A stretch of DNA of 53,839 bases from Candidatus Bathyarchaeota archaeon (lineage in GTDB: Archaea; Thermoproteota; Bathyarchaeia; Bathyarchaeales; Bathycorpusculaceae), in contig JAMDCQ010000022.1 in assembly GCA_023488905.1 (NCBI GenBank), positions 32,356-86,194 on the forward strand, written 5' to 3'. The notes under the pieces are model-generated. The model was not told the origin of the DNA. It did no database searches and saw nothing but the letters and a program-made list of their open reading frames with translations. The number at the start of each line of letters is the position of its first letter. The stretch's first letter is position 1. This document shows positions 1-53,839 of this stretch, one piece after another. A program made the translations under genes and the position numbers.

Positions 1-187
1 GTGGGTACCCCCAGTAGTCCCCCAGATGCTCCCCCCCCGTGTATACCCTTCTATGGATAAAACATCTATACCTTACAAAAGTATCCAATGTATCCAAATT
101 TTGGATACTGCGTACGTCTTCGTCGGATATAGTCCCGTCAATTTTAGATTAAATGTATACCGATTCTAAAGGAAAAAAGAAAAAGAG
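1..187. other. Left-edge intergenic region
   Basis: No gene is supported here. The stretch holds a run of eight C residues (31-38), several copies of the word TATACC, and a strong palindrome at 90-108 preceded by an extra half-site. The gene to its right ends here (leftward), so any promoter in this stretch probably serves a leftward gene beyond the window edge. Confidence 0.5.
81..108. promoter_or_regulatory. Palindromic operator-like site with extra half-site
   Basis: GTATCCAAATTTTGGATAC (90-108) has 9-bp perfect arms around one central base. A further half-site GTATCCAA (81-88) lies immediately to the left in direct orientation. The layout of one palindrome plus a tandem half-site suits a dimeric repressor. 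The regulated gene would be leftward and outside the window. The protein that binds is unknown. Confidence 0.45.
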
Positions 188-529
188 CTATTTGCGTTTG
201 AGTGCGGCTGCGATTGCCAACGCAGCGACAACCAATAGGATTACGATGATGGAGTAGAGCCAGTTGATGCTCCATAGGAACCATGCTCCACCCACCGCAA
301 GCGCGATTAGCCCGAGTGCCATGGTGCTGAATCCGCTGCGCTCGTACTTGGCGGGTTTGTCCATACGTATGGCGCCTAAGACGAGGAACCATAAGCCTAA
401 GAGCAGAAAAACTACCGGCACAATCAGCGTCCAATTAATCAGTCCCGCAACATAGAGCAGTATCGCCACCACGATGGTGAGGATGAAGACGCCAATCGTC
501 AAGAGGTTACGGTTGCTTTCACTGCTCAT
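188..529 (-). CDS. Small multi-pass membrane protein
   Basis: A 113-residue, strongly hydrophobic protein with about four predicted membrane segments (roughly residues 9-31, 34-55, 68-86 and 88-108), a basic KYER loop near residues 61-64 and a short basic C-terminal tail (KRK). Nothing catalytic is visible. It ends the leftward cluster, 12 bases after the SPFH gene, so it is probably co-transcribed with it. Function unknown; a role at the membrane with the SPFH protein is inference from position only. Confidence 0.75.
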   Translation of the reverse strand: MSSESNRNLLTIGVFILTIVVAILLYVAGLINWTLIVPVVFLLLGLWFLVLGAIRMDKPAKYERSGFSTMALGLIALAVGGAWFLWSINWLYSIIVILLVVAALAIAAALKRK

Positions 530-541
530 TGTCTTGGGTTC

Positions 542-1522
542 CTAAGCGATTTTTTCTCCGCATTCAGGGCAGAACTTGCTTGTGGCTGGGATGGATTTGC
601 CGCATTTGGGGCATGGCATGGCTTCGTGTGAGGGCGGTGTGAGGTTGGTTCCGCAGTTGGGGCAGAATTTGCTGGTTGCGGGGACTTTTTCGCTGCATTT
701 GGGACAGATGACCAGTGCTGCGGCGGGTGCTGCTTGGGGTGCGCCTTGCTGGTTCATGATTTGGGGAATGAGAACCATGCCTGCGCCGAGTGCACCTGCA
801 CCGCCTCCTGCTTGTCCAAGGCTTGCTGCTGCAGATTTGACGGTTTCCATGCGGAGTACGTCTCCGGGTGCGGTTTGGCCTGTTTTGAGCCAGAAGAGGC
901 GTTCACGGTACTCAGGCGTAGTGTCGATGCCTTCAAAGCGCAAATCGGTTAGTTCTATGCCGACGCGTTTAAAGTAGTCGATTAGGGTGTTTTTGACGAT
1001 GACGCTGGTTTCGTCGAGGCGTGTGAAGACGGTTAGGAGGTCGTAGTGGCTGAGTTCGTCGATGATTTTCTCGTTTAGGAAGCCGCGTAGGAAGTCGTTG
1101 ACGCCCTGTGTGGTGTAGGCTTTTTGTCCGCCGATGACTTCGTTAACGAATAGAGTGGCGTCGCCGACTTTGAACCAGAACTGCCCATACACTTGGAGCG
1201 GGGCGAGTTCGGTGGTTTGGGCGCGTGTGCCCCATTTGCCTGCGAAGATTTTGGTGCTGATGAATAGGACGGTGGCTTTGAAGGGTTTGTTGCCGCCGAA
1301 GCCCGCCAGCCTTGTGAGTAGGCTTGTGATTAGGGGCAGGTTCAGGGTGGTTAAGGTGTGTCTGCCTGCTTGGAATACGTCGTAGGCTTTGCCGTCTCGG
1401 AAGAACACCGCCATCTCGTACTCATGGACGATGAGCTGCGCGCCCCATGTGATGTCTTCGACTGGGTACCGCCAGACGATGTCTTCGGCGCCGACGTTTG
1501 TCCATTCAATTACTTGTGGCAT
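542..1522 (-). CDS. SPFH-domain protein with two C-terminal zinc ribbons (YdjI-like)
   Basis: A 326-residue protein. Residues about 20-220 fit the SPFH/band-7-like 'virion core protein' family (the family of Bacillus YdjI): a DVFQAGRHTL-type motif, a long beta-rich region, and GVNDFLRGFLNEKI. A Gly/Ala-rich linker follows. Two tandem zinc ribbons end the protein, each Cys-x2-Cys ... Cys-x2-Cys with the shared core VPATSKFCP/IPATSKFCP. SPFH proteins form ring-like scaffolds at membranes. The start ATG overlaps the stop of the upstream gene by one base, so translation is coupled. The near-identical zinc ribbons suggest internal duplication. Family call is confident, role is not. Confidence 0.85.
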   Translation of the reverse strand: MPQVIEWTNVGAEDIVWRYPVEDITWGAQLIVHEYEMAVFFRDGKAYDVFQAGRHTLTTLNLPLITSLLTRLAGFGGNKPFKATVLFISTKIFAGKWGTRAQTTELAPLQVYGQFWFKVGDATLFVNEVIGGQKAYTTQGVNDFLRGFLNEKIIDELSHYDLLTVFTRLDETSVIVKNTLIDYFKRVGIELTDLRFEGIDTTPEYRERLFWLKTGQTAPGDVLRMETVKSAAASLGQAGGGAGALGAGMVLIPQIMNQQGAPQAAPAAALVICPKCSEKVPATSKFCPNCGTNLTPPSHEAMPCPKCGKSIPATSKFCPECGEKIA

Positions 1523-2061
1523 TATGCGGTCACTCCTACGATGACTTCTTGACGCTTATCAAAGGCGTCCTCTAGCAGCTCGACTTTGTCGGTTACGGTT
1601 TGGATTTTGGCTTTGAGGTTTGTGTAATCCCCGCCCAACAGTTGAGCTTTTAAGCCGTCAACTTCAGCGACTAAGACGTTGACGCTTTCTACGAGTTGGT
1701 TGTCGAAGGCTATCATGCGGTCAAGGTTGTCCTCTTTGATTTTGACTATGTCAAAGAAGCCTGAATAGCCGTATGAGGCGTGGTTGACTTTTTCGGTTAT
1801 GCGATCCATCTTCGCCACTAGCCGATCCACGTCGGTTAGCACATCTAGGTAGCGTTTGTCAGCTATCTTCTGTGAGATGCTTCTGACGTTATCCTTGGCT
1901 TTGGAGAGTTTGAGACTGAGGTGGGTTCGGATTAGTTTGTCTGATTCGCGGCGTAGTTCCTTCTCTTTGTATCCGCGGAAACCTGGAAGCGCAGCCGCAA
2001 TTTTTTCGGAAAGCCTCATTTGGCTTTTCGCTTGGGCATAAACATCTTTATTTTCGCTCAT
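1522..2061 (-). CDS. Helical protein of the SPFH cluster
   Basis: A 179-residue, charged, almost entirely helical protein with no Cys and no membrane segment. The N-terminal third contains PGFRGYKEKELRRESDKLIR, a pattern I associate with small proteins encoded beside SPFH genes. Coiled-coil potential is strong around residues 45-100 and 120-170. It sits directly upstream of, and overlaps by one base, the SPFH gene, so the two products probably act together. In the bacterial ydjGHI setting the equivalent place holds a poorly characterised protein. No catalytic residues are recognisable; a structural or adaptor role is inference. Confidence 0.75.
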   Translation of the reverse strand: MSENKDVYAQAKSQMRLSEKIAAALPGFRGYKEKELRRESDKLIRTHLSLKLSKAKDNVRSISQKIADKRYLDVLTDVDRLVAKMDRITEKVNHASYGYSGFFDIVKIKEDNLDRMIAFDNQLVESVNVLVAEVDGLKAQLLGGDYTNLKAKIQTVTDKVELLEDAFDKRQEVIVGVTA

Positions 2062-2121
2062 TTCTCAATTCCTCGATTATTTGCATTCCGTTATAAAAAA
2101 AAGCTTGCTTTTAAAGGTTGG

Positions 2122-2865
2122 CTAGAATTTGGAGTTGGGTATGTCGCCCTTCAACACCGCGCCCTTTGCGCCGTCGATCAGCAGTTGGTAGAAGTTGCCC
2201 TTGTACTCGTACTTGATAAACCAGACAGGCGCATGCAGGTACACCATCTGCTTGAGTTCTATGGCTGTTGTAGCTTCTACGACGCGGTCGATGTCTTGCT
2301 GGAGCAGAAAACGATGATGCGCATCAATCTGCTGCCGCGCCACCTCAAGCGCCTGCTCCCGCTCTACCTCGCTGTTAAACACCTTGGCGAAACCTTCGAT
2401 TTTACGGAAATCATAAGAAACCTTACCCGCTAGGGGCACATCGTAGGCTCTTGTGGGGAAATCCGCTGCTTTACGCGCCAAAACAACCCAATTATACTCT
2501 TTTTTGACTTCGCCTTCCTTGACAATCGGGGGTGCGATGCGCTCAAAGATGCCTTTGTATTTGGTGGCGGCTTCAAGCGAAACCACCCAAAACGGCAGAT
2601 AAGTGAGGTTTTTCTCGACGATTTTGGCTTTTTTGGCTAAGTCGGGGGGCTTCATGAAGCCTGAACGCATCCAATCCCGCACCAACTCCTCCATCTGCTC
2701 AGGGCTGTAGTTGTTGAAGAGGATGGAGTGTTCAAAGTTGAAGGCTTTGCCTGTTTGGATGACAGTTGTGAAGCCACAATACTTACAGGAAGCAACGATT
2801 TCACCTGGCTTAAACTCCACAGGGGCACCGCAATGCGAGCAATGGATGTTTTGAGCCACAGCCAT
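2122..2865 (-). CDS. Zinc-ribbon protein of the SPFH cluster (YdjG-like)
   Basis: 247 residues. An N-terminal zinc ribbon is clear: CSHCG (Cys9, Cys12) paired with CKYCG (Cys27, Cys30), a TFIIB-like treble pattern. The remaining ~200 residues are mixed alpha/beta with no membrane segment and end in VWFIKYEYKGNFYQLLIDG, a YdjG-type or helicase-related zinc-ribbon fold by resemblance. It starts 6 bases after the FAD oxidoreductase gene and lies 60 bases before the helical/SPFH pair, so a single leftward transcript is likely. Function unknown; partnership with the SPFH protein is inferred from context. Confidence 0.7.
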   Translation of the reverse strand: MAVAQNIHCSHCGAPVEFKPGEIVASCKYCGFTTVIQTGKAFNFEHSILFNNYSPEQMEELVRDWMRSGFMKPPDLAKKAKIVEKNLTYLPFWVVSLEAATKYKGIFERIAPPIVKEGEVKKEYNWVVLARKAADFPTRAYDVPLAGKVSYDFRKIEGFAKVFNSEVEREQALEVARQQIDAHHRFLLQQDIDRVVEATTAIELKQMVYLHAPVWFIKYEYKGNFYQLLIDGAKGAVLKGDIPNSKF

Positions 2866-2871
2866 AGGTTG

Positions 2872-4257
2872 TTATGCCTTCAGTAGTTTTTCTCTCTTGA
2901 GGATCTCTCTGGCAACGATGACGCCTGAGGCGGAGGCTTGGATGAGGCCGCGGGTGACGCCTGCCCCGTCGCCGATGGTGAACATGTTCTGGATCTTGGA
3001 TTCCAAGGCGGTGTTTAGCTGCAGGTGGCTGCTGTAGAATTTGACTTCGACACCGTAGAGTAATGTTTCGGGAGAAGCGACGCCTGGCGAAATCTTATCC
3101 AGCGCCAGAAGCATCTCGCGGATATCGGCTAGGTAACGGTAGGGCAAAACGAAGCTTAAGTCTCCTGGGGTCGCGTTTTTGAGTGTGGGGGTGAGCACGC
3201 TGTGGGCGAGGCGCTCAGGTGTGGAGCGTCTGCCTCTTTCAAGGTCGCCGAGCCGCTGCACCATAACGCCGCCGCTTAAGAGGTTGGAGAGGCGGGCGAT
3301 GTATTTGCCATAAGCGATGGGCTCCTTGAAGGGCTCAGTGAACTGGGTGCTGACGAGTATGGCGAAGTTGGTGTTGGCGGTTCTGGTTTCCGCGTGGCTA
3401 CCGCCGTTGACGGTTAAGACGCCGTCGTAGGATTCGGTGGTGACTTCGCCATAGGGCGACACGCAGAAAGTGCGGACTTGATCGTCAAAGGCACGTGAAT
3501 AGTAGACGAGTTTTGGCTCGTAGAGGACTTTGGTTAGGTTTTCCATGACTGAGGCTAAGAGTTCGACGCGGACGCCGATGTCAACGGGGTTGTTGACGGT
3601 TTTTAGGCCGCGGATTTGGGCTTCCATCTGAAGCCACTCTGCGCCGCCTCTGCCTGGGGCGATGATGACGTATTTGCCCATGATTTTTTCGCCGCTGACG
3701 GTTTCGACGCCTTGGATGGTGTTGCCTTCGGCGATGAGGCCTTTAACTTCGGTTTTGGGTAAAAACGTGATTTTGCTGTCGAGGTGTTTGCGCATGCGCA
3801 TGAGCGTTTCGAGGCATTTGTCGGTGCCCATGTGGCGCACTTCTTGCTTGATAAGTTTGAGTCCTGCGAGGGAGGCTTTGCGTTCGATTTCGTCTACTGT
3901 TTCGTTTTCGACGCCGAAGACTTCTTTGCTGGCGCCGAATTTGATGTAGATGTCATCGCAGTACTTGACTAGCTCCTGGAGTTCTTTGTTGGAGACGTAC
4001 TGGTTTAGCCAGCCGCCTACTTCTGTGGATAGGGTGAGTTTACCGTCGCTGTAGGCGCCTGCGCCGCCCCAACCGTTTAGGACGTTGCAGGGTTCGCAGT
4101 GGACGCATTCGAAGCCGCGGCTGCTGGGGCATTTGCGTTGGTCGATGTCGTTGCCTCGGTCGATGACTAGGACGTTTAGGTTTGTGTTTTCAGTTAATTC
4201 TAATGCTGAGAAGATGCCTGCGGGGCCTGCGCCCACGATGATTACGTCGTATTTCAA
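2872..4257 (-). CDS. FAD-dependent dehydrogenase (COG2509-like)
   Basis: 461 residues. The N-terminus is a classic Rossmann FAD site, VDVIIVGAGPAG-type (here YDVIIVGAGPAGIFSALEL). Around residues 40-60 there is a Cys-rich stretch, C-P-S-S-R-G-F-E-C-V-H-C-E-P-C, followed by NGWGGAGAYSDGKL; this combination marks the archaeal/bacterial 'FAD-dependent dehydrogenase' family. A second dinucleotide motif (VIIAPGRGG) lies near 200 and a closing FAD motif (MFTIGDGAGVTRG) near 425. The Cys cluster may bind iron-sulfur or act in redox. It is divergent from the PadR gene. The substrate is unknown. Family confidence is high. Confidence 0.85.
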   Translation of the reverse strand: MKYDVIIVGAGPAGIFSALELTENTNLNVLVIDRGNDIDQRKCPSSRGFECVHCEPCNVLNGWGGAGAYSDGKLTLSTEVGGWLNQYVSNKELQELVKYCDDIYIKFGASKEVFGVENETVDEIERKASLAGLKLIKQEVRHMGTDKCLETLMRMRKHLDSKITFLPKTEVKGLIAEGNTIQGVETVSGEKIMGKYVIIAPGRGGAEWLQMEAQIRGLKTVNNPVDIGVRVELLASVMENLTKVLYEPKLVYYSRAFDDQVRTFCVSPYGEVTTESYDGVLTVNGGSHAETRTANTNFAILVSTQFTEPFKEPIAYGKYIARLSNLLSGGVMVQRLGDLERGRRSTPERLAHSVLTPTLKNATPGDLSFVLPYRYLADIREMLLALDKISPGVASPETLLYGVEVKFYSSHLQLNTALESKIQNMFTIGDGAGVTRGLIQASASGVIVAREILKREKLLKA

Positions 4258-4360
4258 GGAAACTTTCTCCTCTGGAACCCAGAATTACATGCAACAGGTT
4301 GGATATATTTGTTAGTGCCCAACTGCTTGGTTTAAACAGCCGCGGATATGTGTATTTTTG

Positions 4361-4370
4361 AGATATATCT
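4361..4370. promoter_or_regulatory. Palindrome upstream of padR-TRASH promoter
   Basis: AGATATATCT is a perfect 10-bp palindrome lying just upstream of the TATA-like ATTTAATA (about 4378-4385), which itself is about 30 bases before the PadR ATG. This suits an activator/repressor site in the shared divergent control region between the FAD oxidoreductase and the PadR gene; autoregulation by PadR is a guess. Confidence 0.35.
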
Positions 4371-4415
4371 AAAAAACATTTAATACCCCAAAACGCAAAT
4401 ACCACTTGACACACG

Positions 4416-4886
4416 ATGACAAAAACAGCTAAAACCGGAGGCATCGACGAATTAATCAGCGACTTCAGCCGCTTCTACACACTCACCATCCTCTACGAAG
4501 GCCCCACCCACGGCTACAGCATCATCAGCCAATTCAAAAAACGCGTCAAAAAAGAAATCAGCCCCAGCCTCGTCTACCCGTTTCTGCAGCAACTCCAAGA
4601 CAAAGGCCTAGTTAAATACACCATAGAACCCGTCGGAGAAAAAGAACGCAAAATCTTCGAACTAACCGAAGAAGGACGAGAACTCTGCACCTGCCTCTTC
4701 AAACGCTTCGCTGGCTTGGTATCTATTGCAATTGAGCCGAGCCTCTCGGTCTGTGCGCACTGCGGCTGCAAAGTCTACGAAGGCGCCTACAAAGAAGTCA
4801 TCGACGGCAAAGAAATCGCGTTCTGCTGCAGCCACTGCGCTGCCTCGTATAAAGAATGCAAAACTACAGCTAAACAAGCAAAATAA
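4416..4886 (+). CDS. PadR-family regulator fused to a TRASH-like metal-binding domain
   Basis: 156 residues. Residues about 18-95 are a PadR winged helix: YTLTILYEGPTHGYSII, then SLVYPFLQQLQDKGLVKY and FELTEEGREL. Residues about 110-146 are not the usual PadR helical tail but a compact Cys module: Cys113, Cys116, Cys118, then Cys137, Cys138, Cys141 (CAHCGC ... FCCSHC), like the TRASH metal-sensing domain. A DNA-binding head joined to a metal or thiol sensor is the simplest reading. The TATA box lies ~30 bases before the ATG, so the mRNA is nearly leaderless. It is divergent from the FAD oxidoreductase and 71 bases before the Rieske gene. Confidence 0.85.
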   Translation: MTKTAKTGGIDELISDFSRFYTLTILYEGPTHGYSIISQFKKRVKKEISPSLVYPFLQQLQDKGLVKYTIEPVGEKERKIFELTEEGRELCTCLFKRFAGLVSIAIEPSLSVCAHCGCKVYEGAYKEVIDGKEIAFCCSHCAASYKECKTTAKQAK

Positions 4887-4957
4887 CGGCTCAGCAGTTT
4901 TTAGACGTGCCCTATCCTTTTATTCCAAAGCTTCTACATAATTGAGGCGAGGTCTCT

Positions 4958-5290
4958 TTGGAATCAGGGTTTATTCGAGTTGCAGACATATCTGAAATAG
5001 AAGCGGGAAAAACAAAGAAGGTCACAGCGGGAGACATGGAGGTTCTTATCGTTAACTTTGATGGGGTTTTCCATGCTGTTGACAGTTTATGCACCCACTA
5101 CGGCGGCGACCTCTCCGAGGGTAAATTGGAAGGCAACATACTTACGTGCCCAATTCATGGAGCAAAATTCGTCGTAACCACTGGCAAGGTTGTTTCGCCG
5201 CCGACAGAGCCGCTTGACCGACCAGAAATCGAAAACCTGCCGACTTATCCTTTAAAGATTGAAAACCAAGAAATATTTATTAAAATTTAG
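4958..5290 (+). CDS. Rieske [2Fe-2S] ferredoxin-like protein
   Basis: 110 residues, a stand-alone Rieske domain. The cluster ligands are Cys45-x-His47 (CTHYGGDL) and Cys64-x2-His67 (CPIHGAKF). The order and spacing match small soluble Rieske ferredoxins of the NirD/dioxygenase-ferredoxin type. No membrane anchor is present. The chosen TTG start (4958) follows GAGGCGAGG-like sequence by about 10 bases. It follows the PadR-TRASH regulator in the same direction, so it may be its target. It would shuttle electrons to an oxidoreductase, possibly the divergent FAD enzyme; that link is inference. Confidence 0.9.
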   Translation: MESGFIRVADISEIEAGKTKKVTAGDMEVLIVNFDGVFHAVDSLCTHYGGDLSEGKLEGNILTCPIHGAKFVVTTGKVVSPPTEPLDRPEIENLPTYPLKIENQEIFIKI

Positions 5291-5362
5291 CAAAGAAAAT
5301 TTAAAGGTCTATTAGGAAAAATAAAAAACACTTATTAGAAATAAAAACCCTACATTACACAA

Positions 5363-5447
5363 GCAAGAACACAGGGCTTCTTGCCATGTTAGCTCTCTAA
5401 ACATCACTTAGTACTTTAGTGATATTTTTCGGGCCCTGATGGGGAGG
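5363..5447 (+). promoter_or_regulatory. Structured 5' leader of kamA, riboswitch-like candidate
   Basis: Three consecutive hairpins are readable. P1: GCAAGAA (5363-5369) pairs fully with TTCTTGC (5378-5384), enclosing loop CACAGGGC. P2: ATGTTAG (5386-5392) with CTAAACAT (5397-5404), one bulged A. P3: ATCACT (5403-5408) with AGTGAT (5418-5423). The P1 loop segment CAGGGC (5372-5377) is exactly complementary to GCCCTG (5433-5438), which lies two bases before the Shine-Dalgarno GGGGAGG (5441-5447). A loop-to-SD-flank pseudoknot is the architecture of translation-controlling riboswitches. It does not match an aptamer I can name. Ligand unknown; lysine or a derivative would fit the downstream gene. 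Confidence 0.5.
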
Positions 5448-5455
5448 AAATAAAT

Positions 5456-6628
5456 ATGAAAGAAAAACTGCGCCCAGCAGACTGTATCTCGACTCTAGAC
5501 CAGCTAAAGAAGCATCTTAAGCTCTCACCTGTAACAGAGACGCAGCTCGAGCGAGTACTGCAAGCGCACCCCATGCTAATTACTCCACATTATGCATCTT
5601 TGATTGACTGGACCGACCCAGACGATCCCATAAAGAAAATGGCTGTCCCTTCACGCCAAGAGCTTAACCTTGAAGGCAGCTATGATACAAGCGGGGAAGC
5701 TGAAAACACAAAGTTCCCCGGTATTCAACATAAATACGCAGAAACTGCGCTGCTTCTAGCTACCAATGCATGTGCGATGTATTGCAGGCATTGTTTTAGA
5801 AAACGACTTGTAGGGCTCCCGACCAAAGAGACACTCAAACGCTTAGAAGACGCAGCAGAATATATAAAAAAACATACCGAGATAAACAATGTTCTTGTTA
5901 GCGGCGGCGACCCCCTTACTCTGAGCAACAGAACAATCGAGAAAATGCTGGCTCTTCTAACGAAAATACCTCATATAAAAGCCATAAGAATCGGTACAAG
6001 AGTACCCGTGACATACCCGCAGAGGTTTGATGACGACGAACTTTTAGGGATCTTTAAGAAATACTCAACCAGCCAAAAGCGATTATACGTTGTAACCCAG
6101 TTCAATCACCCAAAAGAAATCTGTCCCCAATCTATCAAAGCGGTAAGCGAGCTAATCAATGCTGGCGTGCTGATTAATAATCAAGCTGTTCTGCTCAGAG
6201 GCGTCAACGATAAACCAGAAACACTTGCCACCTTAATGAACAACCTTGTAGGTATCGGAGTCACGCCATATTATGTTTTTCAATGTCGCCCACTCACCAG
6301 AGTCAAGAGCCATTTCCAAGTCCCCATATATGATGGGCTAATGGCTATTGAGAAAGCAAAAGCGCATTGCAGCGGTCTAAGTAAACGATTCAAGTACATT
6401 ATGTCCCATGTCACAGGCAAAATCGAGATTCTAGGCATAATGGATGAGGAAATATACTTCAAATATCATCAAGCAAAAGATAGAAAAAAAATAGGCGCGA
6501 TGTTTAAGTATCCGGTAAGTAGAACGGCGGGTTGGCTAGATGATTTCAATCCATACGAAGATCAGACTCATGAAGAACTCAAGATTAAGCAAGCAATAAA
6601 ATGGGAAATCCAAGAAGAAAGCAACTAA
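5456..6628 (+). CDS. kamA: KamA-family radical SAM aminomutase (lysine 2,3-aminomutase type)
   Basis: 390 residues. The radical SAM motif is Cys106-x3-Cys110-x2-Cys113 (CAMYCRHCF), followed by the KamA-typical RKRLVG, and VLVSGGDPL (SAM-binding GGD) and IRIGTRVPVTYPQR. The family uses a 4Fe-4S cluster, SAM and PLP to shift an alpha-amino group, usually L-lysine to beta-lysine. In archaea beta-lysine is a precursor of the osmolyte N-epsilon-acetyl-beta-lysine through AblB, but no acetyltransferase lies next to it, so another substrate (for example glutamate) is possible. Start: ATG with GGGGAGG 8 bases upstream. The structured leader suggests post-transcriptional control, unusual in archaea. 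Confidence 0.85.
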   Translation: MKEKLRPADCISTLDQLKKHLKLSPVTETQLERVLQAHPMLITPHYASLIDWTDPDDPIKKMAVPSRQELNLEGSYDTSGEAENTKFPGIQHKYAETALLLATNACAMYCRHCFRKRLVGLPTKETLKRLEDAAEYIKKHTEINNVLVSGGDPLTLSNRTIEKMLALLTKIPHIKAIRIGTRVPVTYPQRFDDDELLGIFKKYSTSQKRLYVVTQFNHPKEICPQSIKAVSELINAGVLINNQAVLLRGVNDKPETLATLMNNLVGIGVTPYYVFQCRPLTRVKSHFQVPIYDGLMAIEKAKAHCSGLSKRFKYIMSHVTGKIEILGIMDEEIYFKYHQAKDRKKIGAMFKYPVSRTAGWLDDFNPYEDQTHEELKIKQAIKWEIQEESN

Positions 6629-6693
6629 AAAACGGCAATAAACATAACCGACGCCACAATATCAATAACAGTCATGTTGGACGGCATCGAACA

Positions 6694-6713
6694 AGCCCCT
6701 ACCCTGTAGGGCT
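6694..6713 (+). terminator. Hairpin downstream of kamA
   Basis: AGCCCCTAC (6694-6702) pairs with GTAGGGCT (6706-6713) with one bulged C and a three-base loop. It lies 66 bases after the kamA stop. No T-run follows, so it may be an mRNA 3' structure rather than a classical terminator. Confidence 0.35.
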
Positions 6714-6764
6714 CGAATACACTACAGAAATAAACGGCACAAGACTACTGTTTAGGAAAAGAAA

Positions 6765-7043
6765 TTAGTCTTTTATTGCTTCTATGAAGCTCATGACGTT
6801 CCAGAGCTTAACCCGCGTGTAAGGCGGCATGTTGGGGTCTTGAAGAATCTCGTCGAGCATCGAAACAGCGTTTGAAGCTTTCACGGCAGGGGTATATTCG
6901 GTGCCCTGTAGCGCGTTCATGGCGTCTTTAGCGCTTCGGCGGATGTTTCTTGGGGTTGTGCTGTCTTCAGAAACTTCGCCAAGCACCTGCAATGCTTGTT
7001 TAATTTTAGCTTCATATTCTTCAGTTTTCTTTTTACGCACCAT
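6765..7043 (-). CDS. UPF0147 family protein
   Basis: 92 residues, all-helical and soluble. The order of features (VRKKKTEEYEAKIKQALQVL, then EDSTTPRNIRRSAKDAMNAL and LDEILQDPNMPPYTRVKLWN) matches the small archaeal UPF0147 family, of unknown function. Length is usual for the family. It is divergent from the p27-type gene across a 79-base gap with AT-rich TATA-like words on both strands. Confidence 0.9.
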   Translation of the reverse strand: MVRKKKTEEYEAKIKQALQVLGEVSEDSTTPRNIRRSAKDAMNALQGTEYTPAVKASNAVSMLDEILQDPNMPPYTRVKLWNVMSFIEAIKD

Positions 7044-7122
7044 AGAACATTCCCCTTTTACTCCATCTTGGCAGTAATCAAGTTATATATGTATTTATAT
7101 GTATTTACCTTTGGGACTTATA

Positions 7123-7491
7123 ATGCAACAAGAAAAAGAAAGCAACCCAATCAAGCGTATGGCTGAGCTACTGCGGCAAGGCGCCACCTTAACCGACCTC
7201 TCCTGCCCCGCCTGCGCATCGCCATTGTTCCGCCTCAAAGACGGCACACTCTGGTGCGCAAAAGACGAGAAAAAGGTGATCGTAGTCAGGGAAGGCGAAG
7301 AACCACCCAAACAGGCCGCACCCAGCAACAACGCAGCCTACGATAAGCTCGAAGCGACGCTGATGGCGAAAATCGTTGATATCCAAGGCAAAATCGAGAA
7401 AACCGAAGACATAGACGAACTCCAAAAACTCACCGTAGCCCTCAGCGAGTTGCTTAACAGCGTCGAGAAAATCAAGAAGATGAAGGCTTAG
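7123..7491 (+). CDS. Sjogren/scleroderma autoantigen 1 (p27)-type zinc-ribbon protein
   Basis: 122 residues from the ATG at 7123; an upstream in-frame ATG (7099) would lie in the TATA-rich promoter and is less likely. Residues 7-45 match the p27 autoantigen domain: NPIKRMAELLRQGATLTDLSCPACASPLFRLKDGTLWCAKD, with a CPAC ... WC zinc site. The rest (about 70-122) is a charged coiled coil ending in VEKIKKMKA. Archaeal homologues are widespread, function unknown. The next gene begins 7 bases later, so the pair is an operon. Confidence 0.85.
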   Translation: MQQEKESNPIKRMAELLRQGATLTDLSCPACASPLFRLKDGTLWCAKDEKKVIVVREGEEPPKQAAPSNNAAYDKLEATLMAKIVDIQGKIEKTEDIDELQKLTVALSELLNSVEKIKKMKA

Positions 7492-7498
7492 CGCCAAC

Positions 7499-8017
7499 TT
7501 GACTCTTGGATTCTACGACAATTTCCCCCCAAACATCCACTACGTAGAAACTTTTACCTCACCTCTCTCTAGCAGGCAGCTTCAGCAGCGGCTGATTCAG
7601 CTTTTGGGGGAGGTTAACCGTAAAGAGACCAGTTTTGAGGAGGTTGCCATCCCCACAATCCCCGATGGCACGGTGATTTTTGAGTTTGGTTTGGCGGAGT
7701 TGGGCAACTTCAACTACCTAAGCGCGGAGGAGGTTACGAGGGCAGTGGCGTTTTTGGCTAAAGCGCAGGTGGCTTCGCTGGACTTCTTCTGCTCAATACG
7801 TTACTATAAGGGCAAAGGCGAGGGCGAGAAGAGGCAGGCGCTCAAGTTCGATTACTATATGCTGCGGACGGTTTTTGGGAAGGGCACTTTTGAGGTGCAG
7901 GTGTTTCATGAGCGGGGGCCTCGTTATCTTTCGCCTGAGGACTTGGTCAAATTTATCGCTGAACGCCTCAATGGTTCTTCGAGCCGAAAAATCCTCAAGG
8001 AAGCAACAAACCCCTAA
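7499..8017 (+). CDS. Conserved hypothetical protein, p27 operon
   Basis: 172 residues, soluble, mixed alpha/beta, no Cys motif. I do not recognise the family. Visible features: an N-terminal NIHYVETFTSPLSSRQLQQRL, a central acidic FEFGLAELGNFNYLSAEEV and a C-terminal HERGPRYLSPEDLVKFIAERLN. The TTG start lies 7 bases after the stop of the p27-type gene, with no clear separate promoter, so it is co-transcribed and probably translationally coupled. Codon usage looks like its neighbours. Confidence 0.75.
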   Translation: MTLGFYDNFPPNIHYVETFTSPLSSRQLQQRLIQLLGEVNRKETSFEEVAIPTIPDGTVIFEFGLAELGNFNYLSAEEVTRAVAFLAKAQVASLDFFCSIRYYKGKGEGEKRQALKFDYYMLRTVFGKGTFEVQVFHERGPRYLSPEDLVKFIAERLNGSSSRKILKEATNP

Positions 8018-8127
8018 GTTCTTTAAATCTCACATAGACAAATTTACAAATTTTTTCTTTATCCGAAAGTTATATGTGCCCCCTCACTAAACAGAGTCAC
8101 AACTCAAAAATTAAATTAACCATTAGG

Positions 8128-9099
8128 ATGAAACAGCAGATGTTACCTATCGAAGTATCCCAGCTCAGAAAAAACTATGGAGACCTAAAAGCCGTTGACG
8201 GCATCTCCTTCACCGTCAAAGAAGGCGAAGTCTTCGGGCTTTTGGGCCCCAATGGCGCAGGCAAAACCACCACCATCGAAATCATGGAGGGCCTGCGTGA
8301 ACGTGACGGCGGAGACGTAAAAGTCCTCGGCCTTGACCCATGGAAAAAAGGCTACGAACTCCACAAAAAAATCGGCGTTATCCCCCAAGAATTCACCTTC
8401 TTCGAAAAAACCACCCCGCGAGAAGCGATCATTTACTATGCCGACCTTTTCAACATTAAAGTTGATCCTGACCAAATCCTCAAAGATGTTTTGCTCGAAG
8501 AGTCAACAAAAACCTATTTCGACGAACTATCTGGTGGGCAGAAACGCAAGACGGGTCTTGCTCTTTCTCTTGTTAACTCGCCTGAACTGCTCTTCCTCGA
8601 CGAACCCACCACGGGCTTAGACCCCAACGCTAGACGCGCCATCTGGGAAGTCATACGCAACCTAAAAGCAAAGGGCAAAACCATCATCTTAACCACCCAT
8701 TACCTAGACGAAGCACAACAACTAAGCGACCGAGTCGCGATCATGGATCACGGACACATCGTTGCTATGGGCACCACCAGCGAAATCATCCAGAAACACG
8801 GTTCAGGCGAAAGGTTAACGATTCAGGGGACACAGAAACTGGCAGACTACATCAAAACAAACACCGAACTACAGGTAGACTACGATAAAACCAGAGGAGA
8901 AATCGTTATACCGCTCCAAAAGAAAATCGATGCACTCGCAGGGTTAGCAGCTGCTGAACAGTCAGGGCTGGAGTGGGGACAAATCCAAACCCGTCAAGAC
9001 AGCCTCGACGACGTGTTCGTCAAGTTAGTCAGTGAACCAGCAGGCGAGCAGGGCGAAATGGCAGTGGAGCAGAAACCAAAGAAGAAGGGGTTGTTCTAA
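8128..9099 (+). CDS. ABC transporter ATP-binding protein (drug/export type)
   Basis: About 323 residues from ATG 8128; ATG 8140 is equally plausible because AGGATG (8125-8130) would then be a well-spaced ribosome site. All ABC motifs are visible: Walker A GPNGAGKTT, Q-loop VIPQEFTFF, signature LSGGQKRK, Walker B LLFLDEP, and the H-loop TTHYLDEA. The ~90-residue C-terminal extension after the nucleotide-binding domain (the DUF4162-like tail of ABC-2 exporters) is typical. The permease gene begins 1 base after its stop. Together they form an ABC-2 exporter; substrate unknown. Confidence 0.95.
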   Translation: MKQQMLPIEVSQLRKNYGDLKAVDGISFTVKEGEVFGLLGPNGAGKTTTIEIMEGLRERDGGDVKVLGLDPWKKGYELHKKIGVIPQEFTFFEKTTPREAIIYYADLFNIKVDPDQILKDVLLEESTKTYFDELSGGQKRKTGLALSLVNSPELLFLDEPTTGLDPNARRAIWEVIRNLKAKGKTIILTTHYLDEAQQLSDRVAIMDHGHIVAMGTTSEIIQKHGSGERLTIQGTQKLADYIKTNTELQVDYDKTRGEIVIPLQKKIDALAGLAAAEQSGLEWGQIQTRQDSLDDVFVKLVSEPAGEQGEMAVEQKPKKKGLF

Positions 9100-9100
9100 A

Positions 9101-10216
9101 ATGGTTAGTGCAAAACGAATTTACTCAGACTTCAAAGTTTACAGCCGCGGATATCTCAGGAACAAGTTCGGATTATTTTTCGGCTTAATCTTTCCAGTTA
9201 TCTTGATTATGATTTTTGGGGCTATCTTCTCGGGAGGCGGCTCTGGAACAATCAATGTTTATGCACAAAATCAAGATGCAGGTTTAGAAGTTTCGGGTCA
9301 GGTATTAAACTACTCGACTCAGTATTTAGAAGCAATCAATTTCACTGGTACGCTCAAAGTGATAACTGTTGATAACTCGTTAAACTTTACAGAGTACATG
9401 TCGAAAAACTCCATAGAGAACGGGTTGATTGTTCCTGAGGATTTCACGGCATCATACGTTATGCATCAACCTGTGAATGTGACGGTCTACACTAACCCCT
9501 CGGGAAGTACAGGCGGTACAGTCCTTGGAATAGTTGGGGCTATAAACAACCAATTCAACCTTGGCGCATTTAATGGCACCACAATAATATCAACAACTCA
9601 GGAGACTGTAGGTGCTCAAGAAAGCTACATAGACTTTCTCGTCCCGGGTTTGATCGGCTTTGCGATTCTTGTTAACCCAATGTTTTCGCTTGTGGAGATC
9701 TCTTCAATTTACAAGAAGAACAAACTCTTCAAGCAACTCTCATTGACTCCCTTGACAAAGATGGAGTGGCTGATTGCTAAAATTCTTTGGTACATCGTTC
9801 TCTCATCGGCATCTTTCCTGCTTATGGCAGCTGTCGGAATCGCTCTATTCGGCGCAAACATAACTTTAACGGTTTGGTTGATACCCTTCCTCTTCCTCGG
9901 CCCGATGCTGTTTGCTTCCCTTGGCATGCTAGTTGGAACGATAACGAATTTACTCAGACTTCCGGGCGTAATCGGAAACGCCGTGACTTTCCCCATGATG
10001 TTCCTATCAGGCACCTTCTTCCCCATCGCATTCATGCCCGAATACCTGCAAACATTCGCACATGTACTGCCGCTGTTCTATGTGGTAGAAGGATTAAACA
10101 ACGTCATGGTGTACCAGAACTACATGGGTGCTGCGGTGGACCTTGCGGTGATTGGGGTAATAACATTGGTCATCTTCGTTTTGGCAGTGAAGCTGTTCAA
10201 GTGGAGAGAAGACTAA
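9101..10216 (+). CDS. ABC-2 type transporter permease
   Basis: 371 residues from ATG 9101, which lies one base after the stop of the ATPase gene; a longer reading from 9032 would overlap that gene in another frame and is rejected. One N-terminal membrane segment (about 21-44) is followed by a ~150-residue extracytoplasmic domain rich in Asn/Thr, then five more segments from about residue 180, including a VPGLIGFAILVNPMFS stretch and PLTKMEWLIAKILWY. This is the ABC-2 membrane layout of exporters for drugs, lipids or polysaccharides. Operon with the ATPase. Confidence 0.95.
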   Translation: MVSAKRIYSDFKVYSRGYLRNKFGLFFGLIFPVILIMIFGAIFSGGGSGTINVYAQNQDAGLEVSGQVLNYSTQYLEAINFTGTLKVITVDNSLNFTEYMSKNSIENGLIVPEDFTASYVMHQPVNVTVYTNPSGSTGGTVLGIVGAINNQFNLGAFNGTTIISTTQETVGAQESYIDFLVPGLIGFAILVNPMFSLVEISSIYKKNKLFKQLSLTPLTKMEWLIAKILWYIVLSSASFLLMAAVGIALFGANITLTVWLIPFLFLGPMLFASLGMLVGTITNLLRLPGVIGNAVTFPMMFLSGTFFPIAFMPEYLQTFAHVLPLFYVVEGLNNVMVYQNYMGAAVDLAVIGVITLVIFVLAVKLFKWRED

Positions 10217-10287
10217 CCCCCAACTTCTTTGTTTTTTAACTCTTTTTCTCTGCTTTTAACAGTAGATCGAAGATTTGTTTTGTTCTG

Positions 10288-10412
10288 CTTGTGGAAGTCG
10301 CCACAACCAGTCTGCAAACGCATTCTCCAACCAACCCAAAAACAGAAGCCAAAACGCAGTCCGCTGGTAGTTGTTGTGTATAGGGGCTTTCCTGCAACAA
10401 CAACTATAGAAA
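10288..10412 (+). repeat. 125-nt dispersed element, copy A
   Basis: This element has two hairpins. The left one is TTGTGG (10289-10294) with CCACAA (10301-10306). The right one is TAGTTGTTGT (10368-10377) with ACAACAACTA (10397-10406), a perfect 10-bp arm pair that then runs into TATAGAAA-type sequence. Copy C (44133-44257, opposite strand) shares both hairpins and copy B (25229-25353) shares the right hairpin; all three have exactly the same length, with diverged middles. It lies between the convergent ABC permease and TrmB genes. It could be a non-coding RNA or a non-autonomous IS200/IS605-like (PATE-type) element. Confidence 0.7.
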
Positions 10413-10498
10413 AAAACGAACACCCAAAAAGAACCACCGAGAAATAAGGCAGGGGCGGTACCGCGTGAGAGTAGGCGTGGTCCCCAACATAAAAGAGC

Positions 10499-11251
10499 TC
10501 AGACGGTGGCGGATGAATCCCACAGAAACTGGAAATACTCCCGAGCAAACCCCACCAGACCCACATGGTTACTCCAAATCACCAGCGTCGGCTTATCTTC
10601 GCCCAAGAAAAGCATGGCTTCTTTGCCGTCCGCGATTATCCCGCCGCCGAACATATGGTCTCGAATGCGGATTTCGCCTAAGGTGCCGAATTTCTTAACA
10701 AACTCCCAATCGCCCTTTTTGCCTGCCGCCATAAACTTGATACTAACACTCTTCTTTAACCCAGTGCCCAACAGTGGTTCTGCTAGTGCGATTAGGTTCT
10801 TGGCGAATTCGGGTGCGGCAACCACGATTTCGACAGATGCCTTCTTGAGTATATCCTCAACCTTTGCCAACACCGCCTGTTGTCCACGAAGAATAATCAT
10901 CTCAGGGCGCTCAACCAGTTCTCTTTGCTCATAGAGGGGCTGCAGGGTTTCAGCGAGGGTGCTCTCTAAAGCGGCATATTTGTTTTCGAGCTGCAGCTTC
11001 GTGAACCGTGTTGCCTCCATGGGTGGAACGGGGTAGTACTTGAAGGGGCGGCTCTCCGTGCTCTTTATCCAGCCTTTCTCTTTAAGTGAATTGAGTACCT
11101 CGTACATTTTGCTGTAGGGCACGTTGGCTAATTCGCTGACTTCCATGGCTGTCATTTGCCCACCGCTGACCAGTACTATGTAGGAGTCTATTTCGTAGGC
11201 GTTTAAGCCCATTTCGCGCAGTGCAGCTCGAGTTTCATCATCAACTGACAT
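10499..11251 (-). CDS. TrmB-family transcriptional regulator
   Basis: 250 residues. Residues about 8-75 are a TrmB winged helix: LREMGLNAYEIDSYIVL, MEVSELANVPYSKMYEVLNSLKEKGWI, and a wing ending in YYPVPP. A coiled-coil dimer helix follows (about 85-115), then a PLD-like effector domain (about 120-250) of the TrmB type. Family members sense sugars or related metabolites. It is divergent from the tetraether synthase homologue; tandem decamers (11270-11289) lie in the shared promoter. Which gene it controls is not known, but the neighbour is a candidate. Confidence 0.9.
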   Translation of the reverse strand: MSVDDETRAALREMGLNAYEIDSYIVLVSGGQMTAMEVSELANVPYSKMYEVLNSLKEKGWIKSTESRPFKYYPVPPMEATRFTKLQLENKYAALESTLAETLQPLYEQRELVERPEMIILRGQQAVLAKVEDILKKASVEIVVAAPEFAKNLIALAEPLLGTGLKKSVSIKFMAAGKKGDWEFVKKFGTLGEIRIRDHMFGGGIIADGKEAMLFLGEDKPTLVIWSNHVGLVGFAREYFQFLWDSSATV

Positions 11252-11269
11252 GTTTTCCCCTCAATCACC

Positions 11270-11289
11270 GTTGGAAACAGTTGGAAACA
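11270..11289. promoter_or_regulatory. Tandem decamer operator-like site
   Basis: The decamer GTTGGAAACA is repeated twice head to tail without a gap (11270-11279, 11280-11289). Ten-base phasing puts both copies on the same DNA face. The site sits between the divergent TrmB and radical SAM genes, so TrmB autoregulation or control of the lipid gene are both possible. Confidence 0.45.
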
Positions 11290-11355
11290 TTATTATCGTG
11301 ACTTCGCCTCTTAAGCCCTTCGAAAGTAACGCTTACCCCTTAGAAGGCACCTGAC

Positions 11356-12846
11356 ATGAAAGATATTAAACAGACAAAAAGCATCTGCCCTGAATGCCTC
11401 AAACCCCTCGACGCAACCATCTACGAGGATGAAGGCAAAGTTTTCATCAAAAAAACCTGCCCCCAACACGGGCCATACAGTGAACTTTATTGGTCGGACT
11501 ATGACCAGTATGTGCGCGCCGAAAAATTCCGCTGCGAAGGCGACGGCGTAGACAACCCCAGAACACAAAAGAAACTGGGGTGCCCAAACGACTGCGGCAT
11601 CTGCCCAGAACACCACAGCCACACCGCTCTGGCAATCATCGACATCACCAACCGCTGTAACCTCAAATGCCCCGTCTGCTTCGCCAACGCAAACTACGCC
11701 GGCTACGTTTATGAACCCACAATGGAGCAGGTTGTGGGTATGCTTGAGAATCTGCGTGCCACCAAACCAGTGCCTGCGCAGGCGCTTCAGTTCAGCGGCG
11801 GAGAACCCACCATCCGCAAAGAACTCCCAGACATGGTGCGCAAAGCCAAAGAACTCGGCTTTAACCACGTGGAAGTTAACACGAACGGTTTACGCCTCAG
11901 CCAAGATGTCGAGTTCGCCAAAGAACTCAAAGAAGCAGGCGTCAGCACCATATACCTCCAATTCGACGGCTTAACCCCAGACGTATACAAATACATCCGC
12001 GGTATCGATTTATTGGACATAAAGATGAAGGCTCTGGAGAACCTTCGTCAAGCAGGCTGGAAAAGCGTCGTCTTAGTCGTCACCTTAGTTAAAGGGGTTA
12101 ACGACAGCCAACTGGGCGGCATCATCAACTTCGCCGCCAAAAACAGCGACGTCGTCCGCTGCATAAACGTTCAGCCAGTTTCGCTCTGTGGACGCTTGCC
12201 TCCTAATGAGCGGGAAAAGATGCGTATCACCATCCCCGACTTCATGAAAAAAGTAGAAGAACAAACCAGCGGCGTCATCAAAGTCAGCGATTTCTACCCC
12301 GTCCCCGTAGTTGTGCCCGTTTCCAAAGCTGTCGGCGCAATCAAAGACAAGCGCTACGTCGAATTCACCGCGCACCCCCACTGCGGCATGGCGACCTTCG
12401 TGTTCATCGAAAACGGCAAAATCACACCCATCACCCGCTACGGTAACATTGACAAATTCGTAGCCACCCTTCAAGGCGTCTACGACGATGCATCCAAAGG
12501 CAACAAAAGCAAAGCCAAACTCCGCCTTGTAGGTGCGAGTCGCCACATCAAATTCAGTTTCCTACGCAAATATGTCCTAAAAGTGCTCCTAAACGGCGAC
12601 TACAAGTCGCTGGGAGACTTCGCCCGCTCTGCAATGCTGATTTCCTCGATGCACTTCATGGATCCCTACAACTTTGACCTCGAAAGAGTCTCCCGCTGCG
12701 TCATCCACTATGCGGTGCCAGACGGCAGAATCATACCTTTCTGCACCATGAACTCAATTCACCGCGCTGACTTAGAAAAGAAACTTGGCGTTCCAATCAA
12801 AGAGTGGCAAAACAAACATAAGGTTGAAATAAGCCAGACAGTCTAG
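11356..12846 (+). CDS. tes: Tetraether lipid synthase-type radical SAM protein
   Basis: 496 residues. The N-terminal part has Cys-rich zinc/Fe-S modules (ICPECLKPLDA, KKTCPQHGPYSE, LGCPNDCGICPEHHSH). The radical SAM core begins ALAIIDITNRCNLKCPVCFANA, with Cys101, Cys105 and Cys108 as ligands, then FSGGEPT. The C-terminal third has further Cys (HCGMATFVF, CVIHY, IIPFCTMNS). This order matches Tes (MJ0619/MA_1486 type), which couples two archaeol lipid tails to form membrane-spanning tetraethers. A related radical SAM function cannot be excluded by eye. It is divergent from a TrmB regulator and followed by the S25e gene after 35 bases. Confidence 0.85.
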   Translation: MKDIKQTKSICPECLKPLDATIYEDEGKVFIKKTCPQHGPYSELYWSDYDQYVRAEKFRCEGDGVDNPRTQKKLGCPNDCGICPEHHSHTALAIIDITNRCNLKCPVCFANANYAGYVYEPTMEQVVGMLENLRATKPVPAQALQFSGGEPTIRKELPDMVRKAKELGFNHVEVNTNGLRLSQDVEFAKELKEAGVSTIYLQFDGLTPDVYKYIRGIDLLDIKMKALENLRQAGWKSVVLVVTLVKGVNDSQLGGIINFAAKNSDVVRCINVQPVSLCGRLPPNEREKMRITIPDFMKKVEEQTSGVIKVSDFYPVPVVVPVSKAVGAIKDKRYVEFTAHPHCGMATFVFIENGKITPITRYGNIDKFVATLQGVYDDASKGNKSKAKLRLVGASRHIKFSFLRKYVLKVLLNGDYKSLGDFARSAMLISSMHFMDPYNFDLERVSRCVIHYAVPDGRIIPFCTMNSIHRADLEKKLGVPIKEWQNKHKVEISQTV

Positions 12847-12881
12847 ATGCTGGAAATTAAAACATAATCAAGGTGAAAATC

Positions 12882-13208
12882 ATGGGTGGAAAAAAGAAGC
12901 TTGGCATAAAGCAGATGGAGAAGCAGCAAGCGGACAAGGCAGAAGACGATAAAGCGAAGAAGAAAGAAGAAAAGAAAGGCCCGCCACAGAAGAAAACAAC
13001 CATTGGAGTTTTGCCTCCAGACGCAAAAGACCAAAAAATCGTAGCTGAAATCAAAAAAATGGGTGTACTAACCCCATACGCAGTTTCAACACGTTACGGC
13101 ATACGCATCAGCGCAGCAAAAGACTTCCTTGAACAGCTAGAAGCAAACGGCGCAGTCCAACTCGTCTCCGGAAGCCATAATCTAAAAGTTTACAAACCAG
13201 CAGCTTAA
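12882..13208 (+). CDS. rps25e: Small ribosomal subunit protein eS25
   Basis: 108 residues from ATG 12882, preceded by AGGTG at 12871-12875; an in-frame GTG at 12873 is inside that site and is rejected. The N-terminal ~45 residues are very lysine-rich and disordered, as in S25e. The folded winged-helix part (about 48-108) holds DQKIVAEIKKMGVLTPYAVSTRYGIRISAAKDFL and ends VYKPAA. S25e is a TACK/Asgard/eukaryote ribosomal protein and is the best lineage marker in the window. Confidence 0.9.
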   Translation: MGGKKKLGIKQMEKQQADKAEDDKAKKKEEKKGPPQKKTTIGVLPPDAKDQKIVAEIKKMGVLTPYAVSTRYGIRISAAKDFLEQLEANGAVQLVSGSHNLKVYKPAA

Positions 13209-13269
13209 AATCTGCGTCCCAACAATTTTATTCAACCAATCCCTCTCTACTCGGAGGAGTTTATTTCAA

Positions 13270-13743
13270 TTGAGTTTCCCAGAAAAAGTTTACACCTCAA
13301 AAGAACTGAAAACTGCAAGAGCCTTAGTTGACCAAGGCTACAAACATGACTTAATCGTTGAAGGCCAATCTGAGTTCACTAAGAAAGTCAAAGAAGCCCT
13401 CGATCACATAAAAACCGCAGGCTACTTTGATTATCTTCAGACCTTCATCAAAAAGATTGTTGAAATAGACGGCATGACACAGCTGCGCGAAACCGAAATC
13501 GCCATTTGGGCAAACAAATTCGCCGTTGACAACCCCGTGGATGCCGCAAGCCTGTTTATCCAGAAAGCATTCAGTATGGATGAATATATGCATGGCAAAC
13601 TCTACTACGGTGGCCCAGCAGAGGCGCGTTCAATCGCTAAACGTATAGAGTTTTTACAAGCCCTAAAAGCAAAAAGCCAAGATAAAGAAGTTAAAGAGGA
13701 ATGTGAACGGCTCCTTTCCTTGTGGAAGGACAGTTCCCTCTAA
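13270..13743 (+). CDS. Hypothetical soluble protein
   Basis: 157 residues, helical, no Cys and no membrane segment. I do not recognise the family. Start is TTG 13270, supported by the strong Shine-Dalgarno GGAGGAG (13254-13260) at a usual distance. The N-terminal half (SKELKTARALVDQGYKHDLI) and the middle (MTQLRETEIAIWANKFAVDNP) look like a helical bundle; KAFSMDEYMHGKLYYGG is a mixed loop. It follows S25e in the same direction. Function unknown. Confidence 0.75.
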   Translation: MSFPEKVYTSKELKTARALVDQGYKHDLIVEGQSEFTKKVKEALDHIKTAGYFDYLQTFIKKIVEIDGMTQLRETEIAIWANKFAVDNPVDAASLFIQKAFSMDEYMHGKLYYGGPAEARSIAKRIEFLQALKAKSQDKEVKEECERLLSLWKDSSL

Positions 13744-13747
13744 AATT

Positions 13748-14134
13748 TTATGTCGAGGCAAGTACCACTTTTATTGTGGATCCACTTTTAACCTGCTTAA
13801 ACAAGTCTAGGTTGCTGGTGATTTTTCCCAATATGCTTACGGGGCTGTAGGGTTGAGATTTGCCGTAGAAAACGCATAGAGCGCTGCCCATGGGCCAAAA
13901 CGCGATGGTGCCCTCTTCGACGGTGGGTTTAGCTTTTTCTTCGCCCATCTTTAGTGGGACTTCGAAGTACACTTCCTCTTTCCAGATGGCAGCTCGGCCT
14001 TCCATTGGAAGTTTTCGCACGATGGTGTCTATGGTTCTGGGCGCTAGGAAGCGGACGAGTTCTCCTTCGACTTCACCTAAACCTTCTATGAGAAACTTGA
14101 CTTTAATTCTAGATACGCCTTCATCGGTACTCAA
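13748..14134 (-). CDS. Cyclophilin-like fold protein (TM1367 type)
   Basis: 128 residues, nearly all beta. The pattern KVKFLIEGLGEVEGELVRFLAPRTIDTIVRKLP, then GRAAIWKEEVYFEVP and GTIAFWPMGSALCVFYG, followed by PVSILGKITSNLDLFKQV, matches the small cyclophilin-like fold family (TM1367-like) common in archaea and thermophilic bacteria. The peptidyl-prolyl isomerase active site of true cyclophilins is not obvious. It converges with the preceding gene with only 4 bases between stops. Function is unknown. Confidence 0.8.
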   Translation of the reverse strand: MSTDEGVSRIKVKFLIEGLGEVEGELVRFLAPRTIDTIVRKLPMEGRAAIWKEEVYFEVPLKMGEEKAKPTVEEGTIAFWPMGSALCVFYGKSQPYSPVSILGKITSNLDLFKQVKSGSTIKVVLAST

Positions 14135-14246
14135 TTCATTTCATACCCCTGTTTAAAGAAAACCCATAACTTAAGATAGATCAAAAACTATAGTGCGGAA
14201 GAGTAATTTAACTCTTACACTTCCATACACCGATGGACTGCGATTT

Positions 14247-15350
14247 CTACAGCAGGCTGAGGACCGTTTCGCCTATGAACTTGATTTCTTCCTCAGTAAC
14301 CCCGGGGTGAACTGGCAGCGAGAACACCTGCTTTGCCGCTTTTTCCGTTTCAGGTAGCGCTTTAGCACCATAGTTATCGCGGTAGAACGGCATTGTATTT
14401 ATCGGGTTCACATAGTAAGCTTCGGCGCCTATGCCTTTGGCTTTGAGGGTTTCAAGAAGCTTGTTACGTTGGGCTTCTGTGGCGTCCTTTAGTCGTGCCG
14501 TGTAGAGGTACCAACTGTGCTGGCAACTCTTGCTTTCATAGGGCAAAATCAGCTTCTTGGACTTAGAGAGGATTTTTGTGAGTTGCTGAGCGTTCTGGCG
14601 GCGTTTAGCGACAAACGAGGGCAGCTTCTTCATCTGTACAACTCCGATGGCTGCTTCCAGTTCAGGCATGCGGTAGTTGCTTCCCAGCATCTCCGAGGCG
14701 TATTTCGCTTTCTCGCCATGTGTTCTGATCATGCGTAGTTTCTCGTTGATTTGGTCATCGTTGGTGGTTACGACGCCGCCTTCTCCTGTCATCATGTTTT
14801 TGCTTGCGTAGAGGCTCCAGCAAGCGGCATCAGAAAAACAACCCGCAGGTTTCCCCGCATAAGTGGCGCCGTGCGCTTGAGCAGCATCCTCAACCAACCC
14901 TAAACCATGTTTGGCTGCAATTTCTCTAAGCGGCTTCATGTCGGCTGAGAAACCATAGAGATCCACAGGCAAGATAGCCTTCGTTTTTTTGGTTATAGCT
15001 TTCTTGACGGCTGCTGGTGAGAGAGTGTAGGTTTCGGGGTCGATGTCAGTGAAAACGGGCTTCGCGCCTGCCAAAGCAACTGCTTCAGCCGTCGCTACAA
15101 AGGTAAAGCTGGGCACAATAACTTCATCGTCGCGCCCAACACTGACCGCCATAACTGCCGCATGTAAAGCGGCTGTGCCAGTGTTCACTGCGACCGCATG
15201 TTTAACGCCTGCGAATTCGGCGAACATTTTTTCGAATTCAAGGACTTTTGGTCCTGCGCCCAAGGCGTTAGTTACGGGTCCTTTGCGCATAACTTCTAGG
15301 ACTGCTTGGGCTTCTGCTTCATCCATACTTGGCTTGTTAATCGGTATCAA
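14247..15350 (-). CDS. DegT/DnrJ/EryC1-family sugar aminotransferase
   Basis: 367 residues. A PLP-dependent aspartate-aminotransferase-fold enzyme of the DegT class: VAVNTGTAALHAAV near 53-66, DEVIVPSFTFVATAEAV near 75-91, VEDAAQAHGA with Asp155, and the catalytic lysine Lys184 in LYASKNMMTGEGG. Such enzymes transaminate keto-sugar nucleotides at C3 or C4. Together with the acyltransferase (38032), Gfo/Idh/MocA oxidoreductase (51715) and nucleotide-sugar dehydrogenase (52662) elsewhere in the window it would supply the parts of a UDP-diacetamido-uronate route, but it is not adjacent to them. Confidence 0.93.
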   Translation of the reverse strand: MIPINKPSMDEAEAQAVLEVMRKGPVTNALGAGPKVLEFEKMFAEFAGVKHAVAVNTGTAALHAAVMAVSVGRDDEVIVPSFTFVATAEAVALAGAKPVFTDIDPETYTLSPAAVKKAITKKTKAILPVDLYGFSADMKPLREIAAKHGLGLVEDAAQAHGATYAGKPAGCFSDAACWSLYASKNMMTGEGGVVTTNDDQINEKLRMIRTHGEKAKYASEMLGSNYRMPELEAAIGVVQMKKLPSFVAKRRQNAQQLTKILSKSKKLILPYESKSCQHSWYLYTARLKDATEAQRNKLLETLKAKGIGAEAYYVNPINTMPFYRDNYGAKALPETEKAAKQVFSLPVHPGVTEEEIKFIGETVLSLL

Positions 15351-15489
15351 ACTTTGTTAGCCTCGACTGGTAGTGTTTAGAGTTTGCTTCTATATTTTAT
15401 TTTTCCACAATCCCCGCGTGACTGGTTGGTTACAGTCACACATCCTAATCAGCAACACACCTTTTTTGGTATTTAGAGGTTGAATAAAG

Positions 15490-15876
15490 TTGGAAAGTGA
15501 ATTAATAGGCGAATTCAAAGGCAAAAACACCGTGTACCGAGTGCTTCCTGACGGCAAAATGGAGGTGTCAGGACAAGGCACGGGCAAAATATTGGGGATA
15601 GAGGCTTTTATGGCAACAACCAGCATCGGAATAATGGAGAACGGCGTATTCAGTGGCGAAGTTTACTCTTCAATAACCACCATGGAAGGCCAAACCGTAA
15701 CCATGAAAGCTTACGCAATTGGTTACCCTTCTGGAAACGGCGGAGTCAGCAGAGGCGCCTCAGTCCAAACCACAACTTCGGACAAACTTATGCGGCTAGC
15801 CAAGGCGGTGCTTCTGCATGAATACCTCACCGATATGACGGATAACTGGACGGGCAAAATCTGGGAATGGAAATAG
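15490..15876 (+). CDS. Hypothetical beta-rich protein
   Basis: 128 residues from a TTG at 15490. The protein is predominantly beta strand and Gly/Thr/Ser-rich, with conserved-looking turns (LPDGKMEVSGQGTGKILG, SIGIMENGVFSGEVYSSITT) and a helical C-terminus (KLMRLAKAVLLHEYLTD). It resembles small lipocalin/barrel-like proteins but I do not recognise the family. No signal peptide. It converges with the ATP-NAD kinase gene 4 bases downstream. Confidence 0.65.
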   Translation: MESELIGEFKGKNTVYRVLPDGKMEVSGQGTGKILGIEAFMATTSIGIMENGVFSGEVYSSITTMEGQTVTMKAYAIGYPSGNGGVSRGASVQTTTSDKLMRLAKAVLLHEYLTDMTDNWTGKIWEWK

Positions 15877-15880
15877 CCCC

Positions 15881-17014
15881 TTACTCGACAGTCATTTCCA
15901 GCGTGGTTTTGTAATCAGCGACTACCCTTACCCCACGCATCTTAAGCTCTTCATCAAGCGCCACATCGCCCGTGTCAACCCTCAAACTCTTAAGCCTATC
16001 CAACTTGCTCTTCGTCGCAATCACAACGATGTTTTCTAATTCGACTTGGCGAATCACGCGGCTGCTTATCTGCTGGTTTCCTCTGCCGAAAATGAAGCCC
16101 TGCCCGCCAATCGGGGTTACGACGATTTTTGTGGGTTTGCCATCTGTTAGTTCTAAGAGTTGTTTTTCGTTTACGTCTTTGGCGATTATTTTCTTGTTTA
16201 AGAGGAGGTCTACGCCGAGGAGGGTTTTTTTCTGGTCCAGCAAGTCGGCGATGGTGCGGGTGGTTGTGCCTGGACCCACGATGTAGAAGGTTTCGGGTTG
16301 CATTTCCTCGATCAGGTACACGGCGATGGCTGCTTGATTCTCCAATTCATTTTCCGTCATGGGGCTCTCCATCTTGTTGCCCTGAATCAAATGCGGCTCA
16401 AAAGGACTAAGCATGTACCCAAACAATTCCGCCGAGAGGTGCCCCTCGCGGAACGCTTCTTCATCAATATCCATCACTTCCGCTTCCCGCAAAGGTAACC
16501 CGCCCCAAAGAAATCTGACTGCAACTCTCGCCGCCGCTTGAGGGCTGATGGCGAATAGGGCGCTGTGCATTTTTACGCCTGTGGGTACGCCGAGCACTGG
16601 CAGCTTCATGTCCACGGCTTTTTGGATGTCGCGGGTGGTTCCGTCGCCGCCGCAGTAAACCAGCAAATCCACACCGGCTTCAACGATGGCTTTGGCGACT
16701 GCATGGGTGTCCTCAGAGGAGGTTTCTGGTTTGCCTTCGCCGATGACTTGGCAGGTGTAGCCGAGCTTTTTAGCTTCAGATTCACCCATGTCGCCTGCGC
16801 CTACAATTAGCTTCAGATGGGGTTTGGTTGTAGAGAGCTCGGTTAGGAAGGTTTCTGCCCGCTGCGCCGCGATGGGTTTAGCTCCTAACGCCTTAGCTTG
16901 CTGGAGTATTGCCTCTCCGTCTGTGCCTTTAAGCCCCACCGCTCCGCCCATGCCTGCCACTGGGTTCACGATGAACCCGATTGTTTTGGTTGGTATGGCT
17001 GGTTTGGTAGTCAA
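15881..17014 (-). CDS. ATP-NAD/AcoX-type kinase family protein
   Basis: 377 residues. N-terminal IGFIVNPVAGMGGAVGLKGTDG is the phosphate-binding start of the ATP-NAD/AcoX kinase family, and VYCGGDGTTRDIQKAV is the GGDGT motif of the NAD-kinase/diacylglycerol-kinase superfamily. GVPTGVKMHSALFAISP follows as in this subfamily. The C-terminal ~150 residues (AIAVYLIEEMQPETFYIVGPGTTTRTIADLL and PIGGQGFIFGRGNQQISSRVI) belong to the AcoX-like domain. The true substrate may not be NAD. Single gene, leftward. Confidence 0.88.
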   Translation of the reverse strand: MTTKPAIPTKTIGFIVNPVAGMGGAVGLKGTDGEAILQQAKALGAKPIAAQRAETFLTELSTTKPHLKLIVGAGDMGESEAKKLGYTCQVIGEGKPETSSEDTHAVAKAIVEAGVDLLVYCGGDGTTRDIQKAVDMKLPVLGVPTGVKMHSALFAISPQAAARVAVRFLWGGLPLREAEVMDIDEEAFREGHLSAELFGYMLSPFEPHLIQGNKMESPMTENELENQAAIAVYLIEEMQPETFYIVGPGTTTRTIADLLDQKKTLLGVDLLLNKKIIAKDVNEKQLLELTDGKPTKIVVTPIGGQGFIFGRGNQQISSRVIRQVELENIVVIATKSKLDRLKSLRVDTGDVALDEELKMRGVRVVADYKTTLEMTVE

Positions 17015-17070
17015 GGTTGTTTAACCTGTATAGTAGATAGGCGTGTGGGATTAATAAAAAGAGAAAAGGG

Positions 17071-17628
17071 TTAGGGCTGGTTTCTTTCATGGTTTATCCA
17101 CCAGACGAGTGCTATGATTGCGGGGATTGCTAGGATTGCTGCTGCCCAGAGCAGTATCGTTACCATTGAGCCCACGACGTAGTCTAAGTTCCAGCTTGCG
17201 ATGGCGGTGTTCCAGTTTCCGTCTATGTAGACTTTGATGGCGAACGCGATGAACAACAGCGGTGAAATTGCTCCGCCTGCGTCTCTGCCCTTAGAGTGCT
17301 TACCTGAGCGAGGTTTCTCCATTTCAGGGATGCGTTTCCACCATGCCCACCCTGCGATTGCGCCAATAGCTACTGGAATGCCGATTAGGACCAGCTCCCA
17401 GAACGCCGCATGTAGAATGAACAGCAATACGCTATTCATCGACCACAGATTCAGTGCTGAAGGCACCAGACCAGTTGACTGGGCGTTGCCTGTGAACCAG
17501 ACAAATACGTAGACGGCGCCTGCAACAGCCAAGACTGCGGCTGCTGCAAACACCGCAAACGCTGCCCAGTGCTTTCTAAAGAAGCGGCGCCAGTCTGAGT
17601 CGGTTTGGGTTTCAATTTGTTGTGTCAT
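17071..17628 (-). CDS. Multi-pass membrane protein next to a decayed DUF996 gene
   Basis: 185 residues with about four membrane segments (roughly 23-46, 65-90, 118-133 and 148-172). A cytosolic basic loop (KPRSGKHSKGRD) separates the halves. N-terminus begins TQQIETQTDSDWRRFFRKHWAAF. No recognised family. It starts 15 bases after the end of the broken DUF996-like gene in the same direction, so the two formed an operon; the deletion upstream has probably removed the original promoter, and expression is uncertain. Confidence 0.75.
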   Translation of the reverse strand: MTQQIETQTDSDWRRFFRKHWAAFAVFAAAAVLAVAGAVYVFVWFTGNAQSTGLVPSALNLWSMNSVLLFILHAAFWELVLIGIPVAIGAIAGWAWWKRIPEMEKPRSGKHSKGRDAGGAISPLLFIAFAIKVYIDGNWNTAIASWNLDYVVGSMVTILLWAAAILAIPAIIALVWWINHERNQP

Positions 17629-17643
17629 TTTCTGTTTCTCTCC

Positions 17644-17970
17644 TTATGCCTGTGGTGGTTGGGTTGGCGGTGCTGTGTACCCGTTTTGTTGAGGGTTGTA
17701 TTGCTGGTGCTGCTTTGATTTCATGCCAAAGAAGCCGATTGTGGCAAATATTCAGGCGACGAATATCAGCAGTAGGCCAACTATTATGATGGTGAATACT
17801 GAGCCCCACCAGAGGAGTGCGCCTGCTGTGGCTAAGTGGGTTTCTCCTGATTTCTCTGCGAGAGTGTCGAAGGTTTTTCTAAGGTTGGATGCTGCGAGGA
17901 CATAGAACACGAATGCGACGACGAGGCCTCCGAGGAAGGTTGCTAAGCCAACTGCAAAGCCGCCCCCGGA
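17644..17970 (-). pseudogene. DUF996-like membrane protein, truncated and interrupted
   Basis: Reading leftward from about 17970, one frame gives a protein with GFAVGLATFLGGLVVAFVFY, then LRKTFDTLAEKSGETHLATAG, a second hydrophobic segment ending LLLIFVA, an in-frame TGA (17752-17754), then IFATIGFFGMK and a Gln/Pro tail rich in QQ and PPTQPP. The pattern and length fit the C-terminal half of the DUF996 family, in which a Trp (TGG) would be expected where the TGA sits. The N-terminal half is missing: the frame ends at 17970 against an unrelated rightward gene remnant. Both a nonsense change and a 5' deletion are present. Confidence 0.7.
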
Positions 17971-18342
17971 ACAAAAAGCAGCATAAGCGCAGCGTTAGGC
18001 TACAAGTCGGATGACCACTTCCATTACGACTGGAACTACCTCATAGACGCAGGCATGATAGAGGAAAAACAGGGGTTTTACCAAGTCACCGATACAGGCA
18101 GAAAAGAGTTCGCCCTCTACTCTACCGCCGCCATGAGCAACTGGATCATGGTCATCATGGGCATCGCGATTGTCTCCTTCACCGTCGGCTTTCACTTTGA
18201 GTTGCTGCCGGTAGAGAGTGTGGCGTTTTTTGGTGCTGCCCTGATTTTGGTTGGTTCCTTGTTCCTTCTTATTGGAGGGAAAAGCAGGCCCAAATTGTCT
18301 GTTGAGGCTAAAGAACTGCTAAAAGAACTGAACCGCAGATAA
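17971..18342 (+). pseudogene. Headless winged-helix/membrane protein remnant
   Basis: The frame opens at 17971 with TKSSISAALGYKSDDHFHYDWNYL, which reads as the second half of a winged-helix DNA-binding domain, continues through MIEEKQGFYQVTDTGRKEFALY (a wing) and ends with two membrane segments (about IMVIMGIAIVSFTVGFHF and VAFFGAALILVGSLFLLIGG) and a basic tail. No start codon or promoter remains upstream; the first in-frame ATG (18055) would cut off the recognition helix. It abuts the DUF996-like remnant back to back, so one deletion removed both 5' ends. Confidence 0.7.
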
Positions 18343-18379
18343 AACAAAAAATAAGAAGAAAAAGGTTGGTTGCTGCGTT

Positions 18380-19801
18380 TTAGATGGATTCGCAGCCGAT
18401 GTACTGTTTGGTGGCGTCGCTAAGCCACGGGTAGAGCTTGCGCAGTTTCTCCATGGACTCGGCGACTTTCTCTGTGGGGTACTCGTATGGTTGCAGTCTG
18501 CCGCTGAAGTATTCCTCGTATGCGGTCATGTCAAAGAAGCCATGACCCGTCAAAGCGAACAGCAGTGTCTTTGGTTCGTTGGCTTCTTTACAGCTGAGTG
18601 CTGCGTCAACGACGGCTTTTATGGCGTGGGCGGATTCTGGTGCTGGGATAATGCCTTCACTGCGGATGAAGATTTTTGCAGCGTCGAAAGCATCCACCTG
18701 GTTAACGGCAAGGGTGCTGATTTTCTTTTCCTGCGCAAGCACACTGATGGTTGGTGCGATGCCATGGTAACGGAGTCCACCTGCATGGATGGGGGCCGGC
18801 ATGAAATCGTGGCCCAGCGTGTGCATGGGAACGAGTGGGGTGAGTTTAGCAGTGTCACCGTGGTCAAAGGTATAGTAGCCGCGGGTGACTTTGGGGCATG
18901 CTGTGGGCTCGACGGCGATGAACTGGGTTTCTTTGGGTGCCTTCTTGGAGACTTTGTCGTAGTAGAAGGGCCAGAATAAGCCGCTGAAGCTGCTGCCTCC
19001 GCCGATGCATCCGTAGATTGCGTCGGGGTAGTCTTCGACAATGGCGAGTTGTTTTTGGGCTTCGAGTCCAGCGACGGTTTGGTGCATGCAGACATGGTTG
19101 AAGACGCTTCCGATTGTGTAGTTGGCTTTTTTGCCTGTTTTCTCGCTTTCTAAGCTGTCCTCTACGGCTTCGCTGATTGCAATGCCGAGGCTGCCTTTGC
19201 TGTTGGGGTCTTCAGCAAGGATTTTTCTGCCTGCCGCGGTTTTGTTGCTGGGGCTGGCGATGCATTCTGCCCCGAAAGCGTTCATCATGGCCTTGCGGTA
19301 GGGCTTCTGATCAAAACTCGCGCGGACCATGTAGACGGTTGCTTCTAGCCCAAACTGGTTAGCTGCAAAGGAGAGTGCGCTTCCCCATTGCCCTGCACCG
19401 GTTTCGGTGGTGACGCGGGTAATTCCTTCTTTCATGTTATAGTAGGCTTGGGGAACGGCGCTGTTGGTTTTGTGGCTGCCTGAGGGTGAGACGCCTTCAT
19501 ATTTGTAGTAGATTTTGGCGGGTGTTTTGAGGTCTTTTTCTAGACCGAATGCTCGGAAAAGGGGGCTGGGTCTCCAGATTTTGTATATTTCGCGGACTTC
19601 GTCTGGGATGTCTATCCAACGTTCTTGGCTGATTTCTTGTCCGATGATTGCTTTAGGGAAAATTTTCGGGACTATGCCGACGCCTGGTTTTCCTGTTTCT
19701 GCTTCGAGGAAGGGTGGCAGGGGGTGGGGCAGGTCGGGCACAATGTTGTACCACTGTTTGGGTATGTCTGTTTCTTTGAGTAGAATTTTTTTGTCCGGCA
19801 T
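18380..19801 (-). CDS. trpB2: Tryptophan synthase beta-like PLP enzyme (TrpB2)
   Basis: 473 residues, longer than TrpB1 (~400) as usual for TrpB2. PLP lysine Lys111 in SPSGSHKTNSA, then ETGAGQWGSALSFAA, and the phosphate-binding GCIGGGSSFSGLFW. The N-terminal extension (LPHPLPPFLEAETGKPG) is characteristic of TrpB2. The family condenses indole and serine, or acts as a serine deaminase, often without TrpA; no trpA is nearby. It is divergent from an ACT-domain regulator across a 200-base gap, an arrangement suggesting amino-acid-responsive control. Confidence 0.95.
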   Translation of the reverse strand: MPDKKILLKETDIPKQWYNIVPDLPHPLPPFLEAETGKPGVGIVPKIFPKAIIGQEISQERWIDIPDEVREIYKIWRPSPLFRAFGLEKDLKTPAKIYYKYEGVSPSGSHKTNSAVPQAYYNMKEGITRVTTETGAGQWGSALSFAANQFGLEATVYMVRASFDQKPYRKAMMNAFGAECIASPSNKTAAGRKILAEDPNSKGSLGIAISEAVEDSLESEKTGKKANYTIGSVFNHVCMHQTVAGLEAQKQLAIVEDYPDAIYGCIGGGSSFSGLFWPFYYDKVSKKAPKETQFIAVEPTACPKVTRGYYTFDHGDTAKLTPLVPMHTLGHDFMPAPIHAGGLRYHGIAPTISVLAQEKKISTLAVNQVDAFDAAKIFIRSEGIIPAPESAHAIKAVVDAALSCKEANEPKTLLFALTGHGFFDMTAYEEYFSGRLQPYEYPTEKVAESMEKLRKLYPWLSDATKQYIGCESI

Positions 19802-20004
19802 ACAATTCGCCTTTTGTTGGTTGTAAATCGTGCGTTAAGGTTTTATTTAAGGCTTTTCTGTACAAAAATATACGTTTAGTTATCGTGCTTGCTCGCCGAG
19901 TTTATATGGAAAATACGCGGGAAGTTTGTCTCATCCACTTTTCAATTCGACACAAACAACACATTTATACCTAAACGCACAGAACAATACACAAGCGGAT
20001 AAAT

Positions 20005-20508
20005 ATGTGGAAGAACATAGAGCGCCAACTCGAAACTTACCCCGAACGCCTAAAAGTCGCACGCGTCCTCATCGAAAACGGCCTCAGCGCCAAAGGCGAC
20101 AAAATCTACCTCAACCAAATCGAAATCCCCCCCATCCGCATCGCCCGCGTCGCAGAAGTAGACCGCCGAACCGTCAACGAAACCCTCACAACCATCCACA
20201 ACACCCCCGAACTCCGCATGATTTTTGATGCAATCCGCCCCGCAGGCCACAGCCTAAAGGAAATCGCCAAACACCTAAACCTCGGCGTCTTAGAAATTAC
20301 TCCTGTAAACGCCGCATCGCCTGGAATTTTATCCAACACAGCCACGGCATTAAACAAGGCAGGGTTGAGCATCCGTCAAGCCATCGTGGATGACCCCGAG
20401 TTGTCCCCTGAGCCCAAGTTAACTTTAATTGTAGAGAGAAAGATTCCTGGAGAGCTCATTCCTGAGTTGTTAAAGATTTCAGGCGTCGCTAAAGTCTCCG
20501 TGTACTAA
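20005..20508 (+). CDS. ACT-domain regulator of amino acid metabolism (COG2150-like)
   Basis: 167 residues. Residues about 1-75 are helical with a helix-turn-helix-like part (IRIARVAEVDRRTVNETLTTI). Residues about 92-167 are an ACT domain (LEITPVNAASPGILSNTATALNKAGLSIRQAIVDDPELS ... LIVERKIPGELIPELLKISGVAKVSVY). This two-part layout matches the archaeal 'predicted regulator of amino acid metabolism' group. TATA-like ATTTATAC lies ~30 bases before the ATG, so the mRNA is almost leaderless. Divergent from trpB2; tryptophan or another amino acid as ligand is inference. Confidence 0.85.
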   Translation: MWKNIERQLETYPERLKVARVLIENGLSAKGDKIYLNQIEIPPIRIARVAEVDRRTVNETLTTIHNTPELRMIFDAIRPAGHSLKEIAKHLNLGVLEITPVNAASPGILSNTATALNKAGLSIRQAIVDDPELSPEPKLTLIVERKIPGELIPELLKISGVAKVSVY

Positions 20509-20598
20509 GCTACTTGCCATTTATACCTCTCCGTTAGACTTGCGCTTTGAGCGGTTTGTTGTGTTTGTGCTTGCAGAAACTCTTTTATAGCACAGCAA

Positions 20599-20612
20599 TG
20601 TAAAATTTTACA
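20599..20612. promoter_or_regulatory. Perfect palindrome over the ECF gene start site
   Basis: TGTAAAATTTTACA is a perfect 14-bp palindrome. The flanking word CACAGCAATG occurs on both sides (20591-20600 and 20611-20620), making a larger direct repeat overlapping the palindrome. TTTTATAG (about 20583-20590) upstream can serve as TATA box, so the palindrome would cover the transcription start: a repressor position. It resembles the dyad type recognised by BirA or other small-molecule repressors, but the protein is not identified. Confidence 0.55.
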
Positions 20613-20644
20613 CAGCAATGCAAAAAAGTTCTAAAGGCGATGTG

Positions 20645-21412
20645 ATGAAACTCAAAATCACGACAAAACAAATAGCGCTAATCGCTGTCTTCTCCGCACT
20701 CTACGCCGTCTTTCGAATAATACCCATCGGGCCAATGATCGGCCTATCATCCTCATTCTCACTATCCGACGCCCTCGCACCACTCATCGGACTCATCTTA
20801 GGCCCCTTCTCAGGCGGACTCACCGTAATCATAGGCACCTTCTCAGCAATGGCCTTAGGCAAAGCCCCCGTCTTCTTGGGTTTAGACTTTCTACCTGCCC
20901 TCGTAAATGCTGTCGCGGTAGGCTTCCTCATAAGACGAAAATGGCTACCTGTAGTAGCTCTATACGCAACCGTATTGACGATATTCCTGCTAAGTCCATA
21001 TACCCTGCTGTTTGTTCAGGTAGGATCAATACCTGTACCCTTCATGTGGCTGCACCTAGTAGCACTAGTCGTTCTGCTGTCCCCCATAAGCTCCAAAGCC
21101 ATCTCCAACATACGAAAAACAAACATAGCCTACATAGCATTAAGTATAGCCGCTTTAGCGTTCATCGGAACAATGCTTCAGCACCTCACAGGCAACTTGC
21201 TATTCCAACTAGTATTTGGTCAACCAATCGGTGGATACACCGCTGAAACCTTCGCTGGCTACTGGAACATGATCTTCTATGCATACCCCGTAGAACGAAC
21301 CGTAATGATCATCATCACCACCCTAATCGGAGTACCACTAGTAAAAATCCTAAAGCAATCCGTACTGCCCTTCAAAGACCCCACAACAGACAAAACTAAA
21401 AACAAAGCCTAA
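20645..21412 (+). CDS. ECF transporter S-component-like membrane protein
   Basis: 255 residues from ATG 20645; an upstream ATG (20618) would include sequence from the operator-like repeat and is less likely. About six membrane segments. The beginning (TTKQIALIAVFSALYAVFRIIP, then LSDALAPLIGLILGPFSGGLTVIIG, and FLGLDFLPALVNAVAVGFL) is typical of substrate-binding S-components of energy-coupling-factor vitamin transporters. The ATPase/T subunits are not adjacent, as usual for group-II systems. The vitamin is unknown; a BioY-like role is suggested only weakly by the palindrome. Confidence 0.8.
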   Translation: MKLKITTKQIALIAVFSALYAVFRIIPIGPMIGLSSSFSLSDALAPLIGLILGPFSGGLTVIIGTFSAMALGKAPVFLGLDFLPALVNAVAVGFLIRRKWLPVVALYATVLTIFLLSPYTLLFVQVGSIPVPFMWLHLVALVVLLSPISSKAISNIRKTNIAYIALSIAALAFIGTMLQHLTGNLLFQLVFGQPIGGYTAETFAGYWNMIFYAYPVERTVMIIITTLIGVPLVKILKQSVLPFKDPTTDKTKNKA

Positions 21413-21421
21413 CTAAACTAT

Positions 21422-22996
21422 CTAACCTTCTTTTTTCTTAAACAACTCAGCATCCTGAACGTACTCTTTCCCAGTTTCTAATGCAACTTCGGCCTTTGCC
21501 AATTCCTTCCCCAAATACGCCGCATGATCCAGCATAGAAACCAACCCCAAAGCCAAAATTTTATTGTACACATTCGCCGCTGTTTTACCTTTAACAATGT
21601 TTAGGGGCTTTGTCACATCGCTTGAGCGGTAGTGAGCCGCAACTAAATTGCCATCCGTGCGGTCTATGGCTATTTTGAATACCCCCGCCGCATCCAGAGA
21701 TGTTGCTGACTCCTCACTATCCACGGCTACCACCACGTTAGCACTGGCTTCAAGGGTTTTATCGTAAGGCTCCTCATGCGTACGTTTATCTTTTAAGAAG
21801 AGCAGGTCTATGCCGAGGTCTTTGGGAACTGAGGCGCGCTTTTTGGCCAGAAACATCATTTTTGCCGCACTCACTTCTTCGGCTACGGTGCCTTTTGCCT
21901 TTGTACTCTTCTCGGTAGCCAACAAGATGCTGCCACCGACTTCTGATGATAGACGCGCAAGGATAGCGTTGAGGCCTATTGAGTCTGCGTCAAAAAGCTC
22001 CGTAACGTTTGAAACCCCCACAAACATTGGCACATGAGGGTTTCGGGCAGCAAATTCTTTGAATGCTATAAACGATTCTAAAATGTCAGTTGGTTCAACA
22101 ATTAAGTCCGCGATGCAGCGATTTACTCCTAACTGTTTGGCTTTAGCAATTATTTCTTCGATATACTTTACGCGGTCCTGAGCCTTTTTAGGGAAATATC
22201 CTTGGCGCTGATTAGTGGGAATAATAACCACTGCAACATTCTTGGCGTATGCCGCGATTTCTTCGATGTTTCCCGCATCTCCACTAAGAACAAGTTCGGC
22301 GCCTGCTTCAATCGCCGCTTTAATTTCTGCGGGATCCAACGTATCAATGCTAACAGGCACATCCACCACCTGCTTCACCCACTGCACAATTTGTCTAGCC
22401 TTTTCGGGCTGCGATTCACCCGCAACCATGCCTACATCAATAATGTCTGCACCCACGTTAACAAACCGTTTCGCTGTCTGCTGAACAGTGTCTTTATCCA
22501 TAAACGCCGCATCAACAATTTCCGCAAGCACCCGCATCGGAAAAGCTACACCAACTGCCACATCACCAACAAGCATGCTGCCAGGTTTCTTGAGCAACTC
22601 TTCTTTCTGTGACTCAGTTTTCTGGATTTCCTGCAGGGCTTTCTCAACAAGTTTTTCGCGTAGCAAATCACAAGCAGGCACCGTCGTCGAAAGCTCAACA
22701 TCACTTAACATATCCAAGATGGTCGGTAAATCAGCAGAATATCTTGGACCTTTAAACGCAGGTACCTCTGTTGCTTTTGTGATTTCAGTTGTATCTCCAC
22801 GAACAAGCCCGGGAACCAAAATCATGTTAAAACCCGCCAACTTGACGTTCTTTAACTCGTTGATTATGGCTTGAGGAGTTAAGAAAGCGGCTACTGCAAG
22901 TTTAAGCGCCACCGTCTCCGTCTCCACACTGCTTTCTTTAGCGTAACCTCTGACGATATCTTGCGCCAATTGACCCGTAACTAGAAGAACCTTCAT
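21422..22996 (-). CDS. Dihydropteroate synthase-like protein (H4MPT cluster)
   Basis: 524 residues, about twice the length of a bacterial DHPS. The central ~190-residue barrel (about residues 140-400) has DHPS features: KRFVNVGADIIDVGMVAGESQPEKAR, VPVSIDTLDPAEIKAAIEAGAELVLSGD, and MFVGVSNVTELFDADSIGLNAIL. The first ~130 residues and last ~110 residues are the extra domains of the archaeal 'dihydropteroate synthase-related' family. It starts 5 bases after the RFAP synthase gene stop in one leftward operon. A role in joining the pterin and aryl halves of tetrahydromethanopterin is inferred from that context. Confidence 0.88.
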   Translation of the reverse strand: MKVLLVTGQLAQDIVRGYAKESSVETETVALKLAVAAFLTPQAIINELKNVKLAGFNMILVPGLVRGDTTEITKATEVPAFKGPRYSADLPTILDMLSDVELSTTVPACDLLREKLVEKALQEIQKTESQKEELLKKPGSMLVGDVAVGVAFPMRVLAEIVDAAFMDKDTVQQTAKRFVNVGADIIDVGMVAGESQPEKARQIVQWVKQVVDVPVSIDTLDPAEIKAAIEAGAELVLSGDAGNIEEIAAYAKNVAVVIIPTNQRQGYFPKKAQDRVKYIEEIIAKAKQLGVNRCIADLIVEPTDILESFIAFKEFAARNPHVPMFVGVSNVTELFDADSIGLNAILARLSSEVGGSILLATEKSTKAKGTVAEEVSAAKMMFLAKKRASVPKDLGIDLLFLKDKRTHEEPYDKTLEASANVVVAVDSEESATSLDAAGVFKIAIDRTDGNLVAAHYRSSDVTKPLNIVKGKTAANVYNKILALGLVSMLDHAAYLGKELAKAEVALETGKEYVQDAELFKKKEG

Positions 22997-23001
22997 TTCT
23001 T

Positions 23002-23970
23002 TTATGCCCCAAACGTTTTTATGGTTGCACCCGTGTTGTTCGCTTTCGTGATGAAGGCTTGTCCACCCACGCCTCTGCGCAGGTATGCTTTAACTTCAGT
23101 AAGTATTTGTTTGGCGTGTTCTTGCTTTACGACGGCGTAGACGGTTGGCCCCCAAGAGCTTTGTCCAACACCATAAGCGCCTGTTTGTTTCATAAATTCT
23201 ATACATTCAGCATCGGCTGAGCTGGAATAGAGTCCCCCTTGTGCCTCAGCAAAGTACTTGCCTGTGAGAAGCTGAATCTCTGTAAGTGCCTCGCCAAAGC
23301 TTTCGATGCCATTCTCAGCTAACGCTGGAAGAAGCTTGAACATTGTGAAACGGCAGATTTTTGCCACATCACAAGCGGGCATAGCGGGAAGTTTGCTAAA
23401 TGCCTTGATTTCTTCGACGTTCGATAAGCCCTTGTTTTGGTTCGGTATGGCGATGACGAAACGCCAGTCCATAGGAAAAGGTTGCCGATAAATCAAAGGC
23501 GGAACGGTATTCGTTTTCAGGTTTTTGCCTCCATCAACCACGAACCCGCCTTTCAAAAAGATATTTGTGCCGATGCTGGTTCGTTTTGCGCGCCCCATAG
23601 CAACCGCCAACTCTGGAACAGTAGCTTTTACCGTAAACAGCTTTGCAAGGGCAACCGCTACGGCTAAAGACAATTGGGTACCTGATCCTAAGCCTACATG
23701 GGATGGAATTGTTTCTAAAATATTGATGTGCACTTTAGGTTGCACACGATAGCTAGAACAGAAGCGGTTTACTAACGCTTTTGCAAGCTCAGTTTCTTGA
23801 CCCGTAACTATCAAGTCGTTCGCGTTTTTTGCTTCAACCAAGACGTTGGGGTGGTCTATACCAACGCCTAAACCACCGAACATACGGCCTAAATCGCCGT
23901 TCATATCAATTAAACCCAAATGGAGTCTCGCAGGAGTTTTTACTGTAACTCTCACAGTTTGACCCCCCAA
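23002..23970 (-). CDS. Beta-ribofuranosylaminobenzene 5'-phosphate synthase
   Basis: 322 residues of the GHMP-kinase fold, with RLHLGLIDMNGDLGRMFGGLGVGID at the N-terminus, and the RFAP-synthase version of the GHMP glycine loop, IPSHVGLGSGTQLSLAVAVAL near 88-108. Further on, KRTSIGTNIFLKGGFVVDGG fits this family and not true kinases. The enzyme condenses PRPP and 4-hydroxybenzoate or aminobenzoate, with loss of CO2, at the first committed step of methanopterin synthesis. It overlaps the upstream DUF447 gene by 19 bases and is followed by the DHPS-like gene. Confidence 0.93.
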   Translation of the reverse strand: MGGQTVRVTVKTPARLHLGLIDMNGDLGRMFGGLGVGIDHPNVLVEAKNANDLIVTGQETELAKALVNRFCSSYRVQPKVHINILETIPSHVGLGSGTQLSLAVAVALAKLFTVKATVPELAVAMGRAKRTSIGTNIFLKGGFVVDGGKNLKTNTVPPLIYRQPFPMDWRFVIAIPNQNKGLSNVEEIKAFSKLPAMPACDVAKICRFTMFKLLPALAENGIESFGEALTEIQLLTGKYFAEAQGGLYSSSADAECIEFMKQTGAYGVGQSSWGPTVYAVVKQEHAKQILTEVKAYLRRGVGGQAFITKANNTGATIKTFGA

Positions 23971-24608
23971 GAATCGATTCTATGTAGCAAATCAGCTAAA
24001 ACATAGGCATATTGACTGTTTGGCGCTACTCGCTCGACTATAGTAGCACAGTCCTGGATTGTTTTTACTAACTTGGCTACTTCCTCTTGTTTGTGAGGCT
24101 CTTTGGCGAATGCTTTTACACGGGTTGCATGCGTAATTGCTTCCAACGTCAAAGGCATAGCGCGGCAGTAAACCTGTGGAAACTTTTTTTCGGCAAATAA
24201 CCGTTGTACTTTACATGAAAACGATGTTCTATCCCCATCCGATGCCACATTATCAACTGAGACTTCAACTACAGCATCTGCATTATGTAGCTTCGGTGCC
24301 TCAACAGCTTCAGCGCCGACGAACCACTCGACAGGAACAGTTCCTTTTGGATTAGCCTCTTTGAAGGTGGATTTGTAGAAAACTTCTATGTCGCTTGTTA
24401 GGTTTACGGCGGCGCTTTTTTTTGCTTTGAGGTTTTGGCAGGTTGAGGAACTGTTAAAGATGCTTATGGATAGGTGTTGTTCGTCGAGCAATTTTAGACC
24501 CATCGGCGCCGCGTTGGCTGACCCGTCAGGGTTATAGGTGGTAATTATTGCTTCACTGAATATGCCTCTTTTGAAGCCTAAACTGGTTAAATCTGCCATC
24601 GAGACCAC
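23952..24608 (-). CDS. DUF447 family flavin-binding-fold protein (H4MPT cluster)
   Basis: 218 residues. FSEAIITTYNPDGSANAAPMGL near the N-terminus, then SSSTCQNLKAKKSAAVNLTSD and WFVGAEAVEAPKLHNADAVVEV match the archaeal DUF447 family, with a split-barrel FMN-binding fold and a helical C-terminus (VKTIQDCATIVERVAPNSQYAYVLADLL). The family is often next to RFAP synthase in archaea, and here it overlaps it by 19 bases. Role in H4MPT-related biosynthesis is inferred from the neighbour. The first Met or the fourth (MADLTS) could be the true start. Confidence 0.85.
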   Translation of the reverse strand: MVSMADLTSLGFKRGIFSEAIITTYNPDGSANAAPMGLKLLDEQHLSISIFNSSSTCQNLKAKKSAAVNLTSDIEVFYKSTFKEANPKGTVPVEWFVGAEAVEAPKLHNADAVVEVSVDNVASDGDRTSFSCKVQRLFAEKKFPQVYCRAMPLTLEAITHATRVKAFAKEPHKQEEVAKLVKTIQDCATIVERVAPNSQYAYVLADLLHRIDSWGVKL

Positions 24609-24771
24609 TCTCCAAGAACTATGTATTGTTCTTCAATCGAGTGTAAACTTTCACAGTCGAATAAAAGTATTGCCAACTATCGATACAATATGCTATTGAA
24701 GAAAAATGGAGGCTAAAAGCAAACCATGGTAAAGTGATGAAGCTCAACTAACGGATGGTCGCTATTTATAG

Positions 24772-24788
24772 TTTAAATAAGGGGAGGG
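24772..24788 (+). promoter_or_regulatory. Orphan promoter-like motif, copy 1
   Basis: TTTAAATAAGGGGAGGG: an archaeal TATA-like core followed by a G-rich spacer, one of a group of similar motifs in this window (26203, 29946-29961, 33952, 39530-39606, 25177). It is oriented rightward, but the next rightward gene starts almost 800 bases away. No gene uses it, so an RNA gene or a repeat-derived end is possible. Confidence 0.45.
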
Positions 24789-25228
24789 AGGTAGCGGTTG
24801 AGATGTCGAGTGATCATTGCCTCGCTGTGGAAGGCTTTTTCTTTATGGCTTTTTGTTTGTGAAAATTTTTTATTAGGCTCGTCGGCGTTGAGGTTGGGTG
24901 CGGGCGGAGGTTTCGCGAAGGGGTCATGCTAGTGCCCGACTGCATTGCGCTGTTCATTGCTGGCTTTGCTTTCTTGTGAAAACAAAAACGGTCTCAACAT
25001 GACGCCACACGCATAATCGCGTGTTTCCATGTATTCTTGTGAAGAAAATCTCATATCCCACACCGAAACAGACGCGCCAAACCGTTGCAAACCCAAAACG
25101 CAGCAGCCTCCAGTCGTCGTCTTGTGGCACCCTGTAAACCGCAACACCCGCACAAAGAAAAAAACGATTTGCCCTTTTTATAAGGGGAGTAGTGGCAAAG
25201 CAACAAACTTGATCTGATTTCGCTTCTG

Positions 25229-25353
25229 CTTGCAGTATCCGCCACAACCCGTCTGCAGCCAAAAACCGACGGCAACACCCAAACAGACCGCTTAACGCAA
25301 CCTGTTGGTTGTTGTTGTGCATAGAGGCTTTTTCACAACTACTTCTATAGAAG
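25229..25353 (+). repeat. 125-nt dispersed element, copy B (diverged)
   Basis: Left part CTTGCAG...CCACAACCCG and right part with hairpin GTTGTG (25314-25319)/CACAAC (25334-25339), then TATAGAAG. The span from the left motif to the right end is 125 nt, as in copies A and C. The left hairpin is partly lost here. It lies in the long gene-poor region upstream of the corrinoid-domain gene. Confidence 0.6.
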
Positions 25354-25483
25354 AGTAAAAGTGATAGCTGGAAAAATAGAAAGGAATCGCTTTTAAAATC
25401 ACTGGGATTAATACCCGCGTTGCCAGAGATAATCTGGGGTCGCTAAGGTATCCGTTTACTGATTTCTTTTATCAGGCAATCAA

Positions 25484-25515
25484 GGCCAAACTTGTTGTTG
25501 CAGTTAGTTTGGGCC
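25484..25515 (+). other. Hairpin upstream of the corrinoid-domain gene
   Basis: GGCCAAACT (25484-25492) pairs with AGTTTGGGCC (25506-25515), one bulged G. It lies just upstream of an AT-rich TATA-like CTTAATAATTG for the next gene, so it more likely ends an upstream transcript than leads the gene. Confidence 0.35.
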
Positions 25516-25568
25516 AAGCTTAATAATTGTATTAACTGATATTATTGCAAACATTCGAGTTGGTTTTT

Positions 25569-26003
25569 ATGTCTTGGTTAAAAGGTATGACCGAAAAGGA
25601 GCCTCCTGAACCAGTTAACCCCATTGGAACTGTAGTGCTGGGAACATTGCACCCAGACATTATGGATACAGCCAAAGAGATGGTAAGAAAATCGCTCAAA
25701 ACCGCCCAATTCAAAACAGTGGACGCAGGGAAAGGGGTATCTCCTGCGGTGTTTGTTGCAAAAGTAAAAGAGGCAAACGCCGATATCCTTGTTGTTACTG
25801 TGGGTCTCTCTGCTGCTAAAGAGAATCTTGCAAAGCTGATTTCGTTGTTGGAGACTGAAGGCTTGAAGGGGAAAGTTCAAGTCATGATTGGTGGGGCAGC
25901 TGTTTCTAAGGAGGATGCGGATAAGATTGGGGCGATGTTTGGGAAGACAAGGGAAGACGCGGTGGCTTTAGCTAAGAAAGCTATTGAGCAAAAGAACAAG
26001 TGA
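25569..26003 (+). CDS. Corrinoid (B12)-binding-like domain protein lacking the usual cobalt motif
   Basis: About 144 residues from ATG 25569 (an upstream ATG at 25545 is possible). From GTVVLGTLHPDIMDTAKEMVRKSL on, the layout is that of the B12-binding domain of methyltransferase corrinoid proteins: a beta-alpha Rossmann-like sheet with KTVDAGKGVSPAVFVAKVKEANADILVVTVGLSAAKENL and VQVMIGGAAVSKEDADKIGA. The expected DxHxxG cobalt-binding motif is replaced by TLHPDI. Stand-alone; no methyltransferase domain or helical cap. It could bind a corrinoid without the base, or have lost this role. Confidence 0.8.
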   Translation: MSWLKGMTEKEPPEPVNPIGTVVLGTLHPDIMDTAKEMVRKSLKTAQFKTVDAGKGVSPAVFVAKVKEANADILVVTVGLSAAKENLAKLISLLETEGLKGKVQVMIGGAAVSKEDADKIGAMFGKTREDAVALAKKAIEQKNK

Positions 26004-26049
26004 CCTGCTTCTTTGGGCAGTTAATAGTTTATGGCTGCCTGATTCACGG

Positions 26050-26094
26050 AAAACGCAACAGACACCACGCAAAGCGCATCGGTGGGTGCGTTTT
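26050..26094 (+). terminator. Terminator-like hairpin after the corrinoid-domain gene
   Basis: AAAACGCA (26050-26057) pairs with TGCGTTTT (26087-26094), with CACC/GGTG extending inside, followed directly by T residues. It lies 46 bases after the gene's stop on the same strand and suits a transcription end. Confidence 0.5.
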
Positions 26095-26102
26095 TCGCAG
26101 AC

Positions 26103-26120
26103 ATATTTGGATCCAAATAT
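26103..26120. promoter_or_regulatory. Perfect 18-bp palindrome
   Basis: ATATTTGGATCCAAATAT is a perfect 18-bp palindrome in the space between the convergent corrinoid-domain and ArgS genes. Its half-site words (TTTGGAT/ATCCAAA) resemble those at 90-108. No gene start is nearby, so its role is unclear. Confidence 0.4.
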
Positions 26121-26140
26121 CAGATGTATGCAGAAACCTA

Positions 26141-26218
26141 TAGAGGGACAGAGCCCCGCGGCGAAACCGTGCGTTTAACGCATCGCTGACCTTTTAGTTC
26201 TTTAAATAAGGGGAGGGG
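26141..26218 (+). repeat. Second intergenic repeat-like segment, copy 1
   Basis: CTATAGAGGGACAGA, then GCGTTTAACGCATCGCTGA, and 25 bases later TTTAAATAAGGGGAGGGG. The first two words recur at 33826-33890 in modified form (CTATAAAGGGACAGA, GCGTTTAGCACATTACCTGA), and the third also follows that copy. This suggests a second diverged family of intergenic elements. Evidence is by eye from two copies. Confidence 0.45.
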
Positions 26219-26247
26219 AGAGCTCAAAGAGCAACAAAAGATTTCAG

Positions 26248-28197
26248 TTACATCCTTTCTGGAGCAGTAACCCCAACCAGATTCAATGTGTTGCGCATGA
26301 CGACTTGGATAGCTTTTGTGAGGGCGATTCTTGCGTCGATGAGTCCCTGTGAGTCAGCTTTTAGGACAGGGATTGCATTGTAGAAGGTGTTGAATTTGTC
26401 TGCTAAGACGTTGGCGTAGTCGGCGATCATGTTGGGTTTGAGGTATTCTGTGGCTTCGATGAACATGTCTGCGAAACCTGCTAAATTGAGAATCAACTCT
26501 TTTTCCAGTCGCTCAGAGAGCAAAGCGAAGTCTGGGTTTTCAGCTTCTCGCTCAGCTTTACGCAGAATGCTGCATGCGCGTGCATGAGTGTATTGGACGT
26601 ATGGTGCACTGTTAGTTTCAAAGTTCAAGACTCGCTCCCAAGTGAACACGACAGGTTTACCCGAATCCACATCCACAAGCGCGTAGCGCACTGCACCCAA
26701 CCCCACAAAGTTGGCGATGTTGCGCTTCTCTTCTTCGCTAAGCATTGGCGAGCGTTTGCAGACTTCTTGGTAGGCACGGTTGACTGCTTCGTCAAGTACC
26801 TCGTCGAAGGTAATGTAGTGTCCACGTCGGCTGCTCATCTTGTACCCTGGCAGCGTCACCAGATTGTAGGCGAAATGCACAAGGTTGTCCGCGTTTTCGG
26901 CGTAGCCCATGGCGTAGAGCGCCAGTTTCAGCTGCAACTGCGCAAGCGACTGCTCCATGCCTATGACGTTGATGACTTTTTCTGCGTGTTTGAATTTCCA
27001 GATGGTGTAGGCGATGTCGCGGGTGGTGTAGAGTGTGGTGCCGTCTGCTCGTACAAGGGTAAGTGGTGGGACTTCGTTGTTGGCGCTCAAACCCAGCTTG
27101 CCCTTCAAATCCAGCGTTTTGGTGGCTTTGTCAGCGTCAAACTGCAACACACCCTTCTCGTTAAAGATAAACGGCGTTGCCTGAAGCTTAGTCATAACCT
27201 CGTTGACCTGCGGTGTCCAGACGAAGTCGCTTTCCCAATCCCATGAATCATAAGTTACGCCCACCCGTTTCATGGTGGCTCGGAAGCCGTCGAGGCAGAG
27301 GTCGCTGACTTCACGTATGAGTTCTTTAGCGGCGGGTTGCCCATCTTCGTAAGCGCGGTTGAGGCGGTTGATTTCTTCCTCCGGATTCTCATCTTCCCCA
27401 ATCTTCGCCGTCAAAGCCATGAACAGCACAGGGAACTTTTCTTGCAATTCAGCCGCGATTGAAACCCACTCGTCCAGTTCCTTGTTGATTTTGATTAAGT
27501 CGTCAGCGTTCTCTGAGATGCAGGCTTTTTCGCGAAGCCGCTTCAGCCTGTTGATTTCGACGATGCAGCTTGTGACGGTGTAGATTTTGCCCACAAACAA
27601 ATCCGACTTCTCAGTCGGCTTAGGCTTGCCCAGCTTGGCGTATCCGTAAGCGACGACGCTGGATTGACGCCCGACATCGTCGATGTAGTAATGCCGTGAC
27701 ACACTGTGCCCTCTGCATTGCAGGATGCGCGCGAGTGCGTCGCCGAGCATGGGGTTTCTGGCTTGCCCAATGTGAATAGGATGAAGCGGGTTAACGCTGG
27801 TGTGCTCTACGATGACTTTCTTTGGTACTTCGGTTTTGACAAAGCCGTACTCTTTGTCCAGTTTCCGAATCGACTTCAAGGTTAGAGCGCTAAATTTTGC
27901 GAAGTCAACGTAAAAGTTGATGTAGCCTGCCCCTGCTGGCTCAACCTTTTCGATTAGGTCAAAACGTGACTTGTCAACGCTGGCTACAAGGTTCTGCGCC
28001 AAGGCGAGTGGTTTGACGCCGAGCTTCTTTGCCAACTCAAAACACAGCGAACTAGCCAGCTGTCCATAGTCGATGTTTGGGGTCTTCTTCAATGAGATGG
28101 TGGGCTGCTCGATGTCTGGAAGCGTTTTCTTTAGCGCTCCAGCTATTGCTGTTTGGCATTCTTGGCGGAACAACTCGTATGGGTTCTGTGCAATCAA
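26248..28197 (-). CDS. argS: Arginyl-tRNA synthetase
   Basis: 649 residues. The class-I signature HIGH appears as VNPLHPIHIGQARNPMLGD, and the second signature as KMSSRRGHYI. N-terminal ~120 residues are the Add-1 tRNA-recognition domain (IDYGQLASSLCFELAKKLG); C-terminal ~120 residues (APYVQYTHARACSIL onward) are the anticodon-binding DALR domain. It charges tRNA-Arg with arginine. Normal length. Single leftward gene divergent from the HDAC-like gene across 100 bases. Confidence 0.96.
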   Translation of the reverse strand: MIAQNPYELFRQECQTAIAGALKKTLPDIEQPTISLKKTPNIDYGQLASSLCFELAKKLGVKPLALAQNLVASVDKSRFDLIEKVEPAGAGYINFYVDFAKFSALTLKSIRKLDKEYGFVKTEVPKKVIVEHTSVNPLHPIHIGQARNPMLGDALARILQCRGHSVSRHYYIDDVGRQSSVVAYGYAKLGKPKPTEKSDLFVGKIYTVTSCIVEINRLKRLREKACISENADDLIKINKELDEWVSIAAELQEKFPVLFMALTAKIGEDENPEEEINRLNRAYEDGQPAAKELIREVSDLCLDGFRATMKRVGVTYDSWDWESDFVWTPQVNEVMTKLQATPFIFNEKGVLQFDADKATKTLDLKGKLGLSANNEVPPLTLVRADGTTLYTTRDIAYTIWKFKHAEKVINVIGMEQSLAQLQLKLALYAMGYAENADNLVHFAYNLVTLPGYKMSSRRGHYITFDEVLDEAVNRAYQEVCKRSPMLSEEEKRNIANFVGLGAVRYALVDVDSGKPVVFTWERVLNFETNSAPYVQYTHARACSILRKAEREAENPDFALLSERLEKELILNLAGFADMFIEATEYLKPNMIADYANVLADKFNTFYNAIPVLKADSQGLIDARIALTKAIQVVMRNTLNLVGVTAPERM

Positions 28198-28262
28198 GAT
28201 TCTGCGCTCCTATGTCTTTTTGTTTAGTATTGTTTGTTGGGGGTTATATTTTAAAATACGTT

Positions 28263-28278
28263 GACACATTTATGTGTC
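28263..28278. promoter_or_regulatory. Palindrome in the HDAC-like gene promoter
   Basis: GACACAT/ATGTGTC (28263-28269 and 28272-28278) around two bases. A TATA-like TTATATTTTA lies about 20 bases upstream, so the palindrome would overlap the transcription start of the rightward gene, as for a repressor site. Confidence 0.4.
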
Positions 28279-28297
28279 TAATGGATGCAGGTTTGGG

Positions 28298-29146
28298 ATG
28301 AAAACAAAGATCGTCTATTCTGAGAAGTGTTTAGGCTATGGCACATGGCACGTTGAAGGGCCGCAGAGAGTAAAAATAGCTACAGAAATCTTAGCCTCAA
28401 AAGGGTACGATTTCGTTTCGCCAACGCCAGCCACGGAAGATCAAGTTTCCTTGATCCACGACATGGAGTACATTTGGAACCTAAAAAAAGGCTTAGTGGA
28501 AGACTCCGACACCCCAGCGTACGACAACATTTTTGACTTCGCATGCTTATCCGCAGGCGCGGCAATCGCTGCCAGCAAGATTAACGGTTTCTCAATCACG
28601 CGACCGCCAGGACACCATGTGGGTAAATATGGTGCTGCTCTTGGTGTTTACACTCGTGGCTTCTGCTACCTAAACAACATCGCTATAGCTGTGAAGGAGT
28701 TAGGTAAGAAAACGCTGATTCTAGACATTGATGGGCATCACGGCAACGGCACCCAAGAAATCTTCCTCGGCGACCCAAACGTCACCTACCTCTCGATTCA
28801 TCAGTCCCCAAACTTTCCCGGAACAGGAGGCACCAGCGAAGCCAACTGCATAAACTTCGCCCTGCAGCCCAACGTCGGCGGAAAAATCTATTTTGAAACC
28901 TTCGATAGGGCGATGAGTTGTGTTGACCCCGCTAAGTTTGAGGCACTCGCGGTTTCAGCTGGGTTTGATACGCATAGCTGTGATTTGGCATCGCTGGGTT
29001 TAGTGACTGAGAACTATTTTGAGATAGGTAAACGCATTGCTAAGTTGGGGTTGCCAGCCTTCTTTGTTTTGGAAGGGGGCTATAATGGGCAAAACGTAGG
29101 TTTAGATATTGACGCATTTTTGAGGGGTTACGAAGAAAACCGTTAA
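28298..29146 (+). CDS. Histone-deacetylase-like amidohydrolase
   Basis: 282 residues from ATG 28298; an upstream in-frame ATG (28274) overlaps the promoter palindrome. The class-II/AcuC-like fold is clear: RPPGHHVGKYGAALGVYTRGFCYLNN with the His106-His107 pair, then ILDIDGHHGNGTQEIF with zinc ligands Asp143/Asp145/His147-type, and a C-terminal VLEGGYN. It hydrolyses acetyl-amides: acetyl-lysine, polyamines or acetoin-type substrates. The window also encodes a lysine-rich histone, so chromatin deacetylation is a possibility, but acetylpolyamine or others are equally likely. Confidence 0.9.
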   Translation: MKTKIVYSEKCLGYGTWHVEGPQRVKIATEILASKGYDFVSPTPATEDQVSLIHDMEYIWNLKKGLVEDSDTPAYDNIFDFACLSAGAAIAASKINGFSITRPPGHHVGKYGAALGVYTRGFCYLNNIAIAVKELGKKTLILDIDGHHGNGTQEIFLGDPNVTYLSIHQSPNFPGTGGTSEANCINFALQPNVGGKIYFETFDRAMSCVDPAKFEALAVSAGFDTHSCDLASLGLVTENYFEIGKRIAKLGLPAFFVLEGGYNGQNVGLDIDAFLRGYEENR

Positions 29147-29161
29147 ACCCCAAAACAGGTT

Positions 29162-29788
29162 TTATTGTTCTTGGTTTGCTGCTTTTTTGGCTGCGGCGCG
29201 TTTGTTTATGGCGTCGAGTTTGTCGGCGATGCGTTCTGAGCGTTGCTCTGCTGCGGCGATGAGTGGTTTCCAGTCTTTCTTTTTGACTGTCGCGGTTAGT
29301 TTGTCGGTTTGCTCGGGCAGGTTACCTAAGGCTTGGTTGAAGTGTTTGTCTGCGGCTTCGTCTGATTCGACTATGTCGAGTGCTTCTTCGGGGCATGCTT
29401 GGATGCATTTGGGGTCGCCTTCGCAGAGGTTGCAGGCGATGGCTTTGCCGGTTTCAGCGTTGATGGCTATGCCGCCGTGTGGGCAGGCTTGAACACACCA
29501 GTCGCAGCCTTTACATTTCTTGTCATCTATGATAAGTAAACTGTTAACTTCACTTTGAGTAATTGCGCGTTCGGGGCATGCTTTTACGCACCGGGCGTCT
29601 ACGCATCCGCGGCAGGTTAAGGCGAAGTTAAAGACGGGTGCCATGCGGACAACGCGGATTCTGCTGCGAACGGGGTTCCAGGTGGCTTCTCCTTTCTCGG
29701 TTGTGCAGGCGTATTCGCAGATTCCACAGCCGATGCATTTGCTGGGGTCTACTGCGACGAATTTTCGAGGTAAGGTTTTAGTGGACAT
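29162..29788 (-). CDS. Multi-cluster 4Fe-4S ferredoxin subunit (HycB/CooF-like)
   Basis: About 208 residues from an internal ATG (MSTKTLPRKF...) at 29788; a longer start at 29833 is less likely. Four Fe-S motifs are seen in order: CIGCGICEYAC, CRGCVDARCVKAC, CKGCDWCVQAC, and CNLCEGDPKCIQAC. This is the DMSO-reductase/hydrogenase/aldehyde oxidoreductase electron-transfer subunit layout. A charged helical C-terminus follows. No catalytic partner is adjacent, so the partner is elsewhere. Confidence 0.9.
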   Translation of the reverse strand: MSTKTLPRKFVAVDPSKCIGCGICEYACTTEKGEATWNPVRSRIRVVRMAPVFNFALTCRGCVDARCVKACPERAITQSEVNSLLIIDDKKCKGCDWCVQACPHGGIAINAETGKAIACNLCEGDPKCIQACPEEALDIVESDEAADKHFNQALGNLPEQTDKLTATVKKKDWKPLIAAAEQRSERIADKLDAINKRAAAKKAANQEQ

Positions 29789-29945
29789 TAGGGTTACCGA
29801 ACCTGTTGGTGATAAAGTATCACTGTGCATCATATGCTTTTATGCGTTACCCAAGAAAAACAGTTTTTTGATGTAAAACCCCGAAAACAAAAAGGGAAAG
29901 GCGTATGCTAGAAACCACGCGATGTCTCAGAGCGGAGGTCCCCTC

Positions 29946-29961
29946 CCTTATATAAAGCAAC
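29946..29961 (-). promoter_or_regulatory. Orphan promoter-like motif, copy 4 (leftward)
   Basis: On the minus strand, TTTATATAAGGGAGGGGA-type sequence lies between the peroxiredoxin stop and the ferredoxin start. It is ~160 bases before the ferredoxin, so it could be that gene's promoter with a long leader, or belong to the same orphan motif group as copies at 24772 and 26203. Confidence 0.4.
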
Positions 29962-29977
29962 AAAACGTTGCCTTGCA

Positions 29978-30454
29978 TTACCTTAACTCAGTGAGTGCCG
30001 CTTGCACTTCTTCATAGTTAGGTTCAACAGCAGGATTATCAGAAACCCACACGTAGCGAACGATGCCTTTCTCGTCCAAAATAAAGATTGAGCGTTTCGC
30101 AACCACATAGCCCGCTAAACCCGCGAAATCCGCTGACTCAAGACCATACTGCTTGATGACGTCTCTTTTGTAGTCGCTTAGGATTGGGTATGGCAAACGG
30201 TTTTTTTCGGCGAAAGCCTTGTTTGAGAAGGGGTCGTTGACGCTTATGCCTATGATTTGTGCATTTAAATTTGTCAACCTTGCCATAGAATCCCGAAAGC
30301 TACACATCTCCTTGGTGCAGGTGGCGGTGAATGCGCCTACAAAAAAGGCTAAAACAACTTTTTGACCTAAGAATTCATGCAGACTCCGCGACTTCATGTC
30401 TACGTCGGGCAAAGTGAAGTCGGGGGCTTGATCTCCTACTTTAACGTTCACCAT
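29978..30454 (-). CDS. Peroxiredoxin (AhpC/TSA family, Prx5-like)
   Basis: About 158 residues from ATG 30454 ([13 protein letters not shown]). [14 protein letters not shown] begins the thioredoxin-like fold; the peroxidatic Cys is in [17 protein letters not shown], and a second Cys in this loop is as in Prx5-like enzymes. [25 protein letters not shown] follows. It reduces peroxides using thioredoxin- or glutaredoxin-like donors; the FTR and glutaredoxin genes at 32831-33690 are possible partners. The upstream TTTTTT and AT stretch could hold the promoter. Confidence 0.93.
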
Positions 30455-30507
30455 AAAAAAGTAGACCTCAAATAAAGGAAGCCAATACAACTATAAATTT
30501 TTGATGC

Positions 30508-31165
30508 CTACTTGAAAGTAAAGGCAGAGGGGCAAATTTTGTTCAGTACACAGGCGGCGCATTGGGGGTTTTTTGCCATGCAAACTTGTCGGCCGTGAAA
30601 AATCAAGAGGTCAGTTAGCGGCATCCACTTGTCTTTAGGTGTTATAGCCATGAGGTCTTGTTCGATTTTGTTTTGATCCTTCTGTGCGGTTAAGCCTAAT
30701 CGCTGTGAGAGCCTCATCACATGCGTATCCACCGCAACGCCCGCGGTGACTCCGTAACCGTGATAGAGCACAATATTCGCAGTTTTCCTAGCAACCCCGG
30801 GCAACTCGATCAACTCCTCCATTGTTTTGGGAACTTGCACCAAATTTATCTACGAGCAGTTGGCAGCATGCTTTGAGGTTTTTGGCTTTGTTGTGGTAGA
30901 AGCCCGTGGAGTGGATATCGGATTCTAACTCGGTGAGGTCGGCGTTTGCGTAGTCTTGTGCGGTGGGGTACTTTTTGAATAGGGTTTGGGTGACTATGTT
31001 TACTCTTACGTCGGTTGTCTGGGCGGAGAGCATAGTGGCGACGAGGAGTTCGAGGGGGTTGGTGTAGTTTAGGGCTGTTTTGGCGTTGGGGTAGAGTTTT
31101 TGGAGGTGTTCGATGATTTTTGCGGTTCGTTGTTTGGGTTCAAGTTTTATTTGTGGGGTGTTCAT
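30508..31165 (-). pseudogene. nth: Endonuclease III with a frameshift
   Basis: Two frames give one protein. The first (from ATG 31165) holds the N-terminal helix-hairpin-helix half up to LLVDKFG. Two bases appear to be missing, or one is extra, at about 30835-30845; the second frame then holds EELIELPGVARKTANIVL with the catalytic Lys, VAVDTHVMRLSQRL with the catalytic Asp, and the Cys-x6-Cys-x2-Cys-x5-Cys iron-sulfur site CMAKNPQCAACVLNKIC. All catalytic parts are intact, so the break is recent, a sequencing error, or a programmed shift. The enzyme removes oxidised pyrimidines from DNA. Confidence 0.85.
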
Positions 31166-31379
31166 GTGCGGTTCCTCTTTGTGGGGGTGGGTTCTTGTGT
31201 TGTTTAGGGTTTGTTGGGGATAAAAGAGTTTTGCGCACTCACGGCGGTAAATATTGGGCACATGTGCAGTCTGTTGACAGAATATCTGAAAAGATGCAAA
31301 GTAAAATGGGATTATTGTGGCGTAATGTTTATATAATAATCGCTAAACTGAAAAGCTGTCAAATAAGCTGAGTGAAAAC

Positions 31380-31937
31380 GTGACAAACCCAACAAGAATA
31401 ACCGTGGCATTCGATAAAACCACAGTCGATTTACTGGAAAAAATGAGCACCACCGCCGATGTCTCCCACAGCGAAATCATGCGACGAGCCATAAAATTCT
31501 ACGCTGAAAACAAAACCCTCGAAGAAGCCCAAACCAAACGCAAACTTCACTCATACCTAGACATGCTACTGAGCGGCGAACACGTAATCATAGACGTTGA
31601 CCACTGGCTCATGTTCCTGCGCATAGTTGAAACGTCGCCGCAGAAGGAGCAGTTTTGGAAAGAACACCGAGAACTAGCAAGAGCCCACTGGGAGCAACTC
31701 AAATCCAAAGTACACACAACCGAAGACATGTTGACACGTCTGGAAGCTTGCAACCTTTATCGTCTCACAAAAAACGCTCCCAACGACTATACGCTGGTGC
31801 TGATTTCGGAGATTTCAAAGAATTTCATCCGGATCTTCCTTGAGGAGTACTTTGCGGCTATGGGTGTGAAGGTTGAGATTAAGGAGAACTTGACGAAGTT
31901 GCGGGTTACCTTAAAACCGAGTTCATCTAAAGCGTAA
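31380..31937 (+). CDS. Ribbon-helix-helix regulator with an extended C-terminal domain
   Basis: 185 residues from GTG 31380. Residues 1-42 are an RHH DNA-binding domain (RITVAFDKTTVDLLEKMSTTADVSHSEIMRRAIKFYAE). The following ~140 residues are helical then beta (LMFLRIVETSPQKEQFWKEH; FLEEYFAAMGVKVEIKENLTKLRVTLKPSS), not the short tail usual for CopG proteins, and may sense a ligand. TATA-like GTTTATATAATAAT lies about 45 bases upstream. It stands before the small-ORF group. Target unknown. Confidence 0.8.
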   Translation: MTNPTRITVAFDKTTVDLLEKMSTTADVSHSEIMRRAIKFYAENKTLEEAQTKRKLHSYLDMLLSGEHVIIDVDHWLMFLRIVETSPQKEQFWKEHRELARAHWEQLKSKVHTTEDMLTRLEACNLYRLTKNAPNDYTLVLISEISKNFIRIFLEEYFAAMGVKVEIKENLTKLRVTLKPSSSKA

Positions 31938-31987
31938 TTGTGCAGTAATTCGCGATAAACTGATCTATTTTTTCATTTTTTCTTAAT

Positions 31988-32018
31988 TTTTATGAATGAA
32001 TCTTAACTATATTTATAT
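31988..32018 (+). promoter_or_regulatory. Duplicated promoter, copy 1
   Basis: The 31 bases here match those at 32278-32308 at about 24 positions without gaps, starting with TTTTATGAAT and ending in TATAT. The TATA part lies ~24 bases before the ATG of a 40-codon ORF, so the transcript would be leaderless. Confidence 0.5.
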
Positions 32019-32038
32019 TTTATTAGACGTTTATAGTT

Positions 32039-32161
32039 ATGATTGTGAAAACATTGATGCCTGCAATAGCTATCGGTTTAGGCTTAATCGTCCTCGTAGT
32101 AGGCTACTTCGCAAGCCAAATAATTCTAGCAAAAAGCTTAACGAAGAAATCCGAGTTCTGA
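32039..32161 (+). CDS. 40-residue single-span membrane peptide
   Basis: ATG 32039 to TGA 32161. The peptide has a short basic start, one hydrophobic segment (AIAIGLGLIVLVVGYFAS) and a basic tail (LAKSLTKKS). The TATA box is at the right distance for a leaderless mRNA. Being short it was identified from the promoter, codon pattern and the membrane segment only. Function unknown. Confidence 0.5.
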   Translation: MIVKTLMPAIAIGLGLIVLVVGYFASQIILAKSLTKKSEF

Positions 32162-32277
32162 ACTAAAACCCCCAAAAGGGAAGCGTTCTGAGATTGACGA
32201 GTTTCTTTTAGAGGTATGTGTGAGTTCTTTTTGTTTCGTTGCAGACTTAGTTGTAGTTTTACTTGGTCTTTCATAAG

Positions 32278-32308
32278 TTTTATGAATAATTCTCAACTAA
32301 TTATATAT
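32278..32308 (+). promoter_or_regulatory. Duplicated promoter, copy 2
   Basis: Counterpart of 31988-32018 (about 24 of 31 identical positions). It lies ~45 bases before the ATG of a 24-codon ORF. Two similar promoters within 300 bases, each before a short ORF, suggest co-regulation. Confidence 0.5.
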
Positions 32309-32353
32309 ATCTTGTAACTATTATATTGATTCACAAAAAGTTGGTGTAGAAAC

Positions 32354-32428
32354 ATGAGTGTGGAAAACAAGAAAAACCTAAAAATGCCAGAGAAACTGGC
32401 CGGCTGCACAACAGCCCTAAACCCATAG
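32354..32428 (+). CDS. 24-codon ORF, possible leader peptide
   Basis: ATG 32354 to TAG 32426-32428. The product is short, lysine-rich at the front and has one Cys. A ribosome-binding-like GGAGAG immediately overlaps its stop and precedes the next short ORF, so translation could be coupled. It may be a small protein or only a leader ORF. Confidence 0.3.
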   Translation: MSVENKKNLKMPEKLAGCTTALNP

Positions 32429-32442
32429 GAGAGAAAACAAAC

Positions 32443-32598
32443 ATGGAGCCAACCACCCTAAACCTAAACGCCTTCGGAAACCAAGAAACATCATTCGCCA
32501 ACTACACCCTCAAACCAAGAAAAACCGGAGGCAACATGAAAAATCACAACCACACCTACAGGTTCAGGCATAACCTCAATCACTCCCACTTTTCTTAA
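32443..32598 (+). CDS. 51-residue Asn/His-rich peptide
   Basis: ATG 32443 to TAA 32598, with GGAGAG about 10 bases upstream. The product is rich in Asn, Thr and His, and the last 20 residues carry five His (HNHTYRF, NHSHFS), which could bind a metal. No family recognised. It forms a pair with the preceding ORF. Confidence 0.4.
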   Translation: MEPTTLNLNAFGNQETSFANYTLKPRKTGGNMKNHNHTYRFRHNLNHSHFS

Positions 32599-32680
32599 CA
32601 AAATTTTTTTGCAGTTTACGTTTCTTTTTTAGGTAACCTTTTTTGCTCTGGCGCGTCACCTAACGGTTAAGGTGAAACAG

Positions 32681-32830
32681 ATGGGTTTGCAACTAAAGGT
32701 AGATGGAAAAGTTATCCCCATAAATGAGTTTGTTGAAAGCATCCTCAACGGCACCGTAACGGGTGCAGTAACAACCCTAAAAGGCGTCCGTGAAGACTGG
32801 AAAAAAATTGAAATTCAAGTGGAACGGTAG
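32681..32830 (+). CDS. Small conserved-type archaeal protein (49 residues)
   Basis: ATG 32681 with GGTGA 6 bases before. Sequence pattern: VDGKVIPINEFVESILNG, then TGAVTTLKGV and IEIQVER. This reads as the small archaeal family with a 'KVDGK-IP-NEFVE' start and 'LKGV' middle. It ends exactly where the convergent FTR gene begins to be read (stops abut). The ribosome site and codon pattern support a real gene. Function unknown. Confidence 0.7.
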   Translation: MGLQLKVDGKVIPINEFVESILNGTVTGAVTTLKGVREDWKKIEIQVER

Positions 32831-33409
32831 CTAACCGTTCAACTCCACTTTCACATCTATTTCTGCAAAAATTTCACGTTTAGCTTTGCAGATCGGACAG
32901 ATGTAGGGTGGGTCTTCTCGGTACACTACGTAGCCGCATTGTTTGCAGTACCACAGCTTCTTTTTGATTTCAGGCTGTTTTTTTGGGGGAGGTTGGGTTT
33001 TTGATGTTTCAGGTGTCGGTGCCACAATGGGTTGCTGAGGCGCTTGTGGCGCTGCGTTTGGCACTCCGTATGCGCGTGCTATCTTTTCTTGGGGGCGGCG
33101 TTCTGGGACTTCGGGGAGGTTTTGGTTTTCAAAGATGGCTTTGGTGACGTAGAGGCGGCAGTAGCATGCGCCGTATTGGGCTACGTCGGGGTCGCGGTAG
33201 TCGCAGGGGCAAATGATGTCGCGATCAAGGTCTATGTTTCCTGTGCCGAGCCTGCAGGGACAAACAGGATAGCCATATCGTTCCTCGTTAGCCTTCAACC
33301 CTTCAAGGAACATCTGGAGCAGGTCTTGCTGGGGTGTCAAGTAGTAACCGTAGGTTTTGGCGTCGGCTTCAGCTCGCTTACGTACAAAGTCCAGGGTTAC
33401 CGTGGTCAA
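32831..33409 (-). CDS. Ferredoxin:thioredoxin reductase catalytic domain fused to rubredoxin
   Basis: 192 residues. Residues 45-90 hold the FTR-beta cysteine set: Cys50-Pro-Cys52, Cys67-Pro-Cys69, Cys82-x-Cys84. Between the last pair is Tyr (CYC) where plant-type FTR has His. A Pro/Gln-rich linker (about 105-145) leads to a rubredoxin-like domain WYCKQCGYVVYREDPPYICPICK. The fusion would pass electrons through one polypeptide to reduce a thioredoxin or glutaredoxin. The start overlaps the end of the upstream glutaredoxin gene by 4 bases, so the two are co-translated. Confidence 0.92.
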   Translation of the reverse strand: MTTVTLDFVRKRAEADAKTYGYYLTPQQDLLQMFLEGLKANEERYGYPVCPCRLGTGNIDLDRDIICPCDYRDPDVAQYGACYCRLYVTKAIFENQNLPEVPERRPQEKIARAYGVPNAAPQAPQQPIVAPTPETSKTQPPPKKQPEIKKKLWYCKQCGYVVYREDPPYICPICKAKREIFAEIDVKVELNG

Positions 33410-33690
33410 ATTCCAAGCGCCTCTTTAAGCTGGTCTTTACGAAAACCCGTGATGACTTTTTTGTCGTCCACAATTGTGGTTGGGTAGCTTAAGGCGCCGC
33501 CTTTGCTTAGTATGGTTTCGTGCACTTTACTTTTATCAGTTTCATCTAGCAGGTCTACGTCGACGAATTCATAGGCGACGCCGCTGTCGTTTAAAAATTG
33601 CTTGGTTAATTTGCACCAGACACAGGTGCTGAGTGCGTATATGGTGACTTTGTGGTCGGTTTTGTTTCCAGAAACTTTAGAGAATTGCAA
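33406..33690 (-). CDS. Glutaredoxin-family thiol protein
   Basis: 94 residues of the thioredoxin fold. Active site CVWC in LSTCVWCKLTKQFL; cis-Pro in GALSYPTTIVDD. It is small like NrdH/glutaredoxin-like archaeal redoxins. It is upstream of and overlaps by 4 bases the FTR-rubredoxin gene, which would reduce it. Possible client: peroxiredoxin at 29978. Confidence 0.93.
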   Translation of the reverse strand: MQFSKVSGNKTDHKVTIYALSTCVWCKLTKQFLNDSGVAYEFVDVDLLDETDKSKVHETILSKGGALSYPTTIVDDKKVITGFRKDQLKEALGI

Positions 33691-34029
33691 TAAAATAATT
33701 CACCAATTAATGGGAGGGCTGGGGGAAATATAACTGTTTAGATAACGCATGGGAGGGATACCTCTATAGGTTCTGCAACGAGTTTCTATTAGGCGCCAAA
33801 ATGATGGTTAAGGCAACTGTTCATCTATAAAGGGACAGAAATGCTGAGGAGACGCGTTTAGCACATTACCTGATTCTTTAAGACGGCGCTTGATTTTGTA
33901 TGTTGTCTTTTGGTCTGTGAACTGTTAGTTGAACTTGTGATTCAGGCTTTAAATAAGGGGGGTCTAGTCAGAAATCGCATATAGTTTTTCTTCACAAAAA
34001 AGAAGAGGGAAGCTTGTAATGTTGTTATC
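33691..34029. other. Intergenic region with repeat-like words
   Basis: 339 bases without a gene. It contains the second copy of the family-2 words (CTATAAAGGGACAGA at 33826-33840, GCGTTTAGCACATTACCTGA following) and an orphan TTTAAATAAGGGGGG (33951-33965). It lies between the glutaredoxin start and the histone stop, both leftward, so the rightward promoter-like motif has no gene. Confidence 0.45.
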
Positions 34030-34251
34030 TTATTTTCCCATGACTTTTTTTGCGGCGATTTCTATGTCTTCCGCTTTGATGGTTTTTCTTCCCGCGTGCA
34101 TTGCGAAATCGAGTGCTTCTTTGGCGATTTTTACGCCGATTTCTTCTAAAGCTTTGGCTAGTTCTTTTGCTGCGGCTTCGCTTACTCTGTCAGCGCCTGC
34201 TTTTTTACATAATCTGTGCATGGGAGCTACAGCTATTTCTAATTCAGTCAT
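34030..34251 (-). CDS. Archaeal histone
   Basis: 73 residues, a single histone fold: [68 protein letters not shown]. All three helices and the terminal [11 protein letters not shown] pattern are present; no tails. It dimerises and wraps DNA. The single Cys in helix 1 is a small oddity. Leftward, just divergent from the TatD-family gene. Confidence 0.96.
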
Positions 34252-34398
34252 ATCGACATCTCTCTAGCTCCTTTTTCTTTTTAAAGCTGTATTTAACCTT
34301 TGTTATCGCTTTTTGCGCTAAAAAGTCGTCAGCCTACATCGCGCTATTTATTAAAGAAAATTAATAAGCCATCAACGTTGAATATAGCGCTGAGAAAA

Positions 34399-35172
34399 AT
34401 GAAATTAATTGACGCACACGTTCACCTTTCAGACACAGAATACACAGGTCACATTGAGGAATTGATAGCTGATGCAAAAGCCTCAGGGGTATCTGCCTTA
34501 GTAACCAATTCTATGGATCTGAGAACCTGCCAAAACGACATAAAACTCTCCGAGCAGTACTCAGATTTGGTGTATTCTGCTTTAGGTATCCATCCCTGGA
34601 ATGTCAATGTTCTCAAAGAAAATGAGTTGCGAGAAACCATAGAGTACATACAATCCCAAAAGGGTAAAGTGGTTGCTATAGGTGAAATCGGTTTAGACTA
34701 CAAGTATGAATCCATCTGGGAGCAGCAGTTAGATGTTTTTGATAAAATGCTACATTTAGCTGAATCTCTCAACGTCCCAGTCATCATACATTCAAGAGGC
34801 ACCACAGACAAAATCGTCGAAATGTTACCCTCATACCGCCTCAACCGCGTATTACTACACTGGTTTAGCCACCCCATGACAGCGCTCGTTAAAGCCATCG
34901 ACAACGGTTACTACATTACTGAGGGACCACCAGTCACCTACTCCAATGGCATCCGCGAAGTTGTCGAAAAAACCCCGCTCACGAACCTGTTGACTGAAAC
35001 TGATGGCCCAGTAACCTATTGGAAACAGCCCTACAATGGACAATTAACCAAACCCTCATACATCCGCAATGTTGTAGCTGCAGTGGCTGAAATCAAAAAA
35101 TTATCAGCTGAAGAAGTCGCCGAGCAAGTGGCCAAGAATTTTGAGACCTTCTTTAACATAAAACTAAGCTAA
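34399..35172 (+). CDS. TatD-family metal-dependent hydrolase
   Basis: 257 residues from ATG 34399; a longer reading from 34300 adds an unrelated basic segment. Metal-binding motif DAHVHLSD at the start, GIHPWNV, GEIGLDYKY, VIIHSRG, LLTETDGPV, all in TatD/amidohydrolase order. This family includes 3'-5' DNA exonucleases and deoxy-tRNA-related hydrolases. Substrate not known. Single gene. Confidence 0.9.
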   Translation: MKLIDAHVHLSDTEYTGHIEELIADAKASGVSALVTNSMDLRTCQNDIKLSEQYSDLVYSALGIHPWNVNVLKENELRETIEYIQSQKGKVVAIGEIGLDYKYESIWEQQLDVFDKMLHLAESLNVPVIIHSRGTTDKIVEMLPSYRLNRVLLHWFSHPMTALVKAIDNGYYITEGPPVTYSNGIREVVEKTPLTNLLTETDGPVTYWKQPYNGQLTKPSYIRNVVAAVAEIKKLSAEEVAEQVAKNFETFFNIKLS

Positions 35173-35315
35173 TCATTTAACGATTTGGCCGCAACTTGTC
35201 GGCTGCTTATTCTGTAGGTTTGAGGCGTAACCTTAAATTACGGCTACTCAATATTGAGAGTTGCTCCTACGCTTTTAAACGTCGGAGAAAACACGTTAAC
35301 ACTGGAGGAAACTAA

Positions 35316-35549
35316 TTGGGAAAAGTAAAGACTGAGCAGATAAAACACCTCGGCAAAGAACTAATGGCGCGCTTTCCAGGCAAATTCACAACAAACTTTG
35401 ACGAAAACAAACGCACCGTAGACGAACTCACCAAAGGCGCAACTACACGCGTACGAAACAAAATCGCCGGGTACATAACACGCACAATGGCATTGGCGCA
35501 ATCTAGCTCTGAGATGGATACTGAAATCGAAGAAGAAATCGTCGATTAA
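35316..35549 (+). CDS. rps17e: Small ribosomal subunit protein eS17
   Basis: 77 residues from TTG 35316, preceded by GGAGG. GKVKTEQIKHLGKELMARFPGKFTTNFDENKRTVDELT is the typical S17e helical domain, with acidic C-terminus. Present in archaea and eukaryotes. It heads a cluster with the hypothetical 35565 gene 15 bases later. Confidence 0.95.
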   Translation: MGKVKTEQIKHLGKELMARFPGKFTTNFDENKRTVDELTKGATTRVRNKIAGYITRTMALAQSSSEMDTEIEEEIVD

Positions 35550-35564
35550 TCTGGGAAAAGCTAT

Positions 35565-35945
35565 ATGATGGATGAGTACCGCAGAGGTTGGGCATTAAGG
35601 TATTTGCGTGAAGCAAAATCCGAATTAGAAGCGGCACGCAAAATCCCCTACATGGCGCCAAGCTTAGTTTTGGAAGCCATCCGGAAAGCCCGAAACGCCA
35701 TCTATTACAGCCTCGGCGAACCCGCATTCATCGAGATACTCATCCGTGAAGAAGTAGCAAAAAACCCCTCGACTAACGATTCTGTTCTGCGGTTTTTGAT
35801 GGAGATTGAGACGATTGTGCAGCAGATTTCTCAGCTTGAAGAAGTCAACGGCGACGCCATGATGAAACAGGCAGACTCCATCGTGGAAGTCGCCACCAAC
35901 ATCGTCGAAACCCTCACGCAAGAAAAACTCGACGGTTTTAGCTAA
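35565..35945 (+). CDS. Hypothetical helical protein downstream of S17e
   Basis: 126 residues, all-helical with HEPN-like character: YRRGWALRYLREAKSELEAARKIPYM, LEAIRKARNAIYYSLGEPAF. The RxxxxH catalytic motif of RNase HEPN proteins is not evident, so a nuclease call is not supported. It starts 15 bases after S17e. Function unknown. Confidence 0.75.
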   Translation: MMDEYRRGWALRYLREAKSELEAARKIPYMAPSLVLEAIRKARNAIYYSLGEPAFIEILIREEVAKNPSTNDSVLRFLMEIETIVQQISQLEEVNGDAMMKQADSIVEVATNIVETLTQEKLDGFS

Positions 35946-35995
35946 AACTTTTAACAAACCAATTTCTTATCCTACTGTTACGAGTGTAATTACTG

Positions 35996-36280
35996 GTGCC
36001 TCTAACAATCAAATTCGTCGGAGCATTCCGCCACCTTTCTGGCAAAACCCAGTTCACCCTAAACTTCCAAGAGGGCTTCACCGTAAAGAGCATAATTGAC
36101 GCCATCAGCCAAGACCTCCCCTTATTGAAGCATACTTTTTGTGACCAAGAACTAAACGACGCACGCTCCAACTCGCTCATACTGGTTAACGGGAGAGAAA
36201 TCAGCGTACTAAACGGCTATGCTACTAAACTCTGCGACGGCGACGAAATCGTCTTTGTACCAGTCGTCCACGGCGGCTAA
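35996..36280 (+). CDS. MoaD/ThiS/SAMP-like beta-grasp protein
   Basis: 94 residues from a GTG. Ubiquitin-like fold: PLTIKFVGAFRHLSGKTQFTLNF, then SLILVNGREISVLNGYATKLCDGDEIVFVPVVHGG. The C-terminal Gly-Gly is the thiocarboxylation or conjugation end. It could serve molybdopterin/tungstopterin, thiolation or SAMP modification. Just upstream of the SAM hydrolase, separated by 4 bases, a co-transcribed pair. Confidence 0.88.
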   Translation: MPLTIKFVGAFRHLSGKTQFTLNFQEGFTVKSIIDAISQDLPLLKHTFCDQELNDARSNSLILVNGREISVLNGYATKLCDGDEIVFVPVVHGG

Positions 36281-36284
36281 AAGC

Positions 36285-37058
36285 ATGATCACCTTAACCA
36301 CCGATTTTGGGCTCAAAGACCCATACATGGCAGAAATGAAAGGCGCAATCTTAACCATAAACCCAAACGCCACCCTCATCGACATAACCCACGAAGTAGA
36401 AAAATTCAACATTCGCATGGGCGCTTTCATGTTGGCTTCAGCCGCACCATACTTCCCCAAAGGCGCCATCCACGTGGCAGTTGTCGATCCACAAGTTGGC
36501 ACACAAAGGCGTGCGATTTTGGTGCAGACTAAAGGAGGCTTTTTTGTTGGCCCAGACAACGGCGTGTTAATGCTGGCAGCACAAGCGCAAGGTATAGAGC
36601 ACATCTACGAATTGTCAAACCCAAAATTAATGCTGCCTCAAGTCTCCAGCACATTTCACGGCAGAGACATCTTTGCCCCCGCCGCAGCGCATCTCGACAA
36701 AGGCGTTGCACCCCAAGAGTTCGGACCAGAAATCACGGACCCAGTTACCCCAAAATTCGCAGCAGTGGAGCACAAAAAGGGTGTATTATTTGCCGAAGTC
36801 TTGTATGTTGATGGCTTTGGGAACGCGGTAACCAACATTCCCCAAAAGGAAGTTTCCAAATCCGACACTGTAGAGGTGAATCTGCATCATGTATCACTTC
36901 GACTTGCCTTAGCTAAAACCTACGCAGAAAACAAGTTCCACGAACCCATCGCGCTGATTGGGAGCCATGGCTTTTTGGAGTTAGCGCTCAATCAGGGCAG
37001 TTTCGCTGAAAAGTTCCGTGTTAACGCGGGAGACAAAGCCCAAGTTTCCGTCGTTTAG
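36285..37058 (+). CDS. SAM hydrolase / SAM hydroxide adenosyltransferase family
   Basis: 257 residues from ATG 36285. LTTDFGLKDPYMAEMKGAILTINP at the start, and DPQVGTQRRAILVQT, GGFFVGPDNGVL, HGRDIFAPAAAHL match the DUF62 family, which hydrolyses S-adenosylmethionine to adenosine and methionine. A longer start at 36219 overlaps the MoaD-like gene. The stop overlaps that of the convergent DUF354 gene by 4 bases. Confidence 0.93.
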   Translation: MITLTTDFGLKDPYMAEMKGAILTINPNATLIDITHEVEKFNIRMGAFMLASAAPYFPKGAIHVAVVDPQVGTQRRAILVQTKGGFFVGPDNGVLMLAAQAQGIEHIYELSNPKLMLPQVSSTFHGRDIFAPAAAHLDKGVAPQEFGPEITDPVTPKFAAVEHKKGVLFAEVLYVDGFGNAVTNIPQKEVSKSDTVEVNLHHVSLRLALAKTYAENKFHEPIALIGSHGFLELALNQGSFAEKFRVNAGDKAQVSVV

Positions 37059-38035
37059 GCTTTTAGGTTTTCTACGAGTTTTACGATAACTTCAACGGGG
37101 TTTTCCAGCGCCGCAAACTTATCGGCAACAGCGAAGCGTTTACCCATGTACTTCTTTGCCAGACCCATCACCTTGTCTTCGGTTGCTATGAAGAGGGGGA
37201 AGCCCTTTTTGGCGAGGTAAGTGTTGACTGGGGTTTTTGCCATGTCTCCGATGGCGATGCTGGGTACGCCTTGCAGGGCAGCTTCGCGGCTGATGGTTCC
37301 GCCGTAGCTGACAACCAAGTCCGCATTCGCGACTAAACTTGCCGAATCCTCAAACACGGCTTTCTCCCCAAACTCTTTGCCTTCGCCGTTGTATCGCTCT
37401 AACATGTGCACATTTCCTAATTCCGCGAGTTGTTCGGCGAGGGTTTTGGCGCTGTCACGTTTGCCTTTGGCGTATGCGGCTTTAGTTTCTATTTGTCGAA
37501 GCACAATCATCGGCTTCTTAGCGCTGGCGGTTTTTGCGGGTTTGAAGCCCTTAATCCATGCAACTTCATCAACACCTCGGAATGGGACAACCCTCTGGGT
37601 GCAGTATTGCCGCGTGAAGCTCTTTGGCAGCGCCTCAGAAACCACCACCGTGTGGGCAAAAGGTATGGTTAACCTGTTAACTTCCAACGCATGCGGCGTG
37701 TCAGCGGTCAAAATGATTGGAATCCCTAAACCGAACGCGGTTCGGCACAACTCAACCGATTGGTGAGCGATGGCGATGTCAGGTTTGTTTTTTTCGAAAA
37801 GCTTGGCGAATTCGATTATGCGTTCAGCGCTTTCCTGCAGCCTCGACGACAGGGTTGCGGGATTGTATTTGCCGACGACGAGGGGCTTTTCGCCGAGCAA
37901 TTTCGCCAGCGGCAAAGTGTCGGGGTGCTCTCTTGTGGTGAATATGAATTCGTGGCCGCGTTTTTTTAGCTCTTTGCCGATGGCTGCACCGTATCGGGTG
38001 TGCTTCCCCGTGCAGGCGTCATACCAAACCCTCAT
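37055..38035 (-). CDS. DUF354 family glycosyltransferase-like protein
   Basis: 326 residues. VWYDACTGKHTRYGAAIGKELKKRGHEFIFTTRE at the N-terminus and DLVVSYGGTISREAALQGVPSIAI near the C-terminus are the GT-B-fold and nucleotide-sugar loop pattern of the DUF354 family (MJ1255-type). Likely role: glycan precursor or glycosyl transfer. Its start overlaps the end of the upstream acyltransferase gene by 4 bases, so the two share a message. Confidence 0.88.
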   Translation of the reverse strand: MRVWYDACTGKHTRYGAAIGKELKKRGHEFIFTTREHPDTLPLAKLLGEKPLVVGKYNPATLSSRLQESAERIIEFAKLFEKNKPDIAIAHQSVELCRTAFGLGIPIILTADTPHALEVNRLTIPFAHTVVVSEALPKSFTRQYCTQRVVPFRGVDEVAWIKGFKPAKTASAKKPMIVLRQIETKAAYAKGKRDSAKTLAEQLAELGNVHMLERYNGEGKEFGEKAVFEDSASLVANADLVVSYGGTISREAALQGVPSIAIGDMAKTPVNTYLAKKGFPLFIATEDKVMGLAKKYMGKRFAVADKFAALENPVEVIVKLVENLKA

Positions 38036-38544
38036 TGCTTCACCCTGTGCTTCTCTGCCAAGAACTCCTCGCGTTTAGCCTCGAACTGTGTAAGCGTCAT
38101 GACTTTTTTGGCTGGGCACCCTGCAACTACGGTTTGCGGGGGAACGTTTTTGGTGACCACGCTTCCGCCGCCAACGACCGCTTTTTCGCCGACGGTAACG
38201 TTTGGCAGAATGGTGACTCCGCCGCCTATGGCTGCGCCGTTTTTGATGACTGGTGGGGTCATGTAGGTGCTTTTGGGGTACTTGTCGTTTAGGAGGCTGC
38301 TGTTAGGTGCTATGAAGACGTTGTCGCCGAGTATGCAGCCGTTTGAGATGGTGACGTGGGCTTGTATGTTGCAGTTTTTGCCTAAAACCACGTCTTTGCC
38401 GAGGTCAACGAAGCTGCCGATGATGCAACCGTCACCGATTTTGGTGTTGTCGCCGATGATTACGTAGTTCCAGATTGCACAGTCTTTGCCGATTTGCACT
38501 TTTTTGCCCTCAACGATGCCGACGCCACGTTTAGAATTCTGCAT
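38032..38544 (-). CDS. Left-handed beta-helix acyltransferase (WbpD/WbbJ-like)
   Basis: 170 residues made of hexapeptide repeats (IGKDCAIWNYVIIGDNTKIGDGCIIGSFVDLGKD...). The loop with KYPKSTYMTPPVIKNGAAIGGGVTILPNVTVGEKAVVGGGSVVTKNVPP is typical of UDP-2-acetamido-3-amino-glucuronate N-acetyltransferase (WbpD) and WbbJ. It acetylates an amino sugar nucleotide with acetyl-CoA. Operon with the DUF354 gene. Confidence 0.9.
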   Translation of the reverse strand: MQNSKRGVGIVEGKKVQIGKDCAIWNYVIIGDNTKIGDGCIIGSFVDLGKDVVLGKNCNIQAHVTISNGCILGDNVFIAPNSSLLNDKYPKSTYMTPPVIKNGAAIGGGVTILPNVTVGEKAVVGGGSVVTKNVPPQTVVAGCPAKKVMTLTQFEAKREEFLAEKHRVKQ

Positions 38545-38619
38545 ACTTAGCCTTTTCTGGCTCCAGATTTAAATAGTTTAACATTACATGGTTTTCCCAT
38601 TAAAGCGGAGGGCAACACT

Positions 38620-39507
38620 TTGACGAAGGAAACGGTTCTCGTAGTCGGGTTAGGCGAAATCGGGCACACACTCTTCACGTTATACGCGGAGAGAAAGGAT
38701 GTTTTTGAGGTTTATGGGTTGGATTTGGATGCGGCGAAGATGCGTGAGCTGGGTCAAAGCAAAAACGCGGTTCCAGCCAAGGTCGATACGCTACAGGTTT
38801 GTCTTCCCTGCGGCAACCCCGATAAATTCGCCCAAACCGTCGCAGACTACGCAACCCAATACAAGCCTAACCTGGTCGTCAACAACAGCACCACTCCGCC
38901 GGGAACTACACAAAAAATCGCCGACCAATGCAAATGCCAAATCGCCCATTCACCCTCACGCGGCGTCCACATAACCGCTGAACACATGCTTTGGGAGATG
39001 CAGCGCTGGCCAAAATACGTCGGCGGCGCCACACCTCAAGCCTCGGAGTCAACTAAGTTTCATTTTGAGAAGCTGGGACTCAAAGTTAAAGTGCTTAAGA
39101 GCTGTACCGAGTCTGAGCTGGCAAAAATCTTCGAAACCACATACCGCGCTTGGATGATTACCTGTTTCCAAGAGATGCACCGCATCGCCCACGCGTTTGG
39201 CGCGGACTTTAACGAAACGGTCGATTTTATTGAAGATACGCATCGTGTGCGGCTTGATCGACCTGTGATGTTTCCTGGCGTCATCGGCGGTCACTGCCTT
39301 ATCCCAAACACTGAGTTGCTGCTGAAATCCTATGACAGCGACATGCTTCGGCTGATTTTAGAGTCCAACGAAAAACGCAAAGAAGAACTGAAGAATCCAG
39401 AAATAAAAGCCGAAGCCCAAAAAGTCGCTGCACGCGCCGAAACCCTGCAAAAGGAACTGACAGGCAACAAAAACGTCATACTCCCACAAAAAGACCAAAG
39501 CACCTAA
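38620..39507 (+). CDS. Nucleotide-sugar dehydrogenase-like protein, short
   Basis: 295 residues, about 100 fewer than true UDP-sugar dehydrogenases. An N-terminal NAD-binding Rossmann site VLVVGLGEIGHTLFTLY, then NSTTPPGTTQKIA, the helical linker TYRAWMITCFQEMHRIAHAFG, and the catalytic-loop-like GVIGGHCLIPNTELLL. The C-terminal UDP-binding domain is missing. The Cys in GGHC could still be catalytic, but the substrate is unclear. Divergent from the acyltransferase, hence part of the sugar cluster. Confidence 0.82.
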   Translation: MTKETVLVVGLGEIGHTLFTLYAERKDVFEVYGLDLDAAKMRELGQSKNAVPAKVDTLQVCLPCGNPDKFAQTVADYATQYKPNLVVNNSTTPPGTTQKIADQCKCQIAHSPSRGVHITAEHMLWEMQRWPKYVGGATPQASESTKFHFEKLGLKVKVLKSCTESELAKIFETTYRAWMITCFQEMHRIAHAFGADFNETVDFIEDTHRVRLDRPVMFPGVIGGHCLIPNTELLLKSYDSDMLRLILESNEKRKEELKNPEIKAEAQKVAARAETLQKELTGNKNVILPQKDQST

Positions 39508-39529
39508 ACAGCGGCTCTCAGCGCTATAG

Positions 39530-39606
39530 CCCCCTTATTTAAAGGCGGATACGAAACTATGCGGAATCCTATCGGGGCTTTGTTGCTCTCATAGACCTCC
39601 CTCCCC
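39530..39606 (-). promoter_or_regulatory. Two orphan promoter-like motifs in tandem, copies 5 and 6
   Basis: On the minus strand, TTTTTATAGGGGGAGGGAGG (about 39587-39606) and TTTAAATAAGGGGGCTATAG (about 39522-39541) lie 65 bases apart in direct orientation, each followed by a TATGAGAG- or GCTGAGAG-like word. They sit between two gene 3' ends, so no annotated gene is driven by them. Confidence 0.45.
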
Positions 39607-39672
39607 CTATAAAAAGGCAAACTGATGAGGCAAATCAAAATAAGCTTAAAAAAGAAAAAAGGAAAAAGACGC

Positions 39673-41283
39673 TTAGAAGTCAAGTATCTTTTTGACTGCA
39701 TCGTTTTCGACTTCGTGCGCCAACGGGATACCTGTCACCTGCTGGGCAAGGTTGCTTAAACTCATCAAGTCGCCGCGGTTCAGCAAACTAAGGTTCCATT
39801 TGCGGTTACCCGCCATCAACTGCTTGAGACCCACGCCGACGCGATCCGTCAGGTACGTGTAAACCCCGACGCTTTCAAGCGGGATTTCGCTGTATCGTTT
39901 GCCGTATTTTGCTTTGAGTTCAGGTGCGGCTATGAAGAATTTGTCTGGGCTAGCGCCGAACTTGTCCACGAAGCTCTTGGGCAGTTTGCCTTCAGCTGCA
40001 AGCTGTTTGAAGTAGCTGGCTTTCATGGCTGCAGTAATCGGTGAGCGTCCCATCAAAACCGCTTTAACAAGGGGGCCTTGTCCGAAGTTGCTCATTGCGA
40101 TAGTTTTGAATATGCTGGTTTCCTCTATGAAGCCACCTGCCATAACCAAGTCAGGTACGTATTTGCCTTTGGCTTTGAGTATCTGTGCGCATTGTAGCAC
40201 GAGTGTTTGGAGGTAGAGGGTTGGGATGCTCATTTCGTCCATCATGGGAACTGGGCTCATACCTGTTCCGCCGCCTGCACCGTCAAAGCTGAGAGCATCG
40301 ATTTTAGCTTCAGAAGCCCATTTCATGGTGTAAGCAACTGCGCTGGGTCGGTATGCACCTGTTTTGAGGAACACTTTTTTTGCGCCCTGTTTGCGCAGCC
40401 AGTCTATGTCTTCTAGGAAGCTTTGTTCTTTGGGTATGCCGACTCTGCTGTGGCGTTCAAATGTGTTGAAGACGCCGTCTTTGAAGGCTTGCTGCACTAC
40501 GGGGTCTTCGGGGTCTGGGATGACGATGTAGCCGCGTTTTTTGAGTAGGATGGCTTTTTCGAGGTTTTTGAGGCGTACTTCGCCGCCGATGGCTTTGGCT
40601 CCTTGGCCCCATTTGCGTTCGATGATGTTGACTTCGAGTTTAGAGAGAGCGTAGGAGTCTATGCCTAAGCGTTGGTCTTCAACGTTGGTTTGGATGATGA
40701 CGTCGCCGTATTTTCCGTCCCAGAATTTGCGGAAGGAATCTACTCGGCGTTTGAGTTCTGGGGAGTGGGTGACTTTGCCGCCTGACAGTTCGGACTGGAC
40801 GTCCATGCCCGCGATGTTTTCGCCGATGGTTACTGACACGCCTGAGAGAGCCGCACCGATTGCTAAGGCATCCCAATTTGCACGTGCGACCTCGGTGGAT
40901 CCGAAAGCGCCTGTAAGTATAGGCAGTTTTAGGGGCATGCCGCCTACGACGACTTCTGTGTTGGCGTTTGGGAAAATAGCTGCTTCAGAAGTTTCTGCTA
41001 CACCCTGCGCATCGAAGAGCCCTGCTTGTATGCTGAAATGTGACCAGTCTAGGCCGAAGTTTTTGAGGGCTCCGGCGGTGCTGGTTCCGAATTGGGCTGG
41101 TTCGGGGTAGAGGGCTTCTCTTCCTCTGAAGGCTGAGAGGCTGATTTCGCATAGAACAGGGCAGTCGCGTATGCAGATGGGGCACATGCCGCTTATTGTG
41201 CTTGTGTCTTTTACTCTGGTGTTGGTTCCAACGGTTGATTTGCCGTTGAGGTATGAACTGTTTTTGTGTACTCGCTCGCTCAT
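39673..41283 (-). CDS. Archaeal-type glutamate synthase, FMN domain protein
   Basis: 536 residues. N-terminal Cys-rich segment CPICIRDCPVLCEISLSAFRG, then the GltS FMN-binding barrel: LPILTGAFGSTEVARANWDALAIGAALSG, GQGAKAIGGEVR, DALSFDGAGGGTGMSPVPMMDEMSIPTLYLQTLV, VMAGGFIEETSIFKTIAMSNFGQGP. This is the stand-alone glutamate-synthase domain 2 family common in archaea. It may make glutamate with ferredoxin or act on a related amide-transfer. No glutaminase domain. Tandem TTCGTATA-type words sit upstream. Confidence 0.9.
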   Translation of the reverse strand: MSERVHKNSSYLNGKSTVGTNTRVKDTSTISGMCPICIRDCPVLCEISLSAFRGREALYPEPAQFGTSTAGALKNFGLDWSHFSIQAGLFDAQGVAETSEAAIFPNANTEVVVGGMPLKLPILTGAFGSTEVARANWDALAIGAALSGVSVTIGENIAGMDVQSELSGGKVTHSPELKRRVDSFRKFWDGKYGDVIIQTNVEDQRLGIDSYALSKLEVNIIERKWGQGAKAIGGEVRLKNLEKAILLKKRGYIVIPDPEDPVVQQAFKDGVFNTFERHSRVGIPKEQSFLEDIDWLRKQGAKKVFLKTGAYRPSAVAYTMKWASEAKIDALSFDGAGGGTGMSPVPMMDEMSIPTLYLQTLVLQCAQILKAKGKYVPDLVMAGGFIEETSIFKTIAMSNFGQGPLVKAVLMGRSPITAAMKASYFKQLAAEGKLPKSFVDKFGASPDKFFIAAPELKAKYGKRYSEIPLESVGVYTYLTDRVGVGLKQLMAGNRKWNLSLLNRGDLMSLSNLAQQVTGIPLAHEVENDAVKKILDF

Positions 41284-41363
41284 TTGTTCAATTCTCCAAG
41301 TTACCTCAAGTTAATTTGGAGGCTAGTGCGTTCGTACAGTATTTAATCCTATTCAATATCATA

Positions 41364-41390
41364 TATACGAAAAAAATAGTGATTATACGA
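41364..41390. promoter_or_regulatory. Phased direct repeat upstream of the glutamate synthase gene
   Basis: TATACGA occurs at 41364-41370 and 41384-41390, 20 bases (two helical turns) apart, upstream of the likely TATA box (minus-strand ATTAAATAC near 41340) of the leftward glutamate synthase gene. A single regulator dimer could bind both. Confidence 0.4.
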
Positions 41391-41466
41391 AATAAATGAA
41401 ACAACCGTTCAACACTAGACGTACCATACTAAACAAAAACAAAGAGTAAAAAGCGTGAACATCTGT

Positions 41467-41802
41467 CTAAAATTTCGCTAAGGATTCCTCAAAACTCTGC
41501 CCCCGTAAACACTTCGGGCAAACACAACTAAACGGCAGAAACTTGGTCGTACAGACCTCTATGTAGCTGCATTCTTTGCAGCCAAAGCTTTTCCCACACT
41601 TGATACACGTCTGCTGAAAAACCACTTCATCCCCCAAAATCACGCCGACAGTCTCGATAACCTTCTCTATATTGTTGTAGCTCTTAATCGAAAACAAACC
41701 CGCGTTACGGTCATAATCTAAGCCCAAATGGAGGAGATTAACGAATTTTTCTTTCTCCAACCGCGGAAGCTTAAACCCCCTGCTATTCAAAACAATCGTC
41801 AT
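41467..41802 (-). CDS. Zinc-ribbon hypothetical protein beside the RFC genes
   Basis: 111 residues. N-terminal ~55 residues are alpha/beta (KFVNLLHLGLDYDRNAGLFSIKSYNN). C-terminal part carries six Cys as CIKCGKSFGCKECSYIEVC and CVCPKC, giving one or two zinc sites. It is the last gene of the leftward RFC operon, 4 bases after rfcL. No known family recognised; a replication-linked role is inferred from position. Confidence 0.7.
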   Translation of the reverse strand: MTIVLNSRGFKLPRLEKEKFVNLLHLGLDYDRNAGLFSIKSYNNIEKVIETVGVILGDEVVFQQTCIKCGKSFGCKECSYIEVCTTKFLPFSCVCPKCLRGQSFEESLAKF

Positions 41803-41806
41803 ACCA

Positions 41807-43048
41807 CTAGAACCTGCCCATTTTTACTAGAAAATCTACTTCTTCAGGCGTAAACTTGAACCAAGCCGCCAGTGGGCTTTTGGGTTTCTTCTGCAGAATC
41901 AACCGAATGTATGGTACATATTGTTCTCTGGCTATTTGATGGCTGACGTGGCATTGTGCTCCGATTTTGTCGCAGATGGCGTCCAGCATGGTGCGTTTGC
42001 CCTTAGTCCAGAACAGGGTCATTATGCGAATCGGCGGCGTGATAAAAGTGAAGGGCTTGTAGGATGCGGGGTTAACGGCAGAGGCTTCGGCTAGGGCGTT
42101 GAAGAAGTATTTGAGTAGATGCCAGTTTTCTGTGCCGATTCTTCCGCGGAACACATCGGCTTTGGAGACGTGGTCGAAGGCTTTGGCGAGTTCTGTGGCG
42201 TCGAGGTAGCGTTTAGGCAGGTTGTCGGCGACGGAGAGCAAGAAGTCATCGTAGTCCACGCTTGAGTAACTAAGCAACCTTGAAGTGTCCGCGATTGACT
42301 GCGCAGAGAAGAAGCCTCTTAACGTGTCGTCCATGCTGATATCTTTGTTGCGGCTGCTCAGCATCATTGTGTCTTGCAGGGTTAAGCTGTGGTTTTCCTC
42401 GCTAAGACTCTGCAGGTCATTTATCGCTGAGCGTACGTCACCTCTGCTGTTCTGGGCTATGCGTTCGAGTGCCTCAAACTCAGCTTTCACATGCTCAAGC
42501 ACGCAGATTTTCTGCAGCAACGCAATGATAAGTGGGATGCGAACCTGATGAAAACGCACAAGCAAGCACACTTTTTTAAGCGGACGCAGCTTCTCGATGT
42601 CAGGGTCGTTGGCCGCCATAATCACGGGTACAAGCGACTCTTCCACAATTTTTAAGATCGCGTTAACGCCGCCTCTGTCCTCGTTACCTGCAATGCCGTC
42701 TACTTCGTCAAGGAACAGCACGTTACCGCCCGTTTTCGCTGCACCTGAAAAGTTGTCCAGTGAAGTGTAAGATGTGGCGGGTTTGGCGACGGCGTTTATG
42801 GCTTTTTCTGAGCGGGTGTCACTGGCGTTCATTTCGATAACGCTGAAATTGAATTCCCTTGCAGTAGCCATGACCAAGGTGGTTTTGCCGACGCCAGGCG
42901 GACCATAGAGCAGCACCGCTTTTCTGGTGTGCTTCTTGTTTTTTAGCCACTCCAAAAACAGAGCTTTAGCTTCGTCGTTGCCAGTTACGTCTTCAATTTT
43001 TTTGGGTCGATACTTCTCAACCCAAAGCAGGTTACTTTGCTTCTGCAT
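41807..43048 (-). CDS. rfcL: Replication factor C large subunit
   Basis: 413 residues. WVEKYRPKKIEDVTGNDEAK start, Walker A GPPGVGKTT, Walker B LFLDEVDG, NSRGDVRSAINDLQ sensor-2 region. The C-terminal collar domain is followed by a short tail without an obvious PIP box. It loads the PCNA clamp together with RfcS. The start overlaps the end of rfcS by 17 bases: translational coupling. Confidence 0.96.
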   Translation of the reverse strand: MQKQSNLLWVEKYRPKKIEDVTGNDEAKALFLEWLKNKKHTRKAVLLYGPPGVGKTTLVMATAREFNFSVIEMNASDTRSEKAINAVAKPATSYTSLDNFSGAAKTGGNVLFLDEVDGIAGNEDRGGVNAILKIVEESLVPVIMAANDPDIEKLRPLKKVCLLVRFHQVRIPLIIALLQKICVLEHVKAEFEALERIAQNSRGDVRSAINDLQSLSEENHSLTLQDTMMLSSRNKDISMDDTLRGFFSAQSIADTSRLLSYSSVDYDDFLLSVADNLPKRYLDATELAKAFDHVSKADVFRGRIGTENWHLLKYFFNALAEASAVNPASYKPFTFITPPIRIMTLFWTKGKRTMLDAICDKIGAQCHVSHQIAREQYVPYIRLILQKKPKSPLAAWFKFTPEEVDFLVKMGRF

Positions 43049-44045
43049 AATTTTCCTCTATACCTTTCCCAAACTTGGCAAACTGGGCGAGGAGCGCGCT
43101 GAGTTGAATGTCGCTGTTTGCGCCTTCGGTTAAGCGGAAGTCGTATTCGCCGATTACGCCCGACAGTTCGGCTTTCTGAGTGGGGGTTAAATCCGACATT
43201 TTGAAGATTTCGCGCTGTATTTGTCGGATGATTTCTGTGCCTGAGAAGCCGAAGGAACCCATGATGTCGTACATGGTTTTGCGTGCTTCCATAAAATCGC
43301 CGTAGAGGGCTTTGCGAATCATCTTCTGCACCAGCATCGGGCTGGCTTCGCCTATGACTAACGCCACTGTCTTCTCGTCGATGACGCCTTCCTTGTATGC
43401 CGAGGCAGTTTGCAGCGAGTTTATGGCGTGTCTTAGGTCGCCTTCGGAGAAATCCACGATTCGCTCTGCGGCTTCAGGAACCAGCGTGTAGCCTTCATTT
43501 TTGGCGATGCATATGAGATGGTCTTTCATGGCTTGTTTTTCTACGCGGCTGAAGCGGAATATGGCGCATCGGCTTTGGATGGGTTCGATGATTTTGCTTG
43601 ATTGATTGCAGATGAGGATGAAGCGGCTGGTGCGGCTGCCGACTTCCATGATGCGGCGCAGGGCGGTTTGGGCTGGGCCTGTCATTTGGTCGCATTCGTC
43701 GAGGATGATGAGTGCGAAGGGAATGTCTCCGCCAAAGCCTGTGCGGCTGTAGCGGCTGAAGTCTTTGATGCGGTCTCGGACGGTATCGATGCCGCGTTCA
43801 TCTGAGGCATTGAGCTCCAGCGTGAAGCTTTTCCAGTTTGCCCCGTATAATGTGTGGGCGATGGCGAGTGCAAGGGTGGTTTTTCCTGTGCCTGGAACGC
43901 CTGCGAACATGAGGTGCGGCATGGTTTTGGGGTTTCTCATGAACGCTTTGAGGCTTTCGACTATGTCTTTTAAGCCGACGACTTCGTCGAGGGTTTTGGG
44001 TCGGTACTTTTCAACCCACATAAGTGCTTCTTCTGATGCTGCCAT
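43032..44045 (-). CDS. rfcS: Replication factor C small subunit
   Basis: About 337 residues from the internal ATG at 44045 (MAASEEALMWVEKYRPKTLDEVVG); a longer start at 44090 adds a non-conserved stretch. Walker A GVPGTGKTT, Walker B ILDECDQM, the SRC motif in IIEPIQSRCAIFRF, sensor 2 EGDLRHAINSLQ. AAA+ clamp-loader subunit; the heteropentamer has four RfcS and one RfcL. First gene of a three-gene leftward operon. Confidence 0.96.
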   Translation of the reverse strand: MAASEEALMWVEKYRPKTLDEVVGLKDIVESLKAFMRNPKTMPHLMFAGVPGTGKTTLALAIAHTLYGANWKSFTLELNASDERGIDTVRDRIKDFSRYSRTGFGGDIPFALIILDECDQMTGPAQTALRRIMEVGSRTSRFILICNQSSKIIEPIQSRCAIFRFSRVEKQAMKDHLICIAKNEGYTLVPEAAERIVDFSEGDLRHAINSLQTASAYKEGVIDEKTVALVIGEASPMLVQKMIRKALYGDFMEARKTMYDIMGSFGFSGTEIIRQIQREIFKMSDLTPTQKAELSGVIGEYDFRLTEGANSDIQLSALLAQFAKFGKGIEENYAEAK

Positions 44046-44132
44046 AAACTGAAACCTTCCACGGTGAAATACTAACATAACCTTTGGCATAATTAATTTA
44101 ACTTTTCTCTAAAATCTCAGCTAAACCTGTCT

Positions 44133-44257
44133 TTTCTATAGTTGTTGTTGCAGGGAATTGCCTATACACAACAACTACCAGCAGGCTGTGCAAAAGATTG
44201 CTTTTTGCCTTAGGCGTTTGGTGTGGGTTGTTGGCTGGTTGTGGAGGCCGCCACAAG
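44133..44257 (-). repeat. 125-nt dispersed element, copy C
   Basis: Opposite orientation to copy A and the same length. Right-end hairpin arms TAGTTGTTGT (44139-44148) and ACAACAACTA (44168-44177); left-end hairpin TTGTGG/CCACAA at 44239-44256. The left stem is identical to that of copy A while its loop differs, as expected if stem pairing is preserved. It sits between rfcS and the MetG-beta gene region. Confidence 0.7.
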
Positions 44258-44553
44258 TTGCTGACTAACCAGTGCAAGCGTGAAGTAGCGCAGAATAAGG
44301 CAATCGGTAAATTTGGATAAGATATGTATAGTGTTATACTGTCAAGGTTATATGCAGGTCTAATAGGCGTGAATAACCAAACGAGGCAAGAAGAAATGCG
44401 ATGCGCTGCCGGCTCAATCAAAAAGTTACGGATGGAAAGCAAAGTGGAATGGGACGGCGCTAAAGAGATACGCAAAGGAAGAGACGCTACAGTTAGCCCT
44501 CGACTACTATAGTAATAAGATGGTTCTGTAAAAATAGAATAAAACTCTAAAGT
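44258..44553. other. Gene-free stretch after repeat copy C
   Basis: About 300 bases. A 62-codon rightward ORF (44324-44512) is not supported by composition or family resemblance. The stretch holds GTATA/TATAC (44326-44339), a small palindrome, and AT-rich promoter-like words. Nothing more can be supported. Confidence 0.4.
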
Positions 44554-44904
44554 CTATCCTATTTTACTGCCTTCCACAATATCCTTCTCAGGCTGCAGCA
44601 CCGACACGTTGCCCGCCTCGTCTTCAGCCGCCAAAATCATAGCCTGAGACTCAAGCCCCGCGATCATGCGACGCTGTAGGTTGAGAAGGAAGACGCATTT
44701 TTTGCCCGCTAACTCTTCGGGCTTGTAGTATTTGAGGAGTCCAGCGATGCATTGGCGTTTTTCTGCTCCGAAGTCCACTGTGATTTTGATGAGTTTCTTG
44801 GATTCAGCAACCGCCGTTGCTTCGATGATTTTTCCGACTCTTAGGTCGAGTTTTGTGAAGTAGTCAAAGGTTATTTCTTCTGTGGGCTTAGCTTCTTCTG
44901 CCAT
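44554..44904 (-). CDS. Stand-alone tRNA-binding protein (MetG beta-like)
   Basis: 116 residues, an OB-fold tRNA-binding domain: ITFDYFTKLDLRVGKIIEATAVAESKKLIKITVDFG, CIAGLLKYYKPEELAGKKCVFLLNL, and SQAMILAAED. It matches the C-terminal MetG/Arc1p/EMAP domain as a free subunit. In archaea this protein aids methionyl-tRNA synthetase. Operon candidate with EndoV and translin upstream (leftward). Confidence 0.92.
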   Translation of the reverse strand: MAEEAKPTEEITFDYFTKLDLRVGKIIEATAVAESKKLIKITVDFGAEKRQCIAGLLKYYKPEELAGKKCVFLLNLQRRMIAGLESQAMILAAEDEAGNVSVLQPEKDIVEGSKIG

Positions 44905-44946
44905 GCTCTTTCACGCTTAAGCGTAGGTATTTGCCTTTGTGGATAT

Positions 44947-45609
44947 TTACTTTGCCTTTCCCACAAGGGTGAGGCGGGTTTTGGTTGCCAGCTTGTGTGC
45001 TTCTAGTAGCGGTTGGGGGATTCGGCTTTTGGAGCAGTGCCGCACGATTGCCACAGCAGTTTCGAGGCTGACCATGTGACCGACGCTCACGTAAACGGGT
45101 TTAGCGCCTGCTTTCGTCGTTACGGCTTCGCCTATGACCTCGCCCTTATCCATCAGCAAGGTTCTGCCGTCAACTTCGGTGGGTTTCCCGGTTAGCCTGC
45201 TCTTAGCAGCTCCAATCGTCGGTTTCCCCAAAGCGAGACCGAGGTGGCTGGCGAACCCGCAACGGAACGGATGCGCCCACCCCTGAGCATCAACCAGCCA
45301 AACATCAGGCTGCCGCTTCAACCGCTTTATAGCTGAGATGGCAGGCGGGATTTCCCTAAAAGACAGCAACGTGGGCACATAAGGCATATTCACGGGGCAA
45401 GTGGCAACTGCTGCTTCCAAAAGTTCAAGACTGCCATAATCCAGAACCACTACTGCCCCAACGCCCAAGTCGCCGACGTAGGAAACATCCACGCCGCCCA
45501 CCGTCCGAATCGGGCTAGGCAAACGGTCCTCATGGATAACGCGCTTGGAGAGGCAGAGTTGGGTGTAGTGGGCTTTTTTTACCGAAAAATTGGGGGGTAG
45601 CTTGGGCAA
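44947..45609 (-). CDS. nfi: Endonuclease V
   Basis: 220 residues from TTG 45609, just one base after the translin stop; a longer start at 45705 overlaps translin. VGGVDVSYVGD with catalytic Asp, PYVPTLLSFREIPP with the mobile-loop Tyr, and VDAQGWAHPFRCGFASHLGLALGKPTIGAAKS with the Asp and HP motif, fit endonuclease V. It cleaves DNA (or RNA) at inosine sites. Typical length. Coupled to translin. Confidence 0.92.
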   Translation of the reverse strand: MPKLPPNFSVKKAHYTQLCLSKRVIHEDRLPSPIRTVGGVDVSYVGDLGVGAVVVLDYGSLELLEAAVATCPVNMPYVPTLLSFREIPPAISAIKRLKRQPDVWLVDAQGWAHPFRCGFASHLGLALGKPTIGAAKSRLTGKPTEVDGRTLLMDKGEVIGEAVTTKAGAKPVYVSVGHMVSLETAVAIVRHCSKSRIPQPLLEAHKLATKTRLTLVGKAK

Positions 45610-45610
45610 G

Positions 45611-46285
45611 TTACTTTTTACCCTTCGCCCGCTTCGGGGTCTTTTTGGGTTGTTTGGGTTGGAGTTTGTCAAGTTTGTCTTCGAGGGCTTTGCGGCGCAC
45701 TTCAAGCGTTATGTCGCCTCGGGTGGATTCGATGATGCGCCTTGCAATGTCGGATTTGTGCCGCAGCCCCGACACCAGCATGTAGGCTTCGTCCAGCGCC
45801 AAAAGTTGAATAAAGATTTCATCCATGATTTCAAGGCACCGTTCGCCCTTTTCAACTTCGCCTGCACGCAGAAAGTCCAGCGCAAGCCGCCTATACTCGC
45901 CGATTACGTCAGCTAAACCCAAAATATAATCCACTGAAGGCACGTTGATTTCTTTGGGAGTAACAAAGCGGCCTTCTTTAACCAATGTTAAGAGGATGTA
46001 GGCTTCCGAGTATTCCTGTAGTGCGGCGCTGAACATGCCGCCGTAGACGATTTCGGGGCACTCCTCCGCCAAGTTGAGCAGGTTGGTGATGATTTCTTTG
46101 GCGTTCTGCAACATTTTAGCGGAGTCTTCGAGGCGTTTTTGGTGGAGCAGAAGGATGGATTGCTTGGAGAGGCTTGTGGCTTTGCGCATGCTTTCGTGGG
46201 TTTCTTCGCGGATTTTGCTTTTTGCCATTAAATCGTTTTTTACTTGTTGTATGACGGTTTCTAGAGAAGACAAACTTTGCACCAA
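45611..46285 (-). CDS. Translin-family nucleic-acid-binding protein (archaeal C3PO-like)
   Basis: 224 residues, helical: MRKATSLSKQSILLLHQKRLEDSAKMLQNAKEIITNLL, EEGRFVTPKEINVPSVDYILGLADVIGEYRRLALDFLRAGEVEKGERCLEIMDEIF. These match the translin fold of archaeal C3PO-like ribonucleases. A basic tail (KPKQPKKTPKRAKGKK type) ends the protein. It binds or cleaves RNA. One base separates its stop from the EndoV start: co-translated. Confidence 0.9.
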   Translation of the reverse strand: MVQSLSSLETVIQQVKNDLMAKSKIREETHESMRKATSLSKQSILLLHQKRLEDSAKMLQNAKEIITNLLNLAEECPEIVYGGMFSAALQEYSEAYILLTLVKEGRFVTPKEINVPSVDYILGLADVIGEYRRLALDFLRAGEVEKGERCLEIMDEIFIQLLALDEAYMLVSGLRHKSDIARRIIESTRGDITLEVRRKALEDKLDKLQPKQPKKTPKRAKGKK

Positions 46286-46328
46286 AATAGAATAGTAAGG
46301 CTGGTTTATTTCAATTTCTTAGGGCGGC

Positions 46329-46520
46329 TTAGGAAGTCTGCCATTTCTCGACTAAGATTTTGTTGTCGCCTAAGGTGAAGCTGACTTTGACGAATATGGT
46401 GTCGGAGCCTTTGAAGGGAAACATGCTGTCTTCCGCTAAGTCTTTGGGCAGATAGACTAAGTATTTGCCGTCTTTTCGTCGGAAGAGTCTCCCTTTACCT
46501 TCACTTACCATTCTTGACAC
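46329..46520 (-). CDS. Small basic hypothetical protein
   Basis: 63 residues: GRLFRRKDGKYLVYLPKDLAEDSMFPFKGSDTIFVKVSF, beta-rich and basic, AbrB-like in flavour but not a clear family match. No neighbour shares an operon with it (about 40 bases before the translin gene start, same direction). Function unknown. Confidence 0.65.
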   Translation of the reverse strand: MSRMVSEGKGRLFRRKDGKYLVYLPKDLAEDSMFPFKGSDTIFVKVSFTLGDNKILVEKWQTS

Positions 46521-46592
46521 CGCATACTTGGTTGGTTATTAGAAATATTTAGGGCTGAAATTAAGTATTTAAATTTATCCAGACTCGCCTGC

Positions 46593-47555
46593 TCAGTTGG
46601 CGCCTACTTTGATAGGATTCTTTAGTCGGCTAAGCAGCACCACACGGCTCTCAGGCGCCTCATCAATAACCATGTACCCAGATGCCTCAGCCAATTTCTC
46701 AGCGAACGCCCTAACCTCGCCATGCATCGGCATGCGGTCAAAACCCAACCGCAAACCTGAGAAGCCAATATGCATGTAGGCTTTAGCTTCGATGTAGGTG
46801 GGTTGAGCTTTCTCGATGAGTTTAGCGTATCCCTCTACTTCGTCCATGTTGTGGTCTTTTACCATGGTCATGCGTGTAACGGTGGGGCAGCGGAAACTCT
46901 TGAGCAACTCTAAGGTTTCGTTGAGGTTTTTCCATGCTTTGGGGAATTGGGGTCGGCAAACCTTGTTGTAGACTTCCTCGTTTGGGGCGCAGAGTGAAAC
47001 GTAGAGTTGGGTGGGTTCCTGGCTGAGTTTGGAAAGTTTAGAGGGTAAGTTGCCGTTGGTGACAAGAAACGTGGTTAAGCCCTTCTGGTGGAAGAGGCTA
47101 ATTAAGTCGCCGAGAGGCTCATAGAGGGTTGGTTCACCTGTGAGGCTGATGGCAACCTGTTTTGGTCGCAGCGCTTCTTGGAATTTGCGCCAATCCGTCT
47201 TCTCATTGCCCTTATACCCCGAAATTATCCGTTCCTGCGCCTTAAAGCAACCCTCCACGATCTGTTCAGGCGTGTCTTTGTTGGGGTTACGCATCTCATC
47301 CCAAGAGACCTGCATGTCGCCGCTCTGCGCGCGCCAACAGAACAGGCACTGCTGCGTACAATAATAAAGCGAGGGCGTCATTTGGATGCAGCGGTGCGAT
47401 TGGATGCCGTAGAATTTCTGTTTGTAGCAGACTCGGTTGTTGACTATGGATTCGTAGAGCCACTTGCACCTTTTCACGGCTGAGTGCGCCCCGATTAGGT
47501 GGTACTTTTGCTTCTTTAGGGAAGCTAAAAGCGGTGAGGTAGGGTTTTCTTGCAA
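46593..47555 (-). CDS. taw1: 4-demethylwyosine synthase (TYW1/Taw1)
   Basis: 320 residues from TTG 47555. Two Fe-S clusters are visible: the radical SAM set Cys66, Cys70, Cys73 (CTQQCLFCWR) and the second set Cys30, Cys43, Cys56, all offset as in archaeal Taw1. SLTGEPTLY is the SAM-binding strand; RMTMVKDHN and EAKAYMHIGFS complete the family pattern. It condenses N1-methylguanosine-37 of tRNA-Phe with pyruvate. The Trm5-like gene at 50540 could supply the methylated substrate. Confidence 0.95.
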   Translation of the reverse strand: MQENPTSPLLASLKKQKYHLIGAHSAVKRCKWLYESIVNNRVCYKQKFYGIQSHRCIQMTPSLYYCTQQCLFCWRAQSGDMQVSWDEMRNPNKDTPEQIVEGCFKAQERIISGYKGNEKTDWRKFQEALRPKQVAISLTGEPTLYEPLGDLISLFHQKGLTTFLVTNGNLPSKLSKLSQEPTQLYVSLCAPNEEVYNKVCRPQFPKAWKNLNETLELLKSFRCPTVTRMTMVKDHNMDEVEGYAKLIEKAQPTYIEAKAYMHIGFSGLRLGFDRMPMHGEVRAFAEKLAEASGYMVIDEAPESRVVLLSRLKNPIKVGAN

Positions 47556-47760
47556 GGGTTCTACACCAAATTTCTCTTCTAAGTATGAACTGGAGACTTT
47601 TAAAAATCCCTATCCCCAAAGCTTCTTTCAAAGCTGATTCGGCGAGGAAGCAGTTCTGTTGATTTCAAAGATTCTGTTTTCAGATTTTGGGCAAAGTTAA
47701 AATGACGCCTAAATCTTACTTGAGCATACTCTAACGGGTTCAATTCGGAGGGCTAAGAGT

Positions 47761-49809
47761 TTGAATCGAAAAATTCCTGTATTTACGCTGCTAATCTTTG
47801 CGGTCGTTGCCGCCGTCGTCCCGTTAAATGCGTTTGCACAGAGCGATTCACCAGCTGTTAGAATTACCCAAATCAACCCGAGCACAAGCAGCGGACCCGC
47901 AGGCGTCCATGTTAACCTTCAAGGAACCATAATCACACAAAACGGTTCTTACCAAATCTCGTTAGCAAATATCATGGTTGCTAGCGGTACCGCTGATGGC
48001 TATCGTGTTAACGCAAACTTTACGGTTCCTGAACTTCTCGCCGCTTCGTACCCTTTGACGCTTAGAGACACAAAAAGCAACGCGGAAGCCTACTCTCAAT
48101 TCACCATAACCACTGGCTACTCTGTTACGTCTACGCCTTTGGTTGTGCAGGAAGGCAGCGGCGTAACGTTGAATGTTGCAGTTACGGGTGGTTCACTGGG
48201 CAATTCCTACGAAGGAAACATAGCGGTTACCCTCCCAAGCGGCACAATCTACACTGCGTCAGTAACTTTGGGGACACCTAACGCGAGGGGAACTGTAAGC
48301 ACCCAAGTCACCTTCCCCAGCAGCGCGTTTTCACCTGGAGGAGGATCAACAGATTATGTCGGTACCTACCGTGTGGCTTTCGGGGGGAACTTGGCGTCCA
48401 CCCAGTTCAACGTGCGGTTTACTGATGCAAGTAGTTACCATCGAGGAGACACAATGAAGATACATGCGACGGGTTACCAGCCTAACCAAGCCGCGACAAT
48501 AACCATAACCAACGGCGAAGTAACCGTCGACACGAAATCGGTGACTGCATCTGTAAGCGGAGTCATCGGCACCACGTGGGTAGTCTCCGCAAATGCTCCA
48601 ATTGGCGAATCCACAATAAAAATAACCCCGCAAGGCACCGCTAAAACTCCCGTGGACCAACAAACCTTCACCGTCATGGGCTACCTTGTACATATCCAAG
48701 TTACTAACCTAGCAGACCGTCCAATCCCAAACGTTGTGGTTCAAGCGATTGACTCCACAACCAAAGCCGCCACAAACTCAACCACCAACTCAACAGGCGG
48801 AGCAACCCTCAGACTAGAAAAAGGAGCCTACACTCTAACTGCCTACTCAAACGGCCTCAATATAGGTCAAACAGACATCATCGTCATAGGCGACGGCGCT
48901 TTCACTCTCCGCTGCCAACTAACCGACCTAACAATCACCGTTCTAACCGTTGACGGCATCCCCATCCCCTTCGTAAACTTAGCCATAAAATACAACTACC
49001 AAAGCGGCACCATATCGCGAAGCGGCAGCGCATACGGCCAAACTGGGCCCTCAGGCTCCTTCACTTTAGCCTCCGCTTTGGCGGGCGCAACCTACACCAT
49101 TGACGCCTCGCTCTACGGTCAAATCTTTAACGCTCAAAACAACACGGCGACAAGCGCCACAAACAAAGCAAACGCGCAAGTCACCATTATTTGTCCCAGC
49201 AGAAACGTAACCTTAGCCGTGACCGGAAACAACTATGAAGCAATACCTAACGCCCGCGTTGAACTCGTGGAGATTTCCAGTGGGCTGTTCTATTCTGCAT
49301 CTGCGGACAACAACGGTGTAGCTGCCATGGAGCCAACGTTTGGAATGTACCGCGTAAGAGTCTACAAGGACACTGCTTTAATTCATCAGGTGAATTTGCA
49401 GGTTTTCAATGACAGCCAAAAACAAGTCCGATGCACCCTCTACGGTATCCCTCTCTCGGTGGCTGTGGTTGACTTCTTCGGCGCCCCAATTCCCAACGCA
49501 AACGTGACCTTAAATGGGTCAGCAAAAGCTGTTGCAGTCACTCAAAGCAACGGCATAGCCACCTTCGAGGATATAGTGGGCGGCAGCATGCAGATCATCG
49601 TTCAGCCTCAAGGAATCCAAGACGCCTCCCAAGCCATAACGGTCAATGTAGAGGAACCTATAACGGTGCAGGTAAAAATTGACAAGTACGTCTCCGTTGG
49701 CGGTGTCTTGCTGCAGGCAAGCACACTAATCTCTATCATTGTGGTGGTGATTGGGGTGGTGCTGTTCGCCGTCGTTGAGGTAATTCGGCGAAGGAAAGCC
49801 CAAAACTGA
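47761..49809 (+). CDS. Large surface-type protein with repeated CarboxypepD-like domains
   Basis: 682 residues from TTG 47761 with GGAGGG upstream. Signal peptide about residues 1-25 (IPVFTLLIFAVVAAVVPLNAFA). The N-terminal ~300 residues are beta-sandwich modules; then four similar beta modules follow (each with a P-I-P-N/F-x-V-like start: ADRPIPNVVVQA, GIPIPFVNLAI, YEAIPNARVELVE, GAPIPNANVTLNG). A C-terminal membrane helix (ASTLISIIVVVIGVVLFAVVEVI) anchors it, with a basic end. Likely a cell-surface or adhesion protein. Confidence 0.85.
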   Translation: MNRKIPVFTLLIFAVVAAVVPLNAFAQSDSPAVRITQINPSTSSGPAGVHVNLQGTIITQNGSYQISLANIMVASGTADGYRVNANFTVPELLAASYPLTLRDTKSNAEAYSQFTITTGYSVTSTPLVVQEGSGVTLNVAVTGGSLGNSYEGNIAVTLPSGTIYTASVTLGTPNARGTVSTQVTFPSSAFSPGGGSTDYVGTYRVAFGGNLASTQFNVRFTDASSYHRGDTMKIHATGYQPNQAATITITNGEVTVDTKSVTASVSGVIGTTWVVSANAPIGESTIKITPQGTAKTPVDQQTFTVMGYLVHIQVTNLADRPIPNVVVQAIDSTTKAATNSTTNSTGGATLRLEKGAYTLTAYSNGLNIGQTDIIVIGDGAFTLRCQLTDLTITVLTVDGIPIPFVNLAIKYNYQSGTISRSGSAYGQTGPSGSFTLASALAGATYTIDASLYGQIFNAQNNTATSATNKANAQVTIICPSRNVTLAVTGNNYEAIPNARVELVEISSGLFYSASADNNGVAAMEPTFGMYRVRVYKDTALIHQVNLQVFNDSQKQVRCTLYGIPLSVAVVDFFGAPIPNANVTLNGSAKAVAVTQSNGIATFEDIVGGSMQIIVQPQGIQDASQAITVNVEEPITVQVKIDKYVSVGGVLLQASTLISIIVVVIGVVLFAVVEVIRRRKAQN

Positions 49810-49937
49810 TGATTCAGTATGAATTTTAATTCTACACCGTTAATGGAAAAAGTTTATATGGCTTCTACGGAACATAGAGGAAAACAAGGACCCTACACGA
49901 AACCACAAAATTTTAACTGACCAATGAGGTGTATCTG

Positions 49938-50243
49938 TTGGCTCAAACAAAAGCTTGTTCTCCAACATGTCAATCATTTAAATGCGGTAAAAACGCAGCA
50001 GTTTTCCGACGCGATTCAGTTTGGTGCAGAGACGGCGAGGAACCTTGCACGGTAGCCAAATGCATGTACGCCATGTGCTTCAAAAGACGCCTGCTGCCCG
50101 GAGCAATCTGCGGCGAAACCGTCAAACGCAAAACCATGGAACGCGATTTAGACGACGCCTTCTTCAAGGAAGAAGAAGATAACTCTGCAGTTAAACTGAA
50201 AGGTAAAGCTCTACGGAAACTTGGAGACCAAGAATACTACTAA
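49938..50243 (+). CDS. Cys-rich small protein
   Basis: About 101 residues from TTG 49938 (GAGGTG 6-7 bases upstream). Nine Cys in the first 60 residues: CSPTCQSFKCG, WCRDGEEPC, CMYAMC, CGE, enough for one or two metal sites. The rest is charged. No family recognised. A TATA-like GTTTATATGG lies ~80 bases upstream. Rightward, after the surface protein. Confidence 0.7.
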   Translation: MAQTKACSPTCQSFKCGKNAAVFRRDSVWCRDGEEPCTVAKCMYAMCFKRRLLPGAICGETVKRKTMERDLDDAFFKEEEDNSAVKLKGKALRKLGDQEYY

Positions 50244-50300
50244 ACGAAGAAAATAAACAAAAAGATCCTCGTGCCAAGCACGAGTCTAAAAAATCCGTTC

Positions 50301-50462
50301 TTATTTAGCCTGAACCCGTTTCACTACTGGCGGCTTCACTTTCTTTAAGATGCGGTAACCACAGATGATACATTTGGTTTCTCCGCCTCGCAGCTCTAAC
50401 TCTTCAGAGGGCACACGTGAGCCACATCTCATGCATTCATAAACAATTCCTGACTTTTCCAT
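50301..50462 (-). CDS. rpoP: DNA-directed RNA polymerase subunit P (Rpo12)
   Basis: 53 residues, ATG 50462 to TAA 50301. A zinc ribbon: YECMRCGSRVPSEELELRG, TKCIICGYRILKKVKPPVVKRVQ. The RGG-C-x2-CGYRIL-PPVVKRV pattern is that of archaeal Rpo12/eukaryotic Rpb12. Stabilises the Rpo3/Rpo10 platform. Found only by reading the intergenic space. Confidence 0.95.
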   Translation of the reverse strand: MEKSGIVYECMRCGSRVPSEELELRGGETKCIICGYRILKKVKPPVVKRVQAK

Positions 50463-50539
50463 CTGAAACGCCTGCTCCCATAAAGAAAAGCATTTTACTT
50501 TTAAACATTTCCAATACTAAACACTAATGAGGATATACA

Positions 50540-51403
50540 TTGCGCAAACGCCTCAAAGAGAAGCTAAAAAACCAGCTTTCCCCCGAAGCCCTAAGCAAAG
50601 TGTACAGCGCCTTTGACATAATTGGAGACATAGCTATCGTAAAAGCCCCCAAAAACCCCGCCGACGCGCAAACCGTAGCCAAACAGATAATGACAACCCA
50701 CAAGAAAATCTGCGCTGTCTATTCGCAGACCAGCGCCATCAAAGGCAGCCACCGCACCCGCCAACTAACCCTGCTGGCAGGCGAAGACAACCCCGTAACC
50801 AAATACAAAGAAGCAGGCTGCACCTTCACGGTTGACGTCGAGAAATGCTATTTTTCACCTCGCCTCTCACATGAGCACCTGAGGGTGGCAAGCGCGGTTT
50901 CGAGAGGGGAAGTAGTGGTCAACATGTTCGCTGGGGTCGGCAGCTTCAGCGTTATCACTGCGCGTATGGTGCCTGAGACCAAGGTTTACTCCATCGACAT
51001 CAATCCCGTGGCTTACCAGTTTATGGTGGAAAACATCAGAGTCAACCGTGTCTACAACAGAGTAATTCCGCTGCTGGGAGATTCAAAAGAGATAGTAGAG
51101 GCGAAGCTGCAGGGCGTGGCGGACAGGGTTTTGATGCCGCTGCCTGAGAAAGCCCTCGGATACTTGCCTGCAGCGGTTTCAGCGCTCAAGAAATCGGGTG
51201 GATGGATACATTACTATGACTTCGAGCATGCTGTGGGGGAGGAGGATCCTGTGGAGAAAACAGAAACAAAAGTTGCTGAAAAGCTGGGCAGCCTCGGCGT
51301 CCGCTTCATGTTTGCACACTCGCATGTGGTGCGCAGTACTGGACCTAACTGGTACCAAACCGTACTAGACATCCAAGTAGCGCCGCAGCCAAACAAGCTT
51401 TAA
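50540..51403 (+). CDS. tRNA (guanine-37-N1) methyltransferase, Trm5 family
   Basis: 287 residues from TTG 50540. N-terminal DLR/KSPALYVCG-like D1 domain (SAIKGSHRTRQLTLLAGEDN), then FAGVGSFSVITARMVPETKVYSIDINPVA (SAM-binding), and DRVLMPLPEKALGYLP, which replaces the NLP motif of bacterial Trm5/Trmt. It methylates G37 of tRNA. Its product is the substrate of Taw1 (46593), so wyosine synthesis may be complete in part. The Taw2 alternative is less likely. Confidence 0.9.
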   Translation: MRKRLKEKLKNQLSPEALSKVYSAFDIIGDIAIVKAPKNPADAQTVAKQIMTTHKKICAVYSQTSAIKGSHRTRQLTLLAGEDNPVTKYKEAGCTFTVDVEKCYFSPRLSHEHLRVASAVSRGEVVVNMFAGVGSFSVITARMVPETKVYSIDINPVAYQFMVENIRVNRVYNRVIPLLGDSKEIVEAKLQGVADRVLMPLPEKALGYLPAAVSALKKSGGWIHYYDFEHAVGEEDPVEKTETKVAEKLGSLGVRFMFAHSHVVRSTGPNWYQTVLDIQVAPQPNKL

Positions 51404-51440
51404 TAGCTCAACCTTCACCTATCATATTCGTGGACTTTAG

Positions 51441-51710
51441 ATGAAACGTAAATTAATGGAAATCCTCGCTTGCCCAATCGACAAGTATCACCCACTTGAG
51501 TTACACGTCTTTGAAGAGAAAGAGGAAATCGTCGAAGGCTTAATTGTCTGCCCAAAATGCCTCCGCTGGTACCCCATCCGCGAAGAAATCCCAGAAATGC
51601 TCCCCGACGAACTCCGCAAAGAAGCCGACGACCTGCCATTTCTGAAGAAGTGGAAGGAAAAGGCCCCACAGAACGTCGTTTCTGAAGGCAAACCCTTCAA
51701 CCTAAAATAA
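51441..51710 (+). CDS. Trm112-family methyltransferase partner
   Basis: 89 residues. MEILACPIDKYHPLELHV and LIVCPKCLRWYPIREEIPEMLPDEL, with Cys pair CP and CPKC as zinc site, are the Trm112 fold. Partner and activator of several methyltransferases. Just after the Trm5-like gene, same direction; whether it partners with this one is not known (Trm5 normally acts alone). Confidence 0.9.
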   Translation: MKRKLMEILACPIDKYHPLELHVFEEKEEIVEGLIVCPKCLRWYPIREEIPEMLPDELRKEADDLPFLKKWKEKAPQNVVSEGKPFNLK

Positions 51711-51714
51711 ACTC

Positions 51715-52665
51715 TTATTCTATTTTTATTGCGCTGTTTTTGGCTGAAGACTCTATGGCGGCGGTAGCTACTTTTAGGGCTTTAACGCCGTCTTCGCCCG
51801 TTATCAGCGGCTTCTTCTTTTCCACGATACAATCGACGAAGTGCTGGAGTTCGGCTTTTAGGGGTTCTTGAAATGGCAGGCGGGGTTGCACGGTTTCGGT
51901 TTTCTGCTCAACCCAGAAATCCTGCGTCATGTAATCAAGCCGCATGATGGCGTCGCTTCCCGTCACCGTTAGTGAGCGTGTTTTGTAGGGTGTTAGCCAG
52001 TTGGATTCGATGAAGGCTGTTCTGCCCCCCTCGTAGGTTAACATGATTTGGGCGTAGTCCTCGAACTTTTTGATTCGCATGCTGCCCATGTTCGCGTACA
52101 CGGAGGTGGGCTGCTGGTTGAAGATGAAGTTCATCACATCTATGTCGTGGATGGCGGTGTCTTTGACGACGCCTACGTCGCCGATGCGTTCAGGCCACTG
52201 CGAGACACGTTTAGCGGTGGCGCAGACTAATTCCCCGATTTTCTTGTTCTCAACCGACTGACGAATCTGCTGCAAGCCCGGGATGAAACGCATCAAAAAC
52301 CCCACGGTTAAGTGTAAGCCACTTTCTTGGGCGGTTTTGACGAGTTGCTCAGCCTGCTCAGGAGTCGTCGCCATCGGTTTCTCTACGAGGACGTGTTTGC
52401 CTGCGTTTAGGGCTTTCATGGCTTCCTGCGCGAGGATGGTGGACCATGTACAGACGTTGACGGCTTGGATGGATTTGTCTTTGAGCATCTCGGTGCTGTC
52501 AGAGTAGTAGGCTTTTGCGCCGTACTGCTCAGCCATCGCCTTAGCACGCTCCATGTTAACGTCACAGACCGCGACAAGCTCAGTCGAGGGGAGTTCTTTG
52601 TAGACGCGGGCGTGGTTTTTTCCCCATTGCCCAGTTCCGATTACTGCAACGCCAAGTTTAGTCAT
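51715..52665 (-). CDS. Gfo/Idh/MocA-family oxidoreductase (WbpB-like)
   Basis: 316 residues. NAD-binding GVAVIGTGQWGKNHARVYKELP, then the family EKPMATTPEQAEQLV lysine motif, VGFLMRFIPGLQQI and a His in DTAIHDIDVMNF. The family oxidises or reduces sugars, including UDP-N-acetylglucosaminuronate 3-dehydrogenase (WbpB). It overlaps the upstream nucleotide-sugar dehydrogenase gene by 4 bases: co-translated. Confidence 0.92.
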   Translation of the reverse strand: MTKLGVAVIGTGQWGKNHARVYKELPSTELVAVCDVNMERAKAMAEQYGAKAYYSDSTEMLKDKSIQAVNVCTWSTILAQEAMKALNAGKHVLVEKPMATTPEQAEQLVKTAQESGLHLTVGFLMRFIPGLQQIRQSVENKKIGELVCATAKRVSQWPERIGDVGVVKDTAIHDIDVMNFIFNQQPTSVYANMGSMRIKKFEDYAQIMLTYEGGRTAFIESNWLTPYKTRSLTVTGSDAIMRLDYMTQDFWVEQKTETVQPRLPFQEPLKAELQHFVDCIVEKKKPLITGEDGVKALKVATAAIESSAKNSAIKIE

Positions 52666-53839
52666 TTCTTCTCAGTTCCTCTTCCCAGTCCAGCGTATAT
52701 GAATCCTTCTGTTTCTACCTGCCCGGGGTCGAATTTGCCTACCAAATCCACCACGACTGGGGGTGATTTCATGAGGGCTTTGAGCTTTTTAAGGTGCAAA
52801 TGGTTGAATTGCTCTTGCCCAGATAGTGCGACGATGCAGTCGGCGCCTTCCACGGCTTCGTTTAGGCTAGTTTTGATTAAGCCTGCTTCTTTGGCTTCTT
52901 TCTTTGCTGTGGGGTCGTAGATGGCGACTTTTGCGCCTTTCTGCTCAATCAACTTGGCGAACATGCAGGTAGCCGCCGCTGGGTTCGCTGACCCCAAAAT
53001 CGCCACTCTGCTCCGTCTCAAGGTTTTACCTGCGCTCCGCAGGGCTTCCTGTGTCAAGTTAACGGCGTGTTTAACCATGTCCTCGTTGATTTGCCGCGCC
53101 AACGCCGCCATACGTAGCTTGGCGTTTAGGTTCTCGGCGCCCTCAAGCAACAGGTAAGCGGCCTCATGGTTTTCTCCCTCAGCGATGCTGGGCTGGAAAC
53201 TGGGGTCGTTTAAGTTGAGGATGTCAAGGACTCTGTAGTAGTCAATGTTTGCGGTTTCGCAGAACATTGCCAGTTCGTTGGTGAGTGCGTTGGTTGCGTC
53301 TTGCTTGGCGATGGTGAAAAGTGTGGCTACTTCTGCGGTTTTTAAGTCGCCTACTTCTTGGACTTTGCTTGTTAGGGTTCCAAGAATTGCAACTGCTGCT
53401 TGTAAGCTGATTTTGTCATCCGCGGAAACCCTAACCCCCAAATTAGCCAGCGAAACATTCGTGGTTAGGATTGGGCAGTAGGCTAACCCGAAGTCTTGCC
53501 CCGCCTTCAACCCAGAAGTGTTCTCCAGCAACTCCCTCACAGTGCCATCAACAAAACCCAACGCGGCGATGCCGCCGTAAACAACCAGCGCGCCCTGATG
53601 AAGCGCCGACCCAACCTGCTTACATGTACTTATTAAGCCATTGTCATCAGTCTTTTTTTGCTCATCCACTCTCGCCGTGATCGCCACTACGATTACATCG
53701 CTTTGGGCAACAGTTTTTTTGAGTTCGCTGGATACATCGATTTTTTCTGCCGCAATGTGACTTTTGAGCTTCGCCTCCGCCGAAGAGTCGCAAAAAGCCG
53801 TTTTCCCTTTAGCTGCTTTCTTGACGACGCTGGCGTCAG
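52662..53839 (-). CDS. Nucleotide-sugar dehydrogenase, partial (right edge), without the catalytic Cys
   Basis: Open to the window edge, so the N-terminal NAD-binding loop is off-window; 53687 is an internal GTG. Domains seen: end of the NAD domain (VIVVAITARVDE), central helical domain (VGDLKTAEVATLFTIAKQDATNALTNELAMFCE) and C-terminal UDP-binding-like Rossmann domain (RRSRVAILGSANPAAATCMFAKLI). Where the family has GGHC-x-P-x-D, this protein has SIAEGENHEAAYLLLEGAEN with no Cys, so a standard four-electron oxidation is not expected. Overlaps the Gfo/Idh/MocA gene by 4 bases. Confidence 0.85.
   Translation of the reverse strand, partial: DASVVKKAAKGKTAFCDSSAEAKLKSHIAAEKIDVSSELKKTVAQSDVIVVAITARVDEQKKTDDNGLISTCKQVGSALHQGALVVYGGIAALGFVDGTVRELLENTSGLKAGQDFGLAYCPILTTNVSLANLGVRVSADDKISLQAAVAILGTLTSKVQEVGDLKTAEVATLFTIAKQDATNALTNELAMFCETANIDYYRVLDILNLNDPSFQPSIAEGENHEAAYLLLEGAENLNAKLRMAALARQINEDMVKHAVNLTQEALRSAGKTLRRSRVAILGSANPAAATCMFAKLIEQKGAKVAIYDPTAKKEAKEAGLIKTSLNEAVEGADCIVALSGQEQFNHLHLKKLKALMKSPPVVVDLVGKFDPGQVETEGFIYAGLGRGTEKK

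Follow-up and report, generated by a model that had tools for sequence, protein, structure and literature searches.

The window analysed here, by which is meant the whole stretch of 53,839 nt from Candidatus Bathyarchaeota archaeon (assembly GCA_023488905.1, contig JAMDCQ010000022.1, positions 32,356-86,194 of the forward strand), carries on its plus strand the gene kamA (5456..6628), which encodes a KamA-family radical SAM protein of 390 amino acids from an ATG at 5456. The ATG is preceded by a Shine-Dalgarno (SD) sequence, GGGGAGG, at 5441..5447 (+), the counterpart of which is GTGGAGG in L003, the locus of a close relative described below. Directly 5' of kamA, and on the same strand, lie genes for a PadR-like regulator and a Rieske ferredoxin (4416-5290), the PadR-family gene (4416-4886) being two genes 5' of kamA; in L003 the PadR-like and Rieske genes are likewise upstream of kamA. 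Between the Rieske gene and kamA there is a weak TATA/BRE-like promoter candidate, CTTATTAGAAATAA, at 5331..5344 (+), with the same letters in L003. The spacing from TATA box to transcript start is ca 26 bases, and the candidate would put the start of the transcript near 5362. No terminator-like site is predicted within 5280-5480.

The initial annotation of this DNA had assigned the gene to the KamA family, and the assignment holds, the protein scoring 256 bits with TIGR00238 over a cut-off of 199.2. More specific identities were tried and rejected: lysine 2,3-aminomutase (AblA, TIGR03820) scores 268.7 bits, far under its cut-off of 525.4, glutamate aminomutase 272.9 bits (cut-off 650) and arginine aminomutase 249.1 bits (cut-off 600). 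Moreover, of two residues with a role in lysine binding, which by count along the alignment are D293 and D330 of 2a5h, the former aligns with the R of a QCRP signature in the window KamA and the position of the latter is not D, the protein reading YIMSHV where a paralogue from the same genome (L002, contig C18) has YVIDAP. That paralogue scores as AblA, at 710.5 bits. Judged by score and aligned residues, therefore, the product of the window kamA is a KamA-family protein and not a lysine 2,3-aminomutase; since it lacks both D residues, and since a different gene of the genome scores as AblA, a lysine or beta-lysine signal becomes less likely. Three bacterial relatives (L044, L058, L061) also carry QCRP, so that a KamA subfamily with this signature spans archaea and bacteria. 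In-frame TAA codons were counted within the kamA matches of L006, L014, L015 and L127-L129. As to neighbours, an MscS-type channel gene lies 3' of kamA in both of the two relatives tested with Pfam (349-1440 in L004, 2652-3713 in L013), which suggests osmoregulation; a divergent citrate synthase gene lies upstream in the one tested (L004), and by eye similar neighbour frames occur in some other loci, not all.

In the leader itself the initial annotation had drawn three adjacent hairpins and a pseudoknot closing close to the ribosome site, and its hairpins, loop complement and SD can each be read from the sequence where it placed them. Hairpin 1 (5363..5384, +) pairs GCAAGAA (5363-5369) with TTCTTGC (5378-5384). 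Hairpin 2, or P2 (5386..5404, +), consists of ATGTTAG (5386-5392), the loop CTCT and CTAAACAT (5397-5404), with one bulged A, and hairpin 3 (5403..5423, +) pairs ATCACT (5403-5408) with AGTGAT (5418-5423); hairpins 2 and 3 do overlap by two bases, 5403-5404. CAGGGC (5372-5377), in loop 1, has its exact complement in GCCCTG (5433-5438), from which two bases separate the SD. When chance is judged by a combination of at least two perfect hairpins, each of 6 bp or more and not overlapping, with a 6-base complement at least 20 bases apart, the full combination turns up once in 2000 dinucleotide shuffles of the 85 bases; of 1344 stretches of that length in the window, 2 have it, and the site itself may be one of them. 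The 6-base complement alone appears in 425 of 2000 shuffles. The folding energy of 5340-5460 has a z of -0.92, with 31 of 200 shuffles equally or more stable, and hairpin 2 on its own is weak (-0.3 kcal/mol). The individual features are genuine and seldom occur together, while the stability of the whole is ordinary.

A search for the protein in 90 genomes of the family returned one close KamA besides the window's own, namely that of L003, in genome G028 of the same genus, at 95% identity. With the leader DNA as query, G028 is the sole other carrier in the class (256 genomes, own included). In the order (162 genomes) G028 matches at 5.6e-50, followed by three short matches of 19-24 bases in G034 (3.2e-4), G035 (0.0044) and G026 (0.0068), the last of which is rejected as chance because it falls within a 453-aa open frame. 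No second copy of the leader was found within the genome of origin, where the best other match has an E of 0.83. Over 5327-5455, 121 of 128 ungapped columns are identical between the window and L003, the figure for kamA fourfold sites being 97 of 146; 5327-5362 is wholly identical, so that conservation begins 5' of any likely transcript. With gaps counted, the 93.8% identity of 5327-5455 ranks sixth among the non-overlapping noncoding 129-base stretches of the syntenic region, where 2808 sliding positions have a median of 84.5%. Some of these stretches are in fact overlooked genes: the highest-ranking one, at 35219, overlaps a 77-aa open frame which is presumably ribosomal protein S17e. By this alignment, then, conservation of the leader is high and not exceptional.

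What is conserved within the leader differs from one element to the next. Hairpin 1, alone worth -6.5 kcal/mol in the window, does not form in L003, where it reads CCAACAA/TTCTTGC, its 5' arm altered at two of seven bases and its 3' arm unaltered, with two C-C mismatches and hence two of seven pairs lost. Hairpin 3 loses two of six pairs, and its energy goes from -3.9 kcal/mol in the window to 0 in L003. Hairpin 2 is kept in L003 (TTTAGT CTCT ACTAAA, -1.9 kcal/mol), although it lacks one G and has gained a T and an A on opposite sides of its loop, and CAGGGC/GCCCTG has the same letters. By the refuting condition that the initial annotation had set, conservation in homologous leaders, the only such leader found thus retains hairpin 2 and the loop/GCCCTG complementarity and breaks hairpins 1 and 3, so that the three-hairpin pseudoknot is not conserved.

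The complementarity itself survives in a different form, since CAGGGC/GCCCTG is better drawn as a nested closing stem, P1, than as a pseudoknot. Its 5' arm, CAGGGCUU (5372..5379, +), is the loop-1 segment extended by two U, its 3' arm is GGGCCCUG (5431..5438, +), and at 8 bp it is the longest helix possible in both the window and L003. P1 has the same letters in the two leaders, and there is consequently no covariation between them. It would sit close to where the transcript probably begins and enclose a 51-base interior that holds hairpin 2. The minimum-energy fold predicted for the window RNA does not contain P1: enforcing P1 gives -18.2 kcal/mol, free folding -25.2, and the mean predicted pair probability of P1 there is 0.0, the favoured predicted fold pairing 5378-5387 with 5439-5448, across the SD. 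For L003 the P1 pair probability is 0.85, 0.76 or 0.04 depending on the 5' end assumed, the predicted fold favouring P1 for two of the three. Shortly 5' of the 3' arm is TTTAGTGAT (5415..5423, +), one edit from the TTTAGTCGAT of some relatives; the site in L003 is TTTCGTGAT. In the last 22 interior bases the 10-mer TTTAGTCGAT with one edit occurs in 2 of 2000 shuffles and the 11-mer TTTTAGTCGAT with two edits in 48 of 2000, and over the whole interior in 17 and 130 of 2000 respectively, these being counts for a motif that was picked after inspection of the sequences.

The more distant family relatives, L004-L015, have KamA identities of 62-71% and leaders of other sequence. By eye, nine of them (L004-L012) have a T-rich TATA-like box some 25-35 bases 5' of a stem, much as the candidate box at 5331..5344 precedes P1, and eight of these nine share the stem core CC(A/G)G...(C/U)UGG, L009 having CUAG/CUCG. 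RNAalifold applied to the nine recovers the stem, with seven pairs, of which three have two-sided changes. In an alignment of the same nine (A1), two-sided changes occur in three of eight pairs, and pairing is 84.7% in register versus at most 53.1% when slid; column shuffles match its covariation score in 116 of 500 cases and its percent paired in 77 of 500. Also by eye, TTTTAGTC is common to five of the nine (L004, L005, L009, L010, L011), and several have AAGCATAGG-like letters 3' of P1. L013-L015 have, at a similar position, a stem with GGAAAGC or GAAAAGC as one arm and GCUUUUC as the other; MAFFT did not bring P1 of these three into alignment with the remaining leaders, for which reason there is no covariation count across all lineages. 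Overall, the arms vary by lineage (GAGCCGGUA/UACUGGCUC, UGGAAAACCAGU/GCUGGUUUUCCG, UGUGAAAAGC/GCUUUUCAUA), the loops between them run from 26 to 56 bases, and neither a covariance model nor the MAFFT alignment found a conserved core common to all lineages. P1 ends 17 bases short of the window's start codon, whereas in the relatives this gap is 24-39 bases, and direct control of the SD need not, therefore, be shared.

The position of the stem was examined by taking, within 130 bases 5' of each start codon, the best contiguous helix with a loop of 25-65 bases. The 5' arm of this helix begins 84 bases upstream of the start codon in the window, 87 in L003, and 69-91 in ten of the twelve other leaders (L004 84, L005 89, L006 91, L007 84, L008 78, L010 88, L011 79, L013 87, L014 69, L015 71), L009 (108) and L012 (107) being outliers. 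With position unconstrained, seven of 14 leaders reach p<=0.05, including L012 through its differently placed helix; when ten leaders are taken as separate, the Fisher p is 1.5e-4, with five of ten at p<=0.05 versus five of 60 random windows. With the arm held to 66-94 bases, p<=0.05 is reached in eight of 14 kamA leaders (window 0.010, L003 0.011, L005 0.004, L006 0.001, L010 0.005, L011 0.040, L013 0.032, L015 0.002), six of these eight being among the twelve relatives L004-L015, and is not reached by L004, L007, L008, L009, L012 and L014, L009 being the worst at 0.80. Control leaders give five of 168 at p<=0.05, four of those at 0.01, the controls being other genes' leaders, taken from the window and from 400 kb of G028, among which the window kamA may be included. 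Fisher's method over nine relatives with the arm at 66-94, leaving out L008, L010 and L011 as near-copies, gives 1.8e-6, a value that overstates the case because kamA leaders share ancestry; the individual p-values are likewise optimistic, since the 66-94 range was fixed after the unconstrained result, with the window included. The test covered the window, L003 and L004-L015; in the sister-family orthologues L120 and L122-L126 the gene, by eye, begins within an upstream reading frame or immediately after it.

A covariance model of the nine relatives (R1) scores at best 3.4 bits on the window leader (E 0.74 in 201 bases), outside the P1 register, and has no match on the L003 leader; nor is the window leader recognised by a profile HMM of the relatives' leaders. 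With stricter filters, R1 finds no locus at E<0.01 among 162 genomes beyond its own nine, on which account the relatives' element looks gene-specific, and its weak matches (L139-L141, E 0.012-0.029) have long open frames that look, by eye, unlike KamA. A helix-plus-motif descriptor is unspecific, matching 240 times over the two strands of 400 kb, 12 of these at -16 kcal/mol, and it missed the leaders of L003, L006, L007, L009 and L012-L015. No additional genome with KamA at E<=1e-100 came from a search of 398 genomes of the phylum. Rfam families have no match at gathering score in the window and four sub-gathering matches in 5200-5560, none to a riboswitch; on 16 related loci they return two tRNAs and nothing else.

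P1, then, can pair, is invariant in L003 and agrees in position with the stems of other kamA leaders beyond both shuffles and control leaders. The reading tentatively preferred is that 5372-5438 is part of the 5' leader of the kamA mRNA with P1, a long-range stem, as its core. Like several of its sister genes, the window kamA probably has a long-range stem close to where its mRNA begins, and a gene-specific kamA leader stem as a plausible broader class is moderately supported: several orthologous leaders would have such a stem, similarly spaced from the start codon and made of other sequences. P1 would form in the RNA and, in this lineage, could gate access to the SD, which follows after two bases, in competition with the predicted fold 5378-5387/5439-5448; such a scheme of two competing states is proposed solely because the predicted folds of the window and L003 differ. 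The signal may be osmotic, given the MscS gene beside the relatives' kamA. In other words, the initial proposal of a new cis-regulatory RNA lives on as a leader element, with stems in several orthologues, and loses its three-hairpin pseudoknot.

The main rival is control at the level of DNA, a promoter with an operator in which the inverted repeats are half-sites for a protein, for example the PadR-like one. Such a region is possible, on the less likely side: conservation starts upstream of any likely transcript, a PadR-family gene is close by, hairpin 2 doubles as a DNA dyad, and L004-L012 mostly retain a CC(A/G)G...CTGG core, as half-sites would. However, arms whose sequences are unrelated between lineages, placed similarly far from the start codon and joined by loops of variable length, suit a stem better than the half-sites of one factor, and hairpin 2 is kept despite the bases lost and gained around its loop. 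That P1 is a generic 5'-end stem, stabilising the mRNA or spacing the start region with no sensing, would also account for a position that is kept while sequence varies, near the probable 5' end, and for the want of a core common to all lineages; it is nevertheless unlikely, since TTTTAGTC in five of nine leaders and the AAGCATAGG-like letters exceed the needs of a plain stem, and such stems are rare in control leaders. The original picture, in which three hairpins and a loop-1 pseudoknot form a metabolite riboswitch that responds to lysine, beta-lysine, SAM or salt, draws on features that are all present, in a combination rare among shuffles. It is very improbable and, because L003 breaks hairpins 1 and 3, unsupported; moreover, the window has no Rfam match at gathering score, and by NCBIfam cut-off and aligned residues the enzyme is not a lysine 2,3-aminomutase.

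Archaeal mRNA leaders that are structured and regulated have been little explored, and among the matches listed, by title and abstract opening, none was a published kamA leader in these archaea. If the preferred reading of a P1 leader is true, a stem kept in position before one gene family in several genera would make a concrete and cheaply testable candidate; the case also illustrates that a riboswitch model from a single sequence can get a pairing right and the fold wrong. More speculative, and rather doubtful, is that the leader is a hitherto undescribed cis-regulatory RNA, specific to a non-lysine KamA in Bathyarchaeia-type archaea, which acts as a salt- or osmolyte-responsive switch for a beta-amino-acid osmolyte, an archaeal counterpart of the bacterial Na+ riboswitches 5' of ablA and eam. 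According to PMC1224877, methanogen osmolytes include beta-glutamate and N-epsilon-acetyl-beta-lysine, and abl expression in Methanosarcina mazei is salt dependent; a passage of the same paper counts against a simple beta-glutamate reading.

Among known systems, the lysine (L box) riboswitch was proposed by way of the gene name, and the window has no match to it, nor is this KamA a lysine enzyme by score. The Na+-I riboswitch (DUF1646 motif) is reported in PMC9337991 to precede bacterial ablA, eam and dapB; the likeness is that of a structured leader 5' of a gene for an amino-acid 2,3-aminomutase that is linked to osmolyte synthesis. It differs in that the window gives no match at gathering score and the 16 related loci yield only tRNAs, and the tandem example described there uses intrinsic terminators, of which none is predicted around the kamA leader. 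The leaders of archaeal l7ae mRNAs, as reported in PMC6298567, contain a k-turn and fold upon protein binding. Here the resemblance lies in an archaeal 5' leader stem-loop acting on ribosome access, and the difference in that there a protein binds the k-turn.
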